Shown one piece after another: positions 1-64,000 of a stretch of DNA of 64,000 nt. The stretch's first letter is position 1, and every line of letters starts with the position of its first letter. Below the pieces are notes generated by a model. That model had not been told where the DNA came from. It saw nothing but the letters and a program-made list of their open reading frames with translations, and made no database searches. Source of the stretch: Planotetraspora phitsanulokensis (GTDB lineage: Bacteria > Actinomycetota > Actinomycetes > Streptosporangiales > Streptosporangiaceae); contig NZ_BOOP01000003.1 of the NCBI RefSeq assembly GCF_016863295.1, positions 248,001-312,000 of the forward strand, given 5' to 3'. The position numbers and the translations under genes were made by a program.

Positions 1-165
1 CAGGTCTACGGGCCCACCGTCAAAGAGCTCATCCACGAGCAGTGCGGCGACGGCATCATGAGCGCCATCAACTTCCGCCTCGATGTCCAGCGCGTGCCCG
101 ATCCGGCCGGGGACAGGGTCGTCATCACCTTGGACGGCAAGTACCTCCCCTACCAGTGGGAATAG
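1..165 (+). CDS. cynS: Cyanate hydratase (cyanase), C-terminal part
   Basis: The window opens inside this gene; 54 codons and a TAG stop are visible. Cyanase converts cyanate and bicarbonate to carbamate, which breaks down to ammonia and CO2, in the cytoplasm. The visible tail has the family's C-terminal dimer region: a QVYG segment, FGDGI-type turn (here CGDGI), then SAINFRLDV and the hallmark ending [10 protein letters not shown]. The serine of SAINF corresponds to the catalytic Ser122 of the E. coli enzyme (family knowledge); the catalytic Arg and Glu lie upstream of the window. The gene stands alone here: the next gene is on the opposite strand. Function is assigned with confidence because the tail is highly diagnostic. 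Confidence 0.93.
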
Positions 166-237
166 GCCGGTGTCATTGCCGGCTCACCCGCCCCTCTCTG
201 ACCGGGCCCTGCCGCCGGCGGCCGGAACGACCGGCCG

Positions 238-1497
238 TCAGCGGGGCGCGGCCGCGGGGAGGTCATCGGGTGTGCCGGCGCGCCGGCGTCCGAGGGCCGT
301 GCCGAGTGCCGCGCCGCCGACCGCACCCATGGACCAGAAGATGATCATGACGACGATGAACTCCGGACGCAGCACGTCGAGGACCGCCGCCTGCCACGTC
401 GGCGGGACGGCGTCGCCGGTGCTCAGGTAACCGGCCCGCTCGCGCATCCAGAACACGGCCTCGGGAATGCCGACGGCGATCACCGCCACCAGGGCCGCGA
501 TCCCCCCCAGGGCTCCGGCGCGCAACCCCGACCCGAAGGATCGGTCGCGCCAGGCGGTGGCGAGCGCGACGGCGAGCAGCAGTGCGCTCGGCGCGGGGAC
601 CCAGAAGCCGAGGATGCCGCCCCGGTCATGCGCGAGCGACCAGCGCGAGGCGGCGAACGACCCGCCCGCCACGAGGAGTGCCACCCCGGCCGCCTGCATC
701 CACGCGCCGTGCGGCCGCCCGGACCGAAGCGCGGCCCACGCCCCTCCGAAGGCGAACCTGCGGCGCTCGGCCGGCGGGTCGATCGCCGCGAGCTCGGACC
801 GCAGCGCGGCACCCCACGCGGACCGGCTCTCGGGCAGGTCGGCGGTGGCCAGGTCGAGCAGGAGCTGCCAGACGTCGCGTACCGCGTGCCGCCGGCCCGC
901 CGTCTCGGCGCGGGCGCCGAGCGCGGCTCCGAGGACGGGCCACGGCAGGGCCCAGATCAGCGCGGCGAGGAACACCTCGAACGGTATGAGCAGGTCGCCT
1001 CCGGCGAGATTCACGACGACGGGAAAGTCGCCGGGCGCCGCCAGGTATGCGGCGCGCAGCGGCAGGTGCACGGACGCGGTGCCTGCGGCGACGGCGACGA
1101 GGGCGAGCAGCCCGGTGACGGTTCCGGCTCCGAATCCGCGGGCGCGGGCCACCGCGGCGGCGGCCAGGCCGGCGAGCCCGCCGCACCCGGCCGCCGCGAG
1201 CAGTCCGAGCACGATGGACAGCAGCACCACGTCGAAGCCCCAGCGCGGGCCGTTCGTGACCGTGGCCAGGTACCCGCGCCCCACGCCGAAGGTGAGCAGC
1301 GCCGCACCGGCGGCGACGCCGATCAGTACCGGCCACACGGGGCGTCGGGTGCCGCCTTGCAACGCTGCACGGGTACGCGCGGCGAGCGTCCCCGCACCGC
1401 CCCGGCGTACGGCGCCACGCAGCCGGGCCGCGAGCACCACGATCGCGAGCAGGGGCGCGGGTGCGAGCACCCCCAGGAAGAGGAGGAAGTCGAGCAT
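238..1497 (-). CDS. Polytopic membrane protein paired with PadR regulator
   Basis: A 419-residue protein with about eight to ten hydrophobic segments: one at the N-terminus (residues 1-25), several between 55 and 210, a more polar cytoplasmic stretch near 210-265, and further segments to residue 405. No transporter signature or enzyme motif is visible, so no reaction is assigned. It starts 45 bases downstream of the PadR gene on the same strand, the usual arrangement in which PadR controls a membrane protein. It may be a permease-like stress protein whose level rises when PadR is released. The function is unknown; the reading frame is secure from codon usage and length. Confidence 0.75.
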   Translation of the reverse strand: MLDFLLFLGVLAPAPLLAIVVLAARLRGAVRRGGAGTLAARTRAALQGGTRRPVWPVLIGVAAGAALLTFGVGRGYLATVTNGPRWGFDVVLLSIVLGLLAAAGCGGLAGLAAAAVARARGFGAGTVTGLLALVAVAAGTASVHLPLRAAYLAAPGDFPVVVNLAGGDLLIPFEVFLAALIWALPWPVLGAALGARAETAGRRHAVRDVWQLLLDLATADLPESRSAWGAALRSELAAIDPPAERRRFAFGGAWAALRSGRPHGAWMQAAGVALLVAGGSFAASRWSLAHDRGGILGFWVPAPSALLLAVALATAWRDRSFGSGLRAGALGGIAALVAVIAVGIPEAVFWMRERAGYLSTGDAVPPTWQAAVLDVLRPEFIVVMIIFWSMGAVGGAALGTALGRRRAGTPDDLPAAAPR

Positions 1498-1542
1498 CGA
1501 GGGCCTCCGAACGCGGGCGGACCGCGGATCGAGCGGTCGCGG

Positions 1543-1872
1543 TCAGGTGGTCCTCGGCGCGAGCCGTGCCGCGCCGGGGGCGGGTGCGCCGTCGCCGGCA
1601 GGCGCCGGCGCAGCGACGGTGCGCGCGAGCTCGGCGCCCGCGGTGGTGAGCCGGTACAGGTGCCGGGCAGGCCGGCCACGCGGCGGGTCGGTCTCCCAGG
1701 AGGTCTCGACCAGCCCGCGCTCGAAGAGGCGGATGAGGATCGGGTAGACCGTGCCTGCCTTCAGGCCGAGAGCACGGCACAGGTCGTAGCCGTGACTCCA
1801 GTCCGCGCCCGTCTCGGCGAGGGCGGTGAGCACTGCCGCGGTCTGCGGGGATGGACGTCGTGTGCGAGCCAT
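1543..1872 (-). CDS. PadR family transcriptional repressor
   Basis: A 109-residue winged-helix regulator. Residues 8-85 form the PadR domain, with the typical SHGYDLCRALGLKAGTVYP segment covering the recognition helix and the wing motif RGRPARHLYRLT near residue 65-76. The C-terminal tail is short and rich in Ala and Pro, so this is the short-form PadR subfamily, which dimerises through a C-terminal helix. A perfect inverted repeat lies 9 bases upstream of the ATG, which suggests autorepression. The downstream gene on the same strand encodes a membrane protein that is its likely target. Ligand unknown. Confidence 0.92.
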   Translation of the reverse strand: MARTRRPSPQTAAVLTALAETGADWSHGYDLCRALGLKAGTVYPILIRLFERGLVETSWETDPPRGRPARHLYRLTTAGAELARTVAAPAPAGDGAPAPGAARLAPRTT

Positions 1873-1880
1873 GACCCCAA

Positions 1881-1894
1881 TATCTACCTAGATA
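1881..1894. promoter_or_regulatory. Putative PadR operator
   Basis: TATCTA-CC-TAGATA is a perfect 6-base inverted repeat 9 bases upstream of the PadR start. Palindromes built on ATxTA or AT-rich arms near the start are common PadR sites. Its overlap with the expected ribosome-binding or promoter region fits repression of the padR-membrane protein unit. Confidence 0.7.
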
Positions 1895-1970
1895 GAGTTA
1901 GAGCGCAAGCCTTTCTCCCACAAGGGGTGGAACCAGCGACGCCGGCGGGCCGATCGGCCTCACCGTGCGA

Positions 1971-2240
1971 TCAGAGATGTCCAGGCTGCGCCGCCGCGTG
2001 CATCGCGTTGAGATAAGTCACCACGGCCCGGACACGGCGATGATCCTGGCCGGACACCGGTAGACCGAGTTTGCCGAGGATCGACGCGATGTGGCTTTCA
2101 ACTGTGCGCTCGGCCAGCCAGAGCTGCGCGGCGATGGCGGCGTTGGAACGGCCCTCCGCGTCGACCCAATGCCGCCAGACGACGTCCCGGGTGCGGCCAG
2201 CACGCGCTCGAACGAAAAGGTGCGCCCGTCCAATGCGCAC
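1971..2240 (-). pseudogene. Remnant of a NarL/LuxR-type response regulator, C-terminal HTH
   Basis: Only a LuxR-type helix-turn-helix survives. Residues about 30-60 of the open frame read GRSNAAIAAQLWLAERTVESH and continue to a GKLGL helix end, followed by a HRRVRAVVTYL tail typical of NarL-family regulators. The preceding TPREREVL-type stretch is degraded (TRDVVWRHWV) and no receiver domain exists upstream on this strand. An overlapping frame (2018..2296) has no better match. I read this as the decayed 3' end of a response regulator; it is unlikely to make a functional product because no start with a ribosome-binding site precedes it. Confidence 0.6.
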
Positions 2241-2457
2241 GTTGGACTGTCCAGCGAGTCAAAGGAACCGACAATTGTGCTGACGCTCTGGATCATCGAC
2301 GGATAACAGTTTTTTGAGAATTTAAGGAAAAGTACATCGGACTGACGCGGCAGGTCGGACGCAATGCGGGTGGGTCGAAGTAGACCTAACCATTACCTAC
2401 CAAAGAGAGGGTCACAGGGCTGTATTGTTCCTCCCCGAGAGAAAGGTGCGCCCCTCG

Positions 2458-3629
2458 ATGAATTGGCAAAACAGCCTAAGTAAACTTCCACCTGCGGCTG
2501 CCGTACTGCTGCTCACCGTGGCCCTGACCACCGGTTGCAACAGCCAGGCGGCGCCCCCCGGCGCCTCCGGTTCGTCCCAGTCCACCGGTCTCGAGTCAGC
2601 AACCGAGACGGATACCGTCTCGGCCGCGGGGGCCGCGATGTCCACGCCGTCCACGCCGGCCAAGCCGTCCACGTCGGCCAAGCCGCCGACGTCGGCCAAG
2701 CCCGCGACGTCGGCCAAGCCGCCCAAGCCGTCGGCACCGTCCTCGCCGACACCGTCGCGCAGCGCGGCGGCCAGCGCCGTTCGCGGCGGCTGGGTGCCGG
2801 TGAACCAGGCCGCATGGAAGCAGGCCCTGGACGTCTACCGCAAGGTCGCACCCAAGAGGGTCCCGCGGGAATCGTGCGAGTCCCCGAGTTCCACACCGAC
2901 TGCTCGATGTCCACCCGGGCGGCGGACGACCCGATCGTGCTGCCCGGTCTGCCTGGCGCCTCCCACATGCACACTTTCTTCGGTCCGAAAGTGAATGCCG
3001 CCACCACGCCGGCCAAGCTGCTCGCGAGCCCCACGACCTGCAACGCGCCCGGGGACCACAGCGCCTACTGGGTTCCGCAACTGCTGCGTGACGGCAAGCC
3101 GGTCCCAATGAAGAACTTCCGCGTGTACTACGGCTCCCGGCTCAAGGACCCGTCGACGGTCGTGCCGTTCCCCCCGGGTCTGGTCATGGTGACCGGCGAC
3201 GCCAAGCGACAGGTGGCGACGCCGAAGGGCGCCTCCGGCCAGTTCTGGTGCGCCGGCAGCGCGGAGATCGGACGCAGCGCCGACGGCAACTGGCCGGTCT
3301 GCGCGAAGGGCGGCAATCTGATTCGTCAGGTGACGTTCGAGGACTGCTGGGACGGCAAGCACATCGACTCGCCCGACCACAAGTCGCACATGGGGCCGTC
3401 CACCAACGGCAAGTGCTCCGGCAAGTACCCGGTCGCGGTCCCCAACATCTCGCTCATGGTCGGCTACAACTCCCTCGGTGGTAACGGCCTGAAGCTGTCG
3501 TCGGGCATGGCGTCCTCGATGCACGGGGACTTCATGAACGCATGGAAGCCGGAGAAGCTCGGCGCGCTGGTGAAGATCTGCATCAACGCGGACGCCAAGT
3601 GCGGCACCACCCCCGGCTGGAACAGCTGA
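2458..3629 (+). pseudogene. DUF1996 domain lipoprotein gene, interrupted by a frameshift
   Basis: The ATG at 2458, after a GAAAGG site, begins a lipoprotein signal with lipobox LTTGC (Cys about residue 22). A Pro/Lys/Ser/Thr-rich linker with repeated SAKP units follows. At about 2865-2875 the frame must change by one base: the first frame reads VAPKRVPRE and then nonsense, while the next frame continues IVRVPEFHTDCS, the start of the DUF1996 domain, with GASHMHTFFG and a conserved DGKHIDSPDHKSHM segment down to the stop at 3629. DUF1996 is a secreted domain of unknown function in actinobacteria and fungi. The domain itself is intact with a conserved His-rich centre. Either an indel has inactivated the gene or there is a base-calling error. 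Confidence 0.8.
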
Positions 3630-3648
3630 CCGATCCCCACTTCGCACG

Positions 3649-3691
3649 ACCGTGCCGGTGATTCCGCGATTCGCGGGGTCACCGGCACGGT
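3649..3691 (+). terminator. Hairpin terminator after DUF1996 gene
   Basis: Arms ACCGTGCCGGTGA (3649-3661) and TCACCGGCACGGT (3679-3691) match perfectly. The 17-base loop itself holds a second pairing, CCGCGA/TCGCGG, so the stem can extend. No T-tract follows, as is common for actinomycete terminators. Confidence 0.75.
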
Positions 3692-4365
3692 GGACGCAAC
3701 CATGTTCATCAACGGCATGCGCCGTGCTGCGCGCCAGGTTGGTCCAGTCGCATGGCGCCGACGTGACGCCGCCAGTCTGCTATTCGGCCTCCTGGCAGAT
3801 ATCCGGACGGGACTTCCACCGGCAGGCGACGAGCTTACGGACACAAAGATCCGCCGCGATGTCACGACGTACGCGCCGTCCTGCTGGGCGCACGAAAGAT
3901 CGCGGCCGGCATATTTCCGCAAGGGAATGCTGTCGCGTTCCCAGGGAGTCCTTGTGGATCGTTCCCCATGTCGTGTGGTTCGTTGCCAATCGAATTCGGC
4001 TCGATTTTTCTGTGATTCGGCGAGTCTCCACAGCGTCTCCATAGAGAAAGGACTCTCTGTACGGAGAGCGTTCTCGTCATGGCCTCACGGTCTGAGACCG
4101 AGCAGATCCGGTGTCGCCTGCTTGTGAGGAGATCTCATGCGTTCGCTCGCCGTACCCGCCCGTCATCAATCGATCCCGCCACCGATGGGACGGGCGCGCC
4201 GACCATGCCTCACTCCGCCCGTGCACGGGTGCCGGGCCGGCCGTCCATGCCGCACGATCTCCTCCGGCGGAACGCACGCCTGCTGACCGGTCTGTTCGAT
4301 CCGGCCGGAGACGTCGTCCAGAACGGCCTGTCCACAACCCTCTCCCACCAAGGACCTCATCCCTC
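3692..4365. other. Long intergenic region without a convincing gene
   Basis: Several short open frames on both strands cross this stretch but none has consistent codon bias, a recognisable domain and a good start. A 48-codon frame from ATG 4137 has a GAGGAG site but its peptide looks random. A short CTCTC/GAGAG stem lies near 4050-4067. The stretch 3690-3840 could be a degraded gene on the plus strand. I see nothing firm here. Confidence 0.4.
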
Positions 4366-4548
4366 ATGAGTGAGACTGTCCCGCGCGCTGTCGCATCCGG
4401 TGGCAAAGCACGTCGAGCCGGCCGGGTCATGGCCGTCGGCGCGCTCGCCGCATTGCTGGGCGCCGGCCTGGTGTCCGTGACCGGCTCGGCCACCGCATCC
4501 GGGCCTCGCTTCTTCCGAGATCCGAGCGGCCCTGGCGAGAGGAGCTGA
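4366..4548 (+). CDS. Small putative secreted or membrane peptide
   Basis: A 60-residue frame opens at ATG 4366 after an AAGGA site. It has an Arg/Lys-rich start (residues 14-19), a hydrophobic core of about 20 residues (MAVGALAALLGAGLVSV) and an Ala-rich possible signal-peptidase site (ATASG). Only about 12 residues would remain after cleavage, so it is either a small membrane peptide or the stub of a longer secreted protein. Its stop lies one base before the ATG of the DUF305 gene, and the GAGAGGAG site for that gene is inside its last codons, so the two are probably translationally coupled. Function unknown. Confidence 0.5.
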   Translation: MSETVPRAVASGGKARRAGRVMAVGALAALLGAGLVSVTGSATASGPRFFRDPSGPGERS

Positions 4549-4549
4549 C

Positions 4550-5167
4550 ATGCGAGCGGGCACGATCGGTGCGCCGATCCTCGCAGTGGTCACGGTGTTG
4601 CTCGTCACGCGGTGCCTCGCCGCCGGGCCGGCCGCCCATTCGAGCCATCTGGCAGCTCAGGCGCAGGCCGTGCAGCCGATTCCGGGCGGCGCACCGGCAC
4701 CAGCGGTCGCCTCGTCGGACTCCTTCAACGCGACCGACGTCGCGTGGTTACAACTGATGATCCCGATGACCGAGCAGGCCGTGCGGCTCTTCGATCTGGC
4801 CCTGGACAAGACCTCCAACCCGGAGATCGTGTCGTTGTCCAAGACCCTAGGCGCCGCGCATCGCGCCGAGCTGGAGCACCTGCACCGCCTGCTCGACCGG
4901 TCAGGCATTCCGTACGTGAACGTGCACGAGGGACACAACATGCCGGGCATGGTGACGGCGGCCGATCTCGAAGCGATCAACGCGGCCGACGGCGCGGCGT
5001 TCGACCGGCTCTTCGCCCAGCACGCGCGCGACTTCCTCAGGCAGTCCGTGCTGGTGGCGCAGGGAGAGCAGGACCAGGGGGCCGACGCGGACACCAAGGC
5101 GTTCGCCGCGACGATGGCCGAGGCTCACGCGGGTGAGCTCACCGGGCTCGAAGGTGTCGGGCAGTGA
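4550..5167 (+). CDS. DUF305 domain secreted protein
   Basis: A 205-residue exported protein: hydrophobic N-terminal segment (residues 5-25), a Pro/Ala linker, then a DUF305 four-helix domain from about 60 to 200. DUF305 proteins are periplasmic or surface helical bundles, often linked to metal handling. The usual MIxHHxxA motif is changed here: the helix reads LQLMIPMTEQAV, so the paired His is replaced by Pro-Met. Later conserved points remain, such as AAHRAELEHL, a HEGHNMPGM loop and QHARDFL. GTG of the reductase gene overlaps the stop, indicating an operon. A role in electron or metal exchange with that reductase is inference. Confidence 0.85.
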   Translation: MRAGTIGAPILAVVTVLLVTRCLAAGPAAHSSHLAAQAQAVQPIPGGAPAPAVASSDSFNATDVAWLQLMIPMTEQAVRLFDLALDKTSNPEIVSLSKTLGAAHRAELEHLHRLLDRSGIPYVNVHEGHNMPGMVTAADLEAINAADGAAFDRLFAQHARDFLRQSVLVAQGEQDQGADADTKAFAATMAEAHAGELTGLEGVGQ

Positions 5168-6567
5168 GGAACGCCGCGGCCGTGCGACCCGTTCACGACG
5201 GCAAAGCCGTTCCCACCGCGCCCAGGCGGCGCAGGATGCCTGAACGGGCAGCGGCGCCGCACGCGCATCCGCTGGTCGTGCTCATCCTGATCGCCGGAGG
5301 CGCCGTCGCCGCGACCTCCGGATGCTGGTCGGGGATGGGCTCGGTGAACGGGCTGGACGGCTGGCTCGCCTGGGCGGGCCGACTCACCGGCCTGCTCGCC
5401 GGATATGCCTGCGCGATTCTCGTGACGCTGGTGTCGCGGACGCCGCTGCTGGACCGGGGGATCGGCTCGGACCGCCTGGCCCGCTGGCACGCGGTGATCG
5501 CCCGGTACACGATCGTGCTCTCGCTCGCGCACATGGTTTTCGCGACCGCTGCCCGCGTCGACGGCTCCGGAGCGGGCCTGCTGGGCGGCTCCGTGAGACT
5601 GATCGTGGACGGGCCCGAGTTGCCGGAGGCGACGGTCGGTCTGGCGCTCCTCGTCGGCGTCGGGATCGTCTCGGTCCGGAAGGTGCGGCGCCGGCTGCCC
5701 TACGAGCTCTGGCATTACCTGCATTTCGTCACCTATGCCGGGATCTTTCTGGCGTACGGGCACCAGTTGCTCGGGCCGGATTTCCTCGGCGACCAACTGG
5801 CCACAGCCCTGTGGCTGGCTCTTTACGTGTCTGCCACCATCCTGCTGATCTGGTATCGCTTCCTCACGCCCGTGCGCCGGGGTCTGCGTCACCGTCTCAC
5901 GGTGGCCGAGATCCGCAGGGAGTCGCCCGGCGTGGTGTCGGTCTATCTGATCGGCGAGCACCTCCGCGAGCTAGGCGCCGAGCCCGGGCAGTTCTTCCGC
6001 TGGCGATTCCTGACTCGGGGCTTGTGGTGGACCGCGAATCCCTACTCGTTATCCGCTCCGCCCAACCCCCGCTTCCTGCGGATCACCGTAAAGGCGGTCG
6101 GTCACCACAGCCGCGCGCTCGCCGGTCTGCGGCCCGGTGTCCGGGTGTGGGCCGAGGGTCCGTACGGCGCGCTGACCGCGGCTCGCCGGCGGCGTCCCCA
6201 GGTGCTGCTGGTGGGCGGTGGCGTGGGCATCAGCCCGCTGCGCGCGCTTTTCGAGACCTTGCCGGGCCAGGTGACGCTGGTCTACCTGGCTCGCCGGGAC
6301 GAGGACCTGGTCCTGCGCAACGAGCTGGACGCCATCGCGGCAGCGCGGGGCGCCAAGGTCCTTTACACCGTCGACGAGACACCCGGATCACGGCGCGGCC
6401 GTGCCGTACCGCTGACCGGACGGTCACTGAGGGCCCTCATTCCCAGCCTGGCCATGCACGACGTGTACCTGTGCGGTCCCGCCGGGATGACGACCGCGGC
6501 CCGGCATGCCCTACGTCGCGCCGGTGTGCCTGATCGCCGCATTCATTTGGAGCAGTTCGACTTCTGA
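5164..6567 (+). CDS. Ferric reductase-like flavocytochrome (FAD/NAD(P)H oxidoreductase)
   Basis: A 467-residue membrane flavocytochrome starting at GTG 5164, overlapping the preceding stop. Residues about 38-235 hold six membrane helices of the ferric reductase-like domain, with paired haem-ligand candidates in RWHAVIARY...LAHM and WHYLHFVTY...YGHQ. An FAD-binding fold follows (PGQFFRWRF, then NPYSLSAPP) and a NAD(P)-binding fold with GGGVGISPLRALF near 355 and LCGPAGM near 440. It should pass electrons from cytosolic NAD(P)H across the membrane to an external acceptor, perhaps Fe(III) or a partner protein such as the DUF305 product. The acceptor is not identified by sequence. Confidence 0.9.
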   Translation: MRNAAAVRPVHDGKAVPTAPRRRRMPERAAAPHAHPLVVLILIAGGAVAATSGCWSGMGSVNGLDGWLAWAGRLTGLLAGYACAILVTLVSRTPLLDRGIGSDRLARWHAVIARYTIVLSLAHMVFATAARVDGSGAGLLGGSVRLIVDGPELPEATVGLALLVGVGIVSVRKVRRRLPYELWHYLHFVTYAGIFLAYGHQLLGPDFLGDQLATALWLALYVSATILLIWYRFLTPVRRGLRHRLTVAEIRRESPGVVSVYLIGEHLRELGAEPGQFFRWRFLTRGLWWTANPYSLSAPPNPRFLRITVKAVGHHSRALAGLRPGVRVWAEGPYGALTAARRRRPQVLLVGGGVGISPLRALFETLPGQVTLVYLARRDEDLVLRNELDAIAAARGAKVLYTVDETPGSRRGRAVPLTGRSLRALIPSLAMHDVYLCGPAGMTTAARHALRRAGVPDRRIHLEQFDF

Positions 6568-6871
6568 TCGACCCTGCGGGCGCCTATTGATCATCCGTCC
6601 GGATCAAGCCGCATGTCGACGCTCCCTGAGGACGCCACCGAGTCGATCACGCGGGGTGGAGGGCCCGGAGTGCTGGAGCGTTACCAGCGGACGCACACCT
6701 ACGCTGGTCAGTGGTTGCCGTCCTGGTAGAGGCCGCGCTTGTTGATGTAGCGCGAACACCTGCGACGGCGACGTCCTCAACGGCTACTTCGCCGGCAAGG
6801 TCGCCACAGCAGCCCACCTCCATGAAGCGATCACCGCGACTGAAGTCGACGACGACCTGGTTGATCAAGGA
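6568..6871. other. Intergenic region with possible gene debris
   Basis: About 300 bases between the reductase and the peptidoglycan-binding protein, at convergent ends. A roughly 40-codon open run on the plus strand (about 6757-6880) looks coding-like but matches no family I recognise and has no start. This may be remnant DNA from the rearrangement that also truncated the neighbouring dehydrogenase. Confidence 0.35.
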
Positions 6872-8011
6872 TCACTTGAGCGGCCTTCGGGTGCGTGCCA
6901 GGGTCTGGCTCCATCGATCGGATACGAATCGCAGGCCCACCTCGGCTTCAAGAGTGACGTCCCCGGTGCCCAGGTCAGCAGACCATGTATGGGGCTCTAC
7001 TACTCCGCGCTCCGATAGGCCATGCCAGCGCTGGAAGGCCTGCACTGCCGCCCTCGTAGACGGGCCGAACACCCCATCGATGCGTCCCGGAGTCGTGATC
7101 CATCGCTCGGCGGCGTACTCGGTGAGCGCCGTCTGCAGGCGCACGATGATCTCGCCTCGCGTGCCTTCCGACAGCACCGGCATGGCCCCGCCGGTAGGCA
7201 GCTCAGCCCACGTGTTCGGCCCGCAGATGCCATCGGGCGTGAGCCCGCGGTCACTCTGGAACGCACGCAACGCCTGTTCGGTGTCGCGGCCGAACAAGCC
7301 ATCAATGTGTTGGGGCACGTGATCCGCACGATGCAGGGCCCGTTGCAGATGGCGAACCGCCGGCCCTTGGTCGCCGAATTGCAACACGGGTTGCGCCACC
7401 GTCGGGGAAGCCACCCCTGGCGCGGACTGGCCGAGTTTCCCGTGCTGGAGCAGATGAAGCATGCGCAGGTTGAGGACGTACACCTCGGTACTCAGACGAT
7501 CCAGTCGGTGACCCAGCGGCGGCACTTTGAGATCGTCGACCGGTACGGTTCCCACGTCACGCAGGAACTGATCGAGTCCCCGCCCGACGGCCGCGTAATG
7601 GTCGTACACCTCTTCCAGTTGCTCACGTAAGTCACCGCCGAAGTACGCCTCCGTCAACGCGATTCCGCGGTTGAGGTTGTCGTTCCAGTCGAGCAGTACC
7701 TCTCGGTAACCGTCGAGAGCAACAGCTAGACCATCGTGGTCGCTCCCTTTGATACGACGCTTGGCGGCCCAATAGACCAGCCGCATGCGGTAGAGCCGCT
7801 TGTCGAGCAGGGTGCTGATCTCTTCGAAGATCTTGATGGCCTGCTGGCGTTCCTGTTCTTGAAGCTCAACTACCCGCTGATGCTCGCGTTCCTCGCGCTC
7901 GACCTCATGCTGATGCGCCCACGCCCTTCGCTGGAAAACGTAGGTCAGCAAACCACCGGCCACGCTGGTGAGGAAGAATCCCAGCCCAAGCAGAATGAGC
8001 TGGTCAACCAT
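6872..8011 (-). CDS. Membrane-anchored coiled-coil protein with two peptidoglycan-binding domains
   Basis: A 379-residue protein with GGAGATGA just before its ATG. Residues 3-26 are one membrane helix. Residues 28-75 are a charged, Glu/Gln/Arg-rich coiled coil. A helical region to about 195 has no recognised domain. Two PG_binding_1 domains follow: about 210-275 (LQFGDQGPAVRHLQRAL to FQSDRGLTPDGICGPNTW) and about 285-350 (EGTRGEIIVRLQTAL to FQRWHGLSERGVVEPHTW). It could link the membrane to the cell wall, although topology is unclear because the helix is N-terminal without a cleavage site. It sits exactly where a dehydrogenase gene is cut off, suggesting insertion or recombination. Function unknown. 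Confidence 0.85.
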   Translation of the reverse strand: MVDQLILLGLGFFLTSVAGGLLTYVFQRRAWAHQHEVEREEREHQRVVELQEQERQQAIKIFEEISTLLDKRLYRMRLVYWAAKRRIKGSDHDGLAVALDGYREVLLDWNDNLNRGIALTEAYFGGDLREQLEEVYDHYAAVGRGLDQFLRDVGTVPVDDLKVPPLGHRLDRLSTEVYVLNLRMLHLLQHGKLGQSAPGVASPTVAQPVLQFGDQGPAVRHLQRALHRADHVPQHIDGLFGRDTEQALRAFQSDRGLTPDGICGPNTWAELPTGGAMPVLSEGTRGEIIVRLQTALTEYAAERWITTPGRIDGVFGPSTRAAVQAFQRWHGLSERGVVEPHTWSADLGTGDVTLEAEVGLRFVSDRWSQTLARTRRPLK

Positions 8012-8066
8012 TCATCTCCTCCAGGTCTCGCGCCACTTCCAAGAATGCTCCGTGATTGAGTCCCGA

Positions 8067-8354
8067 TCAACAGCGTGCGCCGCTCCGGCTTCGATGGAGG
8101 CGCTCGACGAGCGCGAAGACGTCGGAGTCCTCCCGCACGCACAACGCGAGGACGTCGACGGCTGCGGCCATCTCGTTCATGGCCTCGTACGAGGTGAAGG
8201 GCCTGCCCTCCAGCACGGCGAGCGACTCGGGGCGACGCGCCCAGACGTGCAGCGGATGACCCGCGTCCGCGCTGGCCTGGGCGATGGGCGCGCCCTGATC
8301 GCCGAGGCCGATGAACCCCACGGCCGGACGGCCGGGTTCGGTGGTGTCGGTCAT
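8067..8354 (-). pseudogene. Truncated 3-hydroxyisobutyrate dehydrogenase-like gene
   Basis: The N-terminal 85 or so residues of an NAD-binding 6-phosphogluconate/3-hydroxyisobutyrate dehydrogenase family protein: VGFIGLGDQGAPIA is the Rossmann glycine loop, and HVWARRPESL is the cofactor-binding region. Full-length members have about 290 residues with a helical C-terminal catalytic domain; here the frame ends after 95 residues in LHRSRSGARC and the substrate domain is absent. A good AAGGAG site lies before its ATG, 22 bases after the aldo/keto reductase stop, so it was the second gene of that operon before truncation. Product presumably inactive. Confidence 0.8.
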
Positions 8355-8376
8355 TGTGTGCTCCTTGAAGTGAGGC

Positions 8377-9240
8377 TCAGGCCCCGATGGCGTCCAGTTC
8401 GGCGATCGCGTCGGCGGGCAGCCTCAGTTCGGCGGCCTTGATGTTCTCCTCCAGGTGGGCGACCTTCGAGGTGCCCGGGATCACCACGGAGGTGGCCGAG
8501 CGCTGCAGCAGCCAGGCCAGCGCCACCTGCTGGGGCGAGGCGCCCACGCGGGCGGCGACGTCGCTCAGCGTGTCCGACTGGATCGGGCTGAAGCCGCCCA
8601 GCGGGAAGAACGAGGCGAACGCGATGTTCTCCCGCGCGCAGCGCTCGAGCAGCGCGTCGTCCTGCCGGTTGACCAGGTTGTAGAGGTTCTGGATCGCCAC
8701 GACCGGGGCGATCCGCTGCGCCTCGGTGAGCTGCACGTCCGAGGCGCCCGACAGGCCCAGGTGCCTGATCAGGCCCTCCTGGCGCAGCTCGGCGAGCGCG
8801 CCGAACTCCTCCGAGATCGGGTCGTCGGTCGTTCCCTCGTGGTTGGGCAGGCGGAGGTAGACGACGTCGAGCACGTCGAGGCCGAGGGTCTTCAGGTTGG
8901 CGTGGACCTGCTCCTTCAGCGAGACGGGCGTGATGTTCGGGATCCACGAGCCGTCCTCACCGCGCAGCGCACCGACCTTGGTGAAGATGTGCACGCCCTC
9001 GGCGTAGGGCGCCAGCGCTTCCTTGATGATCTCGTTGGTCACATGCGGGCCGTAGAAGTCGGAGGTGTCGATGTAGTCGACACCCCGCTCGACCGCGGTG
9101 CGGACCACGCGTACGGCCTCGTCCCGGTCCTTCGGCGGGCCGAAGACCTGCGGGCCGGCCAGTTGCATGGCGCCGTAGCCCATGCGGTTGATGGTCAGGT
9201 CGTCGGCGAGAGCGATGCTCCCTGCGGATCTCGCGGTCAT
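8377..9240 (-). CDS. Aldo/keto reductase
   Basis: A 287-residue NADPH-dependent aldo/keto reductase with a TIM-barrel fold. The catalytic Asp and Tyr are in YIDTSDFYG (residues about 56-64), the Lys in IFTKVG (about 86), and the cofactor phosphate site in VVIPGTSKVAHLEENIKA near 250-267. At the position of the usual catalytic His (YLLH) this protein has YLRL, so the His is replaced by Arg, as in some subfamilies. It is transcribed divergently from a TetR gene with two palindromic sites between, and was followed by a dehydrogenase now truncated. Substrate unknown; reduction of a reactive aldehyde or ketone under TetR control is likely. Confidence 0.9.
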   Translation of the reverse strand: MTARSAGSIALADDLTINRMGYGAMQLAGPQVFGPPKDRDEAVRVVRTAVERGVDYIDTSDFYGPHVTNEIIKEALAPYAEGVHIFTKVGALRGEDGSWIPNITPVSLKEQVHANLKTLGLDVLDVVYLRLPNHEGTTDDPISEEFGALAELRQEGLIRHLGLSGASDVQLTEAQRIAPVVAIQNLYNLVNRQDDALLERCARENIAFASFFPLGGFSPIQSDTLSDVAARVGASPQQVALAWLLQRSATSVVIPGTSKVAHLEENIKAAELRLPADAIAELDAIGA

Positions 9241-9279
9241 GTCTTTGCCTCCGTGTCGGTCGCCCTGTCGAGCAACTAA

Positions 9280-9291
9280 CTAACCAGTTAG
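9280..9291. promoter_or_regulatory. TetR operator copy 1 (imperfect)
   Basis: CTAACCAGTTAG is a one-mismatch version of the palindrome at 9308. It lies 40 bases upstream of the aldo/keto reductase start and is preceded by an extra CTAA half. Probably bound by the divergent TetR regulator. Confidence 0.65.
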
Positions 9292-9307
9292 CAAAACAGT
9301 AGGTCCG

Positions 9308-9323
9308 GACTAACCGGTTAGTC
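9308..9323. promoter_or_regulatory. TetR operator copy 2 (perfect 16-base palindrome)
   Basis: GACTAACCGGTTAGTC equals its own reverse complement. It is 32 bases upstream of the tetR ATG. CTAACC/GGTTAG palindromes are typical operators of TetR regulators in divergent oxidoreductase pairs. The two copies are 28 bases apart centre to centre and could repress both genes. Confidence 0.8.
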
Positions 9324-9355
9324 AACCTGATAGGGTCGCCGCGGGAGGCGAGAAG

Positions 9356-10003
9356 ATGAGCAAGGCGGAAGCGACACGCGAGCGGATCCTCGACGCCGCA
9401 CTGGAGGAGTTCTCGACCTTCGGGGTCGCCGGCGCACGCGTCGACCGCATCGCGCGCAAGGCCGGGTGCAACAAGAACTTGATCTACATCTACTTCGAGA
9501 GCAAGGAGAAGTTGTTCACCACGGTGCTCCGACGCCATCTGGCGGACGTCGACCTGCAGATGCCGTTCATGCCCGACGACCTCCCCGGGTTCGCCGGCAA
9601 GGTGTACGACTTCGCCACGGCGCATCCCGAGATCCTGCGGCTCCTCGCGTGGTCGACCCTGGAGCAGAGCGCCCAGTTGCCGGCGACCAGGGAGGAATCG
9701 TTCCGTGACATGGCCGCGGCGGTGGCCGACGGTCAGCGGGAGGGCCGGGTCGACCCCGGCTTCGCGCCCGAGTTCCTCGTGACGACGCTGATGGCGATCG
9801 CCACGGCGTGGTCACCCGCGCTCCCGTTCGGCACGTCCACCAGGCACCCGGCGCCCGAGGTGCTGCGCGACAACGTCGTCAGGGCGATCACCCTGCTGGT
9901 GCGGCCTCATGTCGACGGCGCCGCGAACGACGCCGATCAGTCCTTCGCCGTCACGGGATCAGGACCCGAGCCCGAGACCCCGGGCGCAGGAGAGCGCCTC
10001 TAG
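9356..10003 (+). CDS. TetR/AcrR family transcriptional regulator
   Basis: A 215-residue regulator. Residues 6-55 are the TetR DNA-binding domain, with ATRERILDAALEEFSTFGV, the recognition segment AGCNKNLIYIYFESKEKLF, and the usual turn. The ligand domain spans about 75-190; the tail after 195 is low-complexity. GGAGGCGAGAAG lies just before the ATG. It is divergent from the aldo/keto reductase and almost certainly represses it and itself through CTAACC/GGTTAG palindromes. The inducer is probably a small organic substrate of the reductase (inference). Confidence 0.93.
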   Translation: MSKAEATRERILDAALEEFSTFGVAGARVDRIARKAGCNKNLIYIYFESKEKLFTTVLRRHLADVDLQMPFMPDDLPGFAGKVYDFATAHPEILRLLAWSTLEQSAQLPATREESFRDMAAAVADGQREGRVDPGFAPEFLVTTLMAIATAWSPALPFGTSTRHPAPEVLRDNVVRAITLLVRPHVDGAANDADQSFAVTGSGPEPETPGAGERL

Positions 10004-10006
10004 GCG

Positions 10007-10026
10007 GCCCCGGACAAGCCCGGGGC
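10007..10026 (+). terminator. Short hairpin after TetR gene
   Basis: GCCCCGG (10007-10013) pairs with CCGGGGC (10020-10026) across a 6-base loop, just after the tetR stop. No T-tract. A weak terminator candidate. Confidence 0.5.
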
Positions 10027-10056
10027 TATGTGTGATCGGCCAGTAGGGTGGCGTGC

Positions 10057-10452
10057 GTGACAGGACCAGTGGTTCAGGCGATTGAGGCGGACGGGGCGTG
10101 CTGGGACGACCCGTCCGAGGAACAGCTACACGACTTGCTGGCCGACATGAGCCTTACCTGGCGGTTCGTCATCGTGAGGCGGCTTGATCTGGAACCCGCC
10201 GACCAGCACTACATGCAGGTCTATCTCAACGACGACCTGAGTTATCAGGTGGAATATCGCGAGGGAGGGCCGGACACGCACTTCCAGGCATGGGTACCCC
10301 GCGAGCACGAACTCTTCGCGGTGGAACCCGTGGCCAAGGTGCTTCAGGCCTGGGCCTACAGGCGACCTGGTTGGCGTGAAGCTCTTGCCTGGGTCCCATG
10401 GTCACCTGAGGAGCCGTGCGCACGCCACCACCCACACACCGCCACGCGTTGA
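10057..10452 (+). CDS. Conserved small hypothetical protein
   Basis: A 131-residue acidic protein read from GTG 10057, chosen because AGGGTGG lies about seven bases upstream; GTG 10048 is an alternative. It starts PVVQAIEADGACWDDPSEEQL and has an alternating beta-rich centre (YMQVYLNDDLSYQVEYREG) followed by a Trp-rich end (WAYRRPGWREALAWVPW). The composition and size resemble small immunity-type or conserved actinomycete proteins, but I cannot place it in a named family. No toxin gene is adjacent, so an immunity role is only a guess. No membrane segment or signal peptide. Confidence 0.6.
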   Translation: MTGPVVQAIEADGACWDDPSEEQLHDLLADMSLTWRFVIVRRLDLEPADQHYMQVYLNDDLSYQVEYREGGPDTHFQAWVPREHELFAVEPVAKVLQAWAYRRPGWREALAWVPWSPEEPCARHHPHTATR

Positions 10453-10536
10453 TGCTGCGACCAGGACGATCGCTTCACAGCGTACGGCGAGCCCGTCATA
10501 ACGCGTGGCCACAGCGCGGCGCTTCCGATGAGTGGT

Positions 10537-11364
10537 TCAGTTGCCGGCGATGAGCGTGCGGAGCTTGGCCAGAGTGTCACCGGTCGGGCCGTCCGACGCG
10601 GGCTCGCCGACGAAGATGTGCAGACCGGGGGCGCTGCCCGTGCGGATCGTCTCATTCCAGAAGATCATCTCGCCGACTTCCCTGCGGTGCACGCGTACGA
10701 ATTCGTCCTTTCTGATCCGTACGTCATAGCGAGCCCAGAGACTGCGGAAGTCCTCGCTTTCGCGCGAGAGTTCGTCGACTATTTCGACGACGCGGGGATC
10801 ATGGCCTGCTCCCGCCACGGCGCGCAGGTGTGCCACGTTGGCGGCGGCCTCCTGACCCCAGTCCAGCCAGAACTCACGTGCCGCGGGGCTGAGGAAGGTC
10901 ATCCTGATCAGGTTGTCGACGCGCTCGAACCCCTCCAGGAGAACAGAGGCAGCCCGGTTCGTGGCCACGATGTCCAGCCGATGGTTCACCACGATCACTG
11001 ACGCGTCGTCCCATTTCTCGACGAACCGCAGCACTCGCCGATTGACCTCGTCGTCGGCCTGGTCCGCAGAGGCACCACTCTGCCTGTGTGGCCGCGGCCG
11101 CACGAGTTCGTACAGGTGCTCGGTGGCGTCGAGATCGAATCCGAAGGCGTCGGCCAGGGCGGCGAGCACCTGAGGCGAGGGATTGCGCTCCCGCCCCTGC
11201 TCCAGCCGGGTGTAGTAGTCGGTGCTCAGGCCGGCCAGCATCGCGATCTCTTCCCGACGCAGTCCCGGAGTCCGGCGACGACCGCCACTGCGCGCCAGCC
11301 CCACCTGGTCGACAGTCGTGCGCTGGCGACGGGCGCGTAGAAATTCACCCAGAGAACTGCCCAT
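10537..11364 (-). CDS. XRE family regulator with MmyB-like ligand-binding domain
   Basis: A 275-residue regulator starting at ATG 11364 (MGSSLGEFLRARR). Residues about 8-80 are a helix-turn-helix of the XRE type, with RRTPGLRREEIAMLAGLS and DYYTRLEQGRERNPS, the canonical start of this actinobacterial group. Residues about 105-265 are the MmyB-like PAS-related domain: VIVVNHRLDIVATNRAA, RMTFLSP, and the ending FHRREVG-like EFVRVHRREVGEM. The family usually represses an adjacent oxidoreductase; here the neighbours are a small hypothetical (convergent) and a divergent small gene, so the target is unclear. Earlier in-frame codons exist but have no ribosome-binding site. Confidence 0.9.
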   Translation of the reverse strand: MGSSLGEFLRARRQRTTVDQVGLARSGGRRRTPGLRREEIAMLAGLSTDYYTRLEQGRERNPSPQVLAALADAFGFDLDATEHLYELVRPRPHRQSGASADQADDEVNRRVLRFVEKWDDASVIVVNHRLDIVATNRAASVLLEGFERVDNLIRMTFLSPAAREFWLDWGQEAAANVAHLRAVAGAGHDPRVVEIVDELSRESEDFRSLWARYDVRIRKDEFVRVHRREVGEMIFWNETIRTGSAPGLHIFVGEPASDGPTGDTLAKLRTLIAGN

Positions 11365-11556
11365 ATCGTGCAGAATAGGAAATATCAGGTCAATAATCGG
11401 CAAAAGCGCTGAAACTGCCGTGGTTCTGACCCCTGGGATCTCAGCCCATCTCATCCTTGGACGCCGGCACGCCAGGCGACTGCCCGGAATCCTCGGTCCA
11501 TGACTCGCGATCCCGCGATCCCGTTTAGCGTGCGGCTCAGGGGTACGCGAGCAGAC

Positions 11557-11922
11557 ATGACCGTGACCAGATTCCATGACCTGCCCGTGGCCGACCGCGA
11601 CCGCGAGTGGGACGGCGACGCCGCGGACAAGAGGGTCCGGGCCTGGGCCGACTCGAAGGATGCCCCCAACGCGGCCTACCGGGACGCCCACGTCTGGTAC
11701 GACGGTGACGCCGAGGACAACTTCACCGCCTACAAGTTCCTGATCGCCGACGTCATCGGCGGCGCCCTCAAGGTCGTGCCGAGGGCGGTGATGTCGGCCG
11801 GCGGGATCGTCGAAGGCGCCCGCGGAGGAGTCGACATCCCCAAGCAGGAGATGCCGCGCGTGAAGGCGCACCTGGCGAAGTACTACGCCAAGTTCGGGGA
11901 CACCGCCCCCTGGGAACGATGA
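11557..11922 (+). CDS. Small hypothetical protein resembling a domain found with phage prohead proteases
   Basis: A 121-residue acidic protein from ATG 11557 (MTVTRFHDLPVADRDREWDG). The core has ADKRVRAWAD, a TAYKFLIADVIGGALKVVPRAV segment and ARGGVDIPKQEMPRVKAHLAKYYAKFG. I recall similar sequence as an extension in actinophage prohead proteases and as free-standing actinobacterial proteins; this is family memory, not a search result. No phage genes are nearby, so it is likely a domesticated or independent copy. Function unknown. Confidence 0.65.
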   Translation: MTVTRFHDLPVADRDREWDGDAADKRVRAWADSKDAPNAAYRDAHVWYDGDAEDNFTAYKFLIADVIGGALKVVPRAVMSAGGIVEGARGGVDIPKQEMPRVKAHLAKYYAKFGDTAPWER

Positions 11923-11998
11923 GCGGTCCGGCCTCGCATTTGCGCTGATCAGGGGGCTTAGGAGGGGACAGGTACAGCGGCCGGTACGGTCGGTTTGC

Positions 11999-13066
11999 AT
12001 GGACCTGAACGCAGAGGAACTGTCCGCGCGCCTGTTCCGCAGCACGATCGGCGCCTTGGAGATGAACTCCGTCTACCTGGGCGACCAGTTGGGCTACTAC
12101 CGGGCGATGGCGGACGGGGAGCCGGTCACCGCGGGCGCGCTGGCGTCGCGTACGGCGACCGACACCCGGTACACGAGCGAATGGCTCCAGCATCAGGCGG
12201 TGCTGGGCCTGATCGCGGCGGAGGACACCCGCGCCGACGCGTCGGCACGCAGATACAGGCTGCCCGCCGAGTACGTCGCGGTGCTGGCCGACCCCGACAG
12301 CGTCCTGTTCGCGGGGCGGTCCGCGGTGCAGCTCGCGCGGTACGGGCGGCGGCTTCCCGACCTCGTCGACGCGTACCGGACCGGCGCGGCGCCGCCGCCG
12401 CTCCCCTGGGAGCCGGAGGGCCGCGTGGACACCAACCGGGCGATCTTCCGGAACCTGCTCGGCAAGCAATGGCTGCCCGCGCTGGCGGAGCTGGACGACC
12501 GGCTGCGGTCGGAGCCGCCCGCCCGCATAGCGGACATCGGCTGCGGCACCGGGTGGGCCGGCATCGCGATGGCGCTGGCGTATCCGCTGGTCGAGGTCGA
12601 CGGCATCGACCTCGACAGTCGCGGCGTCGAGACGGCCCGGGCGAACGCGGAGTCGTCGGGCGTCGCCGAGCGGGTGCGGTTCCGCGTCGGCGACGCGGCC
12701 GAGTTGAGCGGACCGGAGCGGTACGACCTCGTGACGATCTTCGAGGCGCTGCACGACATGGCCCGCCCCGTTGACGCGCTCAGGGCCGGCCGCACGATGT
12801 TGTCCGACGACGGCTGGCTCCTGATCGCCGATGTCAAGGCGGAGGAGGAGTTCACGGCCCCCGGCCCGGAACGGGAACAGTGCGACTACGGCTGGAGCCT
12901 CATCGCATGTCTGCCCGACGCGATGGGGGTCCCCGGTACGGCCGCGACGGGTACCGTCATGCGCCCGGCGACCCTGCGCGGATACGCCGACGAAGCCGGC
13001 TTCACGGACGTGCGGATCCTGCCCATCGACACCCCGTACTGGCGTTTCTACCGACTCACCGTCTGA
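11999..13066 (+). CDS. Class I SAM-dependent methyltransferase
   Basis: A 355-residue protein. Residues about 1-110 form a winged-helix-like dimerisation/substrate part (GALEMNSVYLGDQLGYYRAM, then TRYTSEWLQHQAVLGLI), as in methyltransferases that contain an N-terminal HTH. The SAM-binding Rossmann fold covers about 165-290: motif I IADIGCGTGWAGIAMA, acidic loop VDGIDLDS, and DLVTIFEALHDM. The C-terminus ends in a typical beta strand (PYWRFYRLTV). Substrate is not predictable; the N-terminal form is common in small-molecule or secondary-metabolite methyltransferases. No partner gene in an operon. Confidence 0.88.
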   Translation: MDLNAEELSARLFRSTIGALEMNSVYLGDQLGYYRAMADGEPVTAGALASRTATDTRYTSEWLQHQAVLGLIAAEDTRADASARRYRLPAEYVAVLADPDSVLFAGRSAVQLARYGRRLPDLVDAYRTGAAPPPLPWEPEGRVDTNRAIFRNLLGKQWLPALAELDDRLRSEPPARIADIGCGTGWAGIAMALAYPLVEVDGIDLDSRGVETARANAESSGVAERVRFRVGDAAELSGPERYDLVTIFEALHDMARPVDALRAGRTMLSDDGWLLIADVKAEEEFTAPGPEREQCDYGWSLIACLPDAMGVPGTAATGTVMRPATLRGYADEAGFTDVRILPIDTPYWRFYRLTV

Positions 13067-13106
13067 CGGGGACGAGGCGCGGCGACCGGGAACCGGCGTC
13101 ACCGCT

Positions 13107-13709
13107 TCACCCGCGCAGCCCGCCGTGCACGATGGCGTGGGCGACGCCTCGGACGACATCCCTGCTGATGGTCTCAGGCGGTGCGGTCACCAGGGTGAAC
13201 AGCGCACCACCGTAAAGCGCGATCAGCACGGGAATCCGCTCGGGGGGAATGGGGAGGCCGAGCTCGGTATGGTGACCGGCGGTGAACCGCATCGAGCCCT
13301 CCTGCAGGCCCGCGAGGGCCGAGGCCAGCACCGGCCGTCGTACGGCCTCCAGTTGGAGCTCGAAGATCGCTAGATAGCGGCTACGCAGAGCAGTCGCCGC
13401 GCCGAACAACGAGTCGGCGAGCAGATCGACGACGTGTTCCATGACGTCCGCCGGAGCGCTCTCAGTACGCGCTGAAGCGGTGTGCTGACCGGCCTGGTCC
13501 ATGTCGGCGTGATGCAGCTCGACGATGCGCTCCGCGGTGGCCACCAGTAGCGCTTCGCGGCTCCGGAAGTAGTTCGAGGCCGTTCCATACGGGAGTCCGG
13601 CCGCCTTCTCGACCGCACGGTGCGTCACCCCGTGCGCTCCGGAGACCGCCAGAAGATCGATGGCGGCATCGGTCAAGGCTCGGCGACGGGCCGGGTTGGT
13701 CGGTGGCAC
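13107..13709 (-). CDS. TetR family transcriptional regulator
   Basis: A 200-residue regulator read from GTG 13709; an ATG nearby is out of frame. Residues 8-55 hold the DNA-binding domain: RRALTDAAIDLLAVSGAHGVTH, then AGLPYGTASNYFRSREALL. The ligand domain fills residues 75-195 and resembles the TetR_C group with an RSRYLAIFELQLEA helix. It is divergent from an FAD monooxygenase with only 76 bases between, so it probably represses that gene and itself in response to an aromatic or drug-like ligand (inference). Confidence 0.92.
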   Translation of the reverse strand: MPPTNPARRRALTDAAIDLLAVSGAHGVTHRAVEKAAGLPYGTASNYFRSREALLVATAERIVELHHADMDQAGQHTASARTESAPADVMEHVVDLLADSLFGAATALRSRYLAIFELQLEAVRRPVLASALAGLQEGSMRFTAGHHTELGLPIPPERIPVLIALYGGALFTLVTAPPETISRDVVRGVAHAIVHGGLRG

Positions 13710-13737
13710 ACGGCCATGTTATGACGGTATCCGTACT

Positions 13738-13757
13738 AGAACGATCGTAGTGGTTCT
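13738..13757. promoter_or_regulatory. Candidate TetR operator
   Basis: AGAAC (13738-13742) and GTTCT (13753-13757) form an inverted repeat with a 10-base spacer; flanking ACTA and TAGT add a second nested pairing. It lies between the divergent tetR and monooxygenase genes. Weak by itself, but the only symmetric element in the gap. Confidence 0.45.
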
Positions 13758-13785
13758 GCGCAAGGGACCACCGGACAGGAGCGTC

Positions 13786-14934
13786 ATGCGGATCGTGGTG
13801 GTGGGTGCCGGGTTAGGCGGGGTGTCGGCCGCGGTGGGGCTGCATCGGCGGGGTCACGAGGTGACGCTGTACGAACGCGGCGCAGAGCTTCGGGAGGCGG
13901 GCACCGCCGTCGTGGTCATGCCCAACGGTGTCCGGGCACTGGATGAGCTGGGGTTGAGCGACTACGTTCGCGGCCAGGCCATGCCCGCCGTCAACGGCGG
14001 ACTGCGGGACTGGCGCGGACGGCCGTTGCTGGTCACCGACGCGGTCCAGGCGCAGCGGACGGTCGGGCCGTCGGTGGCCGTGAGCCGGGCGGAGCTGCAC
14101 CGGGCGCTGCGTGCCCCGCTGCCGGCCGAGCTGGTGCGCACCGCGGCGCCGGTTCAGCGGCTGGACCCGGACCCGGCCGGGGTGACCGTGATCAGCGATG
14201 GTCAGCCCTCGACCAGGGCCGATGCGGTCATCGTGGCCGACGGCATCGGCAGCGCGATACGCAGCCGGCTGTTTCCCCAGCACCCCGGATTGCGGCGGGT
14301 GGGCCGGCTGGACCTCCGCGGCATGCTGCCCGCGCCCGCGAGCCCCGACGTGAGGGAGTTGCTGGCCGGCATCCTCGTCGACCGGCGCAGCGGGGCGATG
14401 TTCGGTCTCTTCCCGGTCGGCGAGAGTGACCTGTACTGGTTCACCGACTCCGCGCTGCACGGACCGCCGCCCGGGGCCCAGCAGGCGCGCAGGGACGCAC
14501 TGTCGCTGATGGCCGACTGGCACCCGGCGGTCCCGGCGCTGATCGAGGCCACCCCGCCCGCCGACATCTACGTCGACGCGATCGCCTGCCTGGCCGAACC
14601 GCTGCCGTCGTTCGCGGTCGGCAGGGTCGCGCTGCTCGGCGACGCCGCGCACGCCATGACCCCGGATCTCGGGCAGGGCGCCAGCCAGGCGTTCGAGGAC
14701 GCGGCCGCGGTGACCCGGCACCTGGCCGACGCCGAGCCGGCGGATGTCGAGCAGCGGCTGCTCCGCTACGACGCCGAGCGCCGGCCCCGTACCGACCGCC
14801 TGATGCTGGCATCGTCCCGGCAGTCGTGGCTGATGTCGCGAACCGGCGCCACCGCGTGGCTGCGCGACGCGATGCTCCGCGCGACGCCGCGGCGGCTGGC
14901 CATGCGACGGCTCGCCTCCATGTGGTACGCGTAG
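13786..14934 (+). CDS. FAD-dependent monooxygenase
   Basis: A 382-residue class A flavoprotein hydroxylase. ATG 13786 follows GACAGGAG. The FAD dinucleotide loop is at residues 3-16 (VVVGAGLGGVSAAV), the DG motif near 135-150 (VIVADGIGSAIRS), and the second FAD motif GDAAHAMTPDLGQGASQAFEDA near 285-306. This family uses NAD(P)H and O2 to hydroxylate aromatic or polyketide-like substrates, including antibiotics such as tetracyclines and rifamycins. Divergent TetR control and single-gene context fit inducible detoxification or a biosynthetic tailoring step; the substrate cannot be told from sequence. Confidence 0.9.
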   Translation: MRIVVVGAGLGGVSAAVGLHRRGHEVTLYERGAELREAGTAVVVMPNGVRALDELGLSDYVRGQAMPAVNGGLRDWRGRPLLVTDAVQAQRTVGPSVAVSRAELHRALRAPLPAELVRTAAPVQRLDPDPAGVTVISDGQPSTRADAVIVADGIGSAIRSRLFPQHPGLRRVGRLDLRGMLPAPASPDVRELLAGILVDRRSGAMFGLFPVGESDLYWFTDSALHGPPPGAQQARRDALSLMADWHPAVPALIEATPPADIYVDAIACLAEPLPSFAVGRVALLGDAAHAMTPDLGQGASQAFEDAAAVTRHLADAEPADVEQRLLRYDAERRPRTDRLMLASSRQSWLMSRTGATAWLRDAMLRATPRRLAMRRLASMWYA

Positions 14935-15036
14935 CCGCCCGCACAACACGCTCACAGACGGGTCACTCTCGCCAGCGCGGCTGACCTCGTTGCCAGGAAC
15001 ACCGCCGCGAACGGCTCGTCAGAGCCTGCTCGCGTG

Positions 15037-15405
15037 TCACCATCTGTGCGACGTCCGGATTCTTTGGGAGATGTTGCAGGCGTGCCGTCCGCTGTTGCAG
15101 AGGGCGGACTGGGTGTTGGTCTTCCCGCTGATGCTGATCGACACCTGCTGCTGGCCGTGCATGATGGTCGGGCTTCTGACCGCCGAATAATTCCTGTTCT
15201 TGACGCCGTTCCCGTTGCGCACGGGCCCGCGGTCGTCGGCGGAGGCGGCCGACATTCCCGATCTGGGAGCCACCGGGCTCGCGCTCGCCGGCAGCGACGC
15301 CGCGGCGACGGCAGCCGACATCGTGAGCAGGGCCAGGGTCAGTCTTCGCATGCCGACGACCACGCCGGCAAGCGGATCCCCTGCGAACCGCAGACTCATC
15401 CCCAT
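15037..15405 (-). CDS. Small secreted protein, hypothetical
   Basis: A 122-residue frame from ATG 15405, chosen because AGGGCAGGTG lies directly upstream; ATG 15351 is an alternative with no clear site. A signal peptide covers about residues 18-48 (MRRLTLALLTMSAAVAAASLPASASP), followed by a polar linker. The mature part is Asn/Gly/Ser-rich and ends with two Cys separated by eight residues (ALCNSGRHACNI), so it could form one disulfide. No family is recognised. It resembles short exported actinobacterial peptides of unknown function. No operon partner; convergent with the monooxygenase. Confidence 0.65.
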   Translation of the reverse strand: MGMSLRFAGDPLAGVVVGMRRLTLALLTMSAAVAAASLPASASPVAPRSGMSAASADDRGPVRNGNGVKNRNYSAVRSPTIMHGQQQVSISISGKTNTQSALCNSGRHACNISQRIRTSHRW

Positions 15406-15827
15406 GCTCACCTGCCCTCTGTTCATGTGGTGACGACATTCGACACAACCGGTCCCGAACTCATACCCGGAGACCCGGTGCCGGCCGCACCTCGAATGAT
15501 CGAATGCGTAAACGTTTGGTCGTGCCTTGCCGTCATGCCTGCCAGGGCACCGGTTGTCCGGCGATTCCTTACTCGCCGGTGGAGCACAGGCCCTTCCGGA
15601 GTCCGCCCGCGTGAGCCTGGTATCACCGCCGCCACGATCACCCGGTCGCGCTGAGGCGTGGACGGAGTCGACCGTCGCCTCGTACGGCAGCAGCCCGTCC
15701 AGGGCCCTCCCCCGTGCCTGTATGTGGAATCGGCATAAGAAACGCGTCAACGTCCCTTGCCGGGGAACTTCCCGTGCCTCCATAGTGAATTCTCGAACGA
15801 GTCAAGCACCCGGAGGGGAGGGAACCG
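15406..15827. other. Intergenic region upstream of the TROVE locus
   Basis: About 420 bases between the divergent secreted-protein gene and a short ORF before the TROVE gene. Open frames here lack coding character and ribosome-binding sites. It should contain promoters for both directions. No operator symmetry stood out. Confidence 0.4.
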
Positions 15828-15914
15828 ATGGCACCACGGAGCCTCCGTGAGGACGTTCTCTGCCGCGAATGTGTTCCCTCCTCGTTTGTGCCCGTTCGAT
15901 GTCGCGTCCCCTAG
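15828..15914 (+). CDS. 28-codon short ORF upstream of TROVE gene
   Basis: ATG 15828 follows an excellent GGAGGGGAGGG site at 15812-15822. The peptide is 28 residues with three Cys (positions 12, 15, 25) and ends at TAG 15914. An inverted repeat CACGGAG/CTCCGTG (15835-15849) sits just inside the ORF. It could be a translated leader peptide or a small functional peptide; it is also possible that the site is chance. No homologue is known to me. Confidence 0.35.
   Translation: MAPRSLREDVLCRECVPSSFVPVRCRVP
15835..15849 (+). repeat. Perfect inverted repeat in short ORF
   Basis: CACGGAG-C-CTCCGTG, 7-base arms with a one-base centre. As DNA it is a compact palindrome; as RNA the loop would be too tight unless the end pairs open. 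It may be a regulator site downstream of the promoter. Confidence 0.4.
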
Positions 15915-16065
15915 TCCGGACGCCTATTCGAGGTGACGGGGTTCTGCCGCGTTGAGGCCGACCCGCACCACGCCGTGACCACGACAACGTGATCCGGCGA
16001 GACGGCCTCCCGGTGAACGCCGTTGGCCGGCGAATGGGGGACGCGGCCGGGCATGCCGCCCCTCT

Positions 16066-16104
16066 GTCACCATGCCTCCGGCATTCACGGATGAATCCGG
16101 TGAC
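16066..16104 (+). ncRNA. Cloverleaf-like foldable element in the TROVE leader
   Basis: GTCACC (16066-16071) pairs with GGTGAC (16099-16104). Between them are two perfect hairpins, ATGCC-TCC-GGCAT (16072-16084) and a TTCA/TGAA stem with a CGGA loop (about 16085-16095, sharing its first base context). The result is a small three-way junction. Another GGTGAC occurs near 15932, so alternative pairing is possible. Bacterial Ro60 (Rsr) genes are known to lie beside Y RNA genes with tRNA-like modules; whether this is one is inference from position and fold only. Confidence 0.35.
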
Positions 16105-16169
16105 TCCATTTCGGGAGGCCCTTTCCGAGGGCGGGAACAGGTTTCCCGTCCATTAATGGAGAAAGGTCA

Positions 16170-17582
16170 ATGACCACACCTCACTCCCTCGCGCCTTCAG
16201 CCGTCTCAACCGCCAAGAGGGAATTGTTCCTACTCGCCGCGCGTGGCCTGGCCGACGGGGACGCGCAGGATCCGGGCGACCGATTCGCCGCCCTGACCGG
16301 TCAACTGACGGTCGCCGACGACACGTGGGTGCGCGCCCTCATCGACTGGACACGCCGGCAGCCCGCGCTGCGCTGGTTCGGCATCGCGCTCACCGTGGAG
16401 TTCGTCCACGCGCGAACGGCGGCCGGGCTCGGCACTCCCGGCGAGACACGCGAGCTGATCGGCACCCTGCTGACCCGCGCCGACGAGCCGGGCGACCTGC
16501 TCGCGCACTGGACCCGCCGTCATGGCCGCTCGATCCCCAAGGCGGTCAAGGCAGGCGTGGCCGACGCCGCCGAGCGGCTGTACGACGAAGTCGCGCTCGC
16601 CACCTACGACACCGCGGACGCCGCCATGCGCTTCGCCGAGGTCATCGCCCTCACCCACCCGAAGCCCGTCGGCAAGATCCAGAACGAGATCTTCCAGCAC
16701 GCGGCGCTTCGCCGGCGCGGCTCCCACCCGGTTCCCGAGTCGCTGACGACGCTGCGGGCGCGGGCCCAGCTGCAGGCCGTGCCCGCCGACAAGCGTCTGC
16801 GCATGCTCGACCGGCCCGATGTCGCCGGCCTCTTCGTCCAGGCCGCGATGTCCTGGCGACAGGTGCGCACCTGGCTGGGCGGGACGATGACCGACAAGGC
16901 ATGGGCGACGGTCGCGGCCCAGATGAGCTACCGGGACCGGCTGGAGCACCTGCGTGACTTCGACCAGACGGACCTGGCCGGCGAGGTCGCCGACTCGATC
17001 TCGGCCGACCTCGCGGAGGAGAAGTCGGTGACGCGCGGCCGAGTCCTCCTGGTGGAGATCATGGCCGCGTACCGTTCAGTCCCCTCGTCACGATGGTCAT
17101 GGGCGCTGGAACAGGCCCTGACCCATGCGCTGACCGAGGTCCCCGCCCTGGCGGGTCGCACGCTGATCCTGGTGGACCGCAGCAAGGCGATGCTCGAACC
17201 GGCCTTCGCCGGGTCGGCTCTGACCCGAGCGGACGCGGCGGCCGTCTTCGGCGCCGCCCTCGCACTGCGGTCCTCCTCCGCCGACCTGGTCGAATGCGGG
17301 CAGGCCACCGGACCGGTGGCGTTCGAGAGCGCCGACCGCCTGATCGACGCCGTCGGCCGGTTCGGCGAGCCGGGCGGCGACCAGACGGTCGCCAAGGCCC
17401 TGCGCGAACACGTGAAGGGACATGACCGCGTCGTCGTCCTCACCCACCCCGGCGCCGCTGTCGAAGCGGCGGAAGCCGTGACCGTGCCCGGCCACGAGCA
17501 CATCATCACCGACGTCAACGACGGCTGGTTCGCGGCGATCCCGCACATCGAGCTGGCGCGCACAGGCGCCTGGCCCTTCTGA
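16170..17582 (+). CDS. rsr: TROVE domain protein (bacterial Ro60/Rsr)
   Basis: A 470-residue Ro60-like ring protein. ATG 16170 follows GAGAAAGG. The TROVE HEAT-like helical repeat region spans about residues 15-320 (for example RQPALRWFGIALTVEFVHAR and HPKPVGKIQNEIFQHAALRRRG) and a von Willebrand A-like domain follows from about 325 to 465. The metal-site motif DxSxS reads DRSKA near residue 335, so its third serine is lost. Ro60 binds misfolded and Y RNAs; bacterial forms work with PNPase in RNA decay or maturation and in stress recovery. Downstream is a bL37-like ribosomal peptide gene. The upstream leader may hold a Y RNA (inference). Confidence 0.9.
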   Translation: MTTPHSLAPSAVSTAKRELFLLAARGLADGDAQDPGDRFAALTGQLTVADDTWVRALIDWTRRQPALRWFGIALTVEFVHARTAAGLGTPGETRELIGTLLTRADEPGDLLAHWTRRHGRSIPKAVKAGVADAAERLYDEVALATYDTADAAMRFAEVIALTHPKPVGKIQNEIFQHAALRRRGSHPVPESLTTLRARAQLQAVPADKRLRMLDRPDVAGLFVQAAMSWRQVRTWLGGTMTDKAWATVAAQMSYRDRLEHLRDFDQTDLAGEVADSISADLAEEKSVTRGRVLLVEIMAAYRSVPSSRWSWALEQALTHALTEVPALAGRTLILVDRSKAMLEPAFAGSALTRADAAAVFGAALALRSSSADLVECGQATGPVAFESADRLIDAVGRFGEPGGDQTVAKALREHVKGHDRVVVLTHPGAAVEAAEAVTVPGHEHIITDVNDGWFAAIPHIELARTGAWPF

Positions 17583-17592
17583 GAGAGATCAC

Positions 17593-17670
17593 ATGTCCAA
17601 GCGTGCCCGCAAGAAGCGCGCCCGTAGGAAGAAGAACGCCAACCACGGAATGAGACCCGGCAGAGGCTGA
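17593..17670 (+). CDS. Ribosomal peptide bL37-like
   Basis: A 25-residue, strongly basic peptide: MSKRARKKRARRKKNANHGM then RPGRG. It matches the actinobacterial large-subunit protein bL37 pattern, a start MxKRxRKxR followed by KANHGKRP-like end, here NANHGMRP. GAGAGAGATC lies just before the ATG, and the gene starts 10 bases after the TROVE stop, so both may be one transcript. bL37 binds 23S rRNA in the mycobacterial ribosome (family knowledge). Too short for normal gene callers. A Met replaces the usual Lys before RP. Confidence 0.75.
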   Translation: MSKRARKKRARRKKNANHGMRPGRG

Positions 17671-17676
17671 GGTTCG

Positions 17677-17705
17677 GGGGCTCCGGCGCATCGCGCCGGA
17701 GCCCC
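17677..17705 (+). terminator. Strong hairpin terminator after bL37
   Basis: GGGGCTCCGGCGC (17677-17689) pairs with GCGCCGGAGCCCC (17693-17705) across a 3-base loop, followed by TTCCCC. It ends the rsr-bL37 unit and could also serve the convergent ABC exporter operon. Confidence 0.85.
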
Positions 17706-17744
17706 TTCCCCGGTTCTCGCATCCCCGATTCGAGCCGCCGGCGC

Positions 17745-18548
17745 TCAGCGGCTGACCGCCTTCTTGTAGAGCCGCGTCGCCAGGGGCACGAACACGGCCA
17801 GGATCAGCGCCGACCACAGCAGCGACACCTCCACCGCGTGCCGGAGCGGCCATGCGTCGGAGACAGGCAAGGCGGGGCTGGTGTTGCCGAACAGGGTTCG
17901 CGCCGCCTGGACGATCGTGGAGACGGGGTTCCACTCGGCGACGGCCTTCAGCGGGCCGGGCAGCCGGGAGCTGTCGACGAAGACGTTCGACAGGAACATC
18001 AGCGGCATCGACACGACGGTGGCGACGTTGTTGAACACCTCGGGCGTCCGCAGAGCCAGCGCGACCGTCGCCGTCACCCAGGAGAACGCGTAGGAGAAGA
18101 ACAACAGCAGCAGGAAGCCCATGACCGCCTCGTATGGCGTCGTGTGGATGCGCCAGCCCACGAGCAGCCCCACCAGGGCCATCACGACGATGCTGGTGAG
18201 GTTCATGAGCACGTCGCAGAGGGTCTGGCCGATCAGCACCGCCGACGGCGCCATCGGCAGCGTGCGGAACCGGTCGAAGATGCCCTTCCGCAGGTCCAGG
18301 GTCAGGGTGTAGCCGGTGATCTGCGCGCCTGAGACGATCGCCACGACGAACACCCCGGGAACCATGTACTCCCGGTACGAGACGCCGGGCATCTCGATCA
18401 TGCTGCCGAAGACGTAGGCGAACAGCAGCACGAACACGATCGGGAGGATGACCGCGCCCCCCAGTTGGTCGGGGGCACGCTTGATCTTCAGTGCGTTGCG
18501 CCTGGTGATCGTCACGCCGTCGGCTATCGCCGTCTGCAGGGCGTTCAT
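17745..18548 (-). CDS. ABC-2 type exporter permease (DrrB family)
   Basis: A 267-residue permease with six membrane helices and the ABC-2 membrane fold. An N-terminal polar part (residues 1-35) precedes helix 1 (AVILPIVFVLLFAYVFGSM), and the cytoplasmic segment FDRFRTLPMAPSAVLIGQTLCD, typical of the DrrB/NodJ group, lies between helices 2 and 3. It partners the ATPase encoded just upstream, with an ATGA overlap. Such DrrAB pairs export drugs, lipids or glycolipids; the substrate is not predictable. One copy of each gene suggests a dimer of each subunit. Confidence 0.92.
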   Translation of the reverse strand: MNALQTAIADGVTITRRNALKIKRAPDQLGGAVILPIVFVLLFAYVFGSMIEMPGVSYREYMVPGVFVVAIVSGAQITGYTLTLDLRKGIFDRFRTLPMAPSAVLIGQTLCDVLMNLTSIVVMALVGLLVGWRIHTTPYEAVMGFLLLLFFSYAFSWVTATVALALRTPEVFNNVATVVSMPLMFLSNVFVDSSRLPGPLKAVAEWNPVSTIVQAARTLFGNTSPALPVSDAWPLRHAVEVSLLWSALILAVFVPLATRLYKKAVSR

Positions 18549-19525
18549 CGGCTGTGCTCCTTCGCGTTCGTCGCGTTCTCCCGCGCGGTCGCCTCGTGCC
18601 CGGTGAGCGTGAGGAAGACGTCGTCCAGCGTCGGCCGCCGCAGGCCGACATCGCGTACGGTGACCCGCTCGGCCGCCAGCATGCCGAGGGCGTCGGTGAG
18701 CGATGCCGCGCCATGGGCCACCGGGACCGTCACCTGGAGTGCGGTGGCATCGGTCTGCGTGTCTCCGACGGCGAGGGGGGCCAGCGCCCGCCGTATGGTC
18801 TCGAGGTCGGCCTCGTTCGTCACCGTCAGCTCGATCCGGTCACCGCCGACCTGATCCTTGAGTTCGTCGGCCGTGCCCCGCGCGATCACCCGGCCGTGGT
18901 CGACGACCGCGATCTCGTCGGCGAGCCGATCGGCCTCCTCCATGTACTGAGTGGTGAGCAACAGCGTCGTGCCGCCGGCGACAAGCTCGGATATGACGTC
19001 CCACAGCCCCACCCGCGCTCGGGGGTCGAGGCCGGTCGTGGGCTCGTCGAGGAACAGGACGGGCGGGTTGGCGACCAGCGCCCCGGCGAGATCGAGCCGG
19101 CGCCGCATGCCTCCGGAGTAGCCCTGCACCGGGCGGCTTCCCGCCTCCACCAGGTCGAAGCGTTCCAGCAGTTCTCGGGCGCGCTCTTTGCTCTGTTTGG
19201 TGCCCAGGTGATAGAGGCGTCCCACCATCTCGAGGTTCTCCGCGCCGGTGAGGTGGTCGTCGACCGCGGCGTACTGTCCGGACGCTCCGATGTGGGATCG
19301 CAGCCGCCGGGCGTCGCCGACGACGTCGAATCCGGCGACGGTGGCACGGCCGGCGTCCGGCTTCAGCAAGGTGGTCAGGATCCGCACGGCCGTCGTCTTA
19401 CCGGCGCCGTTCGGGCCGAGCAGCCCGAACACCGTCCCTTCGGGGACCGACAGATCCATCCCGTCCAGGGCGGTCACGTGGCCGTACTTCTTGACCAGGC
19501 CTTCGGCCATGATCGCGGGGGGCAT
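18545..19525 (-). CDS. ABC exporter ATP-binding protein (DrrA family)
   Basis: A 326-residue ATPase starting at ATG 19525 after GAGGAGAAACC. Walker A is GPNGAGKTT (about residues 38-46), the Q-loop is near 85, the signature is YSGGMRRRLD (about 139-148) and Walker B is LFLDEPTTGLD (about 163). After residue 230 a DrrA C-terminal domain (about 235-310) ends in TVRDVGLRRPTLDDVFLTLTG, the family hallmark. It powers the DrrB-like permease in the overlapping downstream gene and exports an unknown hydrophobic substrate. Confidence 0.93.
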   Translation of the reverse strand: MPPAIMAEGLVKKYGHVTALDGMDLSVPEGTVFGLLGPNGAGKTTAVRILTTLLKPDAGRATVAGFDVVGDARRLRSHIGASGQYAAVDDHLTGAENLEMVGRLYHLGTKQSKERARELLERFDLVEAGSRPVQGYSGGMRRRLDLAGALVANPPVLFLDEPTTGLDPRARVGLWDVISELVAGGTTLLLTTQYMEEADRLADEIAVVDHGRVIARGTADELKDQVGGDRIELTVTNEADLETIRRALAPLAVGDTQTDATALQVTVPVAHGAASLTDALGMLAAERVTVRDVGLRRPTLDDVFLTLTGHEATARENATNAKEHSR

Positions 19526-19772
19526 GGGGTTTCTCCTCTGCTCGTTTCGGGGGCCTGCCTGTTCCTGGGCATGGCGGCATGGCGGACGGTCGGTTTCCGG
19601 CCGTCCGGCTCGCGGTGTTGCCGTTGTCGACGACTGGGGATCAGCCGTCGGAAGAGTCGATCGGCGACCGTGTGACGGGCATGCACAGGACGCCTGCGTG
19701 CCGCCACCCGGGTATGCCCGATCGATCAGCGCGGGGAATGCCGCCGCCGGGCGAGCGGCGCACGCTCATCGT

Positions 19773-20345
19773 TCAGCGGGGGGTTCCGAACCATCTGCGC
19801 CGGTGGCGGACCTTCAGGGAACCGTAGGTCAGCTCCCCGATGATCCGTACGTGAAGCCTCCCCGGACGCCTTCGCCCCGGCACCTTGCAGGTCACGCTGC
19901 CCCACTCGGAGAGTGCCTCATTCGCGTCCGCGGTCGCGCCGGGCGGAAGGAGGATCGTCGCGGAGCCGTGCCTGACGTGGAGCTGGATCTCGATCTCCGG
20001 ATGCTCGATGACGGCCTCGGACAGGTCGAGCTTCACGCCGCCGTACGTGGAGTCGACCCGCAGCAGGCGCGGAACCCGCCATTCGCCAGCTCGTTTGACG
20101 CTCCCGCCAGTGGACCTCAACTCGACCACGTCGTCCATGAGCTCGTCGGGCAGGCCGTCGACCGCCGCCATCAGATCGCCATGAGACGCGGCCGTGAGAG
20201 CCGACTCGAGCCGCTCGTCCATCTCCTCGGACGTCAGTCGTCCCTCGGTGAACGCCCGCTGAAGGCGCTGGACGACCCTGTCACGATCAGCGTCGGAGGC
20301 ACGCACCCCCGGTTCCGACATGTCCCTCAGCCTGGCCTCGGTCAT
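19773..20345 (-). CDS. DUF1707 domain protein
   Basis: A 190-residue protein starting at ATG 20345 after AGAAGG; ATG 20321 is a possible alternative. Residues about 12-64 are the DUF1707 (SHOCT-like) domain: VRASDADRDRVVQRLQRAF, TEGRLTSEEMDERLESAL, AASHGDLMAAVDGLP. The C-terminal part (90-180) is a beta-rich fold with DSTYGGVKLDLS and IEIQLHVRHGSATILLPPG, of the DUF2154/LiaF-like cell-wall sensing type. In actinobacteria such proteins are predicted to influence membrane or envelope stress responses; the exact role is unknown. It is alone between the exporter operon and the EXLDI gene. Confidence 0.88.
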   Translation of the reverse strand: MTEARLRDMSEPGVRASDADRDRVVQRLQRAFTEGRLTSEEMDERLESALTAASHGDLMAAVDGLPDELMDDVVELRSTGGSVKRAGEWRVPRLLRVDSTYGGVKLDLSEAVIEHPEIEIQLHVRHGSATILLPPGATADANEALSEWGSVTCKVPGRRRPGRLHVRIIGELTYGSLKVRHRRRWFGTPR

Positions 20346-20403
20346 GCCCTTCTCCTTCTGCTCGATCTTGTACGGGCGGTCCGGCGGACCACGCCGCGGC
20401 GAA

Positions 20404-20925
20404 TCAGATGTCGAGATCCTCGACGGCGGGACGCTCGGCCAGGTCGGCGATCAACTCGTAGAACTCGTCGGGCACCTTTCCACGCAGGTCCTGGAAGGAG
20501 TCGACGACGTCCAGCGTGGACTCACCCTGGACGAAGCCCCAGCTCGAATCGGCGAGGCCGAGGAGGCTCCGCCACGACAGCCAGTTCTCGGAATCCGCCC
20601 CGTTCGTCCAGTCGGGCGAGCGGTCCACGTGCAGGACGAACTTGCCCTTGCGGGACCGATAGACCCGGAACATCTCGACCCGGCTGCCGGTGGTGCGCCC
20701 CCACTCGCCGAGGAGCACCCCGGAGAATCGCTGCTTGCGCCCGACGCCCTGCAGGCCGACCTGCACGATGATCTCGTCGTAGCCCTCCTGGCGCCCCTCC
20801 TCCATCTCGATGTAGCGCCGCAGAGCCGCCGTGATCGCCTGAGACAGGTTCCCGCCGGCGAGCTCCTGCGCCCGGCGGAAAAGCATCAGGTCGTCGTCGG
20901 ACACGTAGATCGTCTTGTTCGGCAA
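20404..20925 (-). CDS. EXLDI family protein
   Basis: A 173-residue protein of the EXLDI family, named for its C-terminal motif, here EDLDI at the very end. I set the start at TTG 20925 because it gives the family's usual opening PNKTIYVSDDD and an AGGGAGGG site is correctly spaced; TTG 20931 is the longer option. Residues 1-45 look like a ribbon-helix-helix-type DNA-binding segment (KTIYVSDDDLMLFRRAQELA, NLSQAITAALRRYIE). The remainder is beta-rich and ends in a Trp-containing region. A 16-base perfect inverted repeat sits just upstream of its site, so autoregulation is very likely. Molecular function unknown. Confidence 0.88.
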   Translation of the reverse strand: MPNKTIYVSDDDLMLFRRAQELAGGNLSQAITAALRRYIEMEEGRQEGYDEIIVQVGLQGVGRKQRFSGVLLGEWGRTTGSRVEMFRVYRSRKGKFVLHVDRSPDWTNGADSENWLSWRSLLGLADSSWGFVQGESTLDVVDSFQDLRGKVPDEFYELIADLAERPAVEDLDI

Positions 20926-20933
20926 CGTCAACC

Positions 20934-20971
20934 CTCCCTCTTATACGTATGAGTCTACGTATAAGAGGGAG
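20934..20971. promoter_or_regulatory. 16-base-arm palindromic operator of the EXLDI gene
   Basis: CTCCCTCTTATACGTA (20934-20949), spacer TGAGTC, TACGTATAAGAGGGAG (20956-20971): 16 of 16 positions pair. The inner TTATACGTA/TACGTATAA part is AT-rich in a GC-rich region. It abuts the ribosome-binding site of the EXLDI gene, whose N-terminus looks like a DNA-binding ribbon-helix-helix. Confidence 0.85.
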
Positions 20972-21057
20972 AGTGCGGCAATGCCCTTCACATCGCCTGG
21001 GGGTTCAGGTCGCCTTCACCGAGTCCGGCTTCGGTCGTCGTACACAAGAAGACGTGG

Positions 21058-23613
21058 TCACAGGGGCATCGGATCGGGGCGCGCCGACGAGGCCATGGGC
21101 AGGGAAAGGACCATGGTCAGGCCTCCCCCTGGCGTCTCCTCGGGCATGAGCGTCCCGCCCATCGCCTCGGACAGCCCTCGAGACAGGGCGAGGCCCAGGC
21201 CCACCCCCGAATGGTTGTCGCGGTCGCCGAGACGCTGGAACGGGAGAAACACCCGGTCGTAGGCTTCGCGCGGAATCCCGGGCCCGCGGTCGATGACCCG
21301 GATTTCGAGCTGATCGCCGTACCAACTGGCGGTGACCAGCACCTTCCGGCCCTCGGGGGTGTAGCGGACCGCGTTGGACGTCAGGTTGACCAGCACCCTT
21401 TCGAGCAGGGCGGGGTCGGCGACCACCTCAGGCACGTCGGCGCCGATGTCGGTCTCGATGGTCGCGCCGAGCGGCCCGAGATCGTCGATCGCCCTCGGCA
21501 CGACCTCATCGAGCGCCACCGGCTGCAGGGACAGGCCGAGCACTCCGGCCTGCAGACGGCTCATGTCGAGCAGGTTGGTGACCAGACGATCCAGCTTGAC
21601 CAGGGACTCGTCGGCGGTCGCGAGCAGCTCCTCGCGATCGTCAGGGGACCATTCGACGTCGGCGCTGCGCAGGCTGTCCACGGCGGCCTTCGCCGAGGCG
21701 AGGGGTGTGCGCAGGTCATGGCTGACGGCGGCGAGCAGTGCCGTGCGCATCCGGTCGGCCGCGGCGAGCGGCCTCGCCTGCTCGGCCTCCTCCCTCAGCC
21801 GTTCCTGCCGCAGCGCCACGGCGGTCTCGGCGGCGAACGCCTCCAGCATGCGGCGGTCGGAGGCCTCCAGGAGCCTGCCGCGCGCGGCCAGCACCAGGTT
21901 GTCGTCGATGGCGACATCGGTGTCGGCGAGGGCCGGGTACGTGCAGGGAACCCCGCCGGAGGTGGCGACGATGCGCCAGGTGTCCGGGTCGGAGCGGTCG
22001 TCCGGCGTCTGTCCAGCCTCCGGCCGGCGTTCCAGCAGTGCGACCGAGGTCAGGCCGAACGTCTCGCGCATCCGCGCGAGCAGGGAGGGCACGGCCGAGT
22101 CGCCGCGCAGCACGTGGCCGGCGAGGGTCGAGAGGATCTCGGCCTCCGCTCTGGCTCGCGCGGACTCCCTGGTACGGCGGGCCGCGACGTCCACGATGGT
22201 GCTGACCGCGGCCGCGACGAGAACGAAGACGACCAGGGCGAACAGGTTCTCCGGATCCGAGATCGTGAACTCGTCGACCGGTGGCGTGAAGAAGTAGTTG
22301 AGCAGCAGAGAGCCGCCGATCGCGGCCACGATCGCCGGCCACATGCCTCCGATGAGCGCGACGCCGACGACCATGAGCAGGAAGAACAGGATCTCGCTCG
22401 GCAGCGACAGATCCTCCCTGAACGGGATGAGCGCGGCGGTCAGCCCCGGCACGCCTGCGACGGCGACGGCCCACCCGACCAGTCGTCTCGTCCGGGTGAG
22501 CGCGGCGGAGGACCCGGCCCGCCTGCGCCCCTTCCTGACCTCGTCGTGCGTGACCATGTGGACGTCGATGGATCCGGAATGCGCGGTGGTCTCCACCCCC
22601 ACGCCACGGGAGAAGATCTGGGCGAACCTGCCGCGCCGGGACGCACCGAGGACGAGCTGGGTGGCGTTGACGCCTCGGGCGAAGTCGAGCAGCGCGCGCG
22701 GGACGTCTTCACCCACGACCTGGTGGTACGTGCCACCCAGGCTCTCCACCAGGGTTCGCTGACGGGCCAGGTTGGCCGGGTCGCCGCCCGCCAGGCCGTC
22801 GGCCTTGGTGACGTGGACGGCGAGCAGGTCGGCGCCCTTGGTGCGCGCGGCGATGCGGGTGGCCCTGCGCACCAGGGTGTCGCCCTCGGGACCGCCCGTC
22901 AGCGCGACGACGACCCGTTCGCGTGCCTCCCACGTCGCGGCGATGCCGTGTTCCGCCCGGTAGCGGTCGAGCTGGTCGTCCACCTTGTCCGCGACCCAGA
23001 GCAGGGCGAGCTCGCGCAGCGCGGTCAGGTTGCCCACCCTGAAGTAGTTCGACAGTGCCGCGTCGACCTTCTCGGGGGCGTACACGTTGCCGTGGGCCAT
23101 CCGGCGGCGGAGCGCCTCCGGCGACATGTCGACCAGTTCGACCTGGTCGGCTCGGCGGACGACCTCGTCGGGCACCGTCTCCTGCTGTGCCACCCCGGTG
23201 ATCTGCTCGACGACGTCGTTCACCGACTCCAGATGCTGGACGTTGACCGTCGAGACGACGTCGATGCCCGCGTCGAGGATCTCCTCGATGTCCTGCCACC
23301 GCTTGACGTTGCGCGAGCCGGGCACGTTCGTGTGGGCCAGCTCGTCGATCAGCGCGATGGAGGGGGCGCGCTCGATGACGGCCTCGACGTCGAGCTCGCT
23401 GAAGGTCGTCCCCCGGTACTCCATCGTCTTGCGAGGGATGATCTCCATGCCGTCGAGGAGTTCGACGGTGTGCGGGCGACCGTGGGTCTCCACGAGACCG
23501 ACGACCACGTCCCGGCCACGCTCTGTCGCCCGGCGTCCCCCTGCGAGCATCGCGAACGTCTTCCCGACACCGGGAGCCGCCCCGAGATAGACCCGTAACC
23601 GCCCGCGTGGCAC
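21058..23613 (-). CDS. kdpD: KdpD-type sensor histidine kinase
   Basis: An 851-residue KdpD read from GTG 23613. Residues 1-210 are the KdpD N-terminal domain with P-loop GAAPGVGKT (about 11-19); residues 230-360 a universal stress protein-like fold; four membrane helices near 380-480 (DUF4118); a GAF-like region to about 600; HisKA with SHDLRTPLAS near residue 630; and HATPase with NLTSNAVRYTPEG and RVIDRGPGIP. KdpD senses low K+ or osmotic stress and phosphorylates KdpE to turn on the Kdp ATPase. No kdpE or kdpFABC gene is visible on either side, so this is an orphan kinase here. Confidence 0.92.
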   Translation of the reverse strand: MPRGRLRVYLGAAPGVGKTFAMLAGGRRATERGRDVVVGLVETHGRPHTVELLDGMEIIPRKTMEYRGTTFSELDVEAVIERAPSIALIDELAHTNVPGSRNVKRWQDIEEILDAGIDVVSTVNVQHLESVNDVVEQITGVAQQETVPDEVVRRADQVELVDMSPEALRRRMAHGNVYAPEKVDAALSNYFRVGNLTALRELALLWVADKVDDQLDRYRAEHGIAATWEARERVVVALTGGPEGDTLVRRATRIAARTKGADLLAVHVTKADGLAGGDPANLARQRTLVESLGGTYHQVVGEDVPRALLDFARGVNATQLVLGASRRGRFAQIFSRGVGVETTAHSGSIDVHMVTHDEVRKGRRRAGSSAALTRTRRLVGWAVAVAGVPGLTAALIPFREDLSLPSEILFFLLMVVGVALIGGMWPAIVAAIGGSLLLNYFFTPPVDEFTISDPENLFALVVFVLVAAAVSTIVDVAARRTRESARARAEAEILSTLAGHVLRGDSAVPSLLARMRETFGLTSVALLERRPEAGQTPDDRSDPDTWRIVATSGGVPCTYPALADTDVAIDDNLVLAARGRLLEASDRRMLEAFAAETAVALRQERLREEAEQARPLAAADRMRTALLAAVSHDLRTPLASAKAAVDSLRSADVEWSPDDREELLATADESLVKLDRLVTNLLDMSRLQAGVLGLSLQPVALDEVVPRAIDDLGPLGATIETDIGADVPEVVADPALLERVLVNLTSNAVRYTPEGRKVLVTASWYGDQLEIRVIDRGPGIPREAYDRVFLPFQRLGDRDNHSGVGLGLALSRGLSEAMGGTLMPEETPGGGLTMVLSLPMASSARPDPMPL

Positions 23614-24121
23614 CTGCGATCACTACTCCTCGTCAAAGGGGCAGGGTCGGCTCCAGAGCGTCCACCACAGGCTCGCCCGTCGAGCCGAGGGCCCTGCCGG
23701 TGGTGTTGTGTTCGATGAGCGACGGCACCTTGCGATGTCGTGGCCCATCTGCCCGAGAACCACGGACGCCGCGAGCGTCAGGGGACGTCGGCTGCCCGCT
23801 CAGGCAGCCCAAGGAAAAGCAAAGTGCACAAATCTGGGCCTTCTTCCCGCTTTGACGCGCTACATACGGATTTGGCGTGAATATTGACGCGGTCCGTACG
23901 CGGGAACAGCGCAGGCGAGACGGACGTGAAGCCTGCGGCGAGCGAGACGGCCAGGAGCCGTCACGGGCGCGGCCGCGGCGTCGGGAGCGGCGACGACGGT
24001 CAGCGGGTATGGGGTCACAAGGACCGCGCGACTCAAGCCGTGAGCCCGGCCGAGATCTTCGGGGCGGCCACTGACACGCGGACGCCGGCGCCCGCACCGA
24101 CCATCCATTGGAGGGACGACC
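23614..24121. other. Intergenic region between kdpD and P450
   Basis: About 500 bases between divergent genes, with two TTGACGCG copies at 23852-23859 and 23884-23891, 32 bases apart on the plus strand, that could be -35 elements or regulator sites. Open frames here are shadows. No gene seen. Confidence 0.4.
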
Positions 24122-25426
24122 ATGACGAGTCCGGTCGAGTCGAGCGGGGCCGTCGCCGGAGAGGTGGTCGACCTGATGGACCCCGCGTTGATGAGCGACC
24201 CGTTCGGCGGGTTCTCACGGTTGCGCGAAAGGGCCGCGATGGTGCGCGGCTCCTTCCCCGGTGTCGACACACCGATCTGGCTCGTCACCCGGTACGACGA
24301 CGTCAAGCTGGTGCTGAGCGACCGGCGTTTCGTCAACGACCCCGCGAACGTGCCCGGGATGGACGTGCGGAACATCCGCGAGAAGGCGATACAGGCGCGT
24401 GGAATCCCCCCGGAGTGCGCGCGGTATCTGATGGACGGGATCCTGGACGTCGACGGCGCCGACCACATCCGCCTGCGCAGGCTCGTGTCGCGCACGTTCA
24501 CCGCCCGCCGGGTCTCCGAACTGCGGCCACGGGTGGAGGACATCACGGAGGCCCTTCTCGACGGGCTCGCCGCGACACCCGCGAACGACGTCGTCGACCT
24601 GATCGACCGCTTCGCCTACCCTCTGCCGATCACCGTCATCTGCGAACTGGTCGGCATTCCCGAGGAGAGCCGCCCGCAGTGGCGGGAGTGGGGAAAGGCC
24701 CTGGTCTCACTGGAACCCGGGCACTTCGGCGACGTCATCGTCGCCATGGTCGCTCATATCCGGGAACTGATCGAAAGGCGCCGGGCGGAGCCCTCCGGAG
24801 ATCTGCTCACGGGACTGATCCGCGCCCACGACGAGGACGGCGATCACCTCAGCGACACCGAGATGATCACAATGGTCCTGACGTTGGTCCTCGCGGGGCA
24901 CGAGACCACCGCGCACCTGATCGGCAACGGGGTCGCGGCGCTGCTCACGCATCCCGAGCAACTCGCCCTGCTCCGAGACGAACCCGGACTGATGCCCCGC
25001 GCCGTCCATGAGCTGATGCGCTGGTGCGGCCCCGTCCACGCGACCCGGATGCGTTACGCCACGGAGGACCTGGAGATCGGCGGCATGCCCGTACGGCGGG
25101 GCGAGGCGGTGATGGCCATGCTCGTGGGGGCCAACTACGACCCCCGCGAGTTCGATGAGCCGGATCGGCTCGACATCACCCGCGAGCCGGACGAACGCCG
25201 GGAGAACCACGTCGGATTCGGGCACGGTCTGCACTACTGCCTGGGCGCGGCGCTGGCTCGTCAGGAGGGCGAGGTGGCGATCGCGGCGTTGTCGCGCCGC
25301 TTCCCCGATCTCGCCCTGGCCGTCGATCCGAAGGACCTGCAGCGCCAGCTGCTCCCGGGGTCGTGGCGCCTGGCGCGACTGCCGGTGAGGCTCTCGAGGC
25401 AGGCGTCTTCTGATCTGCCGCGCTGA
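24122..25426 (+). CDS. Cytochrome P450
   Basis: A 434-residue soluble bacterial P450 with GGAGGGACGACC before the ATG. The I-helix oxygen-binding motif is LAGHETTAH (about residues 258-266). The ExxR pair appears as ELMR near residue 300. The haem loop is FGHGLHYCLGAALAR, with the thiolate Cys at residue 373. It belongs to the type that hydroxylates small substrates with ferredoxin partners. No ferredoxin or reductase gene is adjacent, and no biosynthetic cluster is evident, so the substrate is unknown. Confidence 0.95.
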   Translation: MTSPVESSGAVAGEVVDLMDPALMSDPFGGFSRLRERAAMVRGSFPGVDTPIWLVTRYDDVKLVLSDRRFVNDPANVPGMDVRNIREKAIQARGIPPECARYLMDGILDVDGADHIRLRRLVSRTFTARRVSELRPRVEDITEALLDGLAATPANDVVDLIDRFAYPLPITVICELVGIPEESRPQWREWGKALVSLEPGHFGDVIVAMVAHIRELIERRRAEPSGDLLTGLIRAHDEDGDHLSDTEMITMVLTLVLAGHETTAHLIGNGVAALLTHPEQLALLRDEPGLMPRAVHELMRWCGPVHATRMRYATEDLEIGGMPVRRGEAVMAMLVGANYDPREFDEPDRLDITREPDERRENHVGFGHGLHYCLGAALARQEGEVAIAALSRRFPDLALAVDPKDLQRQLLPGSWRLARLPVRLSRQASSDLPR

Positions 25427-25506
25427 GACGTTCCGGTGCATGGCCCCCGGAACACCCGGCCGCACCGCAGCCGGGTTCGCGCCGTGCTCCGCTCGCCCGG
25501 CGCGCA

Positions 25507-25562
25507 GGCCCTCAGGCCCTCAGGCCCTCAGGCCCTCAGGCCCTCAGGCCCTCAGGCCCTCA
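25507..25562 (+). repeat. Seven-copy 8-base tandem repeat
   Basis: GGCCCTCA repeated seven times without error between the P450 stop and the DUF6343-like gene. The array lies downstream of both convergent genes. It is a short-unit variable-number candidate; slippage would change its length without harming a gene. Confidence 0.95.
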
Positions 25563-25571
25563 GACACGGTG

Positions 25572-25886
25572 TCAGCCGAACAGGGAGTGCCCGTCACCGC
25601 GCCTGACACGGCGCCGGATCACCACGGCGAGGTCGACGACGGCGATGAGAGCGAGTACGGCCAGGCAGACCCCGAGCGTGGTCAGCCCCGCCGCGAACGC
25701 CACCGCCGCGAGGACGCCGCAGACGACCAGGCCGAAGGAGGCCAGCACGATCCGCAGGTTGAGCGCGCTCTGCGGCCGTTCCCCGGTCGGAGAGAACACC
25801 GACCAGAACTTGTCACGGACACCCTCACGGGACTCCTGCCGTCCGTCACCGGTGCCGGATCGACTGCTGTGAGGCGGCTTCATCAT
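25572..25886 (-). CDS. DUF6343-like small membrane protein
   Basis: A 104-residue protein from ATG 25886 (MMKPPHSSRSG), selected for the GGAGGACG site. A polar N-terminal 45 residues is followed by two adjacent membrane helices (residues about 50-72 and 73-95: LNLRIVLASFGLVVCGVLAAV then LGVCLAVLALIAVVDLAVV) and a basic RRRVRRG tail. The pattern of RSALxLRxxLAxFG followed by a Leu/Val-rich hairpin and Arg tail matches small actinobacterial DUF6343-type proteins. No function is known. It is convergent with the P450 gene. Confidence 0.65.
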   Translation of the reverse strand: MMKPPHSSRSGTGDGRQESREGVRDKFWSVFSPTGERPQSALNLRIVLASFGLVVCGVLAAVAFAAGLTTLGVCLAVLALIAVVDLAVVIRRRVRRGDGHSLFG

Positions 25887-26102
25887 GTCGCTCGTCCTCC
25901 TTCCTCTCCCCCGGCCCCTACCCACGCTCCGGGCACCCTCCCCGCGCCCTTCGATGGATCACTCGTGCATCCGGCGGCGGGACCCTCGAACAGGACGGCC
26001 CGGTGAAGACGGCCGCCGGACGCTGACTTCAGGCCGACCACGATGGCTGAGAGAGGGCCGGTACGGCTCCGCGTCCGCCGTACCGGCCTCCCTCCTCCTC
26101 CG

Positions 26103-27215
26103 TTACGTGACGGAGAAGCCGCTGAACAGCAGTGCCGCGAGGCCCAGCGCCAGCACCACGTTCACCACCGTCGCGGCGGCGAAGACGCCGACGGGCCGCC
26201 AGCCCGCCTCCTTCAGCGACGCCACCCGGAACTCGAGGCCGATGCTGACGAAGGCGAGGATCAGGAACCACACCCGCAGGTCATTGGCCACCCCGATGGT
26301 CGCCTTCCCGGCGTCCGCGGTCACCGTGGACAACCACCAGGTGGCGATCACGGACGCGGCGACGAACCCGAGCACGAACTTCGGGAACCGCGCCCAGAGG
26401 TCTCCCAGACCGGGACGCCGGGCCTCCGGACGACGCTCGACCTTGAAGGCGAAGTAGGCGGTGAGCGCGACGGCCACCACGCCCATCAGGGCGTTCTGGG
26501 TGACCTTGACGATGGTCGCCACCTGGAGCGCCTGTTCACCGACGATCGTCCCCGCCGCCGTGACGGCCGCCGTGGTGTCGATGTTGCCGCCGATCCACGC
26601 CCCGGCCACCTCGGGGCTCAACCCCAGCAGGGTGGCCGCCCAGGGCAGGATGAAGATCGACGGGAGCCGCCGCGATGGCGGCGCTCACCCCGCAGATCGA
26701 CACGGCCGCCGACAACAACGCGCGCAGTTTGTCGTCGAGGCCCAGCCTGCCGCCGAGCCACCACGTGAACAGGAAGACCCCGCTGATCAGCACGATCGCC
26801 TGAAGGATGGCGGGGCCGGCGGCCGTGGCGATCACCTTGAGGTTGATCGAGGCGCCCAGCAGGACCAGGCCCGTCTTGATGAAGAACTCCGTACGGAATC
26901 CGCCCGCGAGCCGATCGCGCAGGCCGGTGGCCGTGAGCACGGCGTTGCCGAGCAGGCCCAGGACTATCGCGTACACCGGATACTCGACGGCGGCGCCGAG
27001 GTCCTCGAGCGCCGTGCCCTCGAGCAGGCCGGCACGTTCTTGTCCAGCAGACGGGTGACCGCCGCCAGAGCGAGCACCACGACGAGACCCGCGAGCGTCA
27101 GGGGCCAGGCAACCCCCGCCGGTCGGCCCTCCACCGCGCCCGCCGTGGATTCCAGGGCCGATCCCGCCGCGGGTTCCCGGTCGCGCGGGGTGACGCCCGC
27201 TCCCCCGGCGCCCAT
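26103..27215 (-). pseudogene. YeiH/UPF0324 putative sulfate exporter, broken by frameshift and deletion
   Basis: Three frames in order reproduce one polytopic transporter. Frame A (from ATG 27215) covers the start and helix 1, ending near VTRLLDKNVP. A one-base shift near 27035 leads to frame B with LLEGTALEDLG and GFRTEFFIKTGLVLLGASINL, the core motif of the UPF0324 family, ending at SAAIAAA. Near 26665 the sequence jumps straight to LPSIFILPWAATLLG in frame C; about 20 codons expected between are missing. Frame C ends with IWFL-like helices down to 26103. Because an internal deletion accompanies the frame change, this is a real pseudogene rather than only a base-calling error. Native role: putative anion/sulfite export. 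Confidence 0.85.
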
Positions 27216-27365
27216 CAGGGCACCAGCCCGGTCGGGATCACACCGGTGATCACCAATACGAGCAGCAGGAGCCCGACGATCGTGGCCGCCCAGTCCTCAT
27301 TGATCGCCCGTTTCCAGCCCCTGGGCTGCTGGGGTGGCTCCTCGCGGCGGACCGCTCTCGCTCAT
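27215..27365 (-). pseudogene. Small membrane protein companion of YeiH-type exporter, frameshifted
   Basis: ATG 27365 opens MSESGPPRG in one frame, which stops soon after; a neighbouring frame reads PPQQPRGWKRAINEDWAAT and then a single membrane helix (VGLLLLVLVITGVIPTGL) ending in TGA that overlaps the exporter ATG. A single-base indel between codons 4 and 12 joins them. Small WxxAxNEDWxAT-type helical peptides commonly precede YeiH-type genes in actinobacteria (family memory), so this was likely a subunit or chaperone. Confidence 0.6.
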
Positions 27366-27489
27366 CTCCGACCTCTCTCGTATGGGTCCGACCCCCGAGC
27401 GATTTCATAGTAAACGAGTCGGAATATGGGGTAAGGAGCTGATCGAAGCGGAGTGTCGGTGCGCCCACGCGGACGAGTGCGGTGCGGTT

Positions 27490-28848
27490 TTACTCGGCTC
27501 CTCCGTCATCGACGGGTCCTTGCCGGCTCAGCAGAGGCAGCCGGAGAACGAACCGGGCGCCTCGTGGAGAGTCCTCGATGCACAGGGTTCCGCGGTGGGC
27601 CCGGGCGATGTCGAGAGAGATCGCAAGGCCCAGCCCGCTGCCGCCGGCGTCGCGGCGACGCCCGTCTTCCAGGCGAGTGAACCGTTCGAAGACCCGCCGG
27701 CGATCGGTCGGCGCGATGCCCGCGCCGTCGTCGACCACGGCCACGACCGCCTGCCCGTCCGCGGCTTCGACCGAGACCTCGACGCCGGTGTCCGCGTGCC
27801 GCCGCGCGTTGCTCAGGAGGTTGCCCACGACGCGGATCAGCTGGATCCGGGAGCCGAGGACCCACACCTCGGACGGCGCGTTGACCACCACCGGCACGCC
27901 GCCGGCTCGTGCCGCCTCCTCCTTCACCAGCGCGCCGAGTTCGACCGCCTCGGGCGGCGACGGGTCGGCTGCGCGCAGACGGGCCATCAGCAGCAGGTCG
28001 TTGACGATCGCCTCGAGCCGGTCGCCGGCCGCCAGCGCGTCCCCGACCGCCTCGCGCAGATCGACGTCGTCCGGGTAGAGCAACGCCTCCTCCAGTCGTG
28101 CGCGCAGAGCGGTGATCGGCGTTCTGAGCTCATGGGACGTCGTGGAGGCGAACTCCCGCTGTTGCTCCACCGCCTCTTCCAGCCGGGCCAGCGTCTCATT
28201 GGCGGTGCGGGCGAGAAGCGCGATCTCGTCGCCGCCGTGACGCGCGGGCACCCGAAGACTCAGGTCGCTCACCGTGATCTCGGCCATCCTCGCGCGGATG
28301 GCCTCCACCGGCCGGAGCGTCCTGCCCACCGCACACCACGTGGTCCACGCCGCCAGAACCACGATCAGGAACGCCCCGGCGGCGATGACGTACTCCAGCC
28401 GGTGAGTCACCAGAATGGACGGCTCCGCCGTACCGGCGTAGACCACGGAGGAGTTCGCCGCGGGAGTGACGCGGTTGGCCATGAGGATGAGACATCCGCC
28501 CTGCGAGCACTCGATCTGCTGTTGGAGCCGGTCGTCGGCCGGAGGGCGGTGCATGCTCACCGGCGGCCTGTGTGCGGCCTCCGGACTCGAGTCCACGACC
28601 TTGCCGTGGACGTCCACCAACTGGATGAGGTCGACATCGGCGGAGGCGGGGATCGGGTGCGGCAGGACACCGTTGCGCTCCGCCGCGCTCCACCGCGCGG
28701 CAGCTCGCTCGGCCTGGAAGAAGAGCTCGTTCTGGACCTTGTACCGGATCGCGAGGTCAAGGCTCATACCGATCGTCACGAGAAGCAGCAGCGACAACGT
28801 CGTCGCGGTGATCGTGTAGCGCGCTCGTATCGAGTGCAGGGGGGACAC
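27490..28848 (-). CDS. Sensor histidine kinase (orphan)
   Basis: A 452-residue kinase from GTG 28848 after AAGGGACG. Membrane helices at about residues 10-33 and 148-172 enclose an extracytoplasmic sensor of about 110 residues. HAMP follows (about 172-225), then HisKA with TSHELRTPITAL (His near 239), N-box NLLSNARRHA near 335 and GSGLGLAIS near 402. It autophosphorylates in response to an outside signal and passes phosphate to a response regulator, but none is encoded next to it: upstream lie only unrecognised sequence and a pseudogene. It may control envelope functions; the signal is unknown. Confidence 0.92.
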   Translation of the reverse strand: MSPLHSIRARYTITATTLSLLLLVTIGMSLDLAIRYKVQNELFFQAERAAARWSAAERNGVLPHPIPASADVDLIQLVDVHGKVVDSSPEAAHRPPVSMHRPPADDRLQQQIECSQGGCLILMANRVTPAANSSVVYAGTAEPSILVTHRLEYVIAAGAFLIVVLAAWTTWCAVGRTLRPVEAIRARMAEITVSDLSLRVPARHGGDEIALLARTANETLARLEEAVEQQREFASTTSHELRTPITALRARLEEALLYPDDVDLREAVGDALAAGDRLEAIVNDLLLMARLRAADPSPPEAVELGALVKEEAARAGGVPVVVNAPSEVWVLGSRIQLIRVVGNLLSNARRHADTGVEVSVEAADGQAVVAVVDDGAGIAPTDRRRVFERFTRLEDGRRRDAGGSGLGLAISLDIARAHRGTLCIEDSPRGARFVLRLPLLSRQGPVDDGGAE

Positions 28849-29241
28849 TGGCGTCCCTTCTTACTTCGGCATCGCCATCTTCCCGGGCGGTCCCCGATCT
28901 CCGGAGGGAATGCGGCGGCAGCCGTACCGATCCGGGGTCGTGAGCACACCATGGGGCACAGAGTCACCGGGGAACTCCGTCCATCGCATCACGGTACGAC
29001 GCGAAACGCCTCGGAATGGTGGCCCTGTCGCTCCCAGGATCCAGGCCTCACACTCGAAGAACTCCCTGGTCAGCGCCTGAGTGCTCGTTTTCATGCACTG
29101 CCGTACGTGGACGCCGTTGCCACATGACTCGAGGCGTCCGATCACTCGCGGGCGATGACGCTCGGGTGATCGGACGCCCTGGCGCGCTACGGAGGATCAG
29201 GCGGTGACGGGCCGGTTCGCCATTCATCGGGCCGCCGACGC
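28849..29241. other. Intergenic stretch upstream of kinase
   Basis: About 390 bases. A minus-strand open frame (28861..29145) has no recognisable domain and no clear ribosome-binding site. The response regulator expected next to a kinase of this class is not here. Nothing else seen. Confidence 0.4.
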
Positions 29242-29596
29242 TTGCGAGAACACAGCGGAGCGCAGCCAGTACGCCGCCCATCTGCTGTCCCGACCCCCTC
29301 GATGCGGCTCGGCCAGGTGGCCGCCGAACGCGGTGCGGACTCAACCCGGCGGCCTGCGGATGGGACGGCCTGGCGAACTACATCGACGACACCGGAAAGA
29401 TCGCGGCCGTCGTGCGCACATGGGAGGACCGCTACGGCGCACGGGTCGTCGAACTCAGCCGATCCGAACTGCTCCTGAGCGTCGCGGCACCGCCGACGGC
29501 CCTGGACGAGGCGCCCCACGGTGCCGCCGAACACTTCGCACTGTGCCCGGACTTGGAGCGTTCTGGACGTTGGAGTGGGCCATCTCCGAAGTGACC
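29242..29596 (+). pseudogene. DUF4253 domain remnant
   Basis: In one frame from about 29352, CGWDGLANYIDDTGKIAAV is followed by VRTWEDRYGARVVELSRSE and SVAAPPTALDEAPHGAAEHFALCPD, the core of DUF4253 proteins. The usual C-terminal half (a Trp-rich W-x-FWWD end) is missing; the frame turns to nonsense after CPD. The upstream part is in other frames. The gene is clearly degraded. DUF4253 proteins are actinobacterial proteins of unknown role. Confidence 0.65.
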
Positions 29597-29622
29597 TGGC
29601 CTCCAGCCGAATTCCGGAGGCA

Positions 29623-30672
29623 TCACCAGGGCCGGTGACCGAATCGGCCCGCCTTCACACGGTCATAAATCGCGCGCAGCCACGGCTGACGAACCTCTGG
29701 CATCCGCGCCAGCGTGTGGAGGAACACATCCCGGTCAGTTCGGAATGGATAGAACGGCAACAACGGTGGGGGGTCATCCCGGTGAACGCCGTCGGGTAGC
29801 CCGCCCGTCGCGGGAATGAGCCGCCGATCGCGGTTGAAGGCCAGATGCATCCACACATCGGCCGCCAGCGGCACCGCTGCCTGAGCCTCAGACGGCCATG
29901 CCTCACCGGTCTGCGGATGCAGCGGCACCAGGGCGATGTCCGTGCTCGCCGCGGACAACCCCGGCCCCACCGGGGCGAGGGTCTTCGCCGGCGGGCCTGG
30001 CGGCAGCAGAGAGTCGATCGCCGGGCGGAACATGTCGGCGATCGGGCCGTCGGGGACGACCACCCGCACACCGCCCGACACGGCCACGAGATGGGCCAGC
30101 GCCACCGCGATCACCGCTTCCCATACCGGGCTCCACGCCCCGATCGGCTCCACCGGCGGCGTCTCCGGACACTCCTCCCGCAGCGCCTCCCAGCTGAGCA
30201 CCCGACGAGTGGACGCCTTGACGACACGACGTACTGCGCACGGGTCCAGCCACACCACCTGCCAAAACGAACAGTCGTCGATGCGGGTGCCGACGGCGTC
30301 CCCGCACTGCGCGCACGCCAAGTTCGGACCATCGCGGCCGTCCAGGCCCAGGCAGTAGCCGTCGCATCGCTCTGGAATCAGAACGGTTCCGCGGACGTCT
30401 CCCGGCGCGACCGCGATCGCTCCCGGCGGCCCGTACGACAGGGAGTACACCGGCGCGTACACGCCGCGTGCCTCCGCCTCCTCCGCACCGACCTCCTCCC
30501 ACCGCCGCCGCGGCGGCCCGGAAGGTTCGGGGTCCACCGCATAGGTCCCAGACTCCAGCAGCACGGGAAGCAGCTCATGGCCGTAGGTCTGATGGGCGTG
30601 AGCGGGAAGCGCGACCTGCGACACCGGCGCGGTCAGAACGGCCCCACAGTTCGCACACACGAACACAGTCAT
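29623..30672 (-). CDS. Hypothetical protein with zinc-ribbon-like cysteines
   Basis: A 349-residue protein from ATG 30672, chosen because CAGGAGGGCAC precedes it. The start MTVFVCANCGAVL has a CxxC, and later CxxxC (CDGYC) and CAQCG occur, compatible with one or two zinc ribbons. Between them the sequence is Pro/Gly-rich; the end (LPFYPFRTDRDVFLHTLARMPEV...WLRAIYDRVKAG) is helical and conserved-looking. It resembles proteins seen as hypothetical in Streptosporangiaceae (memory only). No enzyme motif is evident. It may bind DNA, RNA or another protein through its ribbon. Confidence 0.7.
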   Translation of the reverse strand: MTVFVCANCGAVLTAPVSQVALPAHAHQTYGHELLPVLLESGTYAVDPEPSGPPRRRWEEVGAEEAEARGVYAPVYSLSYGPPGAIAVAPGDVRGTVLIPERCDGYCLGLDGRDGPNLACAQCGDAVGTRIDDCSFWQVVWLDPCAVRRVVKASTRRVLSWEALREECPETPPVEPIGAWSPVWEAVIAVALAHLVAVSGGVRVVVPDGPIADMFRPAIDSLLPPGPPAKTLAPVGPGLSAASTDIALVPLHPQTGEAWPSEAQAAVPLAADVWMHLAFNRDRRLIPATGGLPDGVHRDDPPPLLPFYPFRTDRDVFLHTLARMPEVRQPWLRAIYDRVKAGRFGHRPW

Positions 30673-30715
30673 GTGCCCTCCTGTGCCAAGGGTGCCCGGA
30701 CCGCAACTGCACAGT

Positions 30716-30965
30716 AGGCCTTTCTTCCGCACCCCGTCATTTCGTTATTTGTGCCGCTATATCGATGCGTGGATGGCCGACACTCCGCACTGCGGATCAC
30801 GAGAGGACGCGCGGCGATACGTAAGGCGGGGTGCGCGGTCACGCCGTTCAGGGCGTGGGCGGCCGCCACCCGATCCCACTCGCCGGCGGTGTTCAGGAGT
30901 GTGCGCAGCAGGTCATCGTGACGGGCCTCAGTGGTGATCGTCGCGCGCACCTCGATCCCGGACAC
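30716..30965 (-). CDS. Small hypothetical frame between zinc-ribbon gene and SgcJ-like gene
   Basis: An open frame from GTG 30965 reads MSGIEVRATITTEARHDDLL then RTLLNTAGEWDRVAAAHAL and a repeat-like ending. The first 50 residues have coding character; the last part looks random, so the gene may be truncated. It begins 4 bases after the SgcJ-like stop, so the two could be cotranscribed. No family recognised. Treat as doubtful. Confidence 0.35.
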
Positions 30966-30968
30966 CGG

Positions 30969-31388
30969 TCACGAGTCGATCACCTCGGTGTTCTGACACG
31001 CCACGAGAAGCCATCGGCCGTCTTCCTTGGCCATGACGAACAGCGGGCTCCCCTCATTCAGCCCCTCGATCGGCCGGCGGTCGAGCGTCACCACCCGCTG
31101 CCGCACCTTGACGGCCGCGACATCCGGCCGGATGAACAGCACGTGCACCACCTCGTACGTGGCCGTCGACTCCCTCATCGCACCCGGCAGCACCTGGTGC
31201 GTGAACGCCGAGATCTCGTCACGACCGGTCAGTCGCCTTCCATGACCTGTCGTCCAGATCGCTTCGGCTCTGAACAGGGCGACGAAATCGTCGGGAAGCT
31301 CGTTCTGCTGGGCGTGTTCCAGCGCGGCCACCACCTGCTCGATCTCCTCGATCTCCGCGTGGTGCGCCCGTGTGTCGATGTCGTACAT
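30969..31388 (-). CDS. SgcJ/EcaC family SnoaL-like protein
   Basis: A 139-residue single-domain protein starting at ATG 31388 (MYDIDTRAHHAEIEEIEQVV). Residues 8-135 form the SnoaL-like alpha+beta barrel of the SgcJ/EcaC group: FVALFRAEAIWTTGHGRRLTGRDEI, then VVHVLFIRPDVAAVKVRQRV and EDGRWLLVACQNTEV. Such proteins bind or act on small polar molecules; SgcJ is in the C-1027 enediyne pathway but its exact role is unclear (family knowledge). Here there is no pathway around it. A palindrome just upstream suggests it is a regulated target. Confidence 0.88.
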   Translation of the reverse strand: MYDIDTRAHHAEIEEIEQVVAALEHAQQNELPDDFVALFRAEAIWTTGHGRRLTGRDEISAFTHQVLPGAMRESTATYEVVHVLFIRPDVAAVKVRQRVVTLDRRPIEGLNEGSPLFVMAKEDGRWLLVACQNTEVIDS

Positions 31389-31403
31389 GTCGATCACCGT
31401 CGC

Positions 31404-31423
31404 ACTTGAACCAAAGTTCAAGT
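31404..31423. promoter_or_regulatory. Palindrome upstream of SgcJ-like gene
   Basis: ACTTGAA (31404-31410), spacer CCAAAG, TTCAAGT (31417-31423). Together with a further TTGAC on the minus strand at about 31424-31428 this resembles a MerR-type promoter in which the dyad lies between -35 and -10. No MerR gene lies nearby, so the regulator would act from elsewhere. Confidence 0.55.
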
Positions 31424-31462
31424 CAAGCGGTGAAGGCCCCGACGCGTCGCCTCGGGAGACGA

Positions 31463-31495
31463 CGGGCGCCCGCACCACGCGGGTGCGGGCGCCCG
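31463..31495 (-). terminator. Terminator hairpin after M28 aminopeptidase
   Basis: CGGGCGCCCGCACC (31463-31476) and GGTGCGGGCGCCCG (31482-31495) pair perfectly over a 5-base loop, seven bases past the end of the aminopeptidase gene. Confidence 0.85.
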
Positions 31496-31501
31496 ACCGA
31501 A

Positions 31502-33043
31502 TCAGCTCGCCGAGTCCGCCGGCTTGTGCGCGTGCGCGGCGCGCGTGGCGCTCTTCGCGGCGACCGGGGCGCCGTCGCCGATCGTCCCGGTGTCGAAGGC
31601 GTACGTCGCGGCCAGGGTAGCGATGGCGTCGGAGTTCACGTCCAGAGCCTTGTCGCTGATGTTCGCGATCGTGTCACAGGCGCTGTGGTAGCAGGGGTCG
31701 AGCGGGATGCCGGCCGTGCCACCGAAGATCTGGGCCTCCTCCTCGGTCTTGAGGACCTCAGCCCCGGTGAACAGTCCGCCCGCCGGGATTCCGGCCGCGA
31801 TGAACGGCCCGTAGTCCGAGCGTCCGGTGAACGCCGTCGCCGTGAACGGCAGCCCACGCCCGGCGAAGAACTTCTCGAAGTCCTCTTCGATCACGTCGGA
31901 TCCGGAAGGACCGGCGGTGCCGAACGCGTCACCGTCGCCGTCGTAGATCCCGTACGTGTAGTTCGGCGAGGCGATCATGTCGAAGTTGAGGTAGAGGGCG
32001 ATCTTGGCCCGCTCCTCGGCTGTCAGCGAGGCGACGTAATGCTCGGAGCCGAGCAGGCCGAACTCCTCAGCCCCCCAGAAGGCGAAGCGCATCTGGTTCT
32101 TCGGCTTGGTCTTGGCGAACTGCAGCGCCACCTCGAGGGTGCCGGCGCTGCCCGAGCCGTTGTCGTTGATGCCGGGCCCCTCCTGGACGCTGTCCAGATG
32201 CGCGCCGAGCATGACGACGTTGTCCGGGTCGCCCTTCCTGCTCTGGGCGATGACGTTGTAGGTGGTCCGGGTCTCGACGATCGGGTCCCAGTTCATCGTG
32301 ACCGCGGTGCCCGCGGCGGCCAACTCCTGTCCGACCTCGAAGCTGGTGAAGAACGACGGGATCGTCACGCCGGGGCCGCCGAGCGTCGGGTTGAGGTCGA
32401 CCTCCGTACGGCCCGGCTGCCCCTCGTTGAACACGATCGCCGCCGAAGCGCCCGCCGCGACGGCGTTGTCCACCTTCACGCGGAAGTTGCACGTGCCGCG
32501 CTGCATCAGCGCGATGTTGCCGGCGACGAACCCGGCGAAGTCGCTCGCCTCACACCCCGAACTCGAGGAGTTGGCCGCGGGGCCCGGCGGCAGCACAAGG
32601 TCCACGCCCTGGACGGCGCCACTGGCGGCCCCCGAAGGCGACTCGCCCATCGCCACGTAGTCGCCGAAGAATCCGTAGGTGTACGTCTTCGCCGCCGGGC
32701 TGGTCCGCTTCAGCACGGGCGGCGTCTTGTAGCCGTCGAAGGTGAACTCGAACGGCTGGATCGTCACGTCGTACCCGGCGGAACGCAGCTTGTGGGCCAC
32801 ATAATCGCGGGAGGCGTCGAAGCCGGACGTGCCGGACACACGGGTGCCGCCGTTGCGGTCGGCGATGGCCTGGAACGCCTGGAGATGCTTCTTGACGTTC
32901 TTGCCGGAGACCGCCTTGACGAGCTTGCGAACGGAGTTGTTGTTGGAGTGGGCACCGGCCGTGCCTGATAACGCGAGCGGTGACAGGGTCACGGCGACGG
33001 CGGTGATTGCGCCGAGCATGCCCCTACGCAGGCGGGAACGCAT
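31502..33043 (-). CDS. Secreted M28 family aminopeptidase
   Basis: A 513-residue secreted zinc peptidase read from ATG 33043 after GAGGAG; an upstream start would add 14 residues. A signal peptide covers residues 1-35 (MLGAITAVAVTLSPLALSGTAGAH), then an M28 propeptide-like part, a PA (protease-associated) domain near 140-250 with the Cys-rich MQRGTCNF, and the catalytic domain from about 265. Metal ligands visible: His in GAHLDS (near 281), Asp in NDNGSGS, Glu-Glu in WGAEEFG, Asp in NFDMI and His in CYHSACD. It resembles the leucine aminopeptidase of Streptomyces. A relic of its 3' end occurs at 48585. Confidence 0.93.
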   Translation of the reverse strand: MRSRLRRGMLGAITAVAVTLSPLALSGTAGAHSNNNSVRKLVKAVSGKNVKKHLQAFQAIADRNGGTRVSGTSGFDASRDYVAHKLRSAGYDVTIQPFEFTFDGYKTPPVLKRTSPAAKTYTYGFFGDYVAMGESPSGAASGAVQGVDLVLPPGPAANSSSSGCEASDFAGFVAGNIALMQRGTCNFRVKVDNAVAAGASAAIVFNEGQPGRTEVDLNPTLGGPGVTIPSFFTSFEVGQELAAAGTAVTMNWDPIVETRTTYNVIAQSRKGDPDNVVMLGAHLDSVQEGPGINDNGSGSAGTLEVALQFAKTKPKNQMRFAFWGAEEFGLLGSEHYVASLTAEERAKIALYLNFDMIASPNYTYGIYDGDGDAFGTAGPSGSDVIEEDFEKFFAGRGLPFTATAFTGRSDYGPFIAAGIPAGGLFTGAEVLKTEEEAQIFGGTAGIPLDPCYHSACDTIANISDKALDVNSDAIATLAATYAFDTGTIGDGAPVAAKSATRAAHAHKPADSAS

Positions 33044-33085
33044 ACTTGCTCCTCGGGACGTCGAAGGTGAACCGCGGAAATGCAC

Positions 33086-33367
33086 ACGTAGCCCGCAACG
33101 TATTCACTAATACGGCTATCAGGGAAGATCACGGCATATATCTGTTGCATCACAGATCTTGAACATGCTGCATCTCAGACTCGTCAGGAATTACGGATGC
33201 CCGTATCGCGCCGACTTTCGGACTCGCCGGCATCGGCATCGGGCAACAATCACTCGAGAAGTGAGCATCGATGCGATTCCGTCGATTTGATTCAGATCAG
33301 CTGATCGATTTGGGCGCGGCAAACGCAGAACTGCGCCGAAACATCCTCTGCGACAACGTGGCGCCCA
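33086..33367. other. Intergenic region between M28 gene and tctA
   Basis: About 280 bases, locally AT-richer than average, holding the M28 promoter. No gene or clear palindrome seen. Confidence 0.4.
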
Positions 33368-34873
33368 TCACTCCTCCTCGGCGAACACGATCTCGCGGCG
33401 CTTGCGGATGGTCGGGAGGACGGTGACGACGAGCGCCGCCACGGCCAGGGCCAGGAGCACCGCGGAGATCGGCCGGGTCAGGAAGACCGACGCGTCGCCG
33501 CGGGAGATGATGAGCGCCCGCCGCAGGTTCTCCTCCAGCAACGGCCCGAGGACGAAGCCGAGCAGCAGCGGCGCCGGCTCGCAGCCGCACTTGATCAGGA
33601 TGTAGCCCAGGATTCCGAAGAACACGATCGCGTACACGTCGTACCCGTTGAACCCCAGGGAGAAGGTGCCGATCGCGGCGAACAGGATGATCATCGGGAA
33701 CAGCACCTGGTACGGGATGCGCAGCATGCGCACCCATAAGCCGATCAGCGGCAGGTTCAGCAGCACGAGCAGGACGTTGCCGATCCACATCGACGCGATC
33801 AGGCCCCAGAACAGCGCCGGTTCGTCGGTGAGGACGTTCGGGCCGGGCGTTATGCCGTGGACGATGAACGCGCCGACCATCAGAGCCATCACCGGATGCG
33901 CGGGCAGGCCCAGGGTGAGCAGCGGGATGAACGACGTCTGCGCGGCGGCGTTGTTCGCCGACTCGGGACCGGCGACGCCCTCGATCGCGCCGCGCCCGAA
34001 CTCCTGCCGACGCTTCGAGACCCGCTTCTCAACGGCGTACGAGGCGAACGAGGCCAGCACGTGGCCACCGCCGGGCAGGACGCCGAGCGCCGCGCCGAGA
34101 CCGGTGCCCCGCAGGATCGGGCCGACGATCCGGCGCCGGTCCTCGCGGGTCGGCCAGAGGTTCTTCACCCTGCTGACGATCGCCGTGCGGGTCTGCTCGT
34201 TCTCCAGGTTGCGCAGGATCTCGGCCACCCCGAACATTCCGACGGCGACCGACACGAAGTCGATGCCGCCGTACAGCTCGCGCTGGTCGAACACGAACCG
34301 GGGCGTGCCGGTGTAGATGTCCTGGCCGATCGTGCCGAGCAGGACGCCGAGCGCGATCATCGCCAGCGCCTTGAGGGCCGTGCCGCGCGCCAGGGCGATC
34401 GACACGATCAGGCCGAGCAGCACCAGTGAGAAGTATTCGGCCGGGCCGAACTTCAACGCGACGCGGGCCAGCGGCGGGGCCGCGACGGCCAGCGCGACGG
34501 TGGCCACCGTACCCGCGATGAAGGACCCGATCGCGGCCGCGGCCAGCGCAGGGCCGGCCCTCCCCTGGCGGGCCATCTCGTGCCCGTCCAGCGCGGTGAC
34601 CGCCGCCGACGACTCACCGGGCAGGTTGATCAGGATGGCGGTCGTCGAGCCGCCGTACTGTGCGCCGTAATAGATGCCGGCCAGCATGATCAGCGCCGTC
34701 ACCGGCTCGAAACTGAACGTGATCGGCAGCAGCATCGCCACCGTCGCCGTCGGCCCGATGCCGGGCAGCACGCCGACGGCCGTCCCGAGCAGCACTCCCA
34801 CGAAGCAGTAGACGACGTTCTGGACCAGGAGGGCGGTCGAGAAGCCCAGCGCGAGGTTGTCGAGAAGTTCCAT
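33368..34873 (-). CDS. tctA: Tripartite tricarboxylate transporter, large permease TctA
   Basis: A 501-residue polytopic permease with about 11-12 membrane helices. The N-terminal GVLPGIGPTATVAMLLPITF and the later GVLPGGGHVLASFASYAVEKRV are the two repeated TctA glycine loops; the first is followed by GAQYGGSTTAILINLPGE, which in this family shapes the substrate path. It partners TctB (small subunit) and TctC (binding protein) to import citrate or another carboxylate using an ion gradient. All three genes form one operon with the order C-B-A. The substrate can only be guessed from the tctDE neighbours. Confidence 0.95.
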   Translation of the reverse strand: MELLDNLALGFSTALLVQNVVYCFVGVLLGTAVGVLPGIGPTATVAMLLPITFSFEPVTALIMLAGIYYGAQYGGSTTAILINLPGESSAAVTALDGHEMARQGRAGPALAAAAIGSFIAGTVATVALAVAAPPLARVALKFGPAEYFSLVLLGLIVSIALARGTALKALAMIALGVLLGTIGQDIYTGTPRFVFDQRELYGGIDFVSVAVGMFGVAEILRNLENEQTRTAIVSRVKNLWPTREDRRRIVGPILRGTGLGAALGVLPGGGHVLASFASYAVEKRVSKRRQEFGRGAIEGVAGPESANNAAAQTSFIPLLTLGLPAHPVMALMVGAFIVHGITPGPNVLTDEPALFWGLIASMWIGNVLLVLLNLPLIGLWVRMLRIPYQVLFPMIILFAAIGTFSLGFNGYDVYAIVFFGILGYILIKCGCEPAPLLLGFVLGPLLEENLRRALIISRGDASVFLTRPISAVLLALAVAALVVTVLPTIRKRREIVFAEEE

Positions 34874-34893
34874 GCCTCAATCCGGATGCCGCG

Positions 34894-35355
34894 TCAGAAC
34901 CCCAGCCATGGGCCCCACAACGGGATCCGCAGCTGAAGTCCGACGACGAAGATGAGCGTGGCGGCCACGGTCAGCCCGGCTGCGACTGCCACGGCCGTGA
35001 GCGGCCGTACGCGGGAGCTGGCCAGTGTGGTGAGCAGGGCGGTCACCGCCGACGTCGGCACGAATCCGAGGCCCCGGACGGTGAATCCGAAGAACAGGAC
35101 GGCGACCACGATGACGGCGACCGCGCGCCAGGGGATCGGCCCGAACGACACCACCTCGCCGGCCACGAGCCCCTTGACGACGATCGCCAGGCCCAGGGCG
35201 ACCACGGTCGCGCCCACCAGCAGCGGGAAGGCGCCGGGGCCCATCCGCAGCGGGGTGCCCAGCTCGTAGCCGAGCGACCCCACCACGAATGCGCCACCGA
35301 TCAGGACGAAGACTCCCCCGGCGAGGACGTCCGGGAAGGACCGGCGGCGTTCCAC
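34894..35355 (-). CDS. tctB: Tripartite tricarboxylate transporter, small membrane subunit TctB
   Basis: A 153-residue protein with four membrane helices, starting at GTG 35355 one base after the tctC stop. The pattern of an opening GGVFVLIGGAFVVGSLGYELGTPLRMGPGAFP is the TctB hallmark. It sits between tctC and tctA and forms the small membrane part of the TTT transporter. Confidence 0.92.
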   Translation of the reverse strand: MERRRSFPDVLAGGVFVLIGGAFVVGSLGYELGTPLRMGPGAFPLLVGATVVALGLAIVVKGLVAGEVVSFGPIPWRAVAVIVVAVLFFGFTVRGLGFVPTSAVTALLTTLASSRVRPLTAVAVAAGLTVAATLIFVVGLQLRIPLWGPWLGF

Positions 35356-35356
35356 C

Positions 35357-36394
35357 TCAGGAGGCCTTGACGCCGGCGTCGGCGATGACCTTCGCCCAGG
35401 TGCCGAGCTGCTCTTCGAGCTTGGCCCGGTGCGCCTGCGGAGTCGCGTCCTCGGCCGGTACCGGCGCGGTGCCGAGCTTGGCCATCTGGTCGATGACGGC
35501 CTGGTCGGCCAGTGCCGTCTTCAGCGCCTCGGACAGCTTCTGGACGACGTCCTGCGGTGTGCCCTTCGGGACGTAGAGGCCGTGCCACACGCTGACCTCG
35601 AGCTGGGGCAGCCCGGCCTCGGCCGTGGTGGGCAGGTCGGGCAGGCTCTTGACCCGCTCCGGCGTGGTGACCGCGTACGCCTTCACCTCGCCCGCGGAGA
35701 TCTGGCCGCTGGTGTTGGTCGTCTGGTCGCACATGAAGTCGACCTGGCCGCCGACGAGGTCGGTCAGCGCGGGGCCGGTGCCCTCGTACGGGACCTCCTG
35801 GAGCTTGACACCGGCGGCGGTCTGGAACAGCAGGCCGCACAGGTGGGACGCGGCGCCGATGCCGGCGTTCGCCAGCGTGACCTTGTCGGCGTTCGCCTTC
35901 ACGTAGGTCACGAGGTCCTGCAGCGTCGCGGGCGCGAAGTCCTTGCGGGCGACGACCGTCATCGGCACCTCGGTGACGAGCCCGACCATCTCGAAGTCCT
36001 CGAGCGGCTTGTAGCCCAGGTCCTGGTACAGGGCGGGCGCCGTCGACATGCCGATGTGGTGCATGAGCACGGTGTAACCGTCCGGCTGGGCCCGCGCGAC
36101 CTCGCCGGCGCCGACCGTGCCGCCCGCGCCCTCGACGTTCTGGACGACGATCTTGCCGCCGAGTTTGGCGGCCATCGGCTCGGCGATCATGCGGGTGACG
36201 GTGTCCGTCGGGCCGCCCGCGCTGAACGGCACGACGAACGTGATGTTCTGGTCCGGATAGCCTCCGGCACCGGCTCCGCCGGTGCCGCCTCCACCGGTGG
36301 TGCCCCCGTTGCCGGAGCAGGCGGCGACGAGCGAAACCACGCCGATCGCGGCGATCATCCGCGCGGCGGCCCGGTACCTGCTGATCCTTCTCAT
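35357..36394 (-). CDS. tctC: Tripartite tricarboxylate transporter, substrate-binding lipoprotein TctC
   Basis: A 345-residue extracytoplasmic binding protein. The signal is a lipoprotein type with lipobox VAAC (Cys near residue 26) and a Gly-rich linker. Mature part has YPDQNITFVVPFSAGGPTDTV, then VGAGEVARAQPDGYTVLMHH and GGQVDFMCDQT, all typical of Bug/TctC receptors that close around a carboxylate ligand. It would deliver ligand to TctAB. Its promoter lies in the 175-base gap shared with the divergent tctD gene. Confidence 0.95.
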   Translation of the reverse strand: MRRISRYRAAARMIAAIGVVSLVAACSGNGGTTGGGGTGGAGAGGYPDQNITFVVPFSAGGPTDTVTRMIAEPMAAKLGGKIVVQNVEGAGGTVGAGEVARAQPDGYTVLMHHIGMSTAPALYQDLGYKPLEDFEMVGLVTEVPMTVVARKDFAPATLQDLVTYVKANADKVTLANAGIGAASHLCGLLFQTAAGVKLQEVPYEGTGPALTDLVGGQVDFMCDQTTNTSGQISAGEVKAYAVTTPERVKSLPDLPTTAEAGLPQLEVSVWHGLYVPKGTPQDVVQKLSEALKTALADQAVIDQMAKLGTAPVPAEDATPQAHRAKLEEQLGTWAKVIADAGVKAS

Positions 36395-36474
36395 ATCGCG
36401 GCCTCCTCGTCAGCGCATGCGCATTCGTCGGTGAGTGCGCGGCCTCAGTCTCGGCTGGGAGGGACGCGGATGGT

Positions 36475-36523
36475 GTCAGAGGAATCCCAAGGAATGCGCT
36501 GGACGTCAGAGAAATCCCAAGAA
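36475..36523. promoter_or_regulatory. Direct-repeat site between tctC and tctD
   Basis: GTCAGAGGAATCCCAAGGA (36475-36493) and GTCAGAGAAATCCCAAGAA (36505-36523) match at 17 of 19 positions with a 30-base period, close to three DNA turns. OmpR/PhoB-type response regulators bind direct repeats; TctD is the obvious candidate, since the site lies between the transporter and the tctDE genes. Confidence 0.8.
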
Positions 36524-36569
36524 CTGAAGGTCTAACAAGTGCGTCAATTCCGGCTTACAATCCGCCGAT

Positions 36570-37244
36570 ATGCGGATCACCATCATCGAGGATGACGACC
36601 GCGTGGCGCGGGGTCTGGTGACCGTCCTGGCCCAGGCGGGCTTCGAGGTCCACCGCATCGCCACCGCCGCGGAGGCCGTGCGCGCCGACCCGGCCGACGT
36701 GGTCCTCGTCGACCTGGGTCTGCCCGACGGCGACGGACTCGACGTGATCCGCAGGCTGCGTGACCGCCCGGAGACCGCCGTCATCGCCGTGACGGCGCGA
36801 TCGGAGGAGCACGAACGGGTCCGCGGCCTGCGCGCCGGCGCCGACGACTACATCGTGAAGCCGTTCGGCATCCCGGAACTGCTGGCCCGGATCGACGCCG
36901 TACTGCGGCGCACCCGTGTGGCTCGTTCGCTGAGCCACCCGGACGAGCCGCTCGTCCTCGGCCCGATGCGGATCTGCGTCGGCACCCGCGAGGTAACCGT
37001 GGACGGCACACCCGTGACGCTGACCCGCAAGGAGTTCGAGCTGCTCCTGCTGCTGGCCCGGCGGGCGCCGAACGTGGTGAGCCGCGACGTCATCCTCGAC
37101 CAGATCTGGGGCGCGACCTGGGAGTCCTCGAGCCGCACCCTGGACACCCACATCGCGGCGTTACGGAACAAGCTCGGGCCGGCCGTGCTCATCCGCACGA
37201 TCCACGGGGTCGGTTACCGGCTCCTGGCCGACCGGCCGGGCTGA
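36570..37244 (+). CDS. tctD: OmpR-family response regulator TctD
   Basis: A 224-residue response regulator. The receiver domain (residues 1-115) has acidic DDD at 8-10, phospho-acceptor Asp48 in VLVDLGLPDGDG, the T/S position in AVTARSEEH and the Lys in YIVKPFGIPEL. The winged-helix DNA-binding domain (about 130-222) ends HGVGYRLLAD. It should receive phosphate from the kinase encoded 14 bases downstream and activate the divergent tctCBA operon by binding the direct repeats in the gap. Confidence 0.93.
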   Translation: MRITIIEDDDRVARGLVTVLAQAGFEVHRIATAAEAVRADPADVVLVDLGLPDGDGLDVIRRLRDRPETAVIAVTARSEEHERVRGLRAGADDYIVKPFGIPELLARIDAVLRRTRVARSLSHPDEPLVLGPMRICVGTREVTVDGTPVTLTRKEFELLLLLARRAPNVVSRDVILDQIWGATWESSSRTLDTHIAALRNKLGPAVLIRTIHGVGYRLLADRPG

Positions 37245-37258
37245 TCGGCTGACGCGCC

Positions 37259-38737
37259 GTGCACCGCCGCCTGCTCGCCGTCCTGGTGCCCCTCGCGGTG
37301 CTGCTCGTCGCGGCACTCGGCGTGCCGCTCAGCGTCACCGTGGCCGAGCGGGAGATGCAGGAGACATACGTCGACCGGCTGGGCGACGTCGGCCGGTTCG
37401 CGTCGCTGGCCGAGACCGCGCTGTCAGCCGGGCGGACCGAGGCCCTCCACCAGGAGCTCGCGCGCTACCACGAGCTGTACGGCACCCCGGTCGCGCTGAT
37501 CGACACGTCGGGCGCGGTGCTGCTCGGACCGGCCGGCGCGTACCAGGAGGCGGCGAGGCACGAGCCGGAGTTGCCCAGGATCGTGACCGCGGCGCTGGCC
37601 GGGGCGAGGTCCGAACCGTCCGGGGAATGGGCGCCGTGGGACGACTCCGCACTCGTGGTCGCGGAGCCGGTGGGCCGGGACAGCGAGGTCGTCGGCGCCG
37701 TCGTGACGATTTCCGACCTGTCGAAGACGCACGATCGCATCCTCGTGCGATGGGCCAGGCTCGCCGGGCTCGGGCTGCTGCCGTTGATCGCGCTGGTGGC
37801 CGTCGCCTGGCCCGTGTCGGCGTGGGTGTTGCGGCCGGTGCGTGAGCTGGACGCGGCGAGCTCGCGGATCTCACAGGGCGACCTCACCATCCGGGCGGAC
37901 GCCGAGGCCGGCCCGGTCGAGCTAAGGCGGCTGGCGGAGTCGTTCAACACCATGATGGACGCGGTCGAGAACGCGGTGCAGCGGCAGCGGGCGTTCGTGT
38001 CCGACGCGTCGCATCAGTTGCGCAATCCGCTGACCAGCCTCCGGCTCGCGGTGGAAAGTCTGGAACCCCATCTGCGCACGGACGGCGACGGGCGGCAGGT
38101 GTACGACGTCGCCGTCGACGAGCTGAAGGCGATGCAGCGGATGCTGAACTCGCTGCAGGCCAGTGCGCGGATGGAGAGCATGCGGACGGCGTCGCCGGTG
38201 GATCTCGACGCGGTGCTGGCGACCCGGGTGGACCGGTGGCGGGCGTTGACGGCGACGGCGGGACAGACCCTGGCGGTCGAGGTGCCGCCGGGGTTGCGGT
38301 TGCTGGAGCCGCCGGGCGGACTGGGCAGCGTCCTGGACGAGCTGATCAGCAACGCGTTACGGCTGTCGGACGCGCGGGTGGTGGAGGTGACCGCCCGGGT
38401 CGTCCCCGGTGGTGCGCGCGCCGGACACGGCAAGGCCTACGCGCCCCGGGAGGTGGTCACGATCGCCGTCCGCGACGACGGCCAGGGGATCGACGCGTCC
38501 GAGCGGGCCCAGGCGCTTCGGCGGTTCTGGCGGTCGCCGCGGCACCAGAACGTGTCCGGGACCGGCCTGGGCCTGGCGATCTGCGCCGACCTGGTCGGGG
38601 CCGCCGGGGGCGAACTGCGGCTGGAGGAGGGCCTGCCGCGTCCGGACGGGTCCGGGCACGGATTCGCCGCGGTGGTCGCGTTGCCGGCCGTTCCGCGGGA
38701 GGCGTCGTCCGGCGCCCCGGCTCCGCAGCAGGGCTGA
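37259..38737 (+). CDS. tctE: Sensor histidine kinase TctE
   Basis: A 492-residue kinase read from GTG 37259, 14 bases past tctD. Helix 1 is residues 5-25 and helix 2 near 165-190, enclosing an extracytoplasmic sensor that presumably senses a carboxylate directly or through a binding protein. HAMP (about 190-240), HisKA with SHQLRNPLTSL (His near 251; the N in place of the usual T is seen in this TctE branch), HATPase with DELISNALRLSD and VRDDGQGID, GTGLGLAI. It pairs with TctD to switch on tctCBA. A TAXI-type lipoprotein gene is convergent just after it. Confidence 0.93.
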   Translation: MHRRLLAVLVPLAVLLVAALGVPLSVTVAEREMQETYVDRLGDVGRFASLAETALSAGRTEALHQELARYHELYGTPVALIDTSGAVLLGPAGAYQEAARHEPELPRIVTAALAGARSEPSGEWAPWDDSALVVAEPVGRDSEVVGAVVTISDLSKTHDRILVRWARLAGLGLLPLIALVAVAWPVSAWVLRPVRELDAASSRISQGDLTIRADAEAGPVELRRLAESFNTMMDAVENAVQRQRAFVSDASHQLRNPLTSLRLAVESLEPHLRTDGDGRQVYDVAVDELKAMQRMLNSLQASARMESMRTASPVDLDAVLATRVDRWRALTATAGQTLAVEVPPGLRLLEPPGGLGSVLDELISNALRLSDARVVEVTARVVPGGARAGHGKAYAPREVVTIAVRDDGQGIDASERAQALRRFWRSPRHQNVSGTGLGLAICADLVGAAGGELRLEEGLPRPDGSGHGFAAVVALPAVPREASSGAPAPQQG

Positions 38738-38761
38738 GGACCCGCGCTCCGCCGCCTCCGG

Positions 38762-39721
38762 TCAGCGCTTGCGGTCGCGGAACCAGACGGCCGCGCCCGG
38801 ATGGAGCGGGATCGACGCGGTGGAGATCCCGGTGCGCACGTTGATCTGCCACGCTTCGGGAACCGCCTCGGCGTCGTCGCGGCCGGCGGAGGTGATCGTG
38901 CCGGTGTGCGTGAAGATCGTGTCGGTGATGGCGTAGACCAGGTCGTCGGGCAGGTCGTTGCGCGCGAGAAGCACGTTCGGCACGGCGACGGTACGGGTGG
39001 CCCGGACGCCGGCGTACGCGGTCGCGGGGATCATGGCCGGGGTGTACGGACCTGGGAACGCCGTGAAGAGCGCGTCCGCCTGTGCGTCCAACGGGATCAG
39101 CCGGATCGAGTGCCGCCGCGCCAGCTCCGTGATGGCGGGTGTCGGGACGCCGGTCAGGGAGAACATCGCGTCGATCTCGCCGTCGCGCAGTGCCGCCGCC
39201 GACTCGGCCTGGCTGAGGTAGCGGCCGTCGGCGTCGACCCGGCCAAGTTCCAGAACCCGCAGCGACGTGAACTCCGTGCCCGAGTCGCGGGCACCGAGGG
39301 ATATGCGCCTGCCCTCGAGGTCCCGGAACTCGTCGATCGCCGAACCGGCCAGGACCACGAGATGCAGGTGACTGTCGTAGAGCCGGCATATCGCCGAGAG
39401 CCCCTCCGGCGCCCTGCCGTCGCTCGTGATCAGCGCGTCCAGGCTCGTCAGCCCAAGATGCACCTCACCGGCCCGCAACATCCGGATGTTGTCGGTGGAC
39501 GCCCCGCTCGGCACGGTGGTCACCGTGGCACCCGGCACCTGCTCGGTGATGTGTTCGGCCAGCGCACCGCCGATGCGGCGGTAGACCGCCCCCGCCGGTC
39601 CGGTGGCCAGTCGCAGGTGGACCTTGTCGACCTCGGGCCGCCGGGAGCAACCGACGAGCAGCCCGCCGGCGGCCAGGAGCACCGCCCGCCGGCTGAGCCG
39701 TGGCTCCAGGTTCGGCACCAT
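38762..39721 (-). CDS. TAXI family solute-binding lipoprotein (orphan)
   Basis: A 319-residue extracytoplasmic binding protein with lipobox LVGC (Cys near 25). The TAXI-specific features are the opening LRLATGPAGAVYRRIGGALAEH and PSGASTDNIRMLRAGEVHLG, and ISLGARDSGTEFTSLRVLEL. TAXI proteins normally work with a DctM/DctQ fused permease of the TRAP type, absent here. Its gene ends 24 bases from tctE, convergent. It may instead present a ligand to the TctE sensor, as binding proteins do for other kinases (inference). Alternatively its permease is elsewhere in the genome. Confidence 0.88.
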   Translation of the reverse strand: MVPNLEPRLSRRAVLLAAGGLLVGCSRRPEVDKVHLRLATGPAGAVYRRIGGALAEHITEQVPGATVTTVPSGASTDNIRMLRAGEVHLGLTSLDALITSDGRAPEGLSAICRLYDSHLHLVVLAGSAIDEFRDLEGRRISLGARDSGTEFTSLRVLELGRVDADGRYLSQAESAAALRDGEIDAMFSLTGVPTPAITELARRHSIRLIPLDAQADALFTAFPGPYTPAMIPATAYAGVRATRTVAVPNVLLARNDLPDDLVYAITDTIFTHTGTITSAGRDDAEAVPEAWQINVRTGISTASIPLHPGAAVWFRDRKR

Positions 39722-39807
39722 GCCGAGATGATACGGACGGACCCTCCAGTCGGGCCACGGCCGTGAACCACCGGGCCGAGCCCGCGCTCCCCTCCCCCGC
39801 GTCGCGC

Positions 39808-40569
39808 TCAGACCGGCGGGCCCGCATCACTCGCCGCCCGCCGGGTGCTCATCACGTTCCACACGTGCCAGGCGAGCACGTAACAGGCGAACGCCGCAGC
39901 GGCCCCGTCTGCGCCGCCCAAGATCACGCTCCGCACCAGGTCGTAGTCGCTCACCGCGGCGCGGTCCGTCATCGCCCCGGCGGCGGCGCCGGCGAACGCG
40001 GCCGCTGCGGCCGCGGCGAGCACCCCGCCGCTCACCCGTCGCGCCACACCGGGCAGCCGTCCCGGCCGGACCGGGGCCCGCCGGTACCAGAGCGCGAACC
40101 ATCCGGCCAGGGCCGCCAGTCCGCCTGCCGAACTGATGTACATGAGCACGTTGAACACCCGATGCGGGCCGATGACCGACAGCCGCAGCGGTTGCCAGTG
40201 CGCCACCGCGAACCCGCCGATCTGCGTGAACCCGTCCCAGATCAGGTGCGTGGCCATCCCGGCGAGGAGTGCGGCCACCACCGCCGCGGGCGCGGGCCGC
40301 GCCGCGTCCGGCAGCCTCGCGCGCAGCCCGGCGGGGGCCAGCGCGGCCAGCGGCGCCCGGACCACCACGTGGAACAGCACCAGCAGCACCGCGCCCGCCG
40401 GAACCCCCAGCAGCGGCGGCCCCCACCACGCGTGCGTGCTCGCCGACGAGAACGGCAACGGCAGGTAGTACGGCAGATCGGGCACCATCGCCCCGACCGC
40501 CAGCGCCGACGGCGGCAACCACCGCCGTACCGGAAGGATCGCCGCGACATGGCTCAGCGTGAACGGCAC
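39808..40569 (-). CDS. DUF4184 family membrane protein
   Basis: A 253-residue protein from GTG 40569. The start MPFTLSHVAAILPVRR is the DUF4184 hallmark (His in TLSH), followed by ALAVGAMVPDLPYY, about six helices and a second conserved HxxxD-type segment ATHLIWDGFTQ. DUF4184 proteins look like membrane-bound metal-dependent hydrolases (resembling YdjM/phosphatidic phosphatase relatives) but function is unknown. No partner gene; separated from the TAXI gene by about 85 bases. Confidence 0.88.
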   Translation of the reverse strand: MPFTLSHVAAILPVRRWLPPSALAVGAMVPDLPYYLPLPFSSASTHAWWGPPLLGVPAGAVLLVLFHVVVRAPLAALAPAGLRARLPDAARPAPAAVVAALLAGMATHLIWDGFTQIGGFAVAHWQPLRLSVIGPHRVFNVLMYISSAGGLAALAGWFALWYRRAPVRPGRLPGVARRVSGGVLAAAAAAAFAGAAAGAMTDRAAVSDYDLVRSVILGGADGAAAAFACYVLAWHVWNVMSTRRAASDAGPPV

Positions 40570-40648
40570 ACGCCATTATCGGCACCCGCCGCCTGGATGA
40601 CGATCTTTATCCGGGTGGTCTGGACATCGTGCGCGCGAGGGACGGTCT

Positions 40649-42523
40649 TCAGACGGATTCGAGCTCCTGCCTCTGTCCGGGTGGGGGGACGGCGGCGCCG
40701 TCGTCAGGCGGGGACGCTGATTTCTTGCGGAAGCTCAGCTTGATCGCGACGTAGTACAGGTAGGAGCCGAGGAGGACCATGACGACGGCACTGGGCCACT
40801 GGAGTGGACCGGCGAGGTACAACGGCAGGAACCACGACTTCACGTCGAGCCCGACCAGCAGGAAGATCATCGGAACGATTCCCTGCGGGAAGAGCGCGAT
40901 CGAGCCGAGTGTCCAGCCGACGAGGGCGATCCACGCCTCACGCTTCGGCATCTCGATCTTGATCGACTTGCTGTTGCGCCCGGTGCGCATGAGGAAGAGC
41001 ATCTCCGGGCCGCGCACCCGCAGGCTGCGGATCGCCACCCGCCCGAGCCACCAGGCGAGGAAGACGCCCGTGGCCACACCCACCGGGACGGCCGTCCACA
41101 GCAGGAACGCGTTGTCGTAGACGGTGCCGAGCGTGAGGAACGTGGCCGGCGGGATACCCGTCAGCAGCCCGCCCCAGAACAGAAGGTTGGCCTGGCCGGT
41201 CGTGTCGCCGTGCTCCAGCGGATTGTCGGGGCGCTTGTGGGCGTCGGGACCGGCCGCGAGTGCCACCACGGAGATGAGCGCGCCGAGGCCGGCCTGCCCG
41301 CCGAGCATCGCCGGCGTCAGGGCCAGGACCCAGGGCCAGGCCCAGGTGAGTCCGCTCCACGCGGTGAAGGCCACCGCGATGACGAGGGTGATCGGGCCGA
41401 AGATGAGCAGGTAGGCCAGCTGTCTGCCGCGCAGGTCCGCACGCTCGCTGCCGGTGAGCAGGGTCATCCACAGCGCGGTGCCGTCCAGGCCGTAGAGATT
41501 GCACATGGCGGCGCCGGCCATGACGGCGAGTGCCGGTGCGGCCCAGGGCAGCAGCAGCTTCTCGCCGAAGGTGAGTGGCAGCAGGGTCGTGCCCAGAGCC
41601 CAGACCAGCGGGACGAACACCGTCTGGGTGCGCAGCGGGTCGCGCCACCAGGTGCGCAGTTCCTTGCGCACGACCGTGCCGTAACGCCCGGCGAACAGCC
41701 CCCTGCTGGAGACGTCGGCGTTGCGCGAGCCGCGGATGGTGATCCGGGCCCGCCGTGGGGTACCGAGGCTGCGGCTCCAGGCGAGCAGCAGCAACACGAT
41801 GAGCAGTGCCAGCCCGGCGAGCGCAGCGACCGTCAGCGCCCACTCTCCCCGGGCGGCCGACTCGACGGCGACGAGACCCCACCCGGACGGGATGGCCCGC
41901 ACCGTGGTGGAGAAGCCGTTCCCGAAGCCGTCGGTGAGCACGCCGGAGACCTGGATCGCGACTGCGACCATCCAGCCCGACTGGGCGAGGACCATCATCG
42001 CGGCGATGAGGACTCCGGTGAACGCGGCACCGATCCGGGACTTCGCCACGACGCCGAGGACGACCATGGCGACTCGCGACAGCAGGACGACGAAGGCCAG
42101 TTGCAGGACGACGGCCGGCACCGCGACGAGCGCGGGCACGACGCCGAGGCGGGCGCCGTAGACGATCAGGCTCACGAACGCCAGGAACGTCACGACCGTG
42201 GTGACTGCGACGAAGCCCGCGCAGAGCAGCCCGACGGCGAGCTTGCGGTGCGGCACGGACAGCAGCGCGAAATGGTCGACCCGCAGCACCGTGGAGCCGC
42301 CCCAGACCGGTCCGACGATCCAGCCGAGCATCCACATGACGTAGATCGCGGCGAGCAGGTCGGGCACCACGGTCGGATGGACGCTCTCCAGCAGGCTCAA
42401 CCAGATCGTGGCGACCGCGAAGACGATCCCGAACAGGCCACCGATGATCATCCATGCGGCCTTGCCCCCCGTCATGGAGTGCCGGATGATCGCCAGCTTC
42501 ATCCGGATCAGGACGCCAGCCAC
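40649..42523 (-). CDS. ABC exporter permease (large)
   Basis: A 624-residue membrane protein from GTG 42523, chosen because GGGAGGAACTGTC precedes it; ATG 42502 is an alternative without a site. The start overlaps the 3' end of the ATPase gene. About 12-14 helices are present, with a central charged loop (TIRGSRNADVSSRGLFAGRYG) and an Arg/Lys-rich C-terminal tail. It lacks the classic ABC-2 signature but is an obvious partner of the ATPase encoded upstream. It probably exports an unknown hydrophobic compound. Confidence 0.85.
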   Translation of the reverse strand: MAGVLIRMKLAIIRHSMTGGKAAWMIIGGLFGIVFAVATIWLSLLESVHPTVVPDLLAAIYVMWMLGWIVGPVWGGSTVLRVDHFALLSVPHRKLAVGLLCAGFVAVTTVVTFLAFVSLIVYGARLGVVPALVAVPAVVLQLAFVVLLSRVAMVVLGVVAKSRIGAAFTGVLIAAMMVLAQSGWMVAVAIQVSGVLTDGFGNGFSTTVRAIPSGWGLVAVESAARGEWALTVAALAGLALLIVLLLLAWSRSLGTPRRARITIRGSRNADVSSRGLFAGRYGTVVRKELRTWWRDPLRTQTVFVPLVWALGTTLLPLTFGEKLLLPWAAPALAVMAGAAMCNLYGLDGTALWMTLLTGSERADLRGRQLAYLLIFGPITLVIAVAFTAWSGLTWAWPWVLALTPAMLGGQAGLGALISVVALAAGPDAHKRPDNPLEHGDTTGQANLLFWGGLLTGIPPATFLTLGTVYDNAFLLWTAVPVGVATGVFLAWWLGRVAIRSLRVRGPEMLFLMRTGRNSKSIKIEMPKREAWIALVGWTLGSIALFPQGIVPMIFLLVGLDVKSWFLPLYLAGPLQWPSAVVMVLLGSYLYYVAIKLSFRKKSASPPDDGAAVPPPGQRQELESV

Positions 42524-43317
42524 GACAGTTCCTCCCGGTCGCCGGCCTCGACGCCCACCAGGCGGACGAACGCCTCCTCCAGGGTGCCGTCGCCGCGTAC
42601 CTCGTCGAGTGGGCCTGCGGCGACGAGCTCGCCCTTGGCCATCACCGCCACGGTGTCGCACAGCTGCTCGACCAGGGCCATGACGTGACTGGAGAGGACC
42701 ACCGAACCGCCCGAGGCGACGAACCGCACCAGGATCGCCTTGAGCGCGGCCGCCGAGACCGGGTCGACGGCTTCGAAGGGCTCGTCGAGGACGAGCAGTC
42801 TCGGGCCGTGCAACAGCGCTGTCGCGAGACCGATCTTCTTGCGCATGCCCGTGGAGTAGTCCACGACCAATGTGCGCTCGGCGTCGTTGAGCTCCATGAC
42901 GTTGAGCAGTTCCCGGGTCCGCTGAGCCAGCACGTCGTCCGCGATGCCCCGCAGTTGGCCGATGAACGTCAGCAGCTCCCGGCCGGTCAGCCGTTCGGGC
43001 ATCGCGAGCCCGTCCGGCAGGACGCCCATGAGCGACTTCGCCGTGACCGGGTCGGACCAGACATCCACGCCGAACACCTCGGACCGGCCCTCGTCGGGTC
43101 GCAGCAGACCCACCGCCATCGACAGCACCGTGGTCTTGCCGGCGCCGTTGGGTCCGACGAGGCCGAAGAACGAGCCTCGGGGGACGACCAGGTCGACGTG
43201 GTCGACCGCGACATTGTCGGCGAAGGCCTTGTGCAGGCCTTTCAATCGCAGCGCCGGAGCAGGTCCTTCGTCGCCCCCGGGTAACTCCTCGGAATCCTGG
43301 CTGGTCACGTTATCCAT
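42508..43317 (-). CDS. ABC exporter ATP-binding protein
   Basis: A 269-residue ATPase from ATG 43317 after AAGGGGGCGG. Walker A GPNGAGKTT near residue 53-61, signature YSTGMRKKIG near 155, Walker B LLVLDEPFEAVD near 176, and H-loop SSHVM near 210. It lacks the DrrA C-terminal extension. It drives the overlapping large permease. Operon of two. Confidence 0.93.
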   Translation of the reverse strand: MDNVTSQDSEELPGGDEGPAPALRLKGLHKAFADNVAVDHVDLVVPRGSFFGLVGPNGAGKTTVLSMAVGLLRPDEGRSEVFGVDVWSDPVTAKSLMGVLPDGLAMPERLTGRELLTFIGQLRGIADDVLAQRTRELLNVMELNDAERTLVVDYSTGMRKKIGLATALLHGPRLLVLDEPFEAVDPVSAAALKAILVRFVASGGSVVLSSHVMALVEQLCDTVAVMAKGELVAAGPLDEVRGDGTLEEAFVRLVGVEAGDREELSWLAS

Positions 43318-43645
43318 CGCCGCCCCCTTGGCTGCTCGCGGATTCACACATGCGTCGTACGACTGAGGCAAAGGGTAGATTCAGGAATCTTCAGGGAGAA
43401 CCCCCTTTTCCTTCGACTCGAAGGCGGAAACGATTTCCCTTCAGTGGAGGACGGCCCGGACGCGCCGGGTTTCCCGTTTTCATGGTCGGGCCGGATAATG
43501 CACATTGAGCCCTTTTCATTCTGAGTAGCGGTCGCCTTTGAGGGGGGCAGGCCCCGTGTCTGTCGTGTTCGGAGCCTCACCCATCCCCTGACGTGGGCGA
43601 AATGTACTCGCTCGTTCCACCGGGGGCCCGGCTAGTGTCGCGCGG
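43318..43645. other. Intergenic region between ABC operon and P-loop gene
   Basis: About 330 bases of divergent promoter DNA. GATTCAGGAATC near 43378 is an imperfect palindrome. No gene seen. Confidence 0.4.
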
Positions 43646-44818
43646 ATGAGCAACGTTTCTCTGCCTCTGCTCTGGCTGTCGGGGCCTTCGGGTGTCGGGA
43701 AGTCCACGGTTGGCTGGGAGGTGTTTGCGCAGCTGAGTCGTGCCGGTGTCAGGACGGCGTTTGTCGACGCTGACCAGATCAGCCTGTGCTACCCCATGTC
43801 AGAGGGCGTGACGCATCGCCTCCGCGCGCGGAATCTGGCTGCGATGTGGCCGAATTTCCTGCAGGAAGGGGTGCAGTGTCTGGTCCTTGCGGGCTTCGTT
43901 GACACTCCCGAGGAGGTGCGTGAGTACACCGCCCTTCTTCCTGAGGCCACGTTCACCGTGTGCCGACTGCGCGTCGATGGCGCTGAACTCAAGGAACGGT
44001 TCCTCGCGCGGGGATGGCGTCCGGATCTGGTGGAGGAGGCGGTCGTTGAAGCGGAAGCCCTGGAACGCAGTGACTACGCCGACGTGTGCGTGGATACGGG
44101 CGGCTTAGTGGTGTCCGAGGCTGCCCGGCTGGTCTGTGAGCGTGTGGGGGGATGGCCGGGCATCCTCCCCGCCGCGACGTTCCACAGTGTCGCTGACCGG
44201 CAGAACCACCCGACCTCGGTGGATACCGCACCCGTTTCCGTGCCGGTGCCCGTGCTGTGGCTGTGCGGTGCTACGGCGGTTGGGAAGTCGACGGTCGGCT
44301 ACGAGATCTTCATGCAGGTCTACCGGACCGGCGTGCGTGCCGCCTATGTCGATGTGAAGCAGATCGGTGCGCTGCGTCCCGTCGCGGACGACGACGTGGA
44401 CAGCCATCGCCTCAAGGCCCGCAACCTCGCGGCCATCTGGGCAGGGCACCGCGCGGCGGGTGCCCGGTGCCTGGTCGTCTCCGGGGGGCCCGACTCCGAC
44501 GACATTGTCCGCGGCTACGCCGAGTTGCTGTCTGGAACGGCCTTGACCGTGTGCCGCTTGCATGCGGGGCCGGAAACGCTGGCCGAGCGCGTCGCGCAGC
44601 GTGGCCGGGGAGGCGGGCCGGCCCTACCGGGTGATGGGCTGAAAGGGCTGAACTCGGACACCCTGCACCGTATCGCCGAACGAGCGGCGTTCGAGGCCAA
44701 GGCGCTCGACAGCGCCGGGGCAGGTGATCTGCGCGTTGACACCGACGGTCGGTCGGTGAAAGAGGTGGCCGCGGACGTACGGGCTCGCGGCGGCAACTGG
44801 CCGAATCTCTTCCCCTGA
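43646..44818 (+). CDS. Tandem duplicated P-loop kinase-like protein
   Basis: A 390-residue cytoplasmic protein made of two similar halves. Half 1 (about 5-175) opens LPLLWLSGPSGVGKSTVGWE and half 2 (about 195-385) opens VPVLWLCGATAVGKSTVGYE; each has Walker A (GPSGVGKST, GATAVGKST), a following FVDADQIS or YVDVKQIG acidic strand, an HRLKARNLAAIW helix and TVCRL strand. The fold is that of adenylate/APS/shikimate-type kinases. The nucleotide substrate or acceptor is not evident. A fused tandem pair of this kind is unusual. Its neighbours do not suggest a pathway. Confidence 0.8.
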   Translation: MSNVSLPLLWLSGPSGVGKSTVGWEVFAQLSRAGVRTAFVDADQISLCYPMSEGVTHRLRARNLAAMWPNFLQEGVQCLVLAGFVDTPEEVREYTALLPEATFTVCRLRVDGAELKERFLARGWRPDLVEEAVVEAEALERSDYADVCVDTGGLVVSEAARLVCERVGGWPGILPAATFHSVADRQNHPTSVDTAPVSVPVPVLWLCGATAVGKSTVGYEIFMQVYRTGVRAAYVDVKQIGALRPVADDDVDSHRLKARNLAAIWAGHRAAGARCLVVSGGPDSDDIVRGYAELLSGTALTVCRLHAGPETLAERVAQRGRGGGPALPGDGLKGLNSDTLHRIAERAAFEAKALDSAGAGDLRVDTDGRSVKEVAADVRARGGNWPNLFP

Positions 44819-44905
44819 ACGCAGTCCTCTCGAGCAGGGTCAGCCGCCACTGGACAGCGAAATCCCCAGTCTGACGGCTGAGGAAAGCCCCATACCGTGT
44901 CCGTA

Positions 44906-45430
44906 TCAACCGGAGATCTGGACATGCTGTGCGGCCGAGGGTGCGCTGACGGTCTGGCCGTCTCCCCTGTCGGCCACCTGGGCGACCAGGAGAGCGAGAA
45001 AGGCCAGCGTCGCCATCGCCGTCCGGACCGCGTGCAGCGTCCACCATTGCAGGCGGACGTCCGCCCAGTCGGCGGGCGGCTCATCGGCGTTCCAGGAGTT
45101 CGCGAGCTGATTGAGCGGATCCAGTTTGGTCAGGGTGAGCACGATCGTGGCCGCCAGTAGCAACAAGGCGGCGATGCCGAGCCAGAAGACGAGCCAGCCG
45201 CGCTGGTAGGACACCACGCACGTCGTCAGGAGCAGGGCGAGGCAGGTGACCAGCAACACCGGCATGGCGCGGCCGTAATCCACGTTGAGCGCCTGCCAAT
45301 ACCGTACGTAGGCGGGTCCGGGCAACGACCGCAGCGACGGAGCCAGCACTGTGAAGACGAGGCCCCCGGCGAAGAGGCCGAGCAGCAACGCCGCCCCCGT
45401 CCGGGCGACGTTCAACAGCACGAGATACAT
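44906..45430 (-). CDS. DUF1772 domain membrane protein
   Basis: A 174-residue protein from ATG 45430 after GGAGGTGCGGC. Four membrane helices: residues 3-25, 60-80, 85-110 and 140-160, and the conserved aromatic-rich stretch YVRYWQALNVDYGRAMP, a DUF1772 hallmark with a later NSWNADEPP. Divergent from a TetR gene 88 bases away, so probably its target. DUF1772 proteins are sometimes called anthrone oxygenase-like; no enzyme role is proven. Confidence 0.85.
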   Translation of the reverse strand: MYLVLLNVARTGAALLLGLFAGGLVFTVLAPSLRSLPGPAYVRYWQALNVDYGRAMPVLLVTCLALLLTTCVVSYQRGWLVFWLGIAALLLLAATIVLTLTKLDPLNQLANSWNADEPPADWADVRLQWWTLHAVRTAMATLAFLALLVAQVADRGDGQTVSAPSAAQHVQISG

Positions 45431-45452
45431 GCCGCACCTCCGGTGCCTCATG

Positions 45453-45497
45453 ATTGACTAGATGCACAAAATTTCATTTGAACCGATTAAAGTCAAT
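45453..45497. promoter_or_regulatory. Divergent promoter region with inverted ATTGACT
   Basis: ATTGACT (45453-45459) and AGTCAAT (45491-45497) face each other. Each contains a TTGACT -35-like box on its strand, so they may mark divergent promoters rather than a regulator dyad. The interior is AT-rich (about 45461-45490). Confidence 0.5.
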
Positions 45498-45518
45498 ATG
45501 CGGGCATGGTGATCACTC

Positions 45519-46184
45519 ATGGAGCGGAAACCCAAGCGCCGGTACGTCAGCGAGGTACGACGCGAGAACGCGGAGGCGACCCGGCTGCGAATCGCCGAGG
45601 CCGCACGTGCGCTCATGCTGGAGCACGGCTACGCCTCCACGACGATGGCCGACGTCGCACGGGCCGCGGGCGTCGTCGTGCAGACCCTGTACACGTCCTG
45701 CCCTGGCGGCAAGCCCGGCTTGGCGAAGCTCGTATGGGACGTGACCTTGGCCGGTGATGCACAGGCCGTCCCGCAGAGTGCCCGGCCGCAGGTGCAGGCG
45801 ATCGTCGACGAGCCCGATCCCACGCGGAAGCTGGTCGCCTTCGCGGAGATGGCGCTGTCGATATATCAACGTGTCGGTCCGGTGCATCGCGTGCTCCGCG
45901 CGGCCGCGGCGACCGATGCCGGCCTGGCCGACCTGCTGGCCGACACGGAACGCCAGCGATTGGCGGGCAGCCGGGGACCTGCCGAACACCTGGCGGCCGT
46001 CGGTGTGCTGCGCACCGGCCTGGGCGTCGAGCGAGCCGCCGATCAGATCTACGCGCTGACCTCGATCGAGTTGTTCGAGCGGCTGACCGAGGTCTGCGGC
46101 TGGACCATGCGCGACTGCCAGGACTGGCTGGCACAAATCCTCAGCGAGACCCTTCTCGAACCGACCGACCATGAAGGCCTCTGA
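45519..46184 (+). CDS. TetR family transcriptional regulator
   Basis: A 221-residue TetR protein from ATG 45519. DNA-binding domain at about residues 10-58: RRENAEATRLRIAEAARALM, then VARAAGVVVQTLYTSCPGGKPGLAK; the usual YxxFxxK turn is changed to YTSCPGGK. The C-terminal domain (80-215) ends with a CQDWLAQIL helix. Divergent from DUF1772 and likely controlling it. A start at 45504 is not supported by a better site. Confidence 0.88.
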   Translation: MERKPKRRYVSEVRRENAEATRLRIAEAARALMLEHGYASTTMADVARAAGVVVQTLYTSCPGGKPGLAKLVWDVTLAGDAQAVPQSARPQVQAIVDEPDPTRKLVAFAEMALSIYQRVGPVHRVLRAAAATDAGLADLLADTERQRLAGSRGPAEHLAAVGVLRTGLGVERAADQIYALTSIELFERLTEVCGWTMRDCQDWLAQILSETLLEPTDHEGL

Positions 46185-46282
46185 ACTCAAGGAACGGCCC
46201 GGCTCACGAATTCGATTCGTGCGTGTTTCAGCGGCTTTCCTGGAAGACGATCAGATCTTCCTTTGGTGGCTACAATGCAGCC

Positions 46283-47254
46283 ATGAAGGCCGCGTTCCGC
46301 ACCAGGTACGGCCCGCCGGAAGTGGTCACGGTCGCAGAAGTGGAGAAGCCTGCGCCCAAGGACGGCGAACTTCTCGTCAAAGTCCACGCGACGACGGTTA
46401 ATCGCACCGACTGTGCGGTGAGGGCGGCCAAGCCGTTCATCTGGCGATTCTTCACCGGCCTGATCAGGCCGAAAGTGACGATTCTCGGAACCGAGTTCGC
46501 CGGAGAGGTCGAGGCGGTGGGCGCCGGTGTCACGTCCTTCACCGTCGGCGACAGGGTGTTCGGCTACAGCGACGCCGGATTCGGGGCCCACGCCGAATAC
46601 ATGACGGTCGCGCATGACGGAACCCTCGCGACGATGCCGGAAGGACTGACCTTCGAGGAGGCCGCCCCGAGCACGGAGGGGTCGCACTACGCCCTCTCGG
46701 CGATCAGGGCGGCGAAGATCGAGCGCGGCCACGACGTCCTGGTCTACGGCGCGACCGGGGCCATCGGCTCGGCGGCGGTCCAGATCCTGAAGAGCGTCGG
46801 CGCCGGCGTCACCGCGGTCTGCGGCACGAAGGACGTGGAACTCGTCAGGAGCCTGGGCGCCGACAAGGTCGTCGACTACATGACCGAAGACTTCACGAGG
46901 GACGAGAGGAAATACGACTTCGTCATCGACGCCGTCGGCAAGAGCACGTTCTGGCGATGCAGGCGGCTGCTGAAACCGCGTGGAGTCTTTGTCGTGGGTG
47001 ACCTGGGCCCATGGTCCCAGAATCCGATCCTGGCGCTCGCCACTCCGCTGCTCGGCGGAAAGAAGGTCAAGTTCCCTCTGCCGAAACACGATTCGGCGAC
47101 CGCACGGTATTTCAAGGACCTGATCGAGTCCGGGCGGTTCAAGCCGGTCATCGACAGGCGTTACCCATTGGACGAGATCCTCGAAGCCCACCGGTACGTC
47201 GAAACAGGCCGGAAAACGGGAAACGTCGTGATCAGCATCGAGCATTCGAGCTGA
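46283..47254 (+). CDS. NAD(P)-dependent alcohol dehydrogenase / quinone oxidoreductase-like
   Basis: A 323-residue medium-chain dehydrogenase from ATG 46283 (MKAAFRTRYGPPEVV). GroES-like N-terminal (about 20-120) contains TTVNRTDCAVRAAKP and GTEFAGEVEAVG; Rossmann domain with GATGAIGSAAVQILK near residue 150. No zinc-binding Cys cluster or catalytic Cys is present, so it belongs to the zinc-free quinone reductase branch, which reduces quinones or conjugated enones with NADPH. Alone in its operon; the preceding tetR gene points the same way 98 bases upstream and might be cotranscribed. Confidence 0.9.
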   Translation: MKAAFRTRYGPPEVVTVAEVEKPAPKDGELLVKVHATTVNRTDCAVRAAKPFIWRFFTGLIRPKVTILGTEFAGEVEAVGAGVTSFTVGDRVFGYSDAGFGAHAEYMTVAHDGTLATMPEGLTFEEAAPSTEGSHYALSAIRAAKIERGHDVLVYGATGAIGSAAVQILKSVGAGVTAVCGTKDVELVRSLGADKVVDYMTEDFTRDERKYDFVIDAVGKSTFWRCRRLLKPRGVFVVGDLGPWSQNPILALATPLLGGKKVKFPLPKHDSATARYFKDLIESGRFKPVIDRRYPLDEILEAHRYVETGRKTGNVVISIEHSS

Positions 47255-47547
47255 TCCCTTTCCAAGGAGGACCGTCCCTCCAGGGTGCGGCCGGAAAGCG
47301 GCCGTGGGGGGTCATGACGACGTCCGGCACTCCGAGCGTCAAAGGACCTCTCGGGACGGATCCGCCAAGCGTGTGGCGGGCCTGACCCGCCTACTGGGCA
47401 GGGGTTCGTCGGCCGCCGTCTCGGCTGGTCATTGAGCGACGCCCGGCAATGCAATTTTGGCCTTTATGGGCATTTTTACGGAATCGCGAAGCCGTGACCC
47501 CGTGCGCTACTCTCGTGTGCCTGATCAACTCGGATGAGGACCGGTCA

Positions 47548-48048
47548 ATGCTGCGACGAATCGCCCCCGCGGCCGTCATCGGTATCGCACTGCTCCTGGC
47601 GGGATGCGCCGGCGAGGACGCGCCGACGTCGGCTGCCGCCGCGGACACGATCCAGGTCCACTACGACCCGGCACGGGATCCGGCCGCGGACCTGAACGCC
47701 GCCCTCGCGCTGGCCGTCTCCGACGGCAAAGAGGTCCTGATCGATTTCGGTGCCGACTGGTGTCCCGACTGCAGGGTGCTCGACAATCTGTTCCAGTCGA
47801 AGGAATCGAAGCCTCTGCTTCAGCGCAACTACCACGTGGTGGCAGTGGATGTCGGCGAGTTCGACCACAACCTCGACTTCGCCGCGAAGTACGTGCAGTT
47901 GGAGACGAGCGGCATCCCGGCGCTGGCGGTGCTGGCACCCGACGGCGAGGTCCTCGTGGACACGAGTGACGGCTCGTTCGCCAATGCACGCACTATGAAC
48001 AGCGATCAGGTCAACGCGTTCCTGACCCGCTGGGCACCCAAGAGTTGA
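47548..48048 (+). CDS. Thioredoxin-fold lipoprotein
   Basis: A 166-residue lipoprotein from ATG 47548, with GAGGA upstream. Lipobox LLAGC near residue 20 anchors it outside. Thioredoxin fold with active site WCPDC near residue 73 (ADWCPDCRVLDNLF), as in the DsbD gamma domain, and the cis-Pro in TSGIPALAVL. It likely reduces or exchanges disulfides in the cell envelope. Downstream, a DsbD-alpha-like lipoprotein gene overlaps its stop (TTGA), so the pair forms an operon that supplies two of the three DsbD parts. No DsbD transmembrane subunit is visible. Confidence 0.88.
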   Translation: MLRRIAPAAVIGIALLLAGCAGEDAPTSAAAADTIQVHYDPARDPAADLNAALALAVSDGKEVLIDFGADWCPDCRVLDNLFQSKESKPLLQRNYHVVAVDVGEFDHNLDFAAKYVQLETSGIPALAVLAPDGEVLVDTSDGSFANARTMNSDQVNAFLTRWAPKS

Positions 48049-48560
48049 GGGCGCACCGCGCACTGCCGGCCGTGCTGGTCGTCGCGTCACTCGCCCAAGG
48101 ATGCACCGGAGCGGGCGCGAGCAGTCCGTCCGCCGAACTGTCAGGTCGTCTGGAGGACAGCGGCGTCACCGTCGTGGCGGCGCTGACCACCGGACCGGAC
48201 GGAACCCGGCAGCTACAAGCGACATTCACCCCGCAGAGGACCGGCTATCACCTGTACAGCGTGGATCTGCCACCGGGAGGCGTGGACGGCCTCGGTGTGC
48301 CCACCACGGTGAGGGTGGGCGGCAACCTGCGCGCGGCCGGCAGCCCGGCCGCGAACGTGCCCGTGAGGACCTTGCGCATCGAGGCACTGGACGTGAACCT
48401 GCCTGTCTACCCGGACGGCCCGGTGACCATCGCGGTGCCTGTGCGCCGAACCGGGAACGGACGTGCTGAGGTGACCGTCACCTATGCGGCATGCAGCACA
48501 TCCAACTGTCTGGCTCCCGTACGTGACCGCGTCATCGCCCTCGCCCCGGTCGGGACCTGA
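48045..48560 (+). CDS. DsbD alpha-domain-like lipoprotein
   Basis: A 171-residue protein from TTG 48045, overlapping the previous stop. Lipobox LAQGC near residue 20. The fold is beta-rich immunoglobulin-like, as in the N-terminal domain of DsbD, and near its end has VTYAACSTSNCLAPV, matching the usual CxxxxC pair of DsbD alpha (family pattern VSYQACSDSACLPPV). It probably passes electrons from the adjacent thioredoxin-fold lipoprotein to target proteins. Because it is not fused to a membrane domain, the electron source is unclear. Confidence 0.82.
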   Translation: MRAHRALPAVLVVASLAQGCTGAGASSPSAELSGRLEDSGVTVVAALTTGPDGTRQLQATFTPQRTGYHLYSVDLPPGGVDGLGVPTTVRVGGNLRAAGSPAANVPVRTLRIEALDVNLPVYPDGPVTIAVPVRRTGNGRAEVTVTYAACSTSNCLAPVRDRVIALAPVGT

Positions 48561-48584
48561 TCAACTCAGCGGATATCCGAGAGA

Positions 48585-48680
48585 TCAGCTTGCCGAGTCC
48601 GCCGGCTTGTGCGAAGGCGCGGTGCGCGCGGCGGTTGTCGAACGCGGCGCCGAAAGCGGCGCCGTCACCACTCCTTCAGA
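48585..48680 (-). pseudogene. Relic of an M28 aminopeptidase 3' end
   Basis: On the minus strand the last codons read RTAPSHKPADSAS then stop, matching RAAHAHKPADSAS at the end of the M28 gene at 31502. The nucleotides agree closely over about 90 bases, including an identical 22-base run around the terminal codons. No other part of an aminopeptidase is here, so this is a decayed fragment of a paralogue or of a transferred copy. Confidence 0.8.
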
Positions 48681-48753
48681 CGGCTGCCTCACAGCATGGT
48701 GACCCCGCCCTCTAGCATCGAGTACATCTGTGACCAGCAAGGCAAGGCACTAT

Positions 48754-49512
48754 ATGGCTGTACTACCTCCGCAGTCAGTGAGCAAAAATCATCGCGACCG
48801 CTTCAGACCCCACCTCGGTCTTGATCATGAGAACGTCCGCGTCCTGCTCCTCCTACTGCTGACTTCAGTCACCGGCTCAGTCGATGCCGCCAGTTATCTC
48901 GGCCTAGGTCAGGTATTCACCGCGAACATGACCGGCAACGTCGCGATCATCGGATTCGCCGCCGGCGGAGCCGCCCTGCCGTTGCTGGGTTCCGCAATCG
49001 CGCTCGGGGCATTCATCGTCGGGACCATCATCGCGGGACGGATCGTGCGCCGTTCTGACCTCAGCTCTACCTGGCCCCTGCAACTGGCGATCTGCGTAGG
49101 CGTCAGCTTCGCCATGCTCCTGTCGGTGTTCCTCGTGTGGGTGACACAGCCGAGAGCGCCGTCTCCACATGTGATCGCGCCTCTCCTGGCATTCGCGATG
49201 GGCATCCAGGGTGCCGCCACCAGGCGGCTGTCGGTCGCCGACCTGCCCACGACAGTCGTCACCAGCACCCTTACCAGCCTCGGTGCGGACTCACGACTCG
49301 CGGGCGGAACCAGCGTCCGCTGGCGCCGCCGCGCGGCGGCGGTGGCGGCCCTGTTGCTCGGTGCACTGGCCGGCGCTGGGCTCTTTCACATTCGCGAAGC
49401 CTTCGCGCTGGTCCCTGGACTGGCGGCGCTGGCAATCGTGATCATCGTGTCGCGACTCCTCCCCGATCGGAAACTCGGTCCGGCTCAGGACTTCCGATCA
49501 GGGAGGAGCTGA
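48754..49512 (+). CDS. YoaK/DUF1275 family membrane protein
   Basis: A 252-residue protein with about six membrane helices, from ATG 48754; GTG 48730 is also possible. The DUF1275 features are TSVTGSVDAASYLGLGQVFTANMTGNV (helix 1 and a conserved loop) and AFAMGIQGAATRRLSVADLPTTVVTSTLTSLG, which mirrors the first as in the family's internal repeat. Function unknown; members are predicted transport proteins. Confidence 0.9.
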   Translation: MAVLPPQSVSKNHRDRFRPHLGLDHENVRVLLLLLLTSVTGSVDAASYLGLGQVFTANMTGNVAIIGFAAGGAALPLLGSAIALGAFIVGTIIAGRIVRRSDLSSTWPLQLAICVGVSFAMLLSVFLVWVTQPRAPSPHVIAPLLAFAMGIQGAATRRLSVADLPTTVVTSTLTSLGADSRLAGGTSVRWRRRAAAVAALLLGALAGAGLFHIREAFALVPGLAALAIVIIVSRLLPDRKLGPAQDFRSGRS

Positions 49513-49789
49513 CCCCCCGAGACCAGGGTTCTCGCCGGGGCGCAGCTCTGGCAGCAGTACGACGCGAGCGCGAACGGCAGCATGTGGTACGCCACCGGAG
49601 CGACGGGCTCGACCATGTGGCGGGGCCCGCTCTCCCAGGAGTCGGGAGAGCGAGGGCGCTCGAGGCCATCCAGTCGCCCTGAGCTGCCCCCGCGGTCCCC
49701 CGCCCATCTCCGGAGCTCGAGAGCGCGACATAGGGTTGCTGATGAGGGGACATGACCTGCCGCTTTACACGACGATGGGGGTGAGCCGC
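49513..49789. other. Intergenic region upstream of STAS gene
   Basis: About 275 bases. A minus-strand open frame crosses it, but no ribosome-binding site or domain is seen. Ends with the STAS gene's GGGGGTGA site. Confidence 0.35.
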
Positions 49790-50146
49790 ATGGATGTCTT
49801 CGAAGCCTCGACCGAACAGCGCCCTCCATTCACGATCATCAGGGCGCGTGGAGAACTCGACATTGCCGCCGAACCTGCATTTCACCAACAGGTCGAGGCG
49901 GTCCTCGCGCAGAAGCCGCGGCGCCTCGTCTTCGACCTCAGCGAGCTCCGCTTCATGGACAGCTCCGGCCTACGCGTGATCCTGGACGTCTACCGGCGCC
50001 TCGGGATGGGCGAGCGGGTCGTCGTATGCGGACTCTCCCCACGCCTGCGGCGGATCTTCGACGTGACCGGGATCACCGGCCGGGTCGGGGGCATCACCGC
50101 CTACGGATCGTTGGAGGACGCGCTCAAATCCGGCACCAGCGGGTAG
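49790..50146 (+). CDS. STAS domain anti-sigma factor antagonist
   Basis: A 118-residue SpoIIAA-like protein from ATG 49790, chosen for its GGGGGTGA site. STAS fold: RARGELDIAAEPAFHQQV, RRLVFDLSELRFMDSSGLRVI with phosphorylatable Ser (near residue 58) and VVVCGLSPRLRRIFDVTGI. It should bind an anti-sigma kinase (RsbW-type) and, when dephosphorylated, release a sigma factor. No kinase or sigma gene adjoins it, so its partner is elsewhere. Confidence 0.92.
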   Translation: MDVFEASTEQRPPFTIIRARGELDIAAEPAFHQQVEAVLAQKPRRLVFDLSELRFMDSSGLRVILDVYRRLGMGERVVVCGLSPRLRRIFDVTGITGRVGGITAYGSLEDALKSGTSG

Positions 50147-50467
50147 CCGGCTTCGATTCCACGCCGGGCGACCGCCCTGAGCGATTGAGATCTGAGCGGC
50201 CCCGTCGAACTCGGGCGAGGCCGTGACCTCGCAGGCCGCGCGCACCGCATTCCGGCAGGATCGGAGACTACGTGGCCTGGCTGTTCGCGGACGCCTCCGT
50301 CCTCGCCCTCGTCCTCGCGCCGGCCGCCCGTTGATCCGGACCCCGTACTTCTCGCAGCTCACGGAGGTCATGGGTCCACCACAGCCGACCACAATAACGG
50401 CCAATGTCAGGTCAAATCGGGCACAGATAAATGGCGATCAATGAATCGGACGTTCGACGATGCTTAA
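50147..50467. other. Intergenic region after STAS gene
   Basis: About 320 bases with no coding-like frame. No hairpin or palindrome of note. Confidence 0.4.
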
Positions 50468-50740
50468 GTGGAAAGTTATTCAGTCACAGCGGAGGTAGAT
50501 CTCGACCAAGCGGGCCGCCCCGAGAGCTTCAGGGCCTGGTGCCGTACATACACGGTTTCCGTGGTCGGCCACAGCTGGGAGGCGCTCTTGCCGTTGTGGG
50601 TGGAAGAGAACCTCGGCAAGCCGATCGAAGAACTGCGGGTCCGGCACTACACGGTGTTGGCCTCGGATTCGCAGCGTTCAGCGGTGGTCGAACTGGTGGC
50701 GCGGGGCCGCCAGTGGTTCGTCAAGGGGTTCGCTGACTAG
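50468..50740 (+). CDS. Small hypothetical protein
   Basis: A 90-residue frame from GTG 50468. It reads as a small alpha/beta protein: ESYSVTAEVDLDQAGRPESF, CRTYTVSVVGHSWEALLPLW, IEELRVRHYTVLASD, GRQWFVKGFAD. Codon choice is plausible. No family recognised, no signal peptide or membrane segment. The gene may be real, but the weak ribosome-binding site leaves doubt. Confidence 0.5.
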   Translation: MESYSVTAEVDLDQAGRPESFRAWCRTYTVSVVGHSWEALLPLWVEENLGKPIEELRVRHYTVLASDSQRSAVVELVARGRQWFVKGFAD

Positions 50741-50945
50741 CCGGCGAGCCACGCGAACGACGGAGAGGCCCACGACCTTCCACGTGTTGTCACCGGACAC
50801 CTTCGCGATCGTGGTCACTCCCCTGCCCCTCTCTCAATCCACCGCCTTTACGATGTAGATCAGGATCCGATGCACATCCGTGGGCCTCGACCGGGTTGTG
50901 AGCGTGGGCGGCGGCGGCCATCCGCGCTGCGGTTAGGCTTCCCGC

Positions 50946-51555
50946 GTGAGCTTGATCGCCCTGCGGCGTGCCCTGACCGAACCCGCGGCCCCCGGGATCG
51001 GTCCGCTGCCGGCGGACGCCGCCTGCCTTCTCCTCGACCTGGAGGCGCCGCCGCGACTGGCCGCGCACCTGCGGGCCGTCCACGACACCGCGCTCAGGCT
51101 CGTCGACGCGATCGGCGACGCACTCCCCCGGCTGCGGTTCGACCACGAGGAGGTCCTGTTCGGCGCCGCCACTCACGACATCGGCAAGGTGATCCACACC
51201 GGCGAGTTGTCCGGACCGGGCCACGCGCACGAGCGGGCCGGATACGAACTGCTCCTCGCTCACGGTGTGGACGCCCGCCTCGCGCGCTTCGCCAGGAACC
51301 ACGCGACGTGGACGGCCGCCGACATCAGCACCGAGGACCTCCTGGTCAGCCTCGCGGACAAGATCTGGAAGGCGAAACGGGTCCGCGACCTCGAAGACCG
51401 CGTCGTCGAGGTCGCGGACCCGCCATGACAGCGGGGGCAGTCCCTGGGAGGCGTTCCTGGCCCTCGACGACGTCCTGGACGCACTCGCGCAGGACGCCGA
51501 CGACCGGCTCGCCTTCCAGGCCCGGCATCCGATCACGGTCGCTCCCGAACCCTGA
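50946..51555 (+). pseudogene. HD domain phosphohydrolase gene with frameshift
   Basis: GTG 50946 opens an HD-domain protein: FDHEEVLFGAATHDIGKVIH gives the metal-binding HD pair, followed by GHAHERAGYELLLAHG and FARNHATW, DLLVSLADKIWKAKRV. Near 51412-51425 the frame changes: after VVEVADPP stop, a shifted frame continues PWEAFLALDDVLDALAQDADD to 51555, the normal C-terminus. One indel divides the gene. HD proteins of this kind cleave phosphate esters or nucleotides, likely in the cytoplasm. If the indel is real the last 45 residues are lost. Confidence 0.78.
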
Positions 51556-51620
51556 GCGCGCGGGACTCGTCATGTCGCGCGACGCCGACCAGTGGGGCCT
51601 GTGTCCAGCAGGATGATCAC

Positions 51621-52223
51621 ATGACGGCGAAGAACGGCAAGCGGTGGAACCACAACATCCATTACCACCCCCGCGTCCTCCGCGCGGTCCCCGATGACGC
51701 CCGGCGAGCCCTCGACGTCGGCTGCGGCGAGGGCACGCTCGCCCGCGAACTCCGTCAGGCCGTGCCGCACGTCACCGGCATCGACCTCCACGCACCCAGC
51801 ATCGTCCAGGCCCGCGAACATCCGGACGACGTCGAGTACGTCCTCGGCGACTTCCTCACCCACCCCTTCGAGCCCGCCTCGTTCGACGTCATCGCGTCGG
51901 TGGCCACCCTGCACCACATGGACGCCGCCACCGGGTTGGCCCGCATGCGCGACCTGCTGCGCCCCGGCGGGGTCCTGGCCATCGTCGGCCTGGCCCGTAG
52001 CACCATGCCCGACGACCTGCCGCGCGACCTGGCCGGCATCGTCGTCGGCACCTTCCACCGCGCCATGAAGGGCCACTGGGACCATCCGTCCCCCACGGTG
52101 TGGCCGCCTCCGGTGACGTATCCGCAGATGCGAGCGTTGGCGGCCGAGGTCCTGCCCGGCTCCCGGTATCGCCGTCACCTTCTGCTGCGTTACAGCATCA
52201 CCTGGCGCAAACCGCAGGACTGA
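51621..52223 (+). CDS. Class I SAM-dependent methyltransferase
   Basis: A 200-residue methyltransferase from ATG 51621. Short N-terminal part (NHNIHYHPRVLRAV) typical of Methyltransf_11/25 relatives, motif I ALDVGCGEGTLARE (about 30-43), motif II DFLTHPFEPASFDVI, post-I loop DLLRPGGVLAIVGL. It ends with a conserved LRYSITWRKP strand. Likely methylates a small molecule; substrate unknown. It is alone, and convergent with the VOC gene. Confidence 0.88.
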   Translation: MTAKNGKRWNHNIHYHPRVLRAVPDDARRALDVGCGEGTLARELRQAVPHVTGIDLHAPSIVQAREHPDDVEYVLGDFLTHPFEPASFDVIASVATLHHMDAATGLARMRDLLRPGGVLAIVGLARSTMPDDLPRDLAGIVVGTFHRAMKGHWDHPSPTVWPPPVTYPQMRALAAEVLPGSRYRRHLLLRYSITWRKPQD

Positions 52224-52272
52224 GCGGTGGCCGCCCCCGGCGGGTCTTGAGCCGGCCAGGGGACCACTCCTC

Positions 52273-52680
52273 TCAGTAGGACTGCAACTCGATCAGCGTG
52301 CCTTCGGGGTCGCGCACGTGGGCGGTCCGGAGACCCGGGCCCCATTCGGGCCGGTCGGCGGCGGCCGCGACCTGTGCCGCTCCGTGGCGCAGGCACGTCG
52401 CCAGCGCGGCGTCCACGTCGACGACCCGGCAGACGAACATGACCTGGTCCTGCGCGGGCGAACCCTCGGCGGGCAGATCGGCCGTTCCCGCGACGGCGGC
52501 CATCGCGGCGCGGTCGAACAGGACCAGGACGCCCTGACCGTCGACGTCCCAGCCGGCATAGGGACCGGCCGCGTCACCCCTCGCGAGCTCGGCGCCGAGC
52601 ATCTCGGGGAGGACGGCGTCGTAGAAGGCGAAGCCCGCGGCGAAGCGGGTCACGAGCAGGCGAGGGTGCAGTGCGTCCAT
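52273..52680 (-). CDS. VOC/glyoxalase family protein
   Basis: A 135-residue single VOC domain from ATG 52680 with GTGGAGGACCTC before it. Opening MDALHPRLLVTRFAAGFAFYDAVLPEM is the first beta-alpha-beta-beta-beta unit, and second unit ends VRDPEGTLIELQSY, the family's terminal strand with a Glu metal ligand. Such proteins bind a metal or a small drug and include antibiotic-binding types. A divergent MarR gene with an 8-base inverted repeat between suggests inducible regulation. Ligand unknown. Confidence 0.87.
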   Translation of the reverse strand: MDALHPRLLVTRFAAGFAFYDAVLPEMLGAELARGDAAGPYAGWDVDGQGVLVLFDRAAMAAVAGTADLPAEGSPAQDQVMFVCRVVDVDAALATCLRHGAAQVAAAADRPEWGPGLRTAHVRDPEGTLIELQSY

Positions 52681-52700
52681 GAGGTCCTCCACAACGAGAA

Positions 52701-52722
52701 ATAGTGGGTGCTGGCCCACTAT
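52701..52722. promoter_or_regulatory. MarR-type operator between VOC and MarR genes
   Basis: ATAGTGGG (52701-52708), spacer TGCTGG, CCCACTAT (52715-52722): perfect 8-base arms in the 66-base gap. Placed 25 bases before the marR ATG, it can repress both genes. Confidence 0.8.
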
Positions 52723-52746
52723 AGGTGCTTCCCTACAATTGCTTGC

Positions 52747-53208
52747 ATGGACCTCCCCGCGGCCCGCCCGCCCAGCCTGCTCGGCCTCAGCACCTACCTG
52801 CTGTCGCAGACCGGAAAGACGGCACGGGCTCGACTCGCGCAGCGGCTCGCAGACAGGGGGCTCAAGCTCTGGCACATGGCGACACTGGCCGCTCTGGCCG
52901 ACTTCGGCCCTCATGTCCAGCGTGAGCTGGCGGCCAGGCTCGCGATGGACCCGAGCGACGTGGCCAAGGTGGTGGACGAACTGGCCGCCGCCGGTTACGT
53001 CGACCGCTCGCGCGACCCCGGGGACCGTCGTCGCGTCGCCGTCACGTTGACCGGCGCGGGCCGTGCGACGCTCGCCGAGCTCGACACCGAGGCCAGACAG
53101 GTGCAGGACGACATCCTCGCTCCGCTCAGCCTGGCGGAGCGCGCCCAGATCCACGTCCTGCTGGAGAAGGTGTACGGCGGGCTCCGACGTACGAGCGATC
53201 CGGCCTGA
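52747..53208 (+). CDS. MarR family transcriptional regulator
   Basis: A 153-residue winged-helix regulator from ATG 52747. The MarR core spans residues 20-140: GLKLWHMATLAALADFG, VQRELAARLAMDPSDVAKVVDELAAAGYV (recognition helix) and the wing RSRDPGDRRRVAVTLTGAG. It is divergent from the VOC gene with an 8-base palindrome between. It likely senses an aromatic or phenolic compound. Downstream sequence is a metallophosphoesterase remnant. Confidence 0.92.
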   Translation: MDLPAARPPSLLGLSTYLLSQTGKTARARLAQRLADRGLKLWHMATLAALADFGPHVQRELAARLAMDPSDVAKVVDELAAAGYVDRSRDPGDRRRVAVTLTGAGRATLAELDTEARQVQDDILAPLSLAERAQIHVLLEKVYGGLRRTSDPA

Positions 53209-53627
53209 AGCGCGAGCCCCCCGAGCGGCCGGGCGGCAGCGAGACGCTCACCCCCAACCCGGTGTCCACCCGTACCGACATCGTCGACACCTCACAGGGC
53301 ACCGTGCACATGGTGCTGGGCGGTGGCGGCGTGTCCGGCACCACCAACGGGTCGTTCTTCAAGGACGGCACCGGGAAGGTCATCACCGCGGTCGCCCCGA
53401 ACCCCGGCGGTGGGCACACCTCGACCTACGTCAAGGAGCAGGCCGTCTGGATCGGCGTCCGCGACCTTGACCACCCGTACGGCTTCGCCGCGTTCGACGT
53501 CGACCCGGGCCGCCACCGGGGCGACACCACGACCATGACGGTGACGTACTACAACGTCAACAAGCCGCACGGCGACCTGTCGGTCTTCGAGCGGTTCACC
53601 CTGCACCGCAGGCGGTCCGACGGCTGA
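53209..53627 (+). pseudogene. C-terminal remnant of a metallophosphoesterase
   Basis: Directly after the marR stop, another frame is open without a start: it reads RPGGSETLTPNPVSTRTDIV then DTSQGTVHMVLGGGG and ends with DHPYGFAAFDVDPGRH, MTVTYYNVNKPHGDL and SVFERFTLHRRRSDG. This is the C-terminal beta domain seen after the calcineurin-like catalytic domain in actinobacterial secreted metallophosphoesterases. The catalytic domain is absent, so a rearrangement has fused its 3' end behind marR. Confidence 0.78.
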
Positions 53628-53650
53628 CGCCGCATCGAGGCTGTCACTTC

Positions 53651-53693
53651 ACGACGTTCGCCGGGTCGCGTTGCGCGGCCCGGCGAACGTCGT
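53651..53693 (+). terminator. Hairpin terminator
   Basis: ACGACGTTCGCCGGG (53651-53665) pairs with CCCGGCGAACGTCGT (53679-53693), 15 bases perfect, loop 13. It follows the phosphoesterase remnant. Confidence 0.75.
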
Positions 53694-53739
53694 CGTCGTG
53701 TGTCCGCTGTTGCGGGGTTGCCAGGAGTTCGCATAGGCA

Positions 53740-53770
53740 GACGGCCCGCCGGGATTCCCGGCGGGCCGTC
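53740..53770. terminator. Bidirectional hairpin terminator
   Basis: GACGGCCCGCCGGG (53740-53753), loop ATT, CCCGGCGGGCCGTC (53757-53770), 14-base perfect stem followed by TTAT on the plus strand. It lies between the phosphoesterase remnant and the convergent phosphatase gene. Confidence 0.85.
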
Positions 53771-53788
53771 TTATGAGTTGCGCTGAGG

Positions 53789-56536
53789 TCAGCCGTCGTT
53801 CTCCGACGACGGGATGTAGGCGCCCGGCACCTGCTCCGGCGTGACGATCTTGGACTCACCCGGGTAGGGCTTCTTCCAGTCGTGCGCCTCGTACCACGCG
53901 AAGTGGTTCATCTGCTCGGGGTTGGCGGAGTCAGCCCTGGCGCTGGGCCCGGTGAACGCCTGCTTCGACTTCCAGGCCCCCCACTTCGCCGCGACCTCCT
54001 TCTCGGCCGTCGGCACCGTCGCCGTGGGCGCGGCCGCGGCGGCCGGGTCCTGCGGAGCCGGGACGTCCGCGCCGCAGGACGGCAGCTTCGTGCCCGACAG
54101 ACCCAGGGTCAGCGAGGTGCGGTTCGGGAGGAAGGTGAACGGCGTGTAGTCGGGCGTGTTGGTGAAGGCCGCAGTCATCGGGGTGGCGGCGGTGTCCTTC
54201 TGGTTCATCGGGTGGATCCCGAGGATCTGCTCGATGGTCCGCATCATGGTGATCTGCGTGTAGTAGTGGCTGTCGACCTTGCCGTGCTGGGCCCAGGGGC
54301 TGATGATCTGGACCGGGGCGCGGTGTCCGTCGACGTGGTCGGTGCCCGCCTGGGAGTCGTCCTCGACGACGAAGATCGCCGAGTCCTTCCAGTACTTGCT
54401 GTGCGAGATCTCGTCAACGATCTTGCCGACGGCCAGGTCGTTGTCGGCGACCTGGGCGGCGCCGTTCACCGGGCCACCGGTGTGGTCGCTGGAGAGCCAG
54501 AACATGTTCAGGTTCGCCGGCCCGTTGGCCTCGAAGTCCTGCTTCCAGATCTGGTACCGGTAGATGTCCGGGACGCTGGTGTCGAACTTCGGGAAGCCGT
54601 GCACCGACACGTCGTTGAGCGACGGGATCGGCGAGGACGAGTTCAGGGTGTAGGCGGTGCCCTGCCCGGTCGCGTCCATGTTCTTGGTGTCGCAGTACAG
54701 GTTCTGCCAGGTGGCGGCCGCCGGCTTGGACAGGAACTGGTGGAACTCGCCGAAGTCGCGCACGCTCTTGCCCGCCGCCTGCGCACCGGACCAGATGAAG
54801 CCGGTCCGCTGGTGGCCGAGAGCGTCGTCCTCGGTGTCGTAGCTGCGCAGGTACTCGCCGGCCGAGGACTCGGTGTACTCCGGGTTGTCGGCCTGCATCA
54901 GCCAGTTGTGACCCTCGGCGGAGTTGGTGCCGATGTCGTAGGTGTTGTCGTACAGACCGAACTGCTCGGCCAGCGCGTGCTGGTTCGGCGTCACGTTCTC
55001 GCCGTACTGGGCCAGCGTCGGCTCGCCGTTGCCCTGCGGGATGTCACCGAAGACCTGGTCGTAGGTCCGGTTCTCCTTGACCAGCAGGAAGACGTGCTTG
55101 ATGGTCGACGGGTCGCCGAGCCGCTTCGGGACCGCTTCGGCCTTCTGCTTGTTGCCGTGGGCCAGCTTGAGGTCGTTCTTGCCCCAGCCGTTCTGCTCGA
55201 AGACCGTGTCCGTGTACCTGCCGATCTCCTTGTCGGACGGCAGCTTGAACCGCGTCAGGCTCGACGTCGTGTCGTGGGTACCGTGCCCGGCCGCGGTCGT
55301 GGGACGGCGGGCGTCGATGCCACGGGTGTTGGAGACGACCACGTCGTCGCCCACGGTGGTGATCTCCGCGGGGAAGTAGTCCGTCGGGAGCAGGCCGACG
55401 TAGCTGACCGGCTCCTGCGGCTTGGTGTAGCGGTAGACGGCGACCGCGTTGGCGCGGCCGAGCGTCACCAGCAGGTGACCGTCGTCGGTGAGCGTCACCG
55501 CGTCGGGCTCGTAACCCACCGAGGCCTCCGGCCACGGCTGGGTGGCGATGGTCTGGACGACCTTGTCGCGCTTGGAGTCGATGACCGACACGTCGTTGGT
55601 GGCGGTGTTGGTGACGAACACCACCCCGTCCTTGGCGTACACGGCGGTCGGGTGCAGACCGACCTCGATGCTCGCCGGGGCGGCAGCCGGGTTGGACAGG
55701 TCGATGACGCTGACCGTGCCGGTGGTGGTGGCACCGGTCTTCGGGTCGGCCGGAACCTGGGTGCCGTACGAGTTGATCGTGGTCTCGCCGGGCTTCGCCG
55801 GACGCCCGCCCTCGTTGCTCACGTACAGCTTGTTGCCGACCTGGACCATGCCACGCGGGGCGTTGCCCACGGCCCAGGTCTGCTTGACGGCCCCGGTCAC
55901 CGCGTCGAGCGCGACCACGCGGTTCTGGCCGTTGACCGCCGCGTACACGGTGGAGCCGTCGGCCGAGAAGACCGCCGCGGCCATCAGCGCGTGCTTGGAG
56001 CCGTCCGCCGGGATCTTGAGGTCGACCGGGTTGGTGACGCTGCCGTCCGCGTTCACGTCGAGCCGGGTGTAGCCGTCGGTCCGGCCCAGCCACAGGTGCT
56101 TACCGTCGGGCGAGTACGTGGGGCCTTCCTGGCCGACGTCGGTGCCGCTGAGGCGCGGGGTCGACGACGCGGAGTTGCTGACGACCTGCTGCACCTGCCA
56201 GGTCTTCAGGTCGACGATCGCGAGCGCCGCCCCACCGTCGGTGACCGCGGCCGCGAGGTGGGTGCCGTCCGGGCTGACCGTGGACGACATGATCTTGCCG
56301 TTGTTGATGACGAGGCGGTCACCGATCGGCTTGATGTACTGGTCGCCGGAGACGACCAGGCCCTTGTCGGTGGTCTGGCCGACCTGGTCGTTGCCGAACA
56401 CCCCGGTGTTGGCGTAGGCGATGCCCCCGCCGGCGACGACCAGAGCGGCGGTGGCGGCTGCCAGGAGGTTGACCCGGCGGCCGGTGGGTCGGAGTCCGAA
56501 ACGGTCCTTCGTGACGCGCTGACGCGTGACGTGCAT
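53789..56536 (-). CDS. Fused YncE-like beta-propeller and alkaline phosphatase-superfamily protein
   Basis: A 915-residue exported protein from ATG 56536 with AAAGGAA upstream. Signal/anchor helix at about residues 22-44. Residues 50-430 form a YncE-like seven-bladed propeller (VSPDGTHLAAAV, YSPDGKHLWLGRTDG, VSVIDLSNPAA, LTDDGHLLVTLGRAN). A phosphoesterase domain follows from about 480: HVFLLVKENRTYDQVFGD is the metal- and nucleophile-bearing start, then TNSAEGHNWLMQADNPEY, and VEDDSQAGTDHVDGHRAP. It should cleave phosphodiesters or phosphomonoesters outside the cell. The adjacent ABC exporter genes may be in its regulon. Confidence 0.92.
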   Translation of the reverse strand: MHVTRQRVTKDRFGLRPTGRRVNLLAAATAALVVAGGGIAYANTGVFGNDQVGQTTDKGLVVSGDQYIKPIGDRLVINNGKIMSSTVSPDGTHLAAAVTDGGAALAIVDLKTWQVQQVVSNSASSTPRLSGTDVGQEGPTYSPDGKHLWLGRTDGYTRLDVNADGSVTNPVDLKIPADGSKHALMAAAVFSADGSTVYAAVNGQNRVVALDAVTGAVKQTWAVGNAPRGMVQVGNKLYVSNEGGRPAKPGETTINSYGTQVPADPKTGATTTGTVSVIDLSNPAAAPASIEVGLHPTAVYAKDGVVFVTNTATNDVSVIDSKRDKVVQTIATQPWPEASVGYEPDAVTLTDDGHLLVTLGRANAVAVYRYTKPQEPVSYVGLLPTDYFPAEITTVGDDVVVSNTRGIDARRPTTAAGHGTHDTTSSLTRFKLPSDKEIGRYTDTVFEQNGWGKNDLKLAHGNKQKAEAVPKRLGDPSTIKHVFLLVKENRTYDQVFGDIPQGNGEPTLAQYGENVTPNQHALAEQFGLYDNTYDIGTNSAEGHNWLMQADNPEYTESSAGEYLRSYDTEDDALGHQRTGFIWSGAQAAGKSVRDFGEFHQFLSKPAAATWQNLYCDTKNMDATGQGTAYTLNSSSPIPSLNDVSVHGFPKFDTSVPDIYRYQIWKQDFEANGPANLNMFWLSSDHTGGPVNGAAQVADNDLAVGKIVDEISHSKYWKDSAIFVVEDDSQAGTDHVDGHRAPVQIISPWAQHGKVDSHYYTQITMMRTIEQILGIHPMNQKDTAATPMTAAFTNTPDYTPFTFLPNRTSLTLGLSGTKLPSCGADVPAPQDPAAAAAPTATVPTAEKEVAAKWGAWKSKQAFTGPSARADSANPEQMNHFAWYEAHDWKKPYPGESKIVTPEQVPGAYIPSSENDG

Positions 56537-56540
56537 GAAA

Positions 56541-57896
56541 CTATTCCTTTGTCGTGCTCGTGAGCAGGTCGACGTTCCCGTCGAACTGCCACAGGGGGTT
56601 GGGCGCGTCCCCGTTCGGGGTGCGCACCTGGAAGTAGCCGTTCACCTCCTTCGGTCCGTCTCCGTCGGCGACGTACCGCCCGTCTGCGGTGACGTCGAGC
56701 TGGTAGATGGCGTTGCCCACGGCGGTCGCGTCGGGGAGGCGCCAGGTCACGACACACCGCCAGTCGTTGCCCGGTCCCTCGTCGTCGACCCGGGAGTCTC
56801 CCTTGTCGCAGGACGCGGTGGCCTGCATCTGGGCCTCGGTGACGTCGGGCCGGTGGAGCTCCTGCGTCTGCAGCCGGTAGAGGTGGGCGTACACCGTGGC
56901 GAGCGAGTCCTGGAGCTTCCCCTTCTCGATCCCCGAGCCCGTGGCCGGGGTCGCGACCGCGATCACGCCGATGGTGACGGCGACCAGCGCGGCCAGCGGG
57001 AGCGCTCCCGCCACGACGACGCGCCGGCCCGACCCGTCGTATGACAGGTCGGTGAAGTCGCGGCGCAGGAACAGGCGGTAGGCCAGCGCGGTGGCGACGG
57101 CCGCCCACGCCAGGCTCACCACGAGGCCGATGAGGAGGGGGCCCGCCTGCGCCGGGTCGGTGAAGAGCCCGCGCCAGGCGAGGAAGGCGTGGCTCGGCAG
57201 GCCCAGCTGTACGGCCACCGGCAGCGGGAGCAACTGCACGAGCTGCAGCGCCAGGGCGAGGATCGCGGGCAGCAGCAGCCCCATCGGGGAGCGGCCCAGG
57301 GTCACCGAGCCGAGGAGACCGACCGCGGCGAACGCCAGCGTCGGCGCCAACGCGCAGGCCCATGCGAGCAGCACCTTGCCGGCCGCGTCCGCGGGGGCGA
57401 GGAGATGGCCGTCCAGGCCGACGAGCGGCCGGTTGCCGACCGCGGCCAGGCCACCGGCGATGCCCGACGCGGTCAGTCCGGCCACCAGCAGCAGGATCAC
57501 GGTGAGGCTGGCGAGGGTCTTCGCCATGAAGATCCGCTGCGGGGAGCGGACCGCCACGAGGAGGTGGCGCCAGGTGCCCAGCCGGTCCTCGACGGCGAAG
57601 ACGTCGCCGGCGACCAGCGCCGTCAGCAGCGGGAGCGCCCAGGTGCACGAGAAGTCCAGCACCACCAGCGACCCCGCCCAGCCGGTCGAGTTCATCAGGC
57701 GGCCGAAGACCGTGTCGGCGGGCAGCGAGCTCTGCAGGCTCACCGCGGCCACGAAGCCCGCGGGGCCGATCCAGCAGGCGAGCAGCAGCAGGCGGATCCG
57801 CCACTGGGAGAGGAGCTTGACCAGCTCGAACCGGTAGCCGTGCAGCACGGGCGCCGGCCGGGCGGCCGCCCGGGGCTGGGTGGCGGTCGCGGTCAT
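56541..57896 (-). CDS. ABC exporter permease
   Basis: A 451-residue membrane protein from ATG 57896, overlapping the ATPase stop (TGATG). About six membrane helices are clustered in the N-terminal 300 residues (for example SLTVILLLVAGLTASGIAG), and an outside domain of about 130 residues near the C-terminus holds PDVTEAQMQATASCDKGDS and a Cys pair, likely a disulfide. It pairs with the ATPase upstream. Only 4 bases separate it from the phosphatase gene, so three genes form one operon. Confidence 0.88.
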   Translation of the reverse strand: MTATATQPRAAARPAPVLHGYRFELVKLLSQWRIRLLLLACWIGPAGFVAAVSLQSSLPADTVFGRLMNSTGWAGSLVVLDFSCTWALPLLTALVAGDVFAVEDRLGTWRHLLVAVRSPQRIFMAKTLASLTVILLLVAGLTASGIAGGLAAVGNRPLVGLDGHLLAPADAAGKVLLAWACALAPTLAFAAVGLLGSVTLGRSPMGLLLPAILALALQLVQLLPLPVAVQLGLPSHAFLAWRGLFTDPAQAGPLLIGLVVSLAWAAVATALAYRLFLRRDFTDLSYDGSGRRVVVAGALPLAALVAVTIGVIAVATPATGSGIEKGKLQDSLATVYAHLYRLQTQELHRPDVTEAQMQATASCDKGDSRVDDEGPGNDWRCVVTWRLPDATAVGNAIYQLDVTADGRYVADGDGPKEVNGYFQVRTPNGDAPNPLWQFDGNVDLLTSTTKE

Positions 57897-58870
57897 CACA
57901 GGTCCTCCTGGTCGGTCTGCGCGTTCACGGTCCCGGTGCCGGTCCCGGTCAAGGCCAGGAACGCGGCCTCGAGCGGTGTCACCACGGGCCCGAGCTCTCG
58001 GAGCGCCACACCGGCGTGCACGAGCCGTACGACCAGTTCGTCGAGGGCCTGCACCGGCCCGCGGACGACGACGTCGGTGTCCAGCCGCTGACCGGGCTCG
58101 GAGCCGGCCACGACGTGCAGCCCAGGGGTCTCCGACGCCAGGCGGCGGGCGGCCTCCGGGTCGGAGGTGAGCAGGCGGTAGTCGAGTTCGCCGCTCTCGG
58201 TGGCGAGCTTGCTCAGCGGCCCGGAGAAGACGACCCGTCCGGTGGCGAGGAGGGTGACCTCGGAGCACAGCGCGGCGAGGTCGTCCATCCGGTGACTGGA
58301 GAGGACCACCGCGGTCCCCTCCGCGGCGAGTCCGGTGAGAACGCGGTGCACGTGGTGCTTGCCGGCGGGGTCCAGGCCGTTGGCCGGCTCGTCCAGGACG
58401 AGCAGCCGCGGCTTGGTGAGCAGCGCGGCGGCCAGCCCGAGCCGCTGGCGCATCCCCAGTGAGAAGCCCCGGACACGGTCGTCGGCGACGTCGGTGAGCC
58501 CGACCTGCTCCAGCACGTCGTCGACGCCGGCGGCGCCCCCGGCGTCGTACCGGCGCAGCGAGGCCAGGGCCGAAAGGTTCTGCCGCGCGGTGAGCGAGGG
58601 ATAGAGCCCAGGTCCGTCCACGAAGCCCGCGACGCCGTCGGGGACGGCGAGCGTCCGCCCGACCGGCGTGCCCAGGATCTCGAGGCTGCCGCCGTCCGCG
58701 ACCGCCAGGCCCAGCAGCAGACCGAGGAGCGTGGTCTTGCCGGCGCCGTTCGGGCCGACCAGGCCGTGGATCTGCCCGCTCGCCACGTCGAGGTCGACGC
58801 CGTCGAGTGCGACCACATCACCGAACGACTTCGTGATCCCGCGAGCCCGGGCTGCGGGGGTCCTGTCCAT
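57896..58870 (-). CDS. ABC exporter ATP-binding protein
   Basis: A 324-residue ATPase from ATG 58870. Walker A GPNGAGKTT near residue 39-47, signature FSLGMRQRLG near 134, Walker B LLVLDEPANGLDP near 155. The C-terminal 110 residues (about 215-324) resemble the DrrA-type extension that ends with a short acidic tail. It partners the permease overlapping its stop. The operon may export a product made or modified outside by the phosphatase. Confidence 0.93.
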   Translation of the reverse strand: MDRTPAARARGITKSFGDVVALDGVDLDVASGQIHGLVGPNGAGKTTLLGLLLGLAVADGGSLEILGTPVGRTLAVPDGVAGFVDGPGLYPSLTARQNLSALASLRRYDAGGAAGVDDVLEQVGLTDVADDRVRGFSLGMRQRLGLAAALLTKPRLLVLDEPANGLDPAGKHHVHRVLTGLAAEGTAVVLSSHRMDDLAALCSEVTLLATGRVVFSGPLSKLATESGELDYRLLTSDPEAARRLASETPGLHVVAGSEPGQRLDTDVVVRGPVQALDELVVRLVHAGVALRELGPVVTPLEAAFLALTGTGTGTVNAQTDQEDL

Positions 58871-59183
58871 GTCGGTCTCCCTTGGCTTGATCTACAGCAA
58901 GGGAGAACCTAAAGATCGCGGCTTGCGTCAGTAAGGCGCGCGGTCAAACGTTGGGGAAATCTCACTTAACGGTCGATATGCCTCTTAACCTGGCGCTAAC
59001 TGTCCTAACCTGGCGCTAACCTACGGAGGCACCGGGCGGGCCATCGGTGGCGGACGAACCCGCATGGACCCCTGGGAGACGACACCGGGCCGGCGCCGCA
59101 CCGGCCGGCCGTGAACGGTGTCGGGCCGGGCAGAATGGCCCGCCGCCTCTTCACAATCGGTGCGCCTACCTCGTCGTACAGGT
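58871..59183. other. Divergent promoter region of the exporter operon
   Basis: About 310 bases. Contains the GTTA repeat array at 58986-59020 and a long GC-rich stretch before the membrane-protein gene at 59184. No gene seen. Confidence 0.5.
58986..59020. promoter_or_regulatory. Direct GTTAGCGCCAG repeats upstream of the ABC exporter
   Basis: TAACCTGGCGCTAAC occurs twice exactly (58986-59000 and 59006-59020) with a 20-base period. Read on the minus strand this is a run of GTTA at offsets 0, 11, 20 and 31, the spacing seen in binding sites of OmpR/PhoB-type regulators. A further GTTAAG lies about 20 bases downstream. Confidence 0.65.
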
Positions 59184-59612
59184 ATGACCGTCATCTTGCG
59201 TCGCCTGGTGCTCGTGGCGTTGACCGCGGCGAACGCGGTCACGGGTGGCTGGGCCTACGGCGCTCCGCGGCACTGGTACGAGAATTTCCCTGGGATGGGC
59301 CGAAGTTGGCTGCCCCAGCTGGGCCCCTTCAACGAGCACATGGCCAAGGACGCCGGGGCGATGTTCCTGGCACTCGCGGTCCTGGGCCTGATCGCGCTGT
59401 GGCGGGTGGAGAGCACCGTGTTCGTGCAGGCGATCGGGCTGGTCCTGCTGACTTTCAACGTGCTGCACCTGATCTACCACATGCGGCATCTGCACGTGTA
59501 CGGCGATCTCGACAAGGCGCTCAACGTCATCGTGCTGGTCCTGCTCGTCGCACTGTCCGCCGCGCTGCTCGCTCCCGAGCGGACCCGCAGGGCGGTCGCC
59601 GCACACCGGTGA
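59184..59612 (+). CDS. Small four-helix membrane protein
   Basis: A 142-residue protein from ATG 59184. Four helices near residues 5-25, 52-70, 75-95 and 113-133; the first is followed by GAPRHWYENFPGMGRSWLP and the others by EHMAKDAGAMFLA and HLIYHMRHLHVYGD, a pattern with His residues on membrane faces found in small actinobacterial proteins of unknown function. Likely integral membrane, possibly haem- or metal-related, but not recognised. A terminator follows. Confidence 0.7.
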   Translation: MTVILRRLVLVALTAANAVTGGWAYGAPRHWYENFPGMGRSWLPQLGPFNEHMAKDAGAMFLALAVLGLIALWRVESTVFVQAIGLVLLTFNVLHLIYHMRHLHVYGDLDKALNVIVLVLLVALSAALLAPERTRRAVAAHR

Positions 59613-59636
59613 CGGTCGCCCGCCGCCGAAATGGAC

Positions 59637-59679
59637 GGCGGCCCCCGACCTCGCGCAACGCTGGTCGGGGGCCGCCTTT
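59637..59679 (+). terminator. Terminator after the small membrane protein
   Basis: GGCGGCCCCCGACC (59637-59650) and GGTCGGGGGCCGCC (59663-59676) pair perfectly over a 12-base loop, followed by TTTC. Confidence 0.8.
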
Positions 59680-59710
59680 CCGCCAGGTGGCAGCGGTCGG
59701 CCTGTCGTCG

Positions 59711-60340
59711 TCAGCAGGCCGAGAGCATGCTGCTCAGGGCGCTCTTCTCGGCGCTGTCCACCGAGAGGCCATAGGTGTACTTCACCTGGACCCAGGCCCT
59801 GGCGTAGGTGCAGCGGAACGATGTCAGAGAAGGTTTCCAGGTGGCCGGGTCCTGGTCGCCCTTGCTCTGGTTGACGTTGTCGGTGACGGCCCACAGCTGC
59901 GGCCTGCTCAGGTCGTTGGCGAACGCCTGGCGTCGCGAGGTGGTCCAGTTCCAGGCGCCCGACTGCCAGGCCTCGGCGAGCGGGACCATGTGGTCGATGT
60001 CGACGTCGGAGGCGGCGGTCCAGGTGGCCCCGTCATACGGGCTGTACCAGCGGCCCGAGGTCGCGGCGCAGGACGAGTTGGTGACCACGGACGTGCCGTC
60101 CCGCTTGAGCACCGTTTCCCGCGTGTCGCACGCGCCCGAGATGGTGATCCAGTGGGGGAACAGGCTCCGGTCGTAGGTGGAGGCGTGTGATTCGGCGGCG
60201 ACGGTGAGCCCGGCAAGTTCCGACTTCGCGGTGCTCGCCGACGGAATTCCGGGCGGGGTGGCGGAGGCGGGGCCCGCGGTCAATCCCAGGACGACAAGAG
60301 CCGCCAGGGCTGCTGACACCACAGAGACAACTCGGCGCAT
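59711..60340 (-). CDS. Secreted HNH-type endonuclease (DUF1524-like)
   Basis: A 209-residue exported protein from ATG 60340. Signal peptide residues 1-28 (VVSAALAALVVLGLTAGPASA). Mature part contains a DUF1524/HNH pattern: DIDHMVPLAEAWQSGAWNW (the His near residue 118 acts with Asp), then an ending FRCTYARAWVQVKYTYGL. Two Cys pairs (CDTRE, SSC; and FRC, SAC at the end) point to disulfides of an extracellular enzyme. It would cleave nucleic acids in the environment. Confidence 0.88.
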   Translation of the reverse strand: MRRVVSVVSAALAALVVLGLTAGPASATPPGIPSASTAKSELAGLTVAAESHASTYDRSLFPHWITISGACDTRETVLKRDGTSVVTNSSCAATSGRWYSPYDGATWTAASDVDIDHMVPLAEAWQSGAWNWTTSRRQAFANDLSRPQLWAVTDNVNQSKGDQDPATWKPSLTSFRCTYARAWVQVKYTYGLSVDSAEKSALSSMLSAC

Positions 60341-60757
60341 GGCGAGTCGGTCCCTTTCTGGCCGGCGTCCTCGGCCAGGTGAGGGGTGCCTGGTCGGGGG
60401 CGAGGATGCGGCCAAAGGGGACGTTTACATGCATTCCTGGCAATTCAGTAAAGATCGCGTTAACTGTCGTGAGCGACCTGATTGCCGATTCCTGCGGGGA
60501 AGCCAGGGCCGGCCGATCATCGCTTCTGCCCTCGGCGGAGCAGTCGTCGGGTGCACGCCAGGCGGTGGGAACCGGGCTTGGCGCGCCTTCTGTTTCGTCA
60601 CCGGCGAGGGGTTGCCCCACCTCCGCCGCCGGAGCGGGCGAACAGGCCTCCCCCACGGTTCAGGTAACCATCGACGACGTCAGGTGACGGGCAACGCCCA
60701 CCACCGGGAGCCGGGAACGTAGTAGTAATTGCTTCGTGAAGCAAGTAAAATGTGTTC
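60341..60757. other. Intergenic region between HNH nuclease and MarR
   Basis: About 420 bases upstream of both divergent genes, with no convincing coding frame. It ends with the MarR palindrome. Confidence 0.4.
60729..60744. promoter_or_regulatory. MarR operator palindrome
   Basis: TTGCTTC (60729-60735), spacer GT, GAAGCAA (60738-60744), 7-base arms, 14 bases before the marR ATG. Consistent with autorepression. Confidence 0.75.
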
Positions 60758-61216
60758 ATGCCTTCAGCGCAGCCGTTGCAGCCACTGAGTCCTGACGAGG
60801 AAGCGCTGCTCCGCGCGCTGCCTCGTCTGATGTACGCACTCCCCCGCGCGATCGACGCCGACATGGTGCGCGAACAACAGCTGACACTCATCGAGTGGTC
60901 GGCCATGACGCGGTTGTGCGAGGTCCCGCAGCGGCGGATGCGGATGGGCGAACTCGCGGCCGCCTGCGAACTCTCCCTGAGCGGGATGACCCGCATCGTC
61001 ACCCGCCTGGAAAGTCAGGGCATGATCGAACGGGTCAGGTGCGATGACGACGCCCGCGGGTGGAACGCCGTCCTCACCGACGCCGGCCTGGCCCGCCTGG
61101 AACGGGCATGGCCGACCAACTTGGCCAGCGTGCGCCGGCACTTCCTCGACCACCTCGAAGGCGTCGATCTCGCCCGGCTCGCCCGTGCGATTCAGCACGT
61201 CCCGATCAACGACTGA
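60758..61216 (+). CDS. MarR family transcriptional regulator
   Basis: A 152-residue winged-helix regulator from ATG 60758. MarR core: LTLIEWSAMTRLCEVPQRRM, the recognition helix LAAACELSLSGMTRIVTRLESQGMI, then wing RVRCDDDARGWNAVLTDAG. A TTGCTTC palindrome just upstream suggests autorepression. It is convergent with the ECF sigma gene, so its target is either itself or something distant. Confidence 0.9.
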   Translation: MPSAQPLQPLSPDEEALLRALPRLMYALPRAIDADMVREQQLTLIEWSAMTRLCEVPQRRMRMGELAAACELSLSGMTRIVTRLESQGMIERVRCDDDARGWNAVLTDAGLARLERAWPTNLASVRRHFLDHLEGVDLARLARAIQHVPIND

Positions 61217-61299
61217 CGCCGGCGCCGAGCCGCCTCATGCCGCTCGGTCTCTCGGCATCCGGCGAAGCCGTGGTACGCCGGGCGCGGTCGGCTGAGCGG

Positions 61300-62223
61300 T
61301 CATCGCCTGGGCCGGCGCGCCTGTCGTACTTGGCGGTCGATCGCCCAGGCGTCCGCCACCGGGCCCACATGCCCGAGCTTGTCGGGGTTGATCACCGAGC
61401 GGATCGTCTGGATCCGTCCGTCGAGTACATCGAGCGCCAGGGCGTAGAGCACCTTGCCGTCCGGGTCGTGGAAGATCGCGCCCGGCTGGCCGTTGACCTC
61501 GTGCGGCTCGAACGTCACGCCGATCCGGGCCATCGGGAGGAAGAAGGCGGCAATCAGCCGGGCCACGTTCTCGGCGCCGATGACGGCCCTGGCCAGCTGC
61601 GGGGCCTTGCCGCCGCCGTCGCCGACCATCGAAACGTCGGCGGCGAGCAGTTCTCGCAGGCCGGCGACGTCGCCTTCGCGAAGGGCCTCGAAGAACCGCG
61701 ACGCCAGTTCCTCCCGCTCTTCGCGGACCGCTTCGAAGCGCGGCCGCCCGGCCTCCATATGCCGCCGCGCCCGCACCAGCAGTTGCCGGCACGCCGCCTC
61801 CGACCGCTCCACCGCCGCGGCGACCTCGTCGAACCCGAAGCCGAACACCTCCCGCAGCACGAACACCGCCCGCTCCAGCGGGCTGAGCCGCTCCAGCAGC
61901 AGCAGCGCCGCAATCGACACCGAGTCGGCCAGTTCCATTGACCGCGCCGGATCCTGATACGGATCGCTCAGCAGCGGCTCGGGGAACCACGGGCCTACGT
62001 ACGCCTCCCGCCGCACCCTCGCGGAGCGCAGCACATCGATCGAGATCCGCGTCACCGCGGCCGACAGAAAGGCCTTGGTCGACGTGGGCCGGGTCGCCGA
62101 GCCGTCAAAACGCAGCCATGTCTCCTGCACCGCGTCCTCGGCCTCAGTCACACTGCCGAGAATCCGATAGGCGATCGAAAACAGCATCGGCCGCAGTTCC
62201 TCGAACTCTTCGACCTTGCTCAC
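61300..62223 (-). CDS. ECF41-type sigma factor (SigJ-like)
   Basis: A 307-residue ECF sigma factor from GTG 62223, chosen for GGAGGGGA upstream. Region 2 (residues about 5-75: RILGSVTEAEDAVQETWLRF) and region 4 (about 110-165: LSPLERAVFVLREVFGFGFDEVA) are followed by a SnoaL-like C-terminal domain (170-290) that controls activity. The ECF41 signature is complete: WFPEP in the linker, VGDGGGK near 213, and NPDKL near 283. The neighbouring gene encodes an AhpD-like protein, the usual ECF41 partner, and has the ECF41 promoter motif in front. Confidence 0.93.
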   Translation of the reverse strand: MSKVEEFEELRPMLFSIAYRILGSVTEAEDAVQETWLRFDGSATRPTSTKAFLSAAVTRISIDVLRSARVRREAYVGPWFPEPLLSDPYQDPARSMELADSVSIAALLLLERLSPLERAVFVLREVFGFGFDEVAAAVERSEAACRQLLVRARRHMEAGRPRFEAVREEREELASRFFEALREGDVAGLRELLAADVSMVGDGGGKAPQLARAVIGAENVARLIAAFFLPMARIGVTFEPHEVNGQPGAIFHDPDGKVLYALALDVLDGRIQTIRSVINPDKLGHVGPVADAWAIDRQVRQARRPRR

Positions 62224-62373
62224 GCCGAATCCCCTCCTTTGATGCCCTCCCACCCGGCCGTACGCGCCGGCGCAGGCATCTTCTGGTGATCATCCGAACC
62301 ACCGGCAGGCCACAGTAAGGCCCCCCGAGCCCGGGGTCCCGCATCAGGGCCCCGAGCCGGTTGCTGACGCCGT

Positions 62374-62847
62374 TCAGTGGAACTGCCCGGGCTCGTAGTC
62401 GCCGGCCGGCTGCCGGGTGATGATGTTCAGCCGGTTCGCCGTGTTCATGAACGAGATCAGGATCACCAGGGCGGTGAGCTGCTCCTGGTCGTAGTGCTTG
62501 GCGGTGTACGCCCACACCTCGTCGCTGACCCCACCGGCCCCGTCCGCGACCCGGGTCCCCTCCTCCGCCAGCTCCAGCGCGGCACGCTCGGCCGGGGTGA
62601 AGACCGTGGCCTCCCGCCACGCCGCGACCAGGTTCAGCCGCACCGAGGTCTCGCCGGCAGCGGCGGCCTCTTTGGTGTGCATGTCGACGCACACGGCGCA
62701 GCCGTTGATCTGACTTACGCGAAGCGCCACCAGCTCCTGCGTGGCCGTCGGCAACGACGAATCCTTGAGCGCCTTGCCCGCCGACATGAAGTACTTGAGG
62801 GCCTTGCCGGCCGTCGGGTCGGCGAAGTAGTTCAGTCGCGCGTCCAT
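62374..62847 (-). CDS. Carboxymuconolactone decarboxylase/AhpD-like protein
   Basis: A 157-residue AhpD-fold protein from ATG 62847. The CxxCxxxH active motif reads GCAVCVDMHTKEA near residue 52-64, so it has a peroxidase-type redox Cys pair. It likely reduces peroxides using an electron donor. The gene is one of the standard targets of ECF41 sigma factors and lies just behind the TGTCACA-CGTC promoter motif. Confidence 0.92.
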   Translation of the reverse strand: MDARLNYFADPTAGKALKYFMSAGKALKDSSLPTATQELVALRVSQINGCAVCVDMHTKEAAAAGETSVRLNLVAAWREATVFTPAERAALELAEEGTRVADGAGGVSDEVWAYTAKHYDQEQLTALVILISFMNTANRLNIITRQPAGDYEPGQFH

Positions 62848-62887
62848 GCTGTGCTCCTCTGTGGTCGCCAGTGGCTACACCCCCTGA

Positions 62888-62914
62888 GACGGGGTAGCGC
62901 GCCCCCCTGTGACA
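62888..62914 (-). promoter_or_regulatory. ECF41-type promoter
   Basis: On the minus strand: TGTCACA (62914-62908), 16-base spacer, CGTC (62891-62888), ending 40 bases upstream of the AhpD-like ATG. This matches the published ECF41 promoter pattern (TGTCACA, 15-16 bases, CGTC). It directly links the sigma factor to its partner gene. Confidence 0.85.
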
Positions 62915-63425
62915 TGGACGAATGTGACCTGCGTCTCCCGGCTGCCGAGCCAGGCCGGCTGGTCGCCGGTCAGACCGCGCTCTGCGCAGTGGCGCCGCTG
63001 TCGTCGAGCACGGTGACCGCGTGCCGTTGACTGCCCCAGTCCCGGCATCTCTTAATGAGCGATCGCCCAAACCCCGTGCGACGGCGCCGAAGTGGGCAGT
63101 TGTCACGGTCTTTCCGTCTGCGGAGTCATGAATTACAGAAACGCCAATGGCTTCTCGCGACCTGACCGAAAAGGCGCTCGGGGTCGCTGCCGCACGAGGA
63201 CGACTTCGTCCGGCCAAGGGGACGACGGTAGGTGGCGTAGCAGCAAGAAGTGGGCAAGTATCGCCTCTTATTCCTTTTCATTCGAACTTGACTTATTTGT
63301 GTTTAGTAGGCAAATATCCCAGTGAAGATCGGTCTCACGCACCGCCGCCTACGCTAAAGTCGCCGACGGTTAAGTCACCCATGGCGGCCCACCTCCCCCC
63401 ATACATTTCTCTCGAAGGAGCGTTC
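62915..63425. other. Intergenic region before the binding-protein gene
   Basis: About 510 bases without a gene. It holds the promoter for the downstream binding-protein gene (63288). Locally AT-richer around 63240-63330. Confidence 0.45.
63288..63317 (+). promoter_or_regulatory. Putative sigma-70-like promoter
   Basis: TTGACT at 63288-63293 and AAATAT at 63312-63317 with 18 bases between, about 110 bases before the binding-protein ATG. Confidence 0.4.
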
Positions 63426-64000
63426 ATGAAGTTCGCTCGTCTACGCCGCGCCTCACTCGGAGGGGCACTGGCCATCGCGCTCGCCCTCGCGAGTGCGGCC
63501 TGTGGCGGCAGCGACTCGGAGAAGTCCCCCAACGGGCTGGAGAAGACCAACCTCAACGTCGGCGTCATGCCCATCATCGAGGGCGCCGCGGTCCAGATCG
63601 CGATCACCAAGGGGTACTTCAAGGCCGAGGGGCTGACCGTCAACCTCAAGCAGATAGCCGGTGGCGCCGCGGCCATCCCGCAGCTGAAGAGCGGGCAGCT
63701 CGACATCAGCCAGGGCGGGCACGTGGGCTGGCTGCTGGCGGCGGACAGCGGCACACTGAAGCCGAAGATCATCGCCGAGGCGTCCTCGATGACGAAGAAC
63801 CTCAACGCGATCCTCGTCGCCAAGGACTCCACGATCAGCAGCCCGAAGGACCTGGTCGGCAAGAAGATCGCCACCAACGCCAAGCACGACCAGATCGCCC
63901 TGCTTGTCCGCTCTGCCCTCGCGCCCTACGGGGTCCAGATTGACGAGGACAAGGACTTCCAGCTCATCCCGTTCCCCAATCAGGAGGCGGCGCTCAAGGA
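63426..64000 (+). CDS. ABC transporter substrate-binding lipoprotein, NMT1/SsuA type (start only)
   Basis: The gene runs past the window end; 191 codons are visible from ATG 63426 after GAAGGAGCG. Lipobox SAAC near residue 26 and a Ser/Gly linker. The mature part NVGVMPIIEGAAVQIAITKG, KQIAGGAAAIPQLKSGQLDI and SSPKDLVGKKIATN is the NMT1/SsuA (nitrate, sulfonate or thiamine precursor) pattern, giving a Venus-flytrap receptor outside the membrane. Its permease and ATPase should follow downstream outside the window. Confidence 0.92.
   Translation, partial: MKFARLRRASLGGALAIALALASAACGGSDSEKSPNGLEKTNLNVGVMPIIEGAAVQIAITKGYFKAEGLTVNLKQIAGGAAAIPQLKSGQLDISQGGHVGWLLAADSGTLKPKIIAEASSMTKNLNAILVAKDSTISSPKDLVGKKIATNAKHDQIALLVRSALAPYGVQIDEDKDFQLIPFPNQEAALK

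Follow-up and report, generated by a model that had tools for sequence, protein, structure and literature searches.

The closest described systems to the locus reported here are bacterial Ro60 (Rsr) with its YrlA RNAs, the Salmonella rsr-yrlBA-rtcBA RNA repair operon, actinobacterial bL37 and TnaC. In the passages cited, a 2020 article places functional work on bacterial Ro60 and Y RNA in Deinococcus only (PMC7790460), in which Rsr works in rRNA maturation and decay (PMC4726728), and bL37 is described as strongly contacting H89 at the peptidyl-transferase centre (PMC5876184) and as contacting 5S rRNA (PMC10085706). We analysed a window of 64,000 nucleotides from the soil actinomycete Planotetraspora phitsanulokensis, which contains an operon that, like the Salmonella operon as outlined in the same 2020 article, is built round a Ro60 protein, but in which bL37, accompanied in some genera by a bPH membrane protein and a second TROVE gene, replaces the Y RNA and RtcBA (PMC7790460). 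In Planotetraspora the operon consists of a leader followed by a gene that we call TROVE-S1, after TROVE-S, our name for a divergent Ro60/TROVE subfamily, and then by bL37. Some other genera add TROVE-S2 3′ of this pair, and in one genome (G168) the bPH protein sits between bL37 and TROVE-S2. The conserved leader is present at every operon with a readable leader except that of G283. Canonical TROVE and canonical bL37 genes are also present elsewhere in the window's genome. Our favoured reading, to which we give a probability of roughly 40%, is that of a leader-regulated operon that makes a Ro60 and a bL37 paralogue together and that would act in 50S or rRNA quality.

A preliminary description of this DNA had placed a TROVE gene here with a bL37 gene within 10 bases behind it, and both assignments held. 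TROVE-S1 (16170–17582, forward strand) encodes 470 amino acids. Unlike Ro60/Rsr, the window protein had no match to the Pfam TROVE family (PF05731) at E values up to 10; among 16 TROVE-S proteins, the same family matched six once E values as high as 1 were allowed, the best being 0.00018. The profile built on 16 relatives matched TROVE chains (E = 7.9e-16) and Ro60 structure 1yvp (9.8e-5), and all 13 Foldseek matches at E ≤ 0.001 were Ro60/TROVE. The AlphaFold model (mean pLDDT 90.3) predicts the HEAT-repeat ring and vWA fold of bacterial Ro60, and TROVE-S has 40–43% identity to four canonical TROVE proteins. The DxSxS metal motif of the vWA domain is common among Ro60/TROVE proteins without strictly defining them. 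It was absent from all 18 full TROVE-S rows and present in 13/13 canonical rows, and the third metal loop reads LTH in full TROVE-S rows and [TS]D in four canonical rows. In a tree rooted at midpoint, S1 (12 rows) and S2 (7 rows) were each supported at 100/99, with the 13 canonical rows separate at 100/100. The dN/dS ratio of TROVE-S was 0.23–0.40 over six Planotetraspora pairs, which we count as a sign of selection. Judged by its sequences, TROVE-S is a Ro60-fold branch with good support, from which the DxSxS motif has been lost.

At E 1e-135, a class-wide search matched 3 of 394 genomes, namely the window's own, G068 and G387; the latter two scored 454–455 bits, the level of canonical TROVE, and were rejected as carriers. 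In a search of 341 family genomes, the query A1 includes most TROVE-S proteins, so their scores are high by construction; two genes in G324 were new. Gene counts omit four fragments (L066, L072, L073 and L074), near which we found no bL37-like open reading frame, and a relic (G003:C49).

The bL37 gene (17593–17670, forward strand), separated from TROVE-S1 by 10 bp, encodes 25 amino acids and scores 37.3 bits against NF047428, the curated cut-off of which is 30; it also matches bL37 chains in the PDB. In length, basic motif and this score it resembles actinobacterial bL37 as portrayed in the cited passages (PMC5876184, PMC10085706), from which it differs in being an additional gene linked to a paralogue of Ro60 instead of the single canonical one. 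The operon protein begins MSKRARKKR and the canonical bL37 of the same genome MGKRQRKSK, and the canonical gene was found in 5/5 Planotetraspora genomes. We conclude, by sequence comparison, that the bL37 adjoining TROVE-S1 is an extra paralogue. Might this copy have left the ribosome, as a basic RNA-binding partner of TROVE-S or as a free peptide? Its divergence from the canonical protein speaks for this, as do the retention of that protein in all five genomes and a six-frame search in which three of seven Planotetraspora operon copies fell under the NF047428 cut-off (26.4–28.9 bits) and four exceeded it. Free bL37 is, moreover, reported in the cited passages to be active against Gram-positive bacteria (PMC10085706). 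However, the operon protein is as long as bL37 and preserves most of its motif, the score of the window copy passes the cut-off, and C. acnes bL37, which according to the same passages inhibited cell-free translation of E. coli only very slightly, does not suggest a free inhibitor (PMC10085706). We regard a role away from the ribosome as rather unlikely.

Linkage of the two genes recurs across genomes. In four genera, bL37 lies directly 3′ of 11 of the 12 TROVE-S1 genes, with a gap of 10–14 bp or a 20-bp overlap; in G283, the exception, both bL37 and the leader are lost. More than one bL37 match occurred in 9 of the 341 family genomes scanned, all nine of which carry TROVE-S1 (the sensitivity of the short model is incomplete, bL37 being undetected in 151 of the 341). 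The three genomes with TROVE-S2 only (G104, G280 and G243) had one bL37 match each, showing that TROVE-S can exist without the extra copy. Stretches of 10–11 kb from contig C39 of the window's own genome and from G001 align to the window over the operon only. There was little sign of plasmid or phage carriage: matches to six plasmid records were all under 60% identity, as were the best 10 of 24 matched phage records. The preliminary description had seen no account of an arrangement that, if the leader were a Y RNA, would couple RNA quality control to a ribosomal peptide gene, and our searches of open-licence literature aimed at a coupling of the two genes likewise showed none. Recurrence of the pair in relatives hints at a connection of RNA surveillance with ribosome composition, one that is testable in actinomycetes: a Ro60 branch without recognizable local Y RNA or metal motif is fixed to an extra ribosomal protein of the peptidyl-transferase neighbourhood. 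Cells that hold both canonical TROVE with YrlA and TROVE-S with bL37 offer a natural internal comparison.

The leader includes a conserved promoter block (15746–15786, forward strand), comprising GTCAA (15746–15750), TTGCCG (15757–15762), an 18-nt spacer and CATAGT (15781–15786). Columns GTCAA, CTTGC and AGTG are invariant over nine leaders from three genera, and a similar block was seen by eye in G104, G243 and G324. A sigma-70 consensus scan found nothing, so the promoter assignment relies on conservation. Behind the block lies an upstream open reading frame (uORF; 15828–15914, forward strand; MAPRSLREDVLCRECVPSSFVPVRCRVP-stop) with a strong Shine–Dalgarno sequence (15812–15824), in agreement with the 28-codon frame and three Cys codons described earlier. 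Its end reads [RH]-[VI]-P-stop in 10 of 12 leaders from five genera (eight ATG and two GTG starts), and R-x-[RH]-[VI]-P-stop in most, despite differing Arg and Pro codons and the use of all three stop codons. The two exceptions are G001, which lost the ATG, and G217, which lost the end; counts omit the regions upstream of the G168 S1 gene (contig edge) and of G283 (leader apparently deleted). Conservation of the frame in relatives, which had been proposed as a check, applies to this end; of the Cys codons, only the last is widely shared, and that position itself varies among C, S, W and G. A hairpin over the stop codon (GCGTCC/GGACGC, 15904–15923, forward strand) folds at −10.4 kcal/mol, with 0 of 200 shuffles as good, and an equivalent, ACGTCCC/GGGACGT, was seen by eye in C39 and G003. 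A short frame behind a promoter with proline directly before the stop in those 10 leaders is reminiscent of TnaC, in which this proline is essential to regulated arrest; in contrast to TnaC as described in the cited passages, W12, D16 and I19 are absent, the window peptide having C12, V16 and S19 (PMC10941005).

The preliminary description had also proposed a folded leader, in the form of a three-way junction with a GTCACC/GGTGAC stem at 16066–16104. The leader does appear structured, in a different and larger fold. The 39-nt junction can be read in the sequence but is a weak fold, equalled by 14 of 200 shuffles (z = −1.73), and was recognized by eye in only two of seven Planotetraspora copies (C3 and G002a); in the minimum-energy fold its stem is unused, although a small GGA/TCC hairpin inside it remains. 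The conserved fold is a domain of about 118 nt (16004–16121, forward strand), closed by a stem, P1, with arms GGCCTCCCG and CGGGAGGCC (16004–16012 with 16112–16120) and with GGGCA (16049–16053) in the apical loop. The domain has a z-score of −3.15, with 0 of 200 shuffles as good. The stretches for this z-score and that of the junction were cut at stem ends, which biases both in the way described next for P1 pairing. In 17 upstream regions (nine distinct rows), 148 of 153 P1 cells are paired, and four of nine pairs show double changes; the arms were chosen for complementarity, which raises the paired percentage and leaves the double changes as the stronger evidence. Rows with a T-A to G-C change (G104b and G168b) close far shorter stems of 40 and 28 nt, and the domain ranges from 28 to 119 nt. 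The compensatory changes that had been asked of homologues are thus found in part of P1 but are weak over nine full domains, for which the RNAalifold covariation term was unfavourable (+1.25) with double changes in 2 of 24 pairs. A conserved apical hairpin was rejected, being in register in only 5 of 12 domains with GGGCA. A further hairpin (16120–16166, forward strand), in which CCTTTCC (16120–16126) pairs with the TROVE-S1 Shine–Dalgarno sequence GGAGAAAGG (16158–16166), occurs in minimum-energy folds of C3, G002a and G001, has an equivalent in G126a and is absent in C39; masking of the ribosome-binding site is possible but weak, as such pairing arises easily by chance. By sequence, the leader includes both a short ORF and a closing stem that are conserved.

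These data also bear on whether the transcript is a plain Ro60-type messenger, its leader without special role and its bL37 gene carried by descent. Close relatives share a common history, stems as long as P1 arise in 1–27 of 100 shuffles and covariation over nine domains is weak, all of which fit such a messenger. Linkage over four genera, alignment of the C39 and G001 stretches over the operon only, a uORF end kept through codon changes and double changes in four P1 pairs argue against it, and we consider it improbable.

The earlier suggestion of a Y RNA in the leader, taken as YrlA-type and tRNA-like, was largely refuted. The leader does precede a Ro60-family gene, a common position for Y RNA genes. 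Covariance searches against Rfam at E values up to 10 gave no YrlA (RF02553) or tRNA in the window's leader region or in 11 TROVE-S loci. In the TROVE-S loci searched, R2, a model derived from Y RNAs of the family itself, gave a best E of 0.08 at a site about 1.5 kb away from the gene. It also gave a single match at chance level (12.6 bits, E = 0.63), on the G280 P1 domain, that could be counted in favour. ARAGORN returned nothing for the window, nor for six TROVE-S loci of Planotetraspora, and in G104 one match, on the opposite strand and about 0.8 kb away. The controls were positive, those of R2 included: canonical TROVE loci had YrlA in 7/7 and ARAGORN matches in 11/14, and YrlA lies 5′ of the canonical paralogue in 5/5 Planotetraspora genomes at 43.7–47.3 bits. 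All Rfam matches of the controls fall below the gathering score of 69, so that none is listed at that threshold. We now hold a YrlA-type leader to be very improbable. TROVE-S thus departs from Ro60/Rsr with YrlA in its lost metal motif, in the lack of a YrlA match at its locus and in its pairing with bL37.

A different kind of Ro-binding RNA is conceivable, in which the domain, unlike tRNA, is a processed stand-in for Y RNA or an autoregulatory site in the mRNA. Its size and paired ends are Y RNA-like, the YrlA copies of canonical loci have no counterpart in the TROVE-S loci searched, and a P1-like stem was seen by eye in 17 of 18 upstream regions, among them the regions 5′ of TROVE-S2 genes and of bPH in G243. 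A leader pattern also occurred at 13 places in 341 genomes, seven of them TROVE-S leaders; the six others were taken by eye as coding, and a wider regulon was rejected. A backwards control pattern found five places in the listed genomes, and the pattern overlooks several true leaders, such as G001 and G217. Against an independent RNA, the domain lies between the uORF and the gene, where neither a separate promoter nor a separate end was seen, is variable in length and keeps its apical hairpin in register in 5 of 12 cases. We regard this reading as tentative and on the doubtful side.

Under the favoured reading of a leader-regulated operon, the leader peptide would report the state of the peptidyl-transferase centre through slow termination, and such termination, acting with the hairpin over the stop codon and with the P1 domain, would set translation of TROVE-S1. 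Translational coupling could then make bL37 in step with TROVE-S1. By analogy with Deinococcus Rsr, TROVE-S may bind damaged or misassembled large-subunit rRNA, and affected 50S subunits may take up the bL37 paralogue in their H89/5S pocket; with TROVE-S on faulty rRNA and bL37 in the 50S subunit, the operon would be a unit of ribosome repair or remodelling. The fullest version, a repair cassette with a leader peptide that senses trouble at the peptidyl-transferase centre, S1 and S2 without metal sites that capture faulty 50S subunits or rRNA, a private bL37 destined for the H89/5S pocket and P1 as the non-tRNA-like partner RNA of Ro, seems to us a long shot.

R1, a model of the leader domain, gave 12 matches across 13 TROVE-S genomes. 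Nine fell on TROVE-S leaders, each already a training row, and untrained leaders were not recovered at this scale; the other three were the G003:C49 relic and two weak, unexplained matches (G001:C8, E = 0.34; G104:C1, E = 0.91). R1 matched G324a poorly (E = 1.9) and G217a on the wrong strand only (E = 0.28), missed G217b, G243s2 and G168b, and gave unrelated matches at E 0.1–0.6. Mimicry of 23S rRNA was rejected, as the best shared runs, including GGTGAACGC(C), were of chance length (20 shuffles each, six domains). Behind bL37, a GC-rich hairpin (GGGGCTCCGGCGC-ATC-GCGCCGGAGCCCC, 17677–17705, forward strand) lacks a T-run and is not listed by a terminator scan; a match to Rfam BjrC68 that overlies it, at 26.3 bits and so under the gathering score of 39, was discarded. 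This hairpin likely marks the end of the operon.

A Pfam search with the 470-residue protein encoded by the open reading frame at 16170-17582 (+ strand) returned no match. A profile of 16 of its relatives matched solved TROVE and Ro60 chains, the protein shares 40-43% identity with four canonical TROVE proteins, and Foldseek with its AlphaFold model (mean pLDDT 90.3) retrieved Ro60/TROVE structures in all 13 matches at E ≤ 0.001, in agreement with the Ro60/TROVE gene of the preliminary description. We assigned the protein to a divergent subfamily that we call TROVE-S, with branches S1 (including the window gene) and S2. In a midpoint-rooted tree of 32 proteins (13 canonical rows, 12 TROVE-S1 and 7 TROVE-S2, one of them partial), TROVE-S1 and TROVE-S2 formed sister clades with 100/99 support each, apart from canonical TROVE. 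The metal motif DxSxS is present in 13/13 canonical rows and lost in 18/18 full TROVE-S rows; the third metal loop reads LTH in the latter, as against [TS]D in the four canonical rows compared. Among six Planotetraspora pairs, dN/dS for TROVE-S was 0.23-0.40, and the gene has therefore been kept.

The 9.2 Mb genome carries three TROVE genes: the window copy, a second on contig C39 that is 76% identical to it, and a canonical copy on C11. Full-length TROVE-S matches (at least 665 bits; next 499) occurred in 13 of 341 family genomes, namely all five Planotetraspora and eight others, most of these proteins belonging to the scan's own query alignment. No further match at this level was found in the 394 class genomes sampled. 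A more divergent TROVE-like group, 27-34% identical to the window protein, was seen in genomes of genus g58 (loci L067, L068, L069, L070, L075 and L076), and by eye it too lacks DxSxS. At its vWA metal-site loop, the TROVE-S2 protein of G104 (L065:3318-4871) carries an insertion, a long repeat rich in proline, arginine and serine.

The preliminary description placed a bL37 gene behind TROVE, and this was borne out: the 25-codon gene at 17593-17670 (+ strand) scored 37.3 bits, above the cut-off of 30 bits, and matched bL37 chains in the PDB. Of the 12 TROVE-S1 genes, which come from four genera, 11 have bL37 directly behind them, either 10-14 bp away or with a 20-bp overlap. At the sole exception (G283, L059), bL37 looks decayed and the leader 5' of the gene looks deleted down to the start of its short ORF; the two were apparently lost together. 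Each of the five Planotetraspora genomes encodes a single canonical bL37 (MGKRxRKSKARKKKKANHGKRPTGR), plus a paralogue for every TROVE-S1 gene; four of the seven paralogues score over the family cut-off and three under it. When the 341 genomes were scanned with NF047428, bL37 matched in 190 and more than once in nine, all nine belonging to the ten genomes that carry TROVE-S1 (places are among the matches listed; the second copies of G126 and G217 were placed from separate locus data).

We then considered the suggestion that the leader is a Y RNA. In all five Planotetraspora genomes the Rfam YrlA model matched 5' of canonical TROVE, scoring 43.7-47.3 bits (E ≤ 1e-6). Two further genera gave matches there of 42.6 and 35.4 bits. 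Every one of these lies below the gathering score of 69, at which none is listed. A model built from six of these matches (R2) was run on eight canonical loci and found two to four copies at seven of them and a single copy at the other. Four tandem copies stand 5' of the canonical gene on C11, outside the window (L003:874-1373), and two to four at L009, L011, L012, L015, L016 and L063. At the TROVE-S loci searched, the best R2 match had an E of 0.08 (G217, ~1.5 kb from the gene), and another, at chance level (E 0.63), fell on the structured leader domain of G280. Rfam searches at E up to 10 found no YrlA and no tRNA in window 15500-17800 or at 11 TROVE-S loci, a set that leaves out L061, L065 and L090. 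By these searches, the leader is not a recognisable Y RNA.

The leader has features of its own. GTCAA, CTTGC and AGTG are invariant among nine aligned leaders from three genera, and inspection by eye showed a comparable block in G104, G243 and G324. Directly after it starts the short ORF (uORF; 15828-15914 in the window, where its stop codon lies within a hairpin). The body of this ORF varies among relatives; its end, [RH]-[VI]-P-stop, is conserved in 10 of the 12 leaders, which represent five genera. Of the other two, G001 has lost the start codon and G217 has an altered end. Codon choice at the conserved end differs (Arg CGC/CGG/CGT, Pro CCC/CCT/CCA, stops TAG/TGA/TAA), which speaks for selection acting on the peptide itself.

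Downstream, a predicted structured domain (16004-16121) is closed by the stem P1, GGCCTCCCG/CGGGAGGCC. Of the 18 upstream regions, 11 have P1 as their longest long-range helix, 27-50 nt ahead of the gene. Stems of such length are not rare when taken singly (one as long arose in 1-27 of 100 shuffles), and it is therefore conservation that carries the case for P1. Across 17 regions, pairing holds in 148 of 153 cells, a count inflated by selection of the arms for complementarity, and pairs 3, 5, 6 and 8 had changed on both sides. Nine distinct rows gave 76/81 paired cells and five double changes, both values being reached in 0 of 2,000 shuffles under either of two schemes. RNAalifold again predicted P1 from the nine full-length domains, with little covariation across the fold (2/24 pairs, one in P1). 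The three-way junction proposed at 16066-16104 did not hold up, occurring in 2/7 copies and folding weakly alone. A model trained on the nine domains (R1) recovered three untrained places at the expected positions, L090 (E 0.0017), L065 (E 0.0052) and L061 (E 0.012), with unrelated matches beginning at E 0.11. It reached only E 1.9 for G324a, matched G217a on the wrong strand and missed G217b, G243s2 and G168b; no equivalent was seen by eye at the TROVE-S2 gene of G126. A match at G003:C49:34708-34875 (32.2 bits, E 0.03) overlaps a short TROVE-S C-terminal fragment and is apparently a relic copy.

bL37 contacts helix H89 and the 5S rRNA tip near the peptidyl-transferase centre, according to passages of PMC5876184 and PMC10085706, and a passage of PMC10941005 describes the proline ahead of the stop as essential for TnaC arrest. 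We infer a leader-peptide sensor: an impaired peptidyl-transferase centre would let the leader peptide slow termination, and slowed uORF termination would change the leader fold and increase TROVE-S1 translation, raising that of bL37 through coupling. TROVE-S may then deal with faulty RNA of the large subunit, and the bL37 paralogue may be incorporated into the subunits affected. The operon is a Ro60-family system that differs from the known kind in its leader RNA and in being paired with a ribosomal protein; searches of an open-licence library returned no account of a Ro60 and bL37 operon.

The operon parts, their conservation and their linkage are observed, and the layout extends further in some relatives. 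TROVE-S2 comes after bL37 in G168, G126 and G217, and in G168 a bacterial PH-domain gene (PF10882, 30.1 bits; L057:1535-2041) lies between them. By eye, a similar PH-like gene stands ahead of TROVE-S2 in G104 and G243. Similarity of the C39 and G001 stretches to window 5001-30000 is confined to the operon, suggesting movement or duplication of the operon as a single unit. Directly behind the operon, 17706-21056 (~3.35 kb) has no counterpart at G002 locus L031, which is collinear elsewhere; this reflects either an insertion in the window or a deletion in G002. The segment includes an ORF pair (17745-19525, - strand) resembling an ABC-2 permease and an ABC ATPase.
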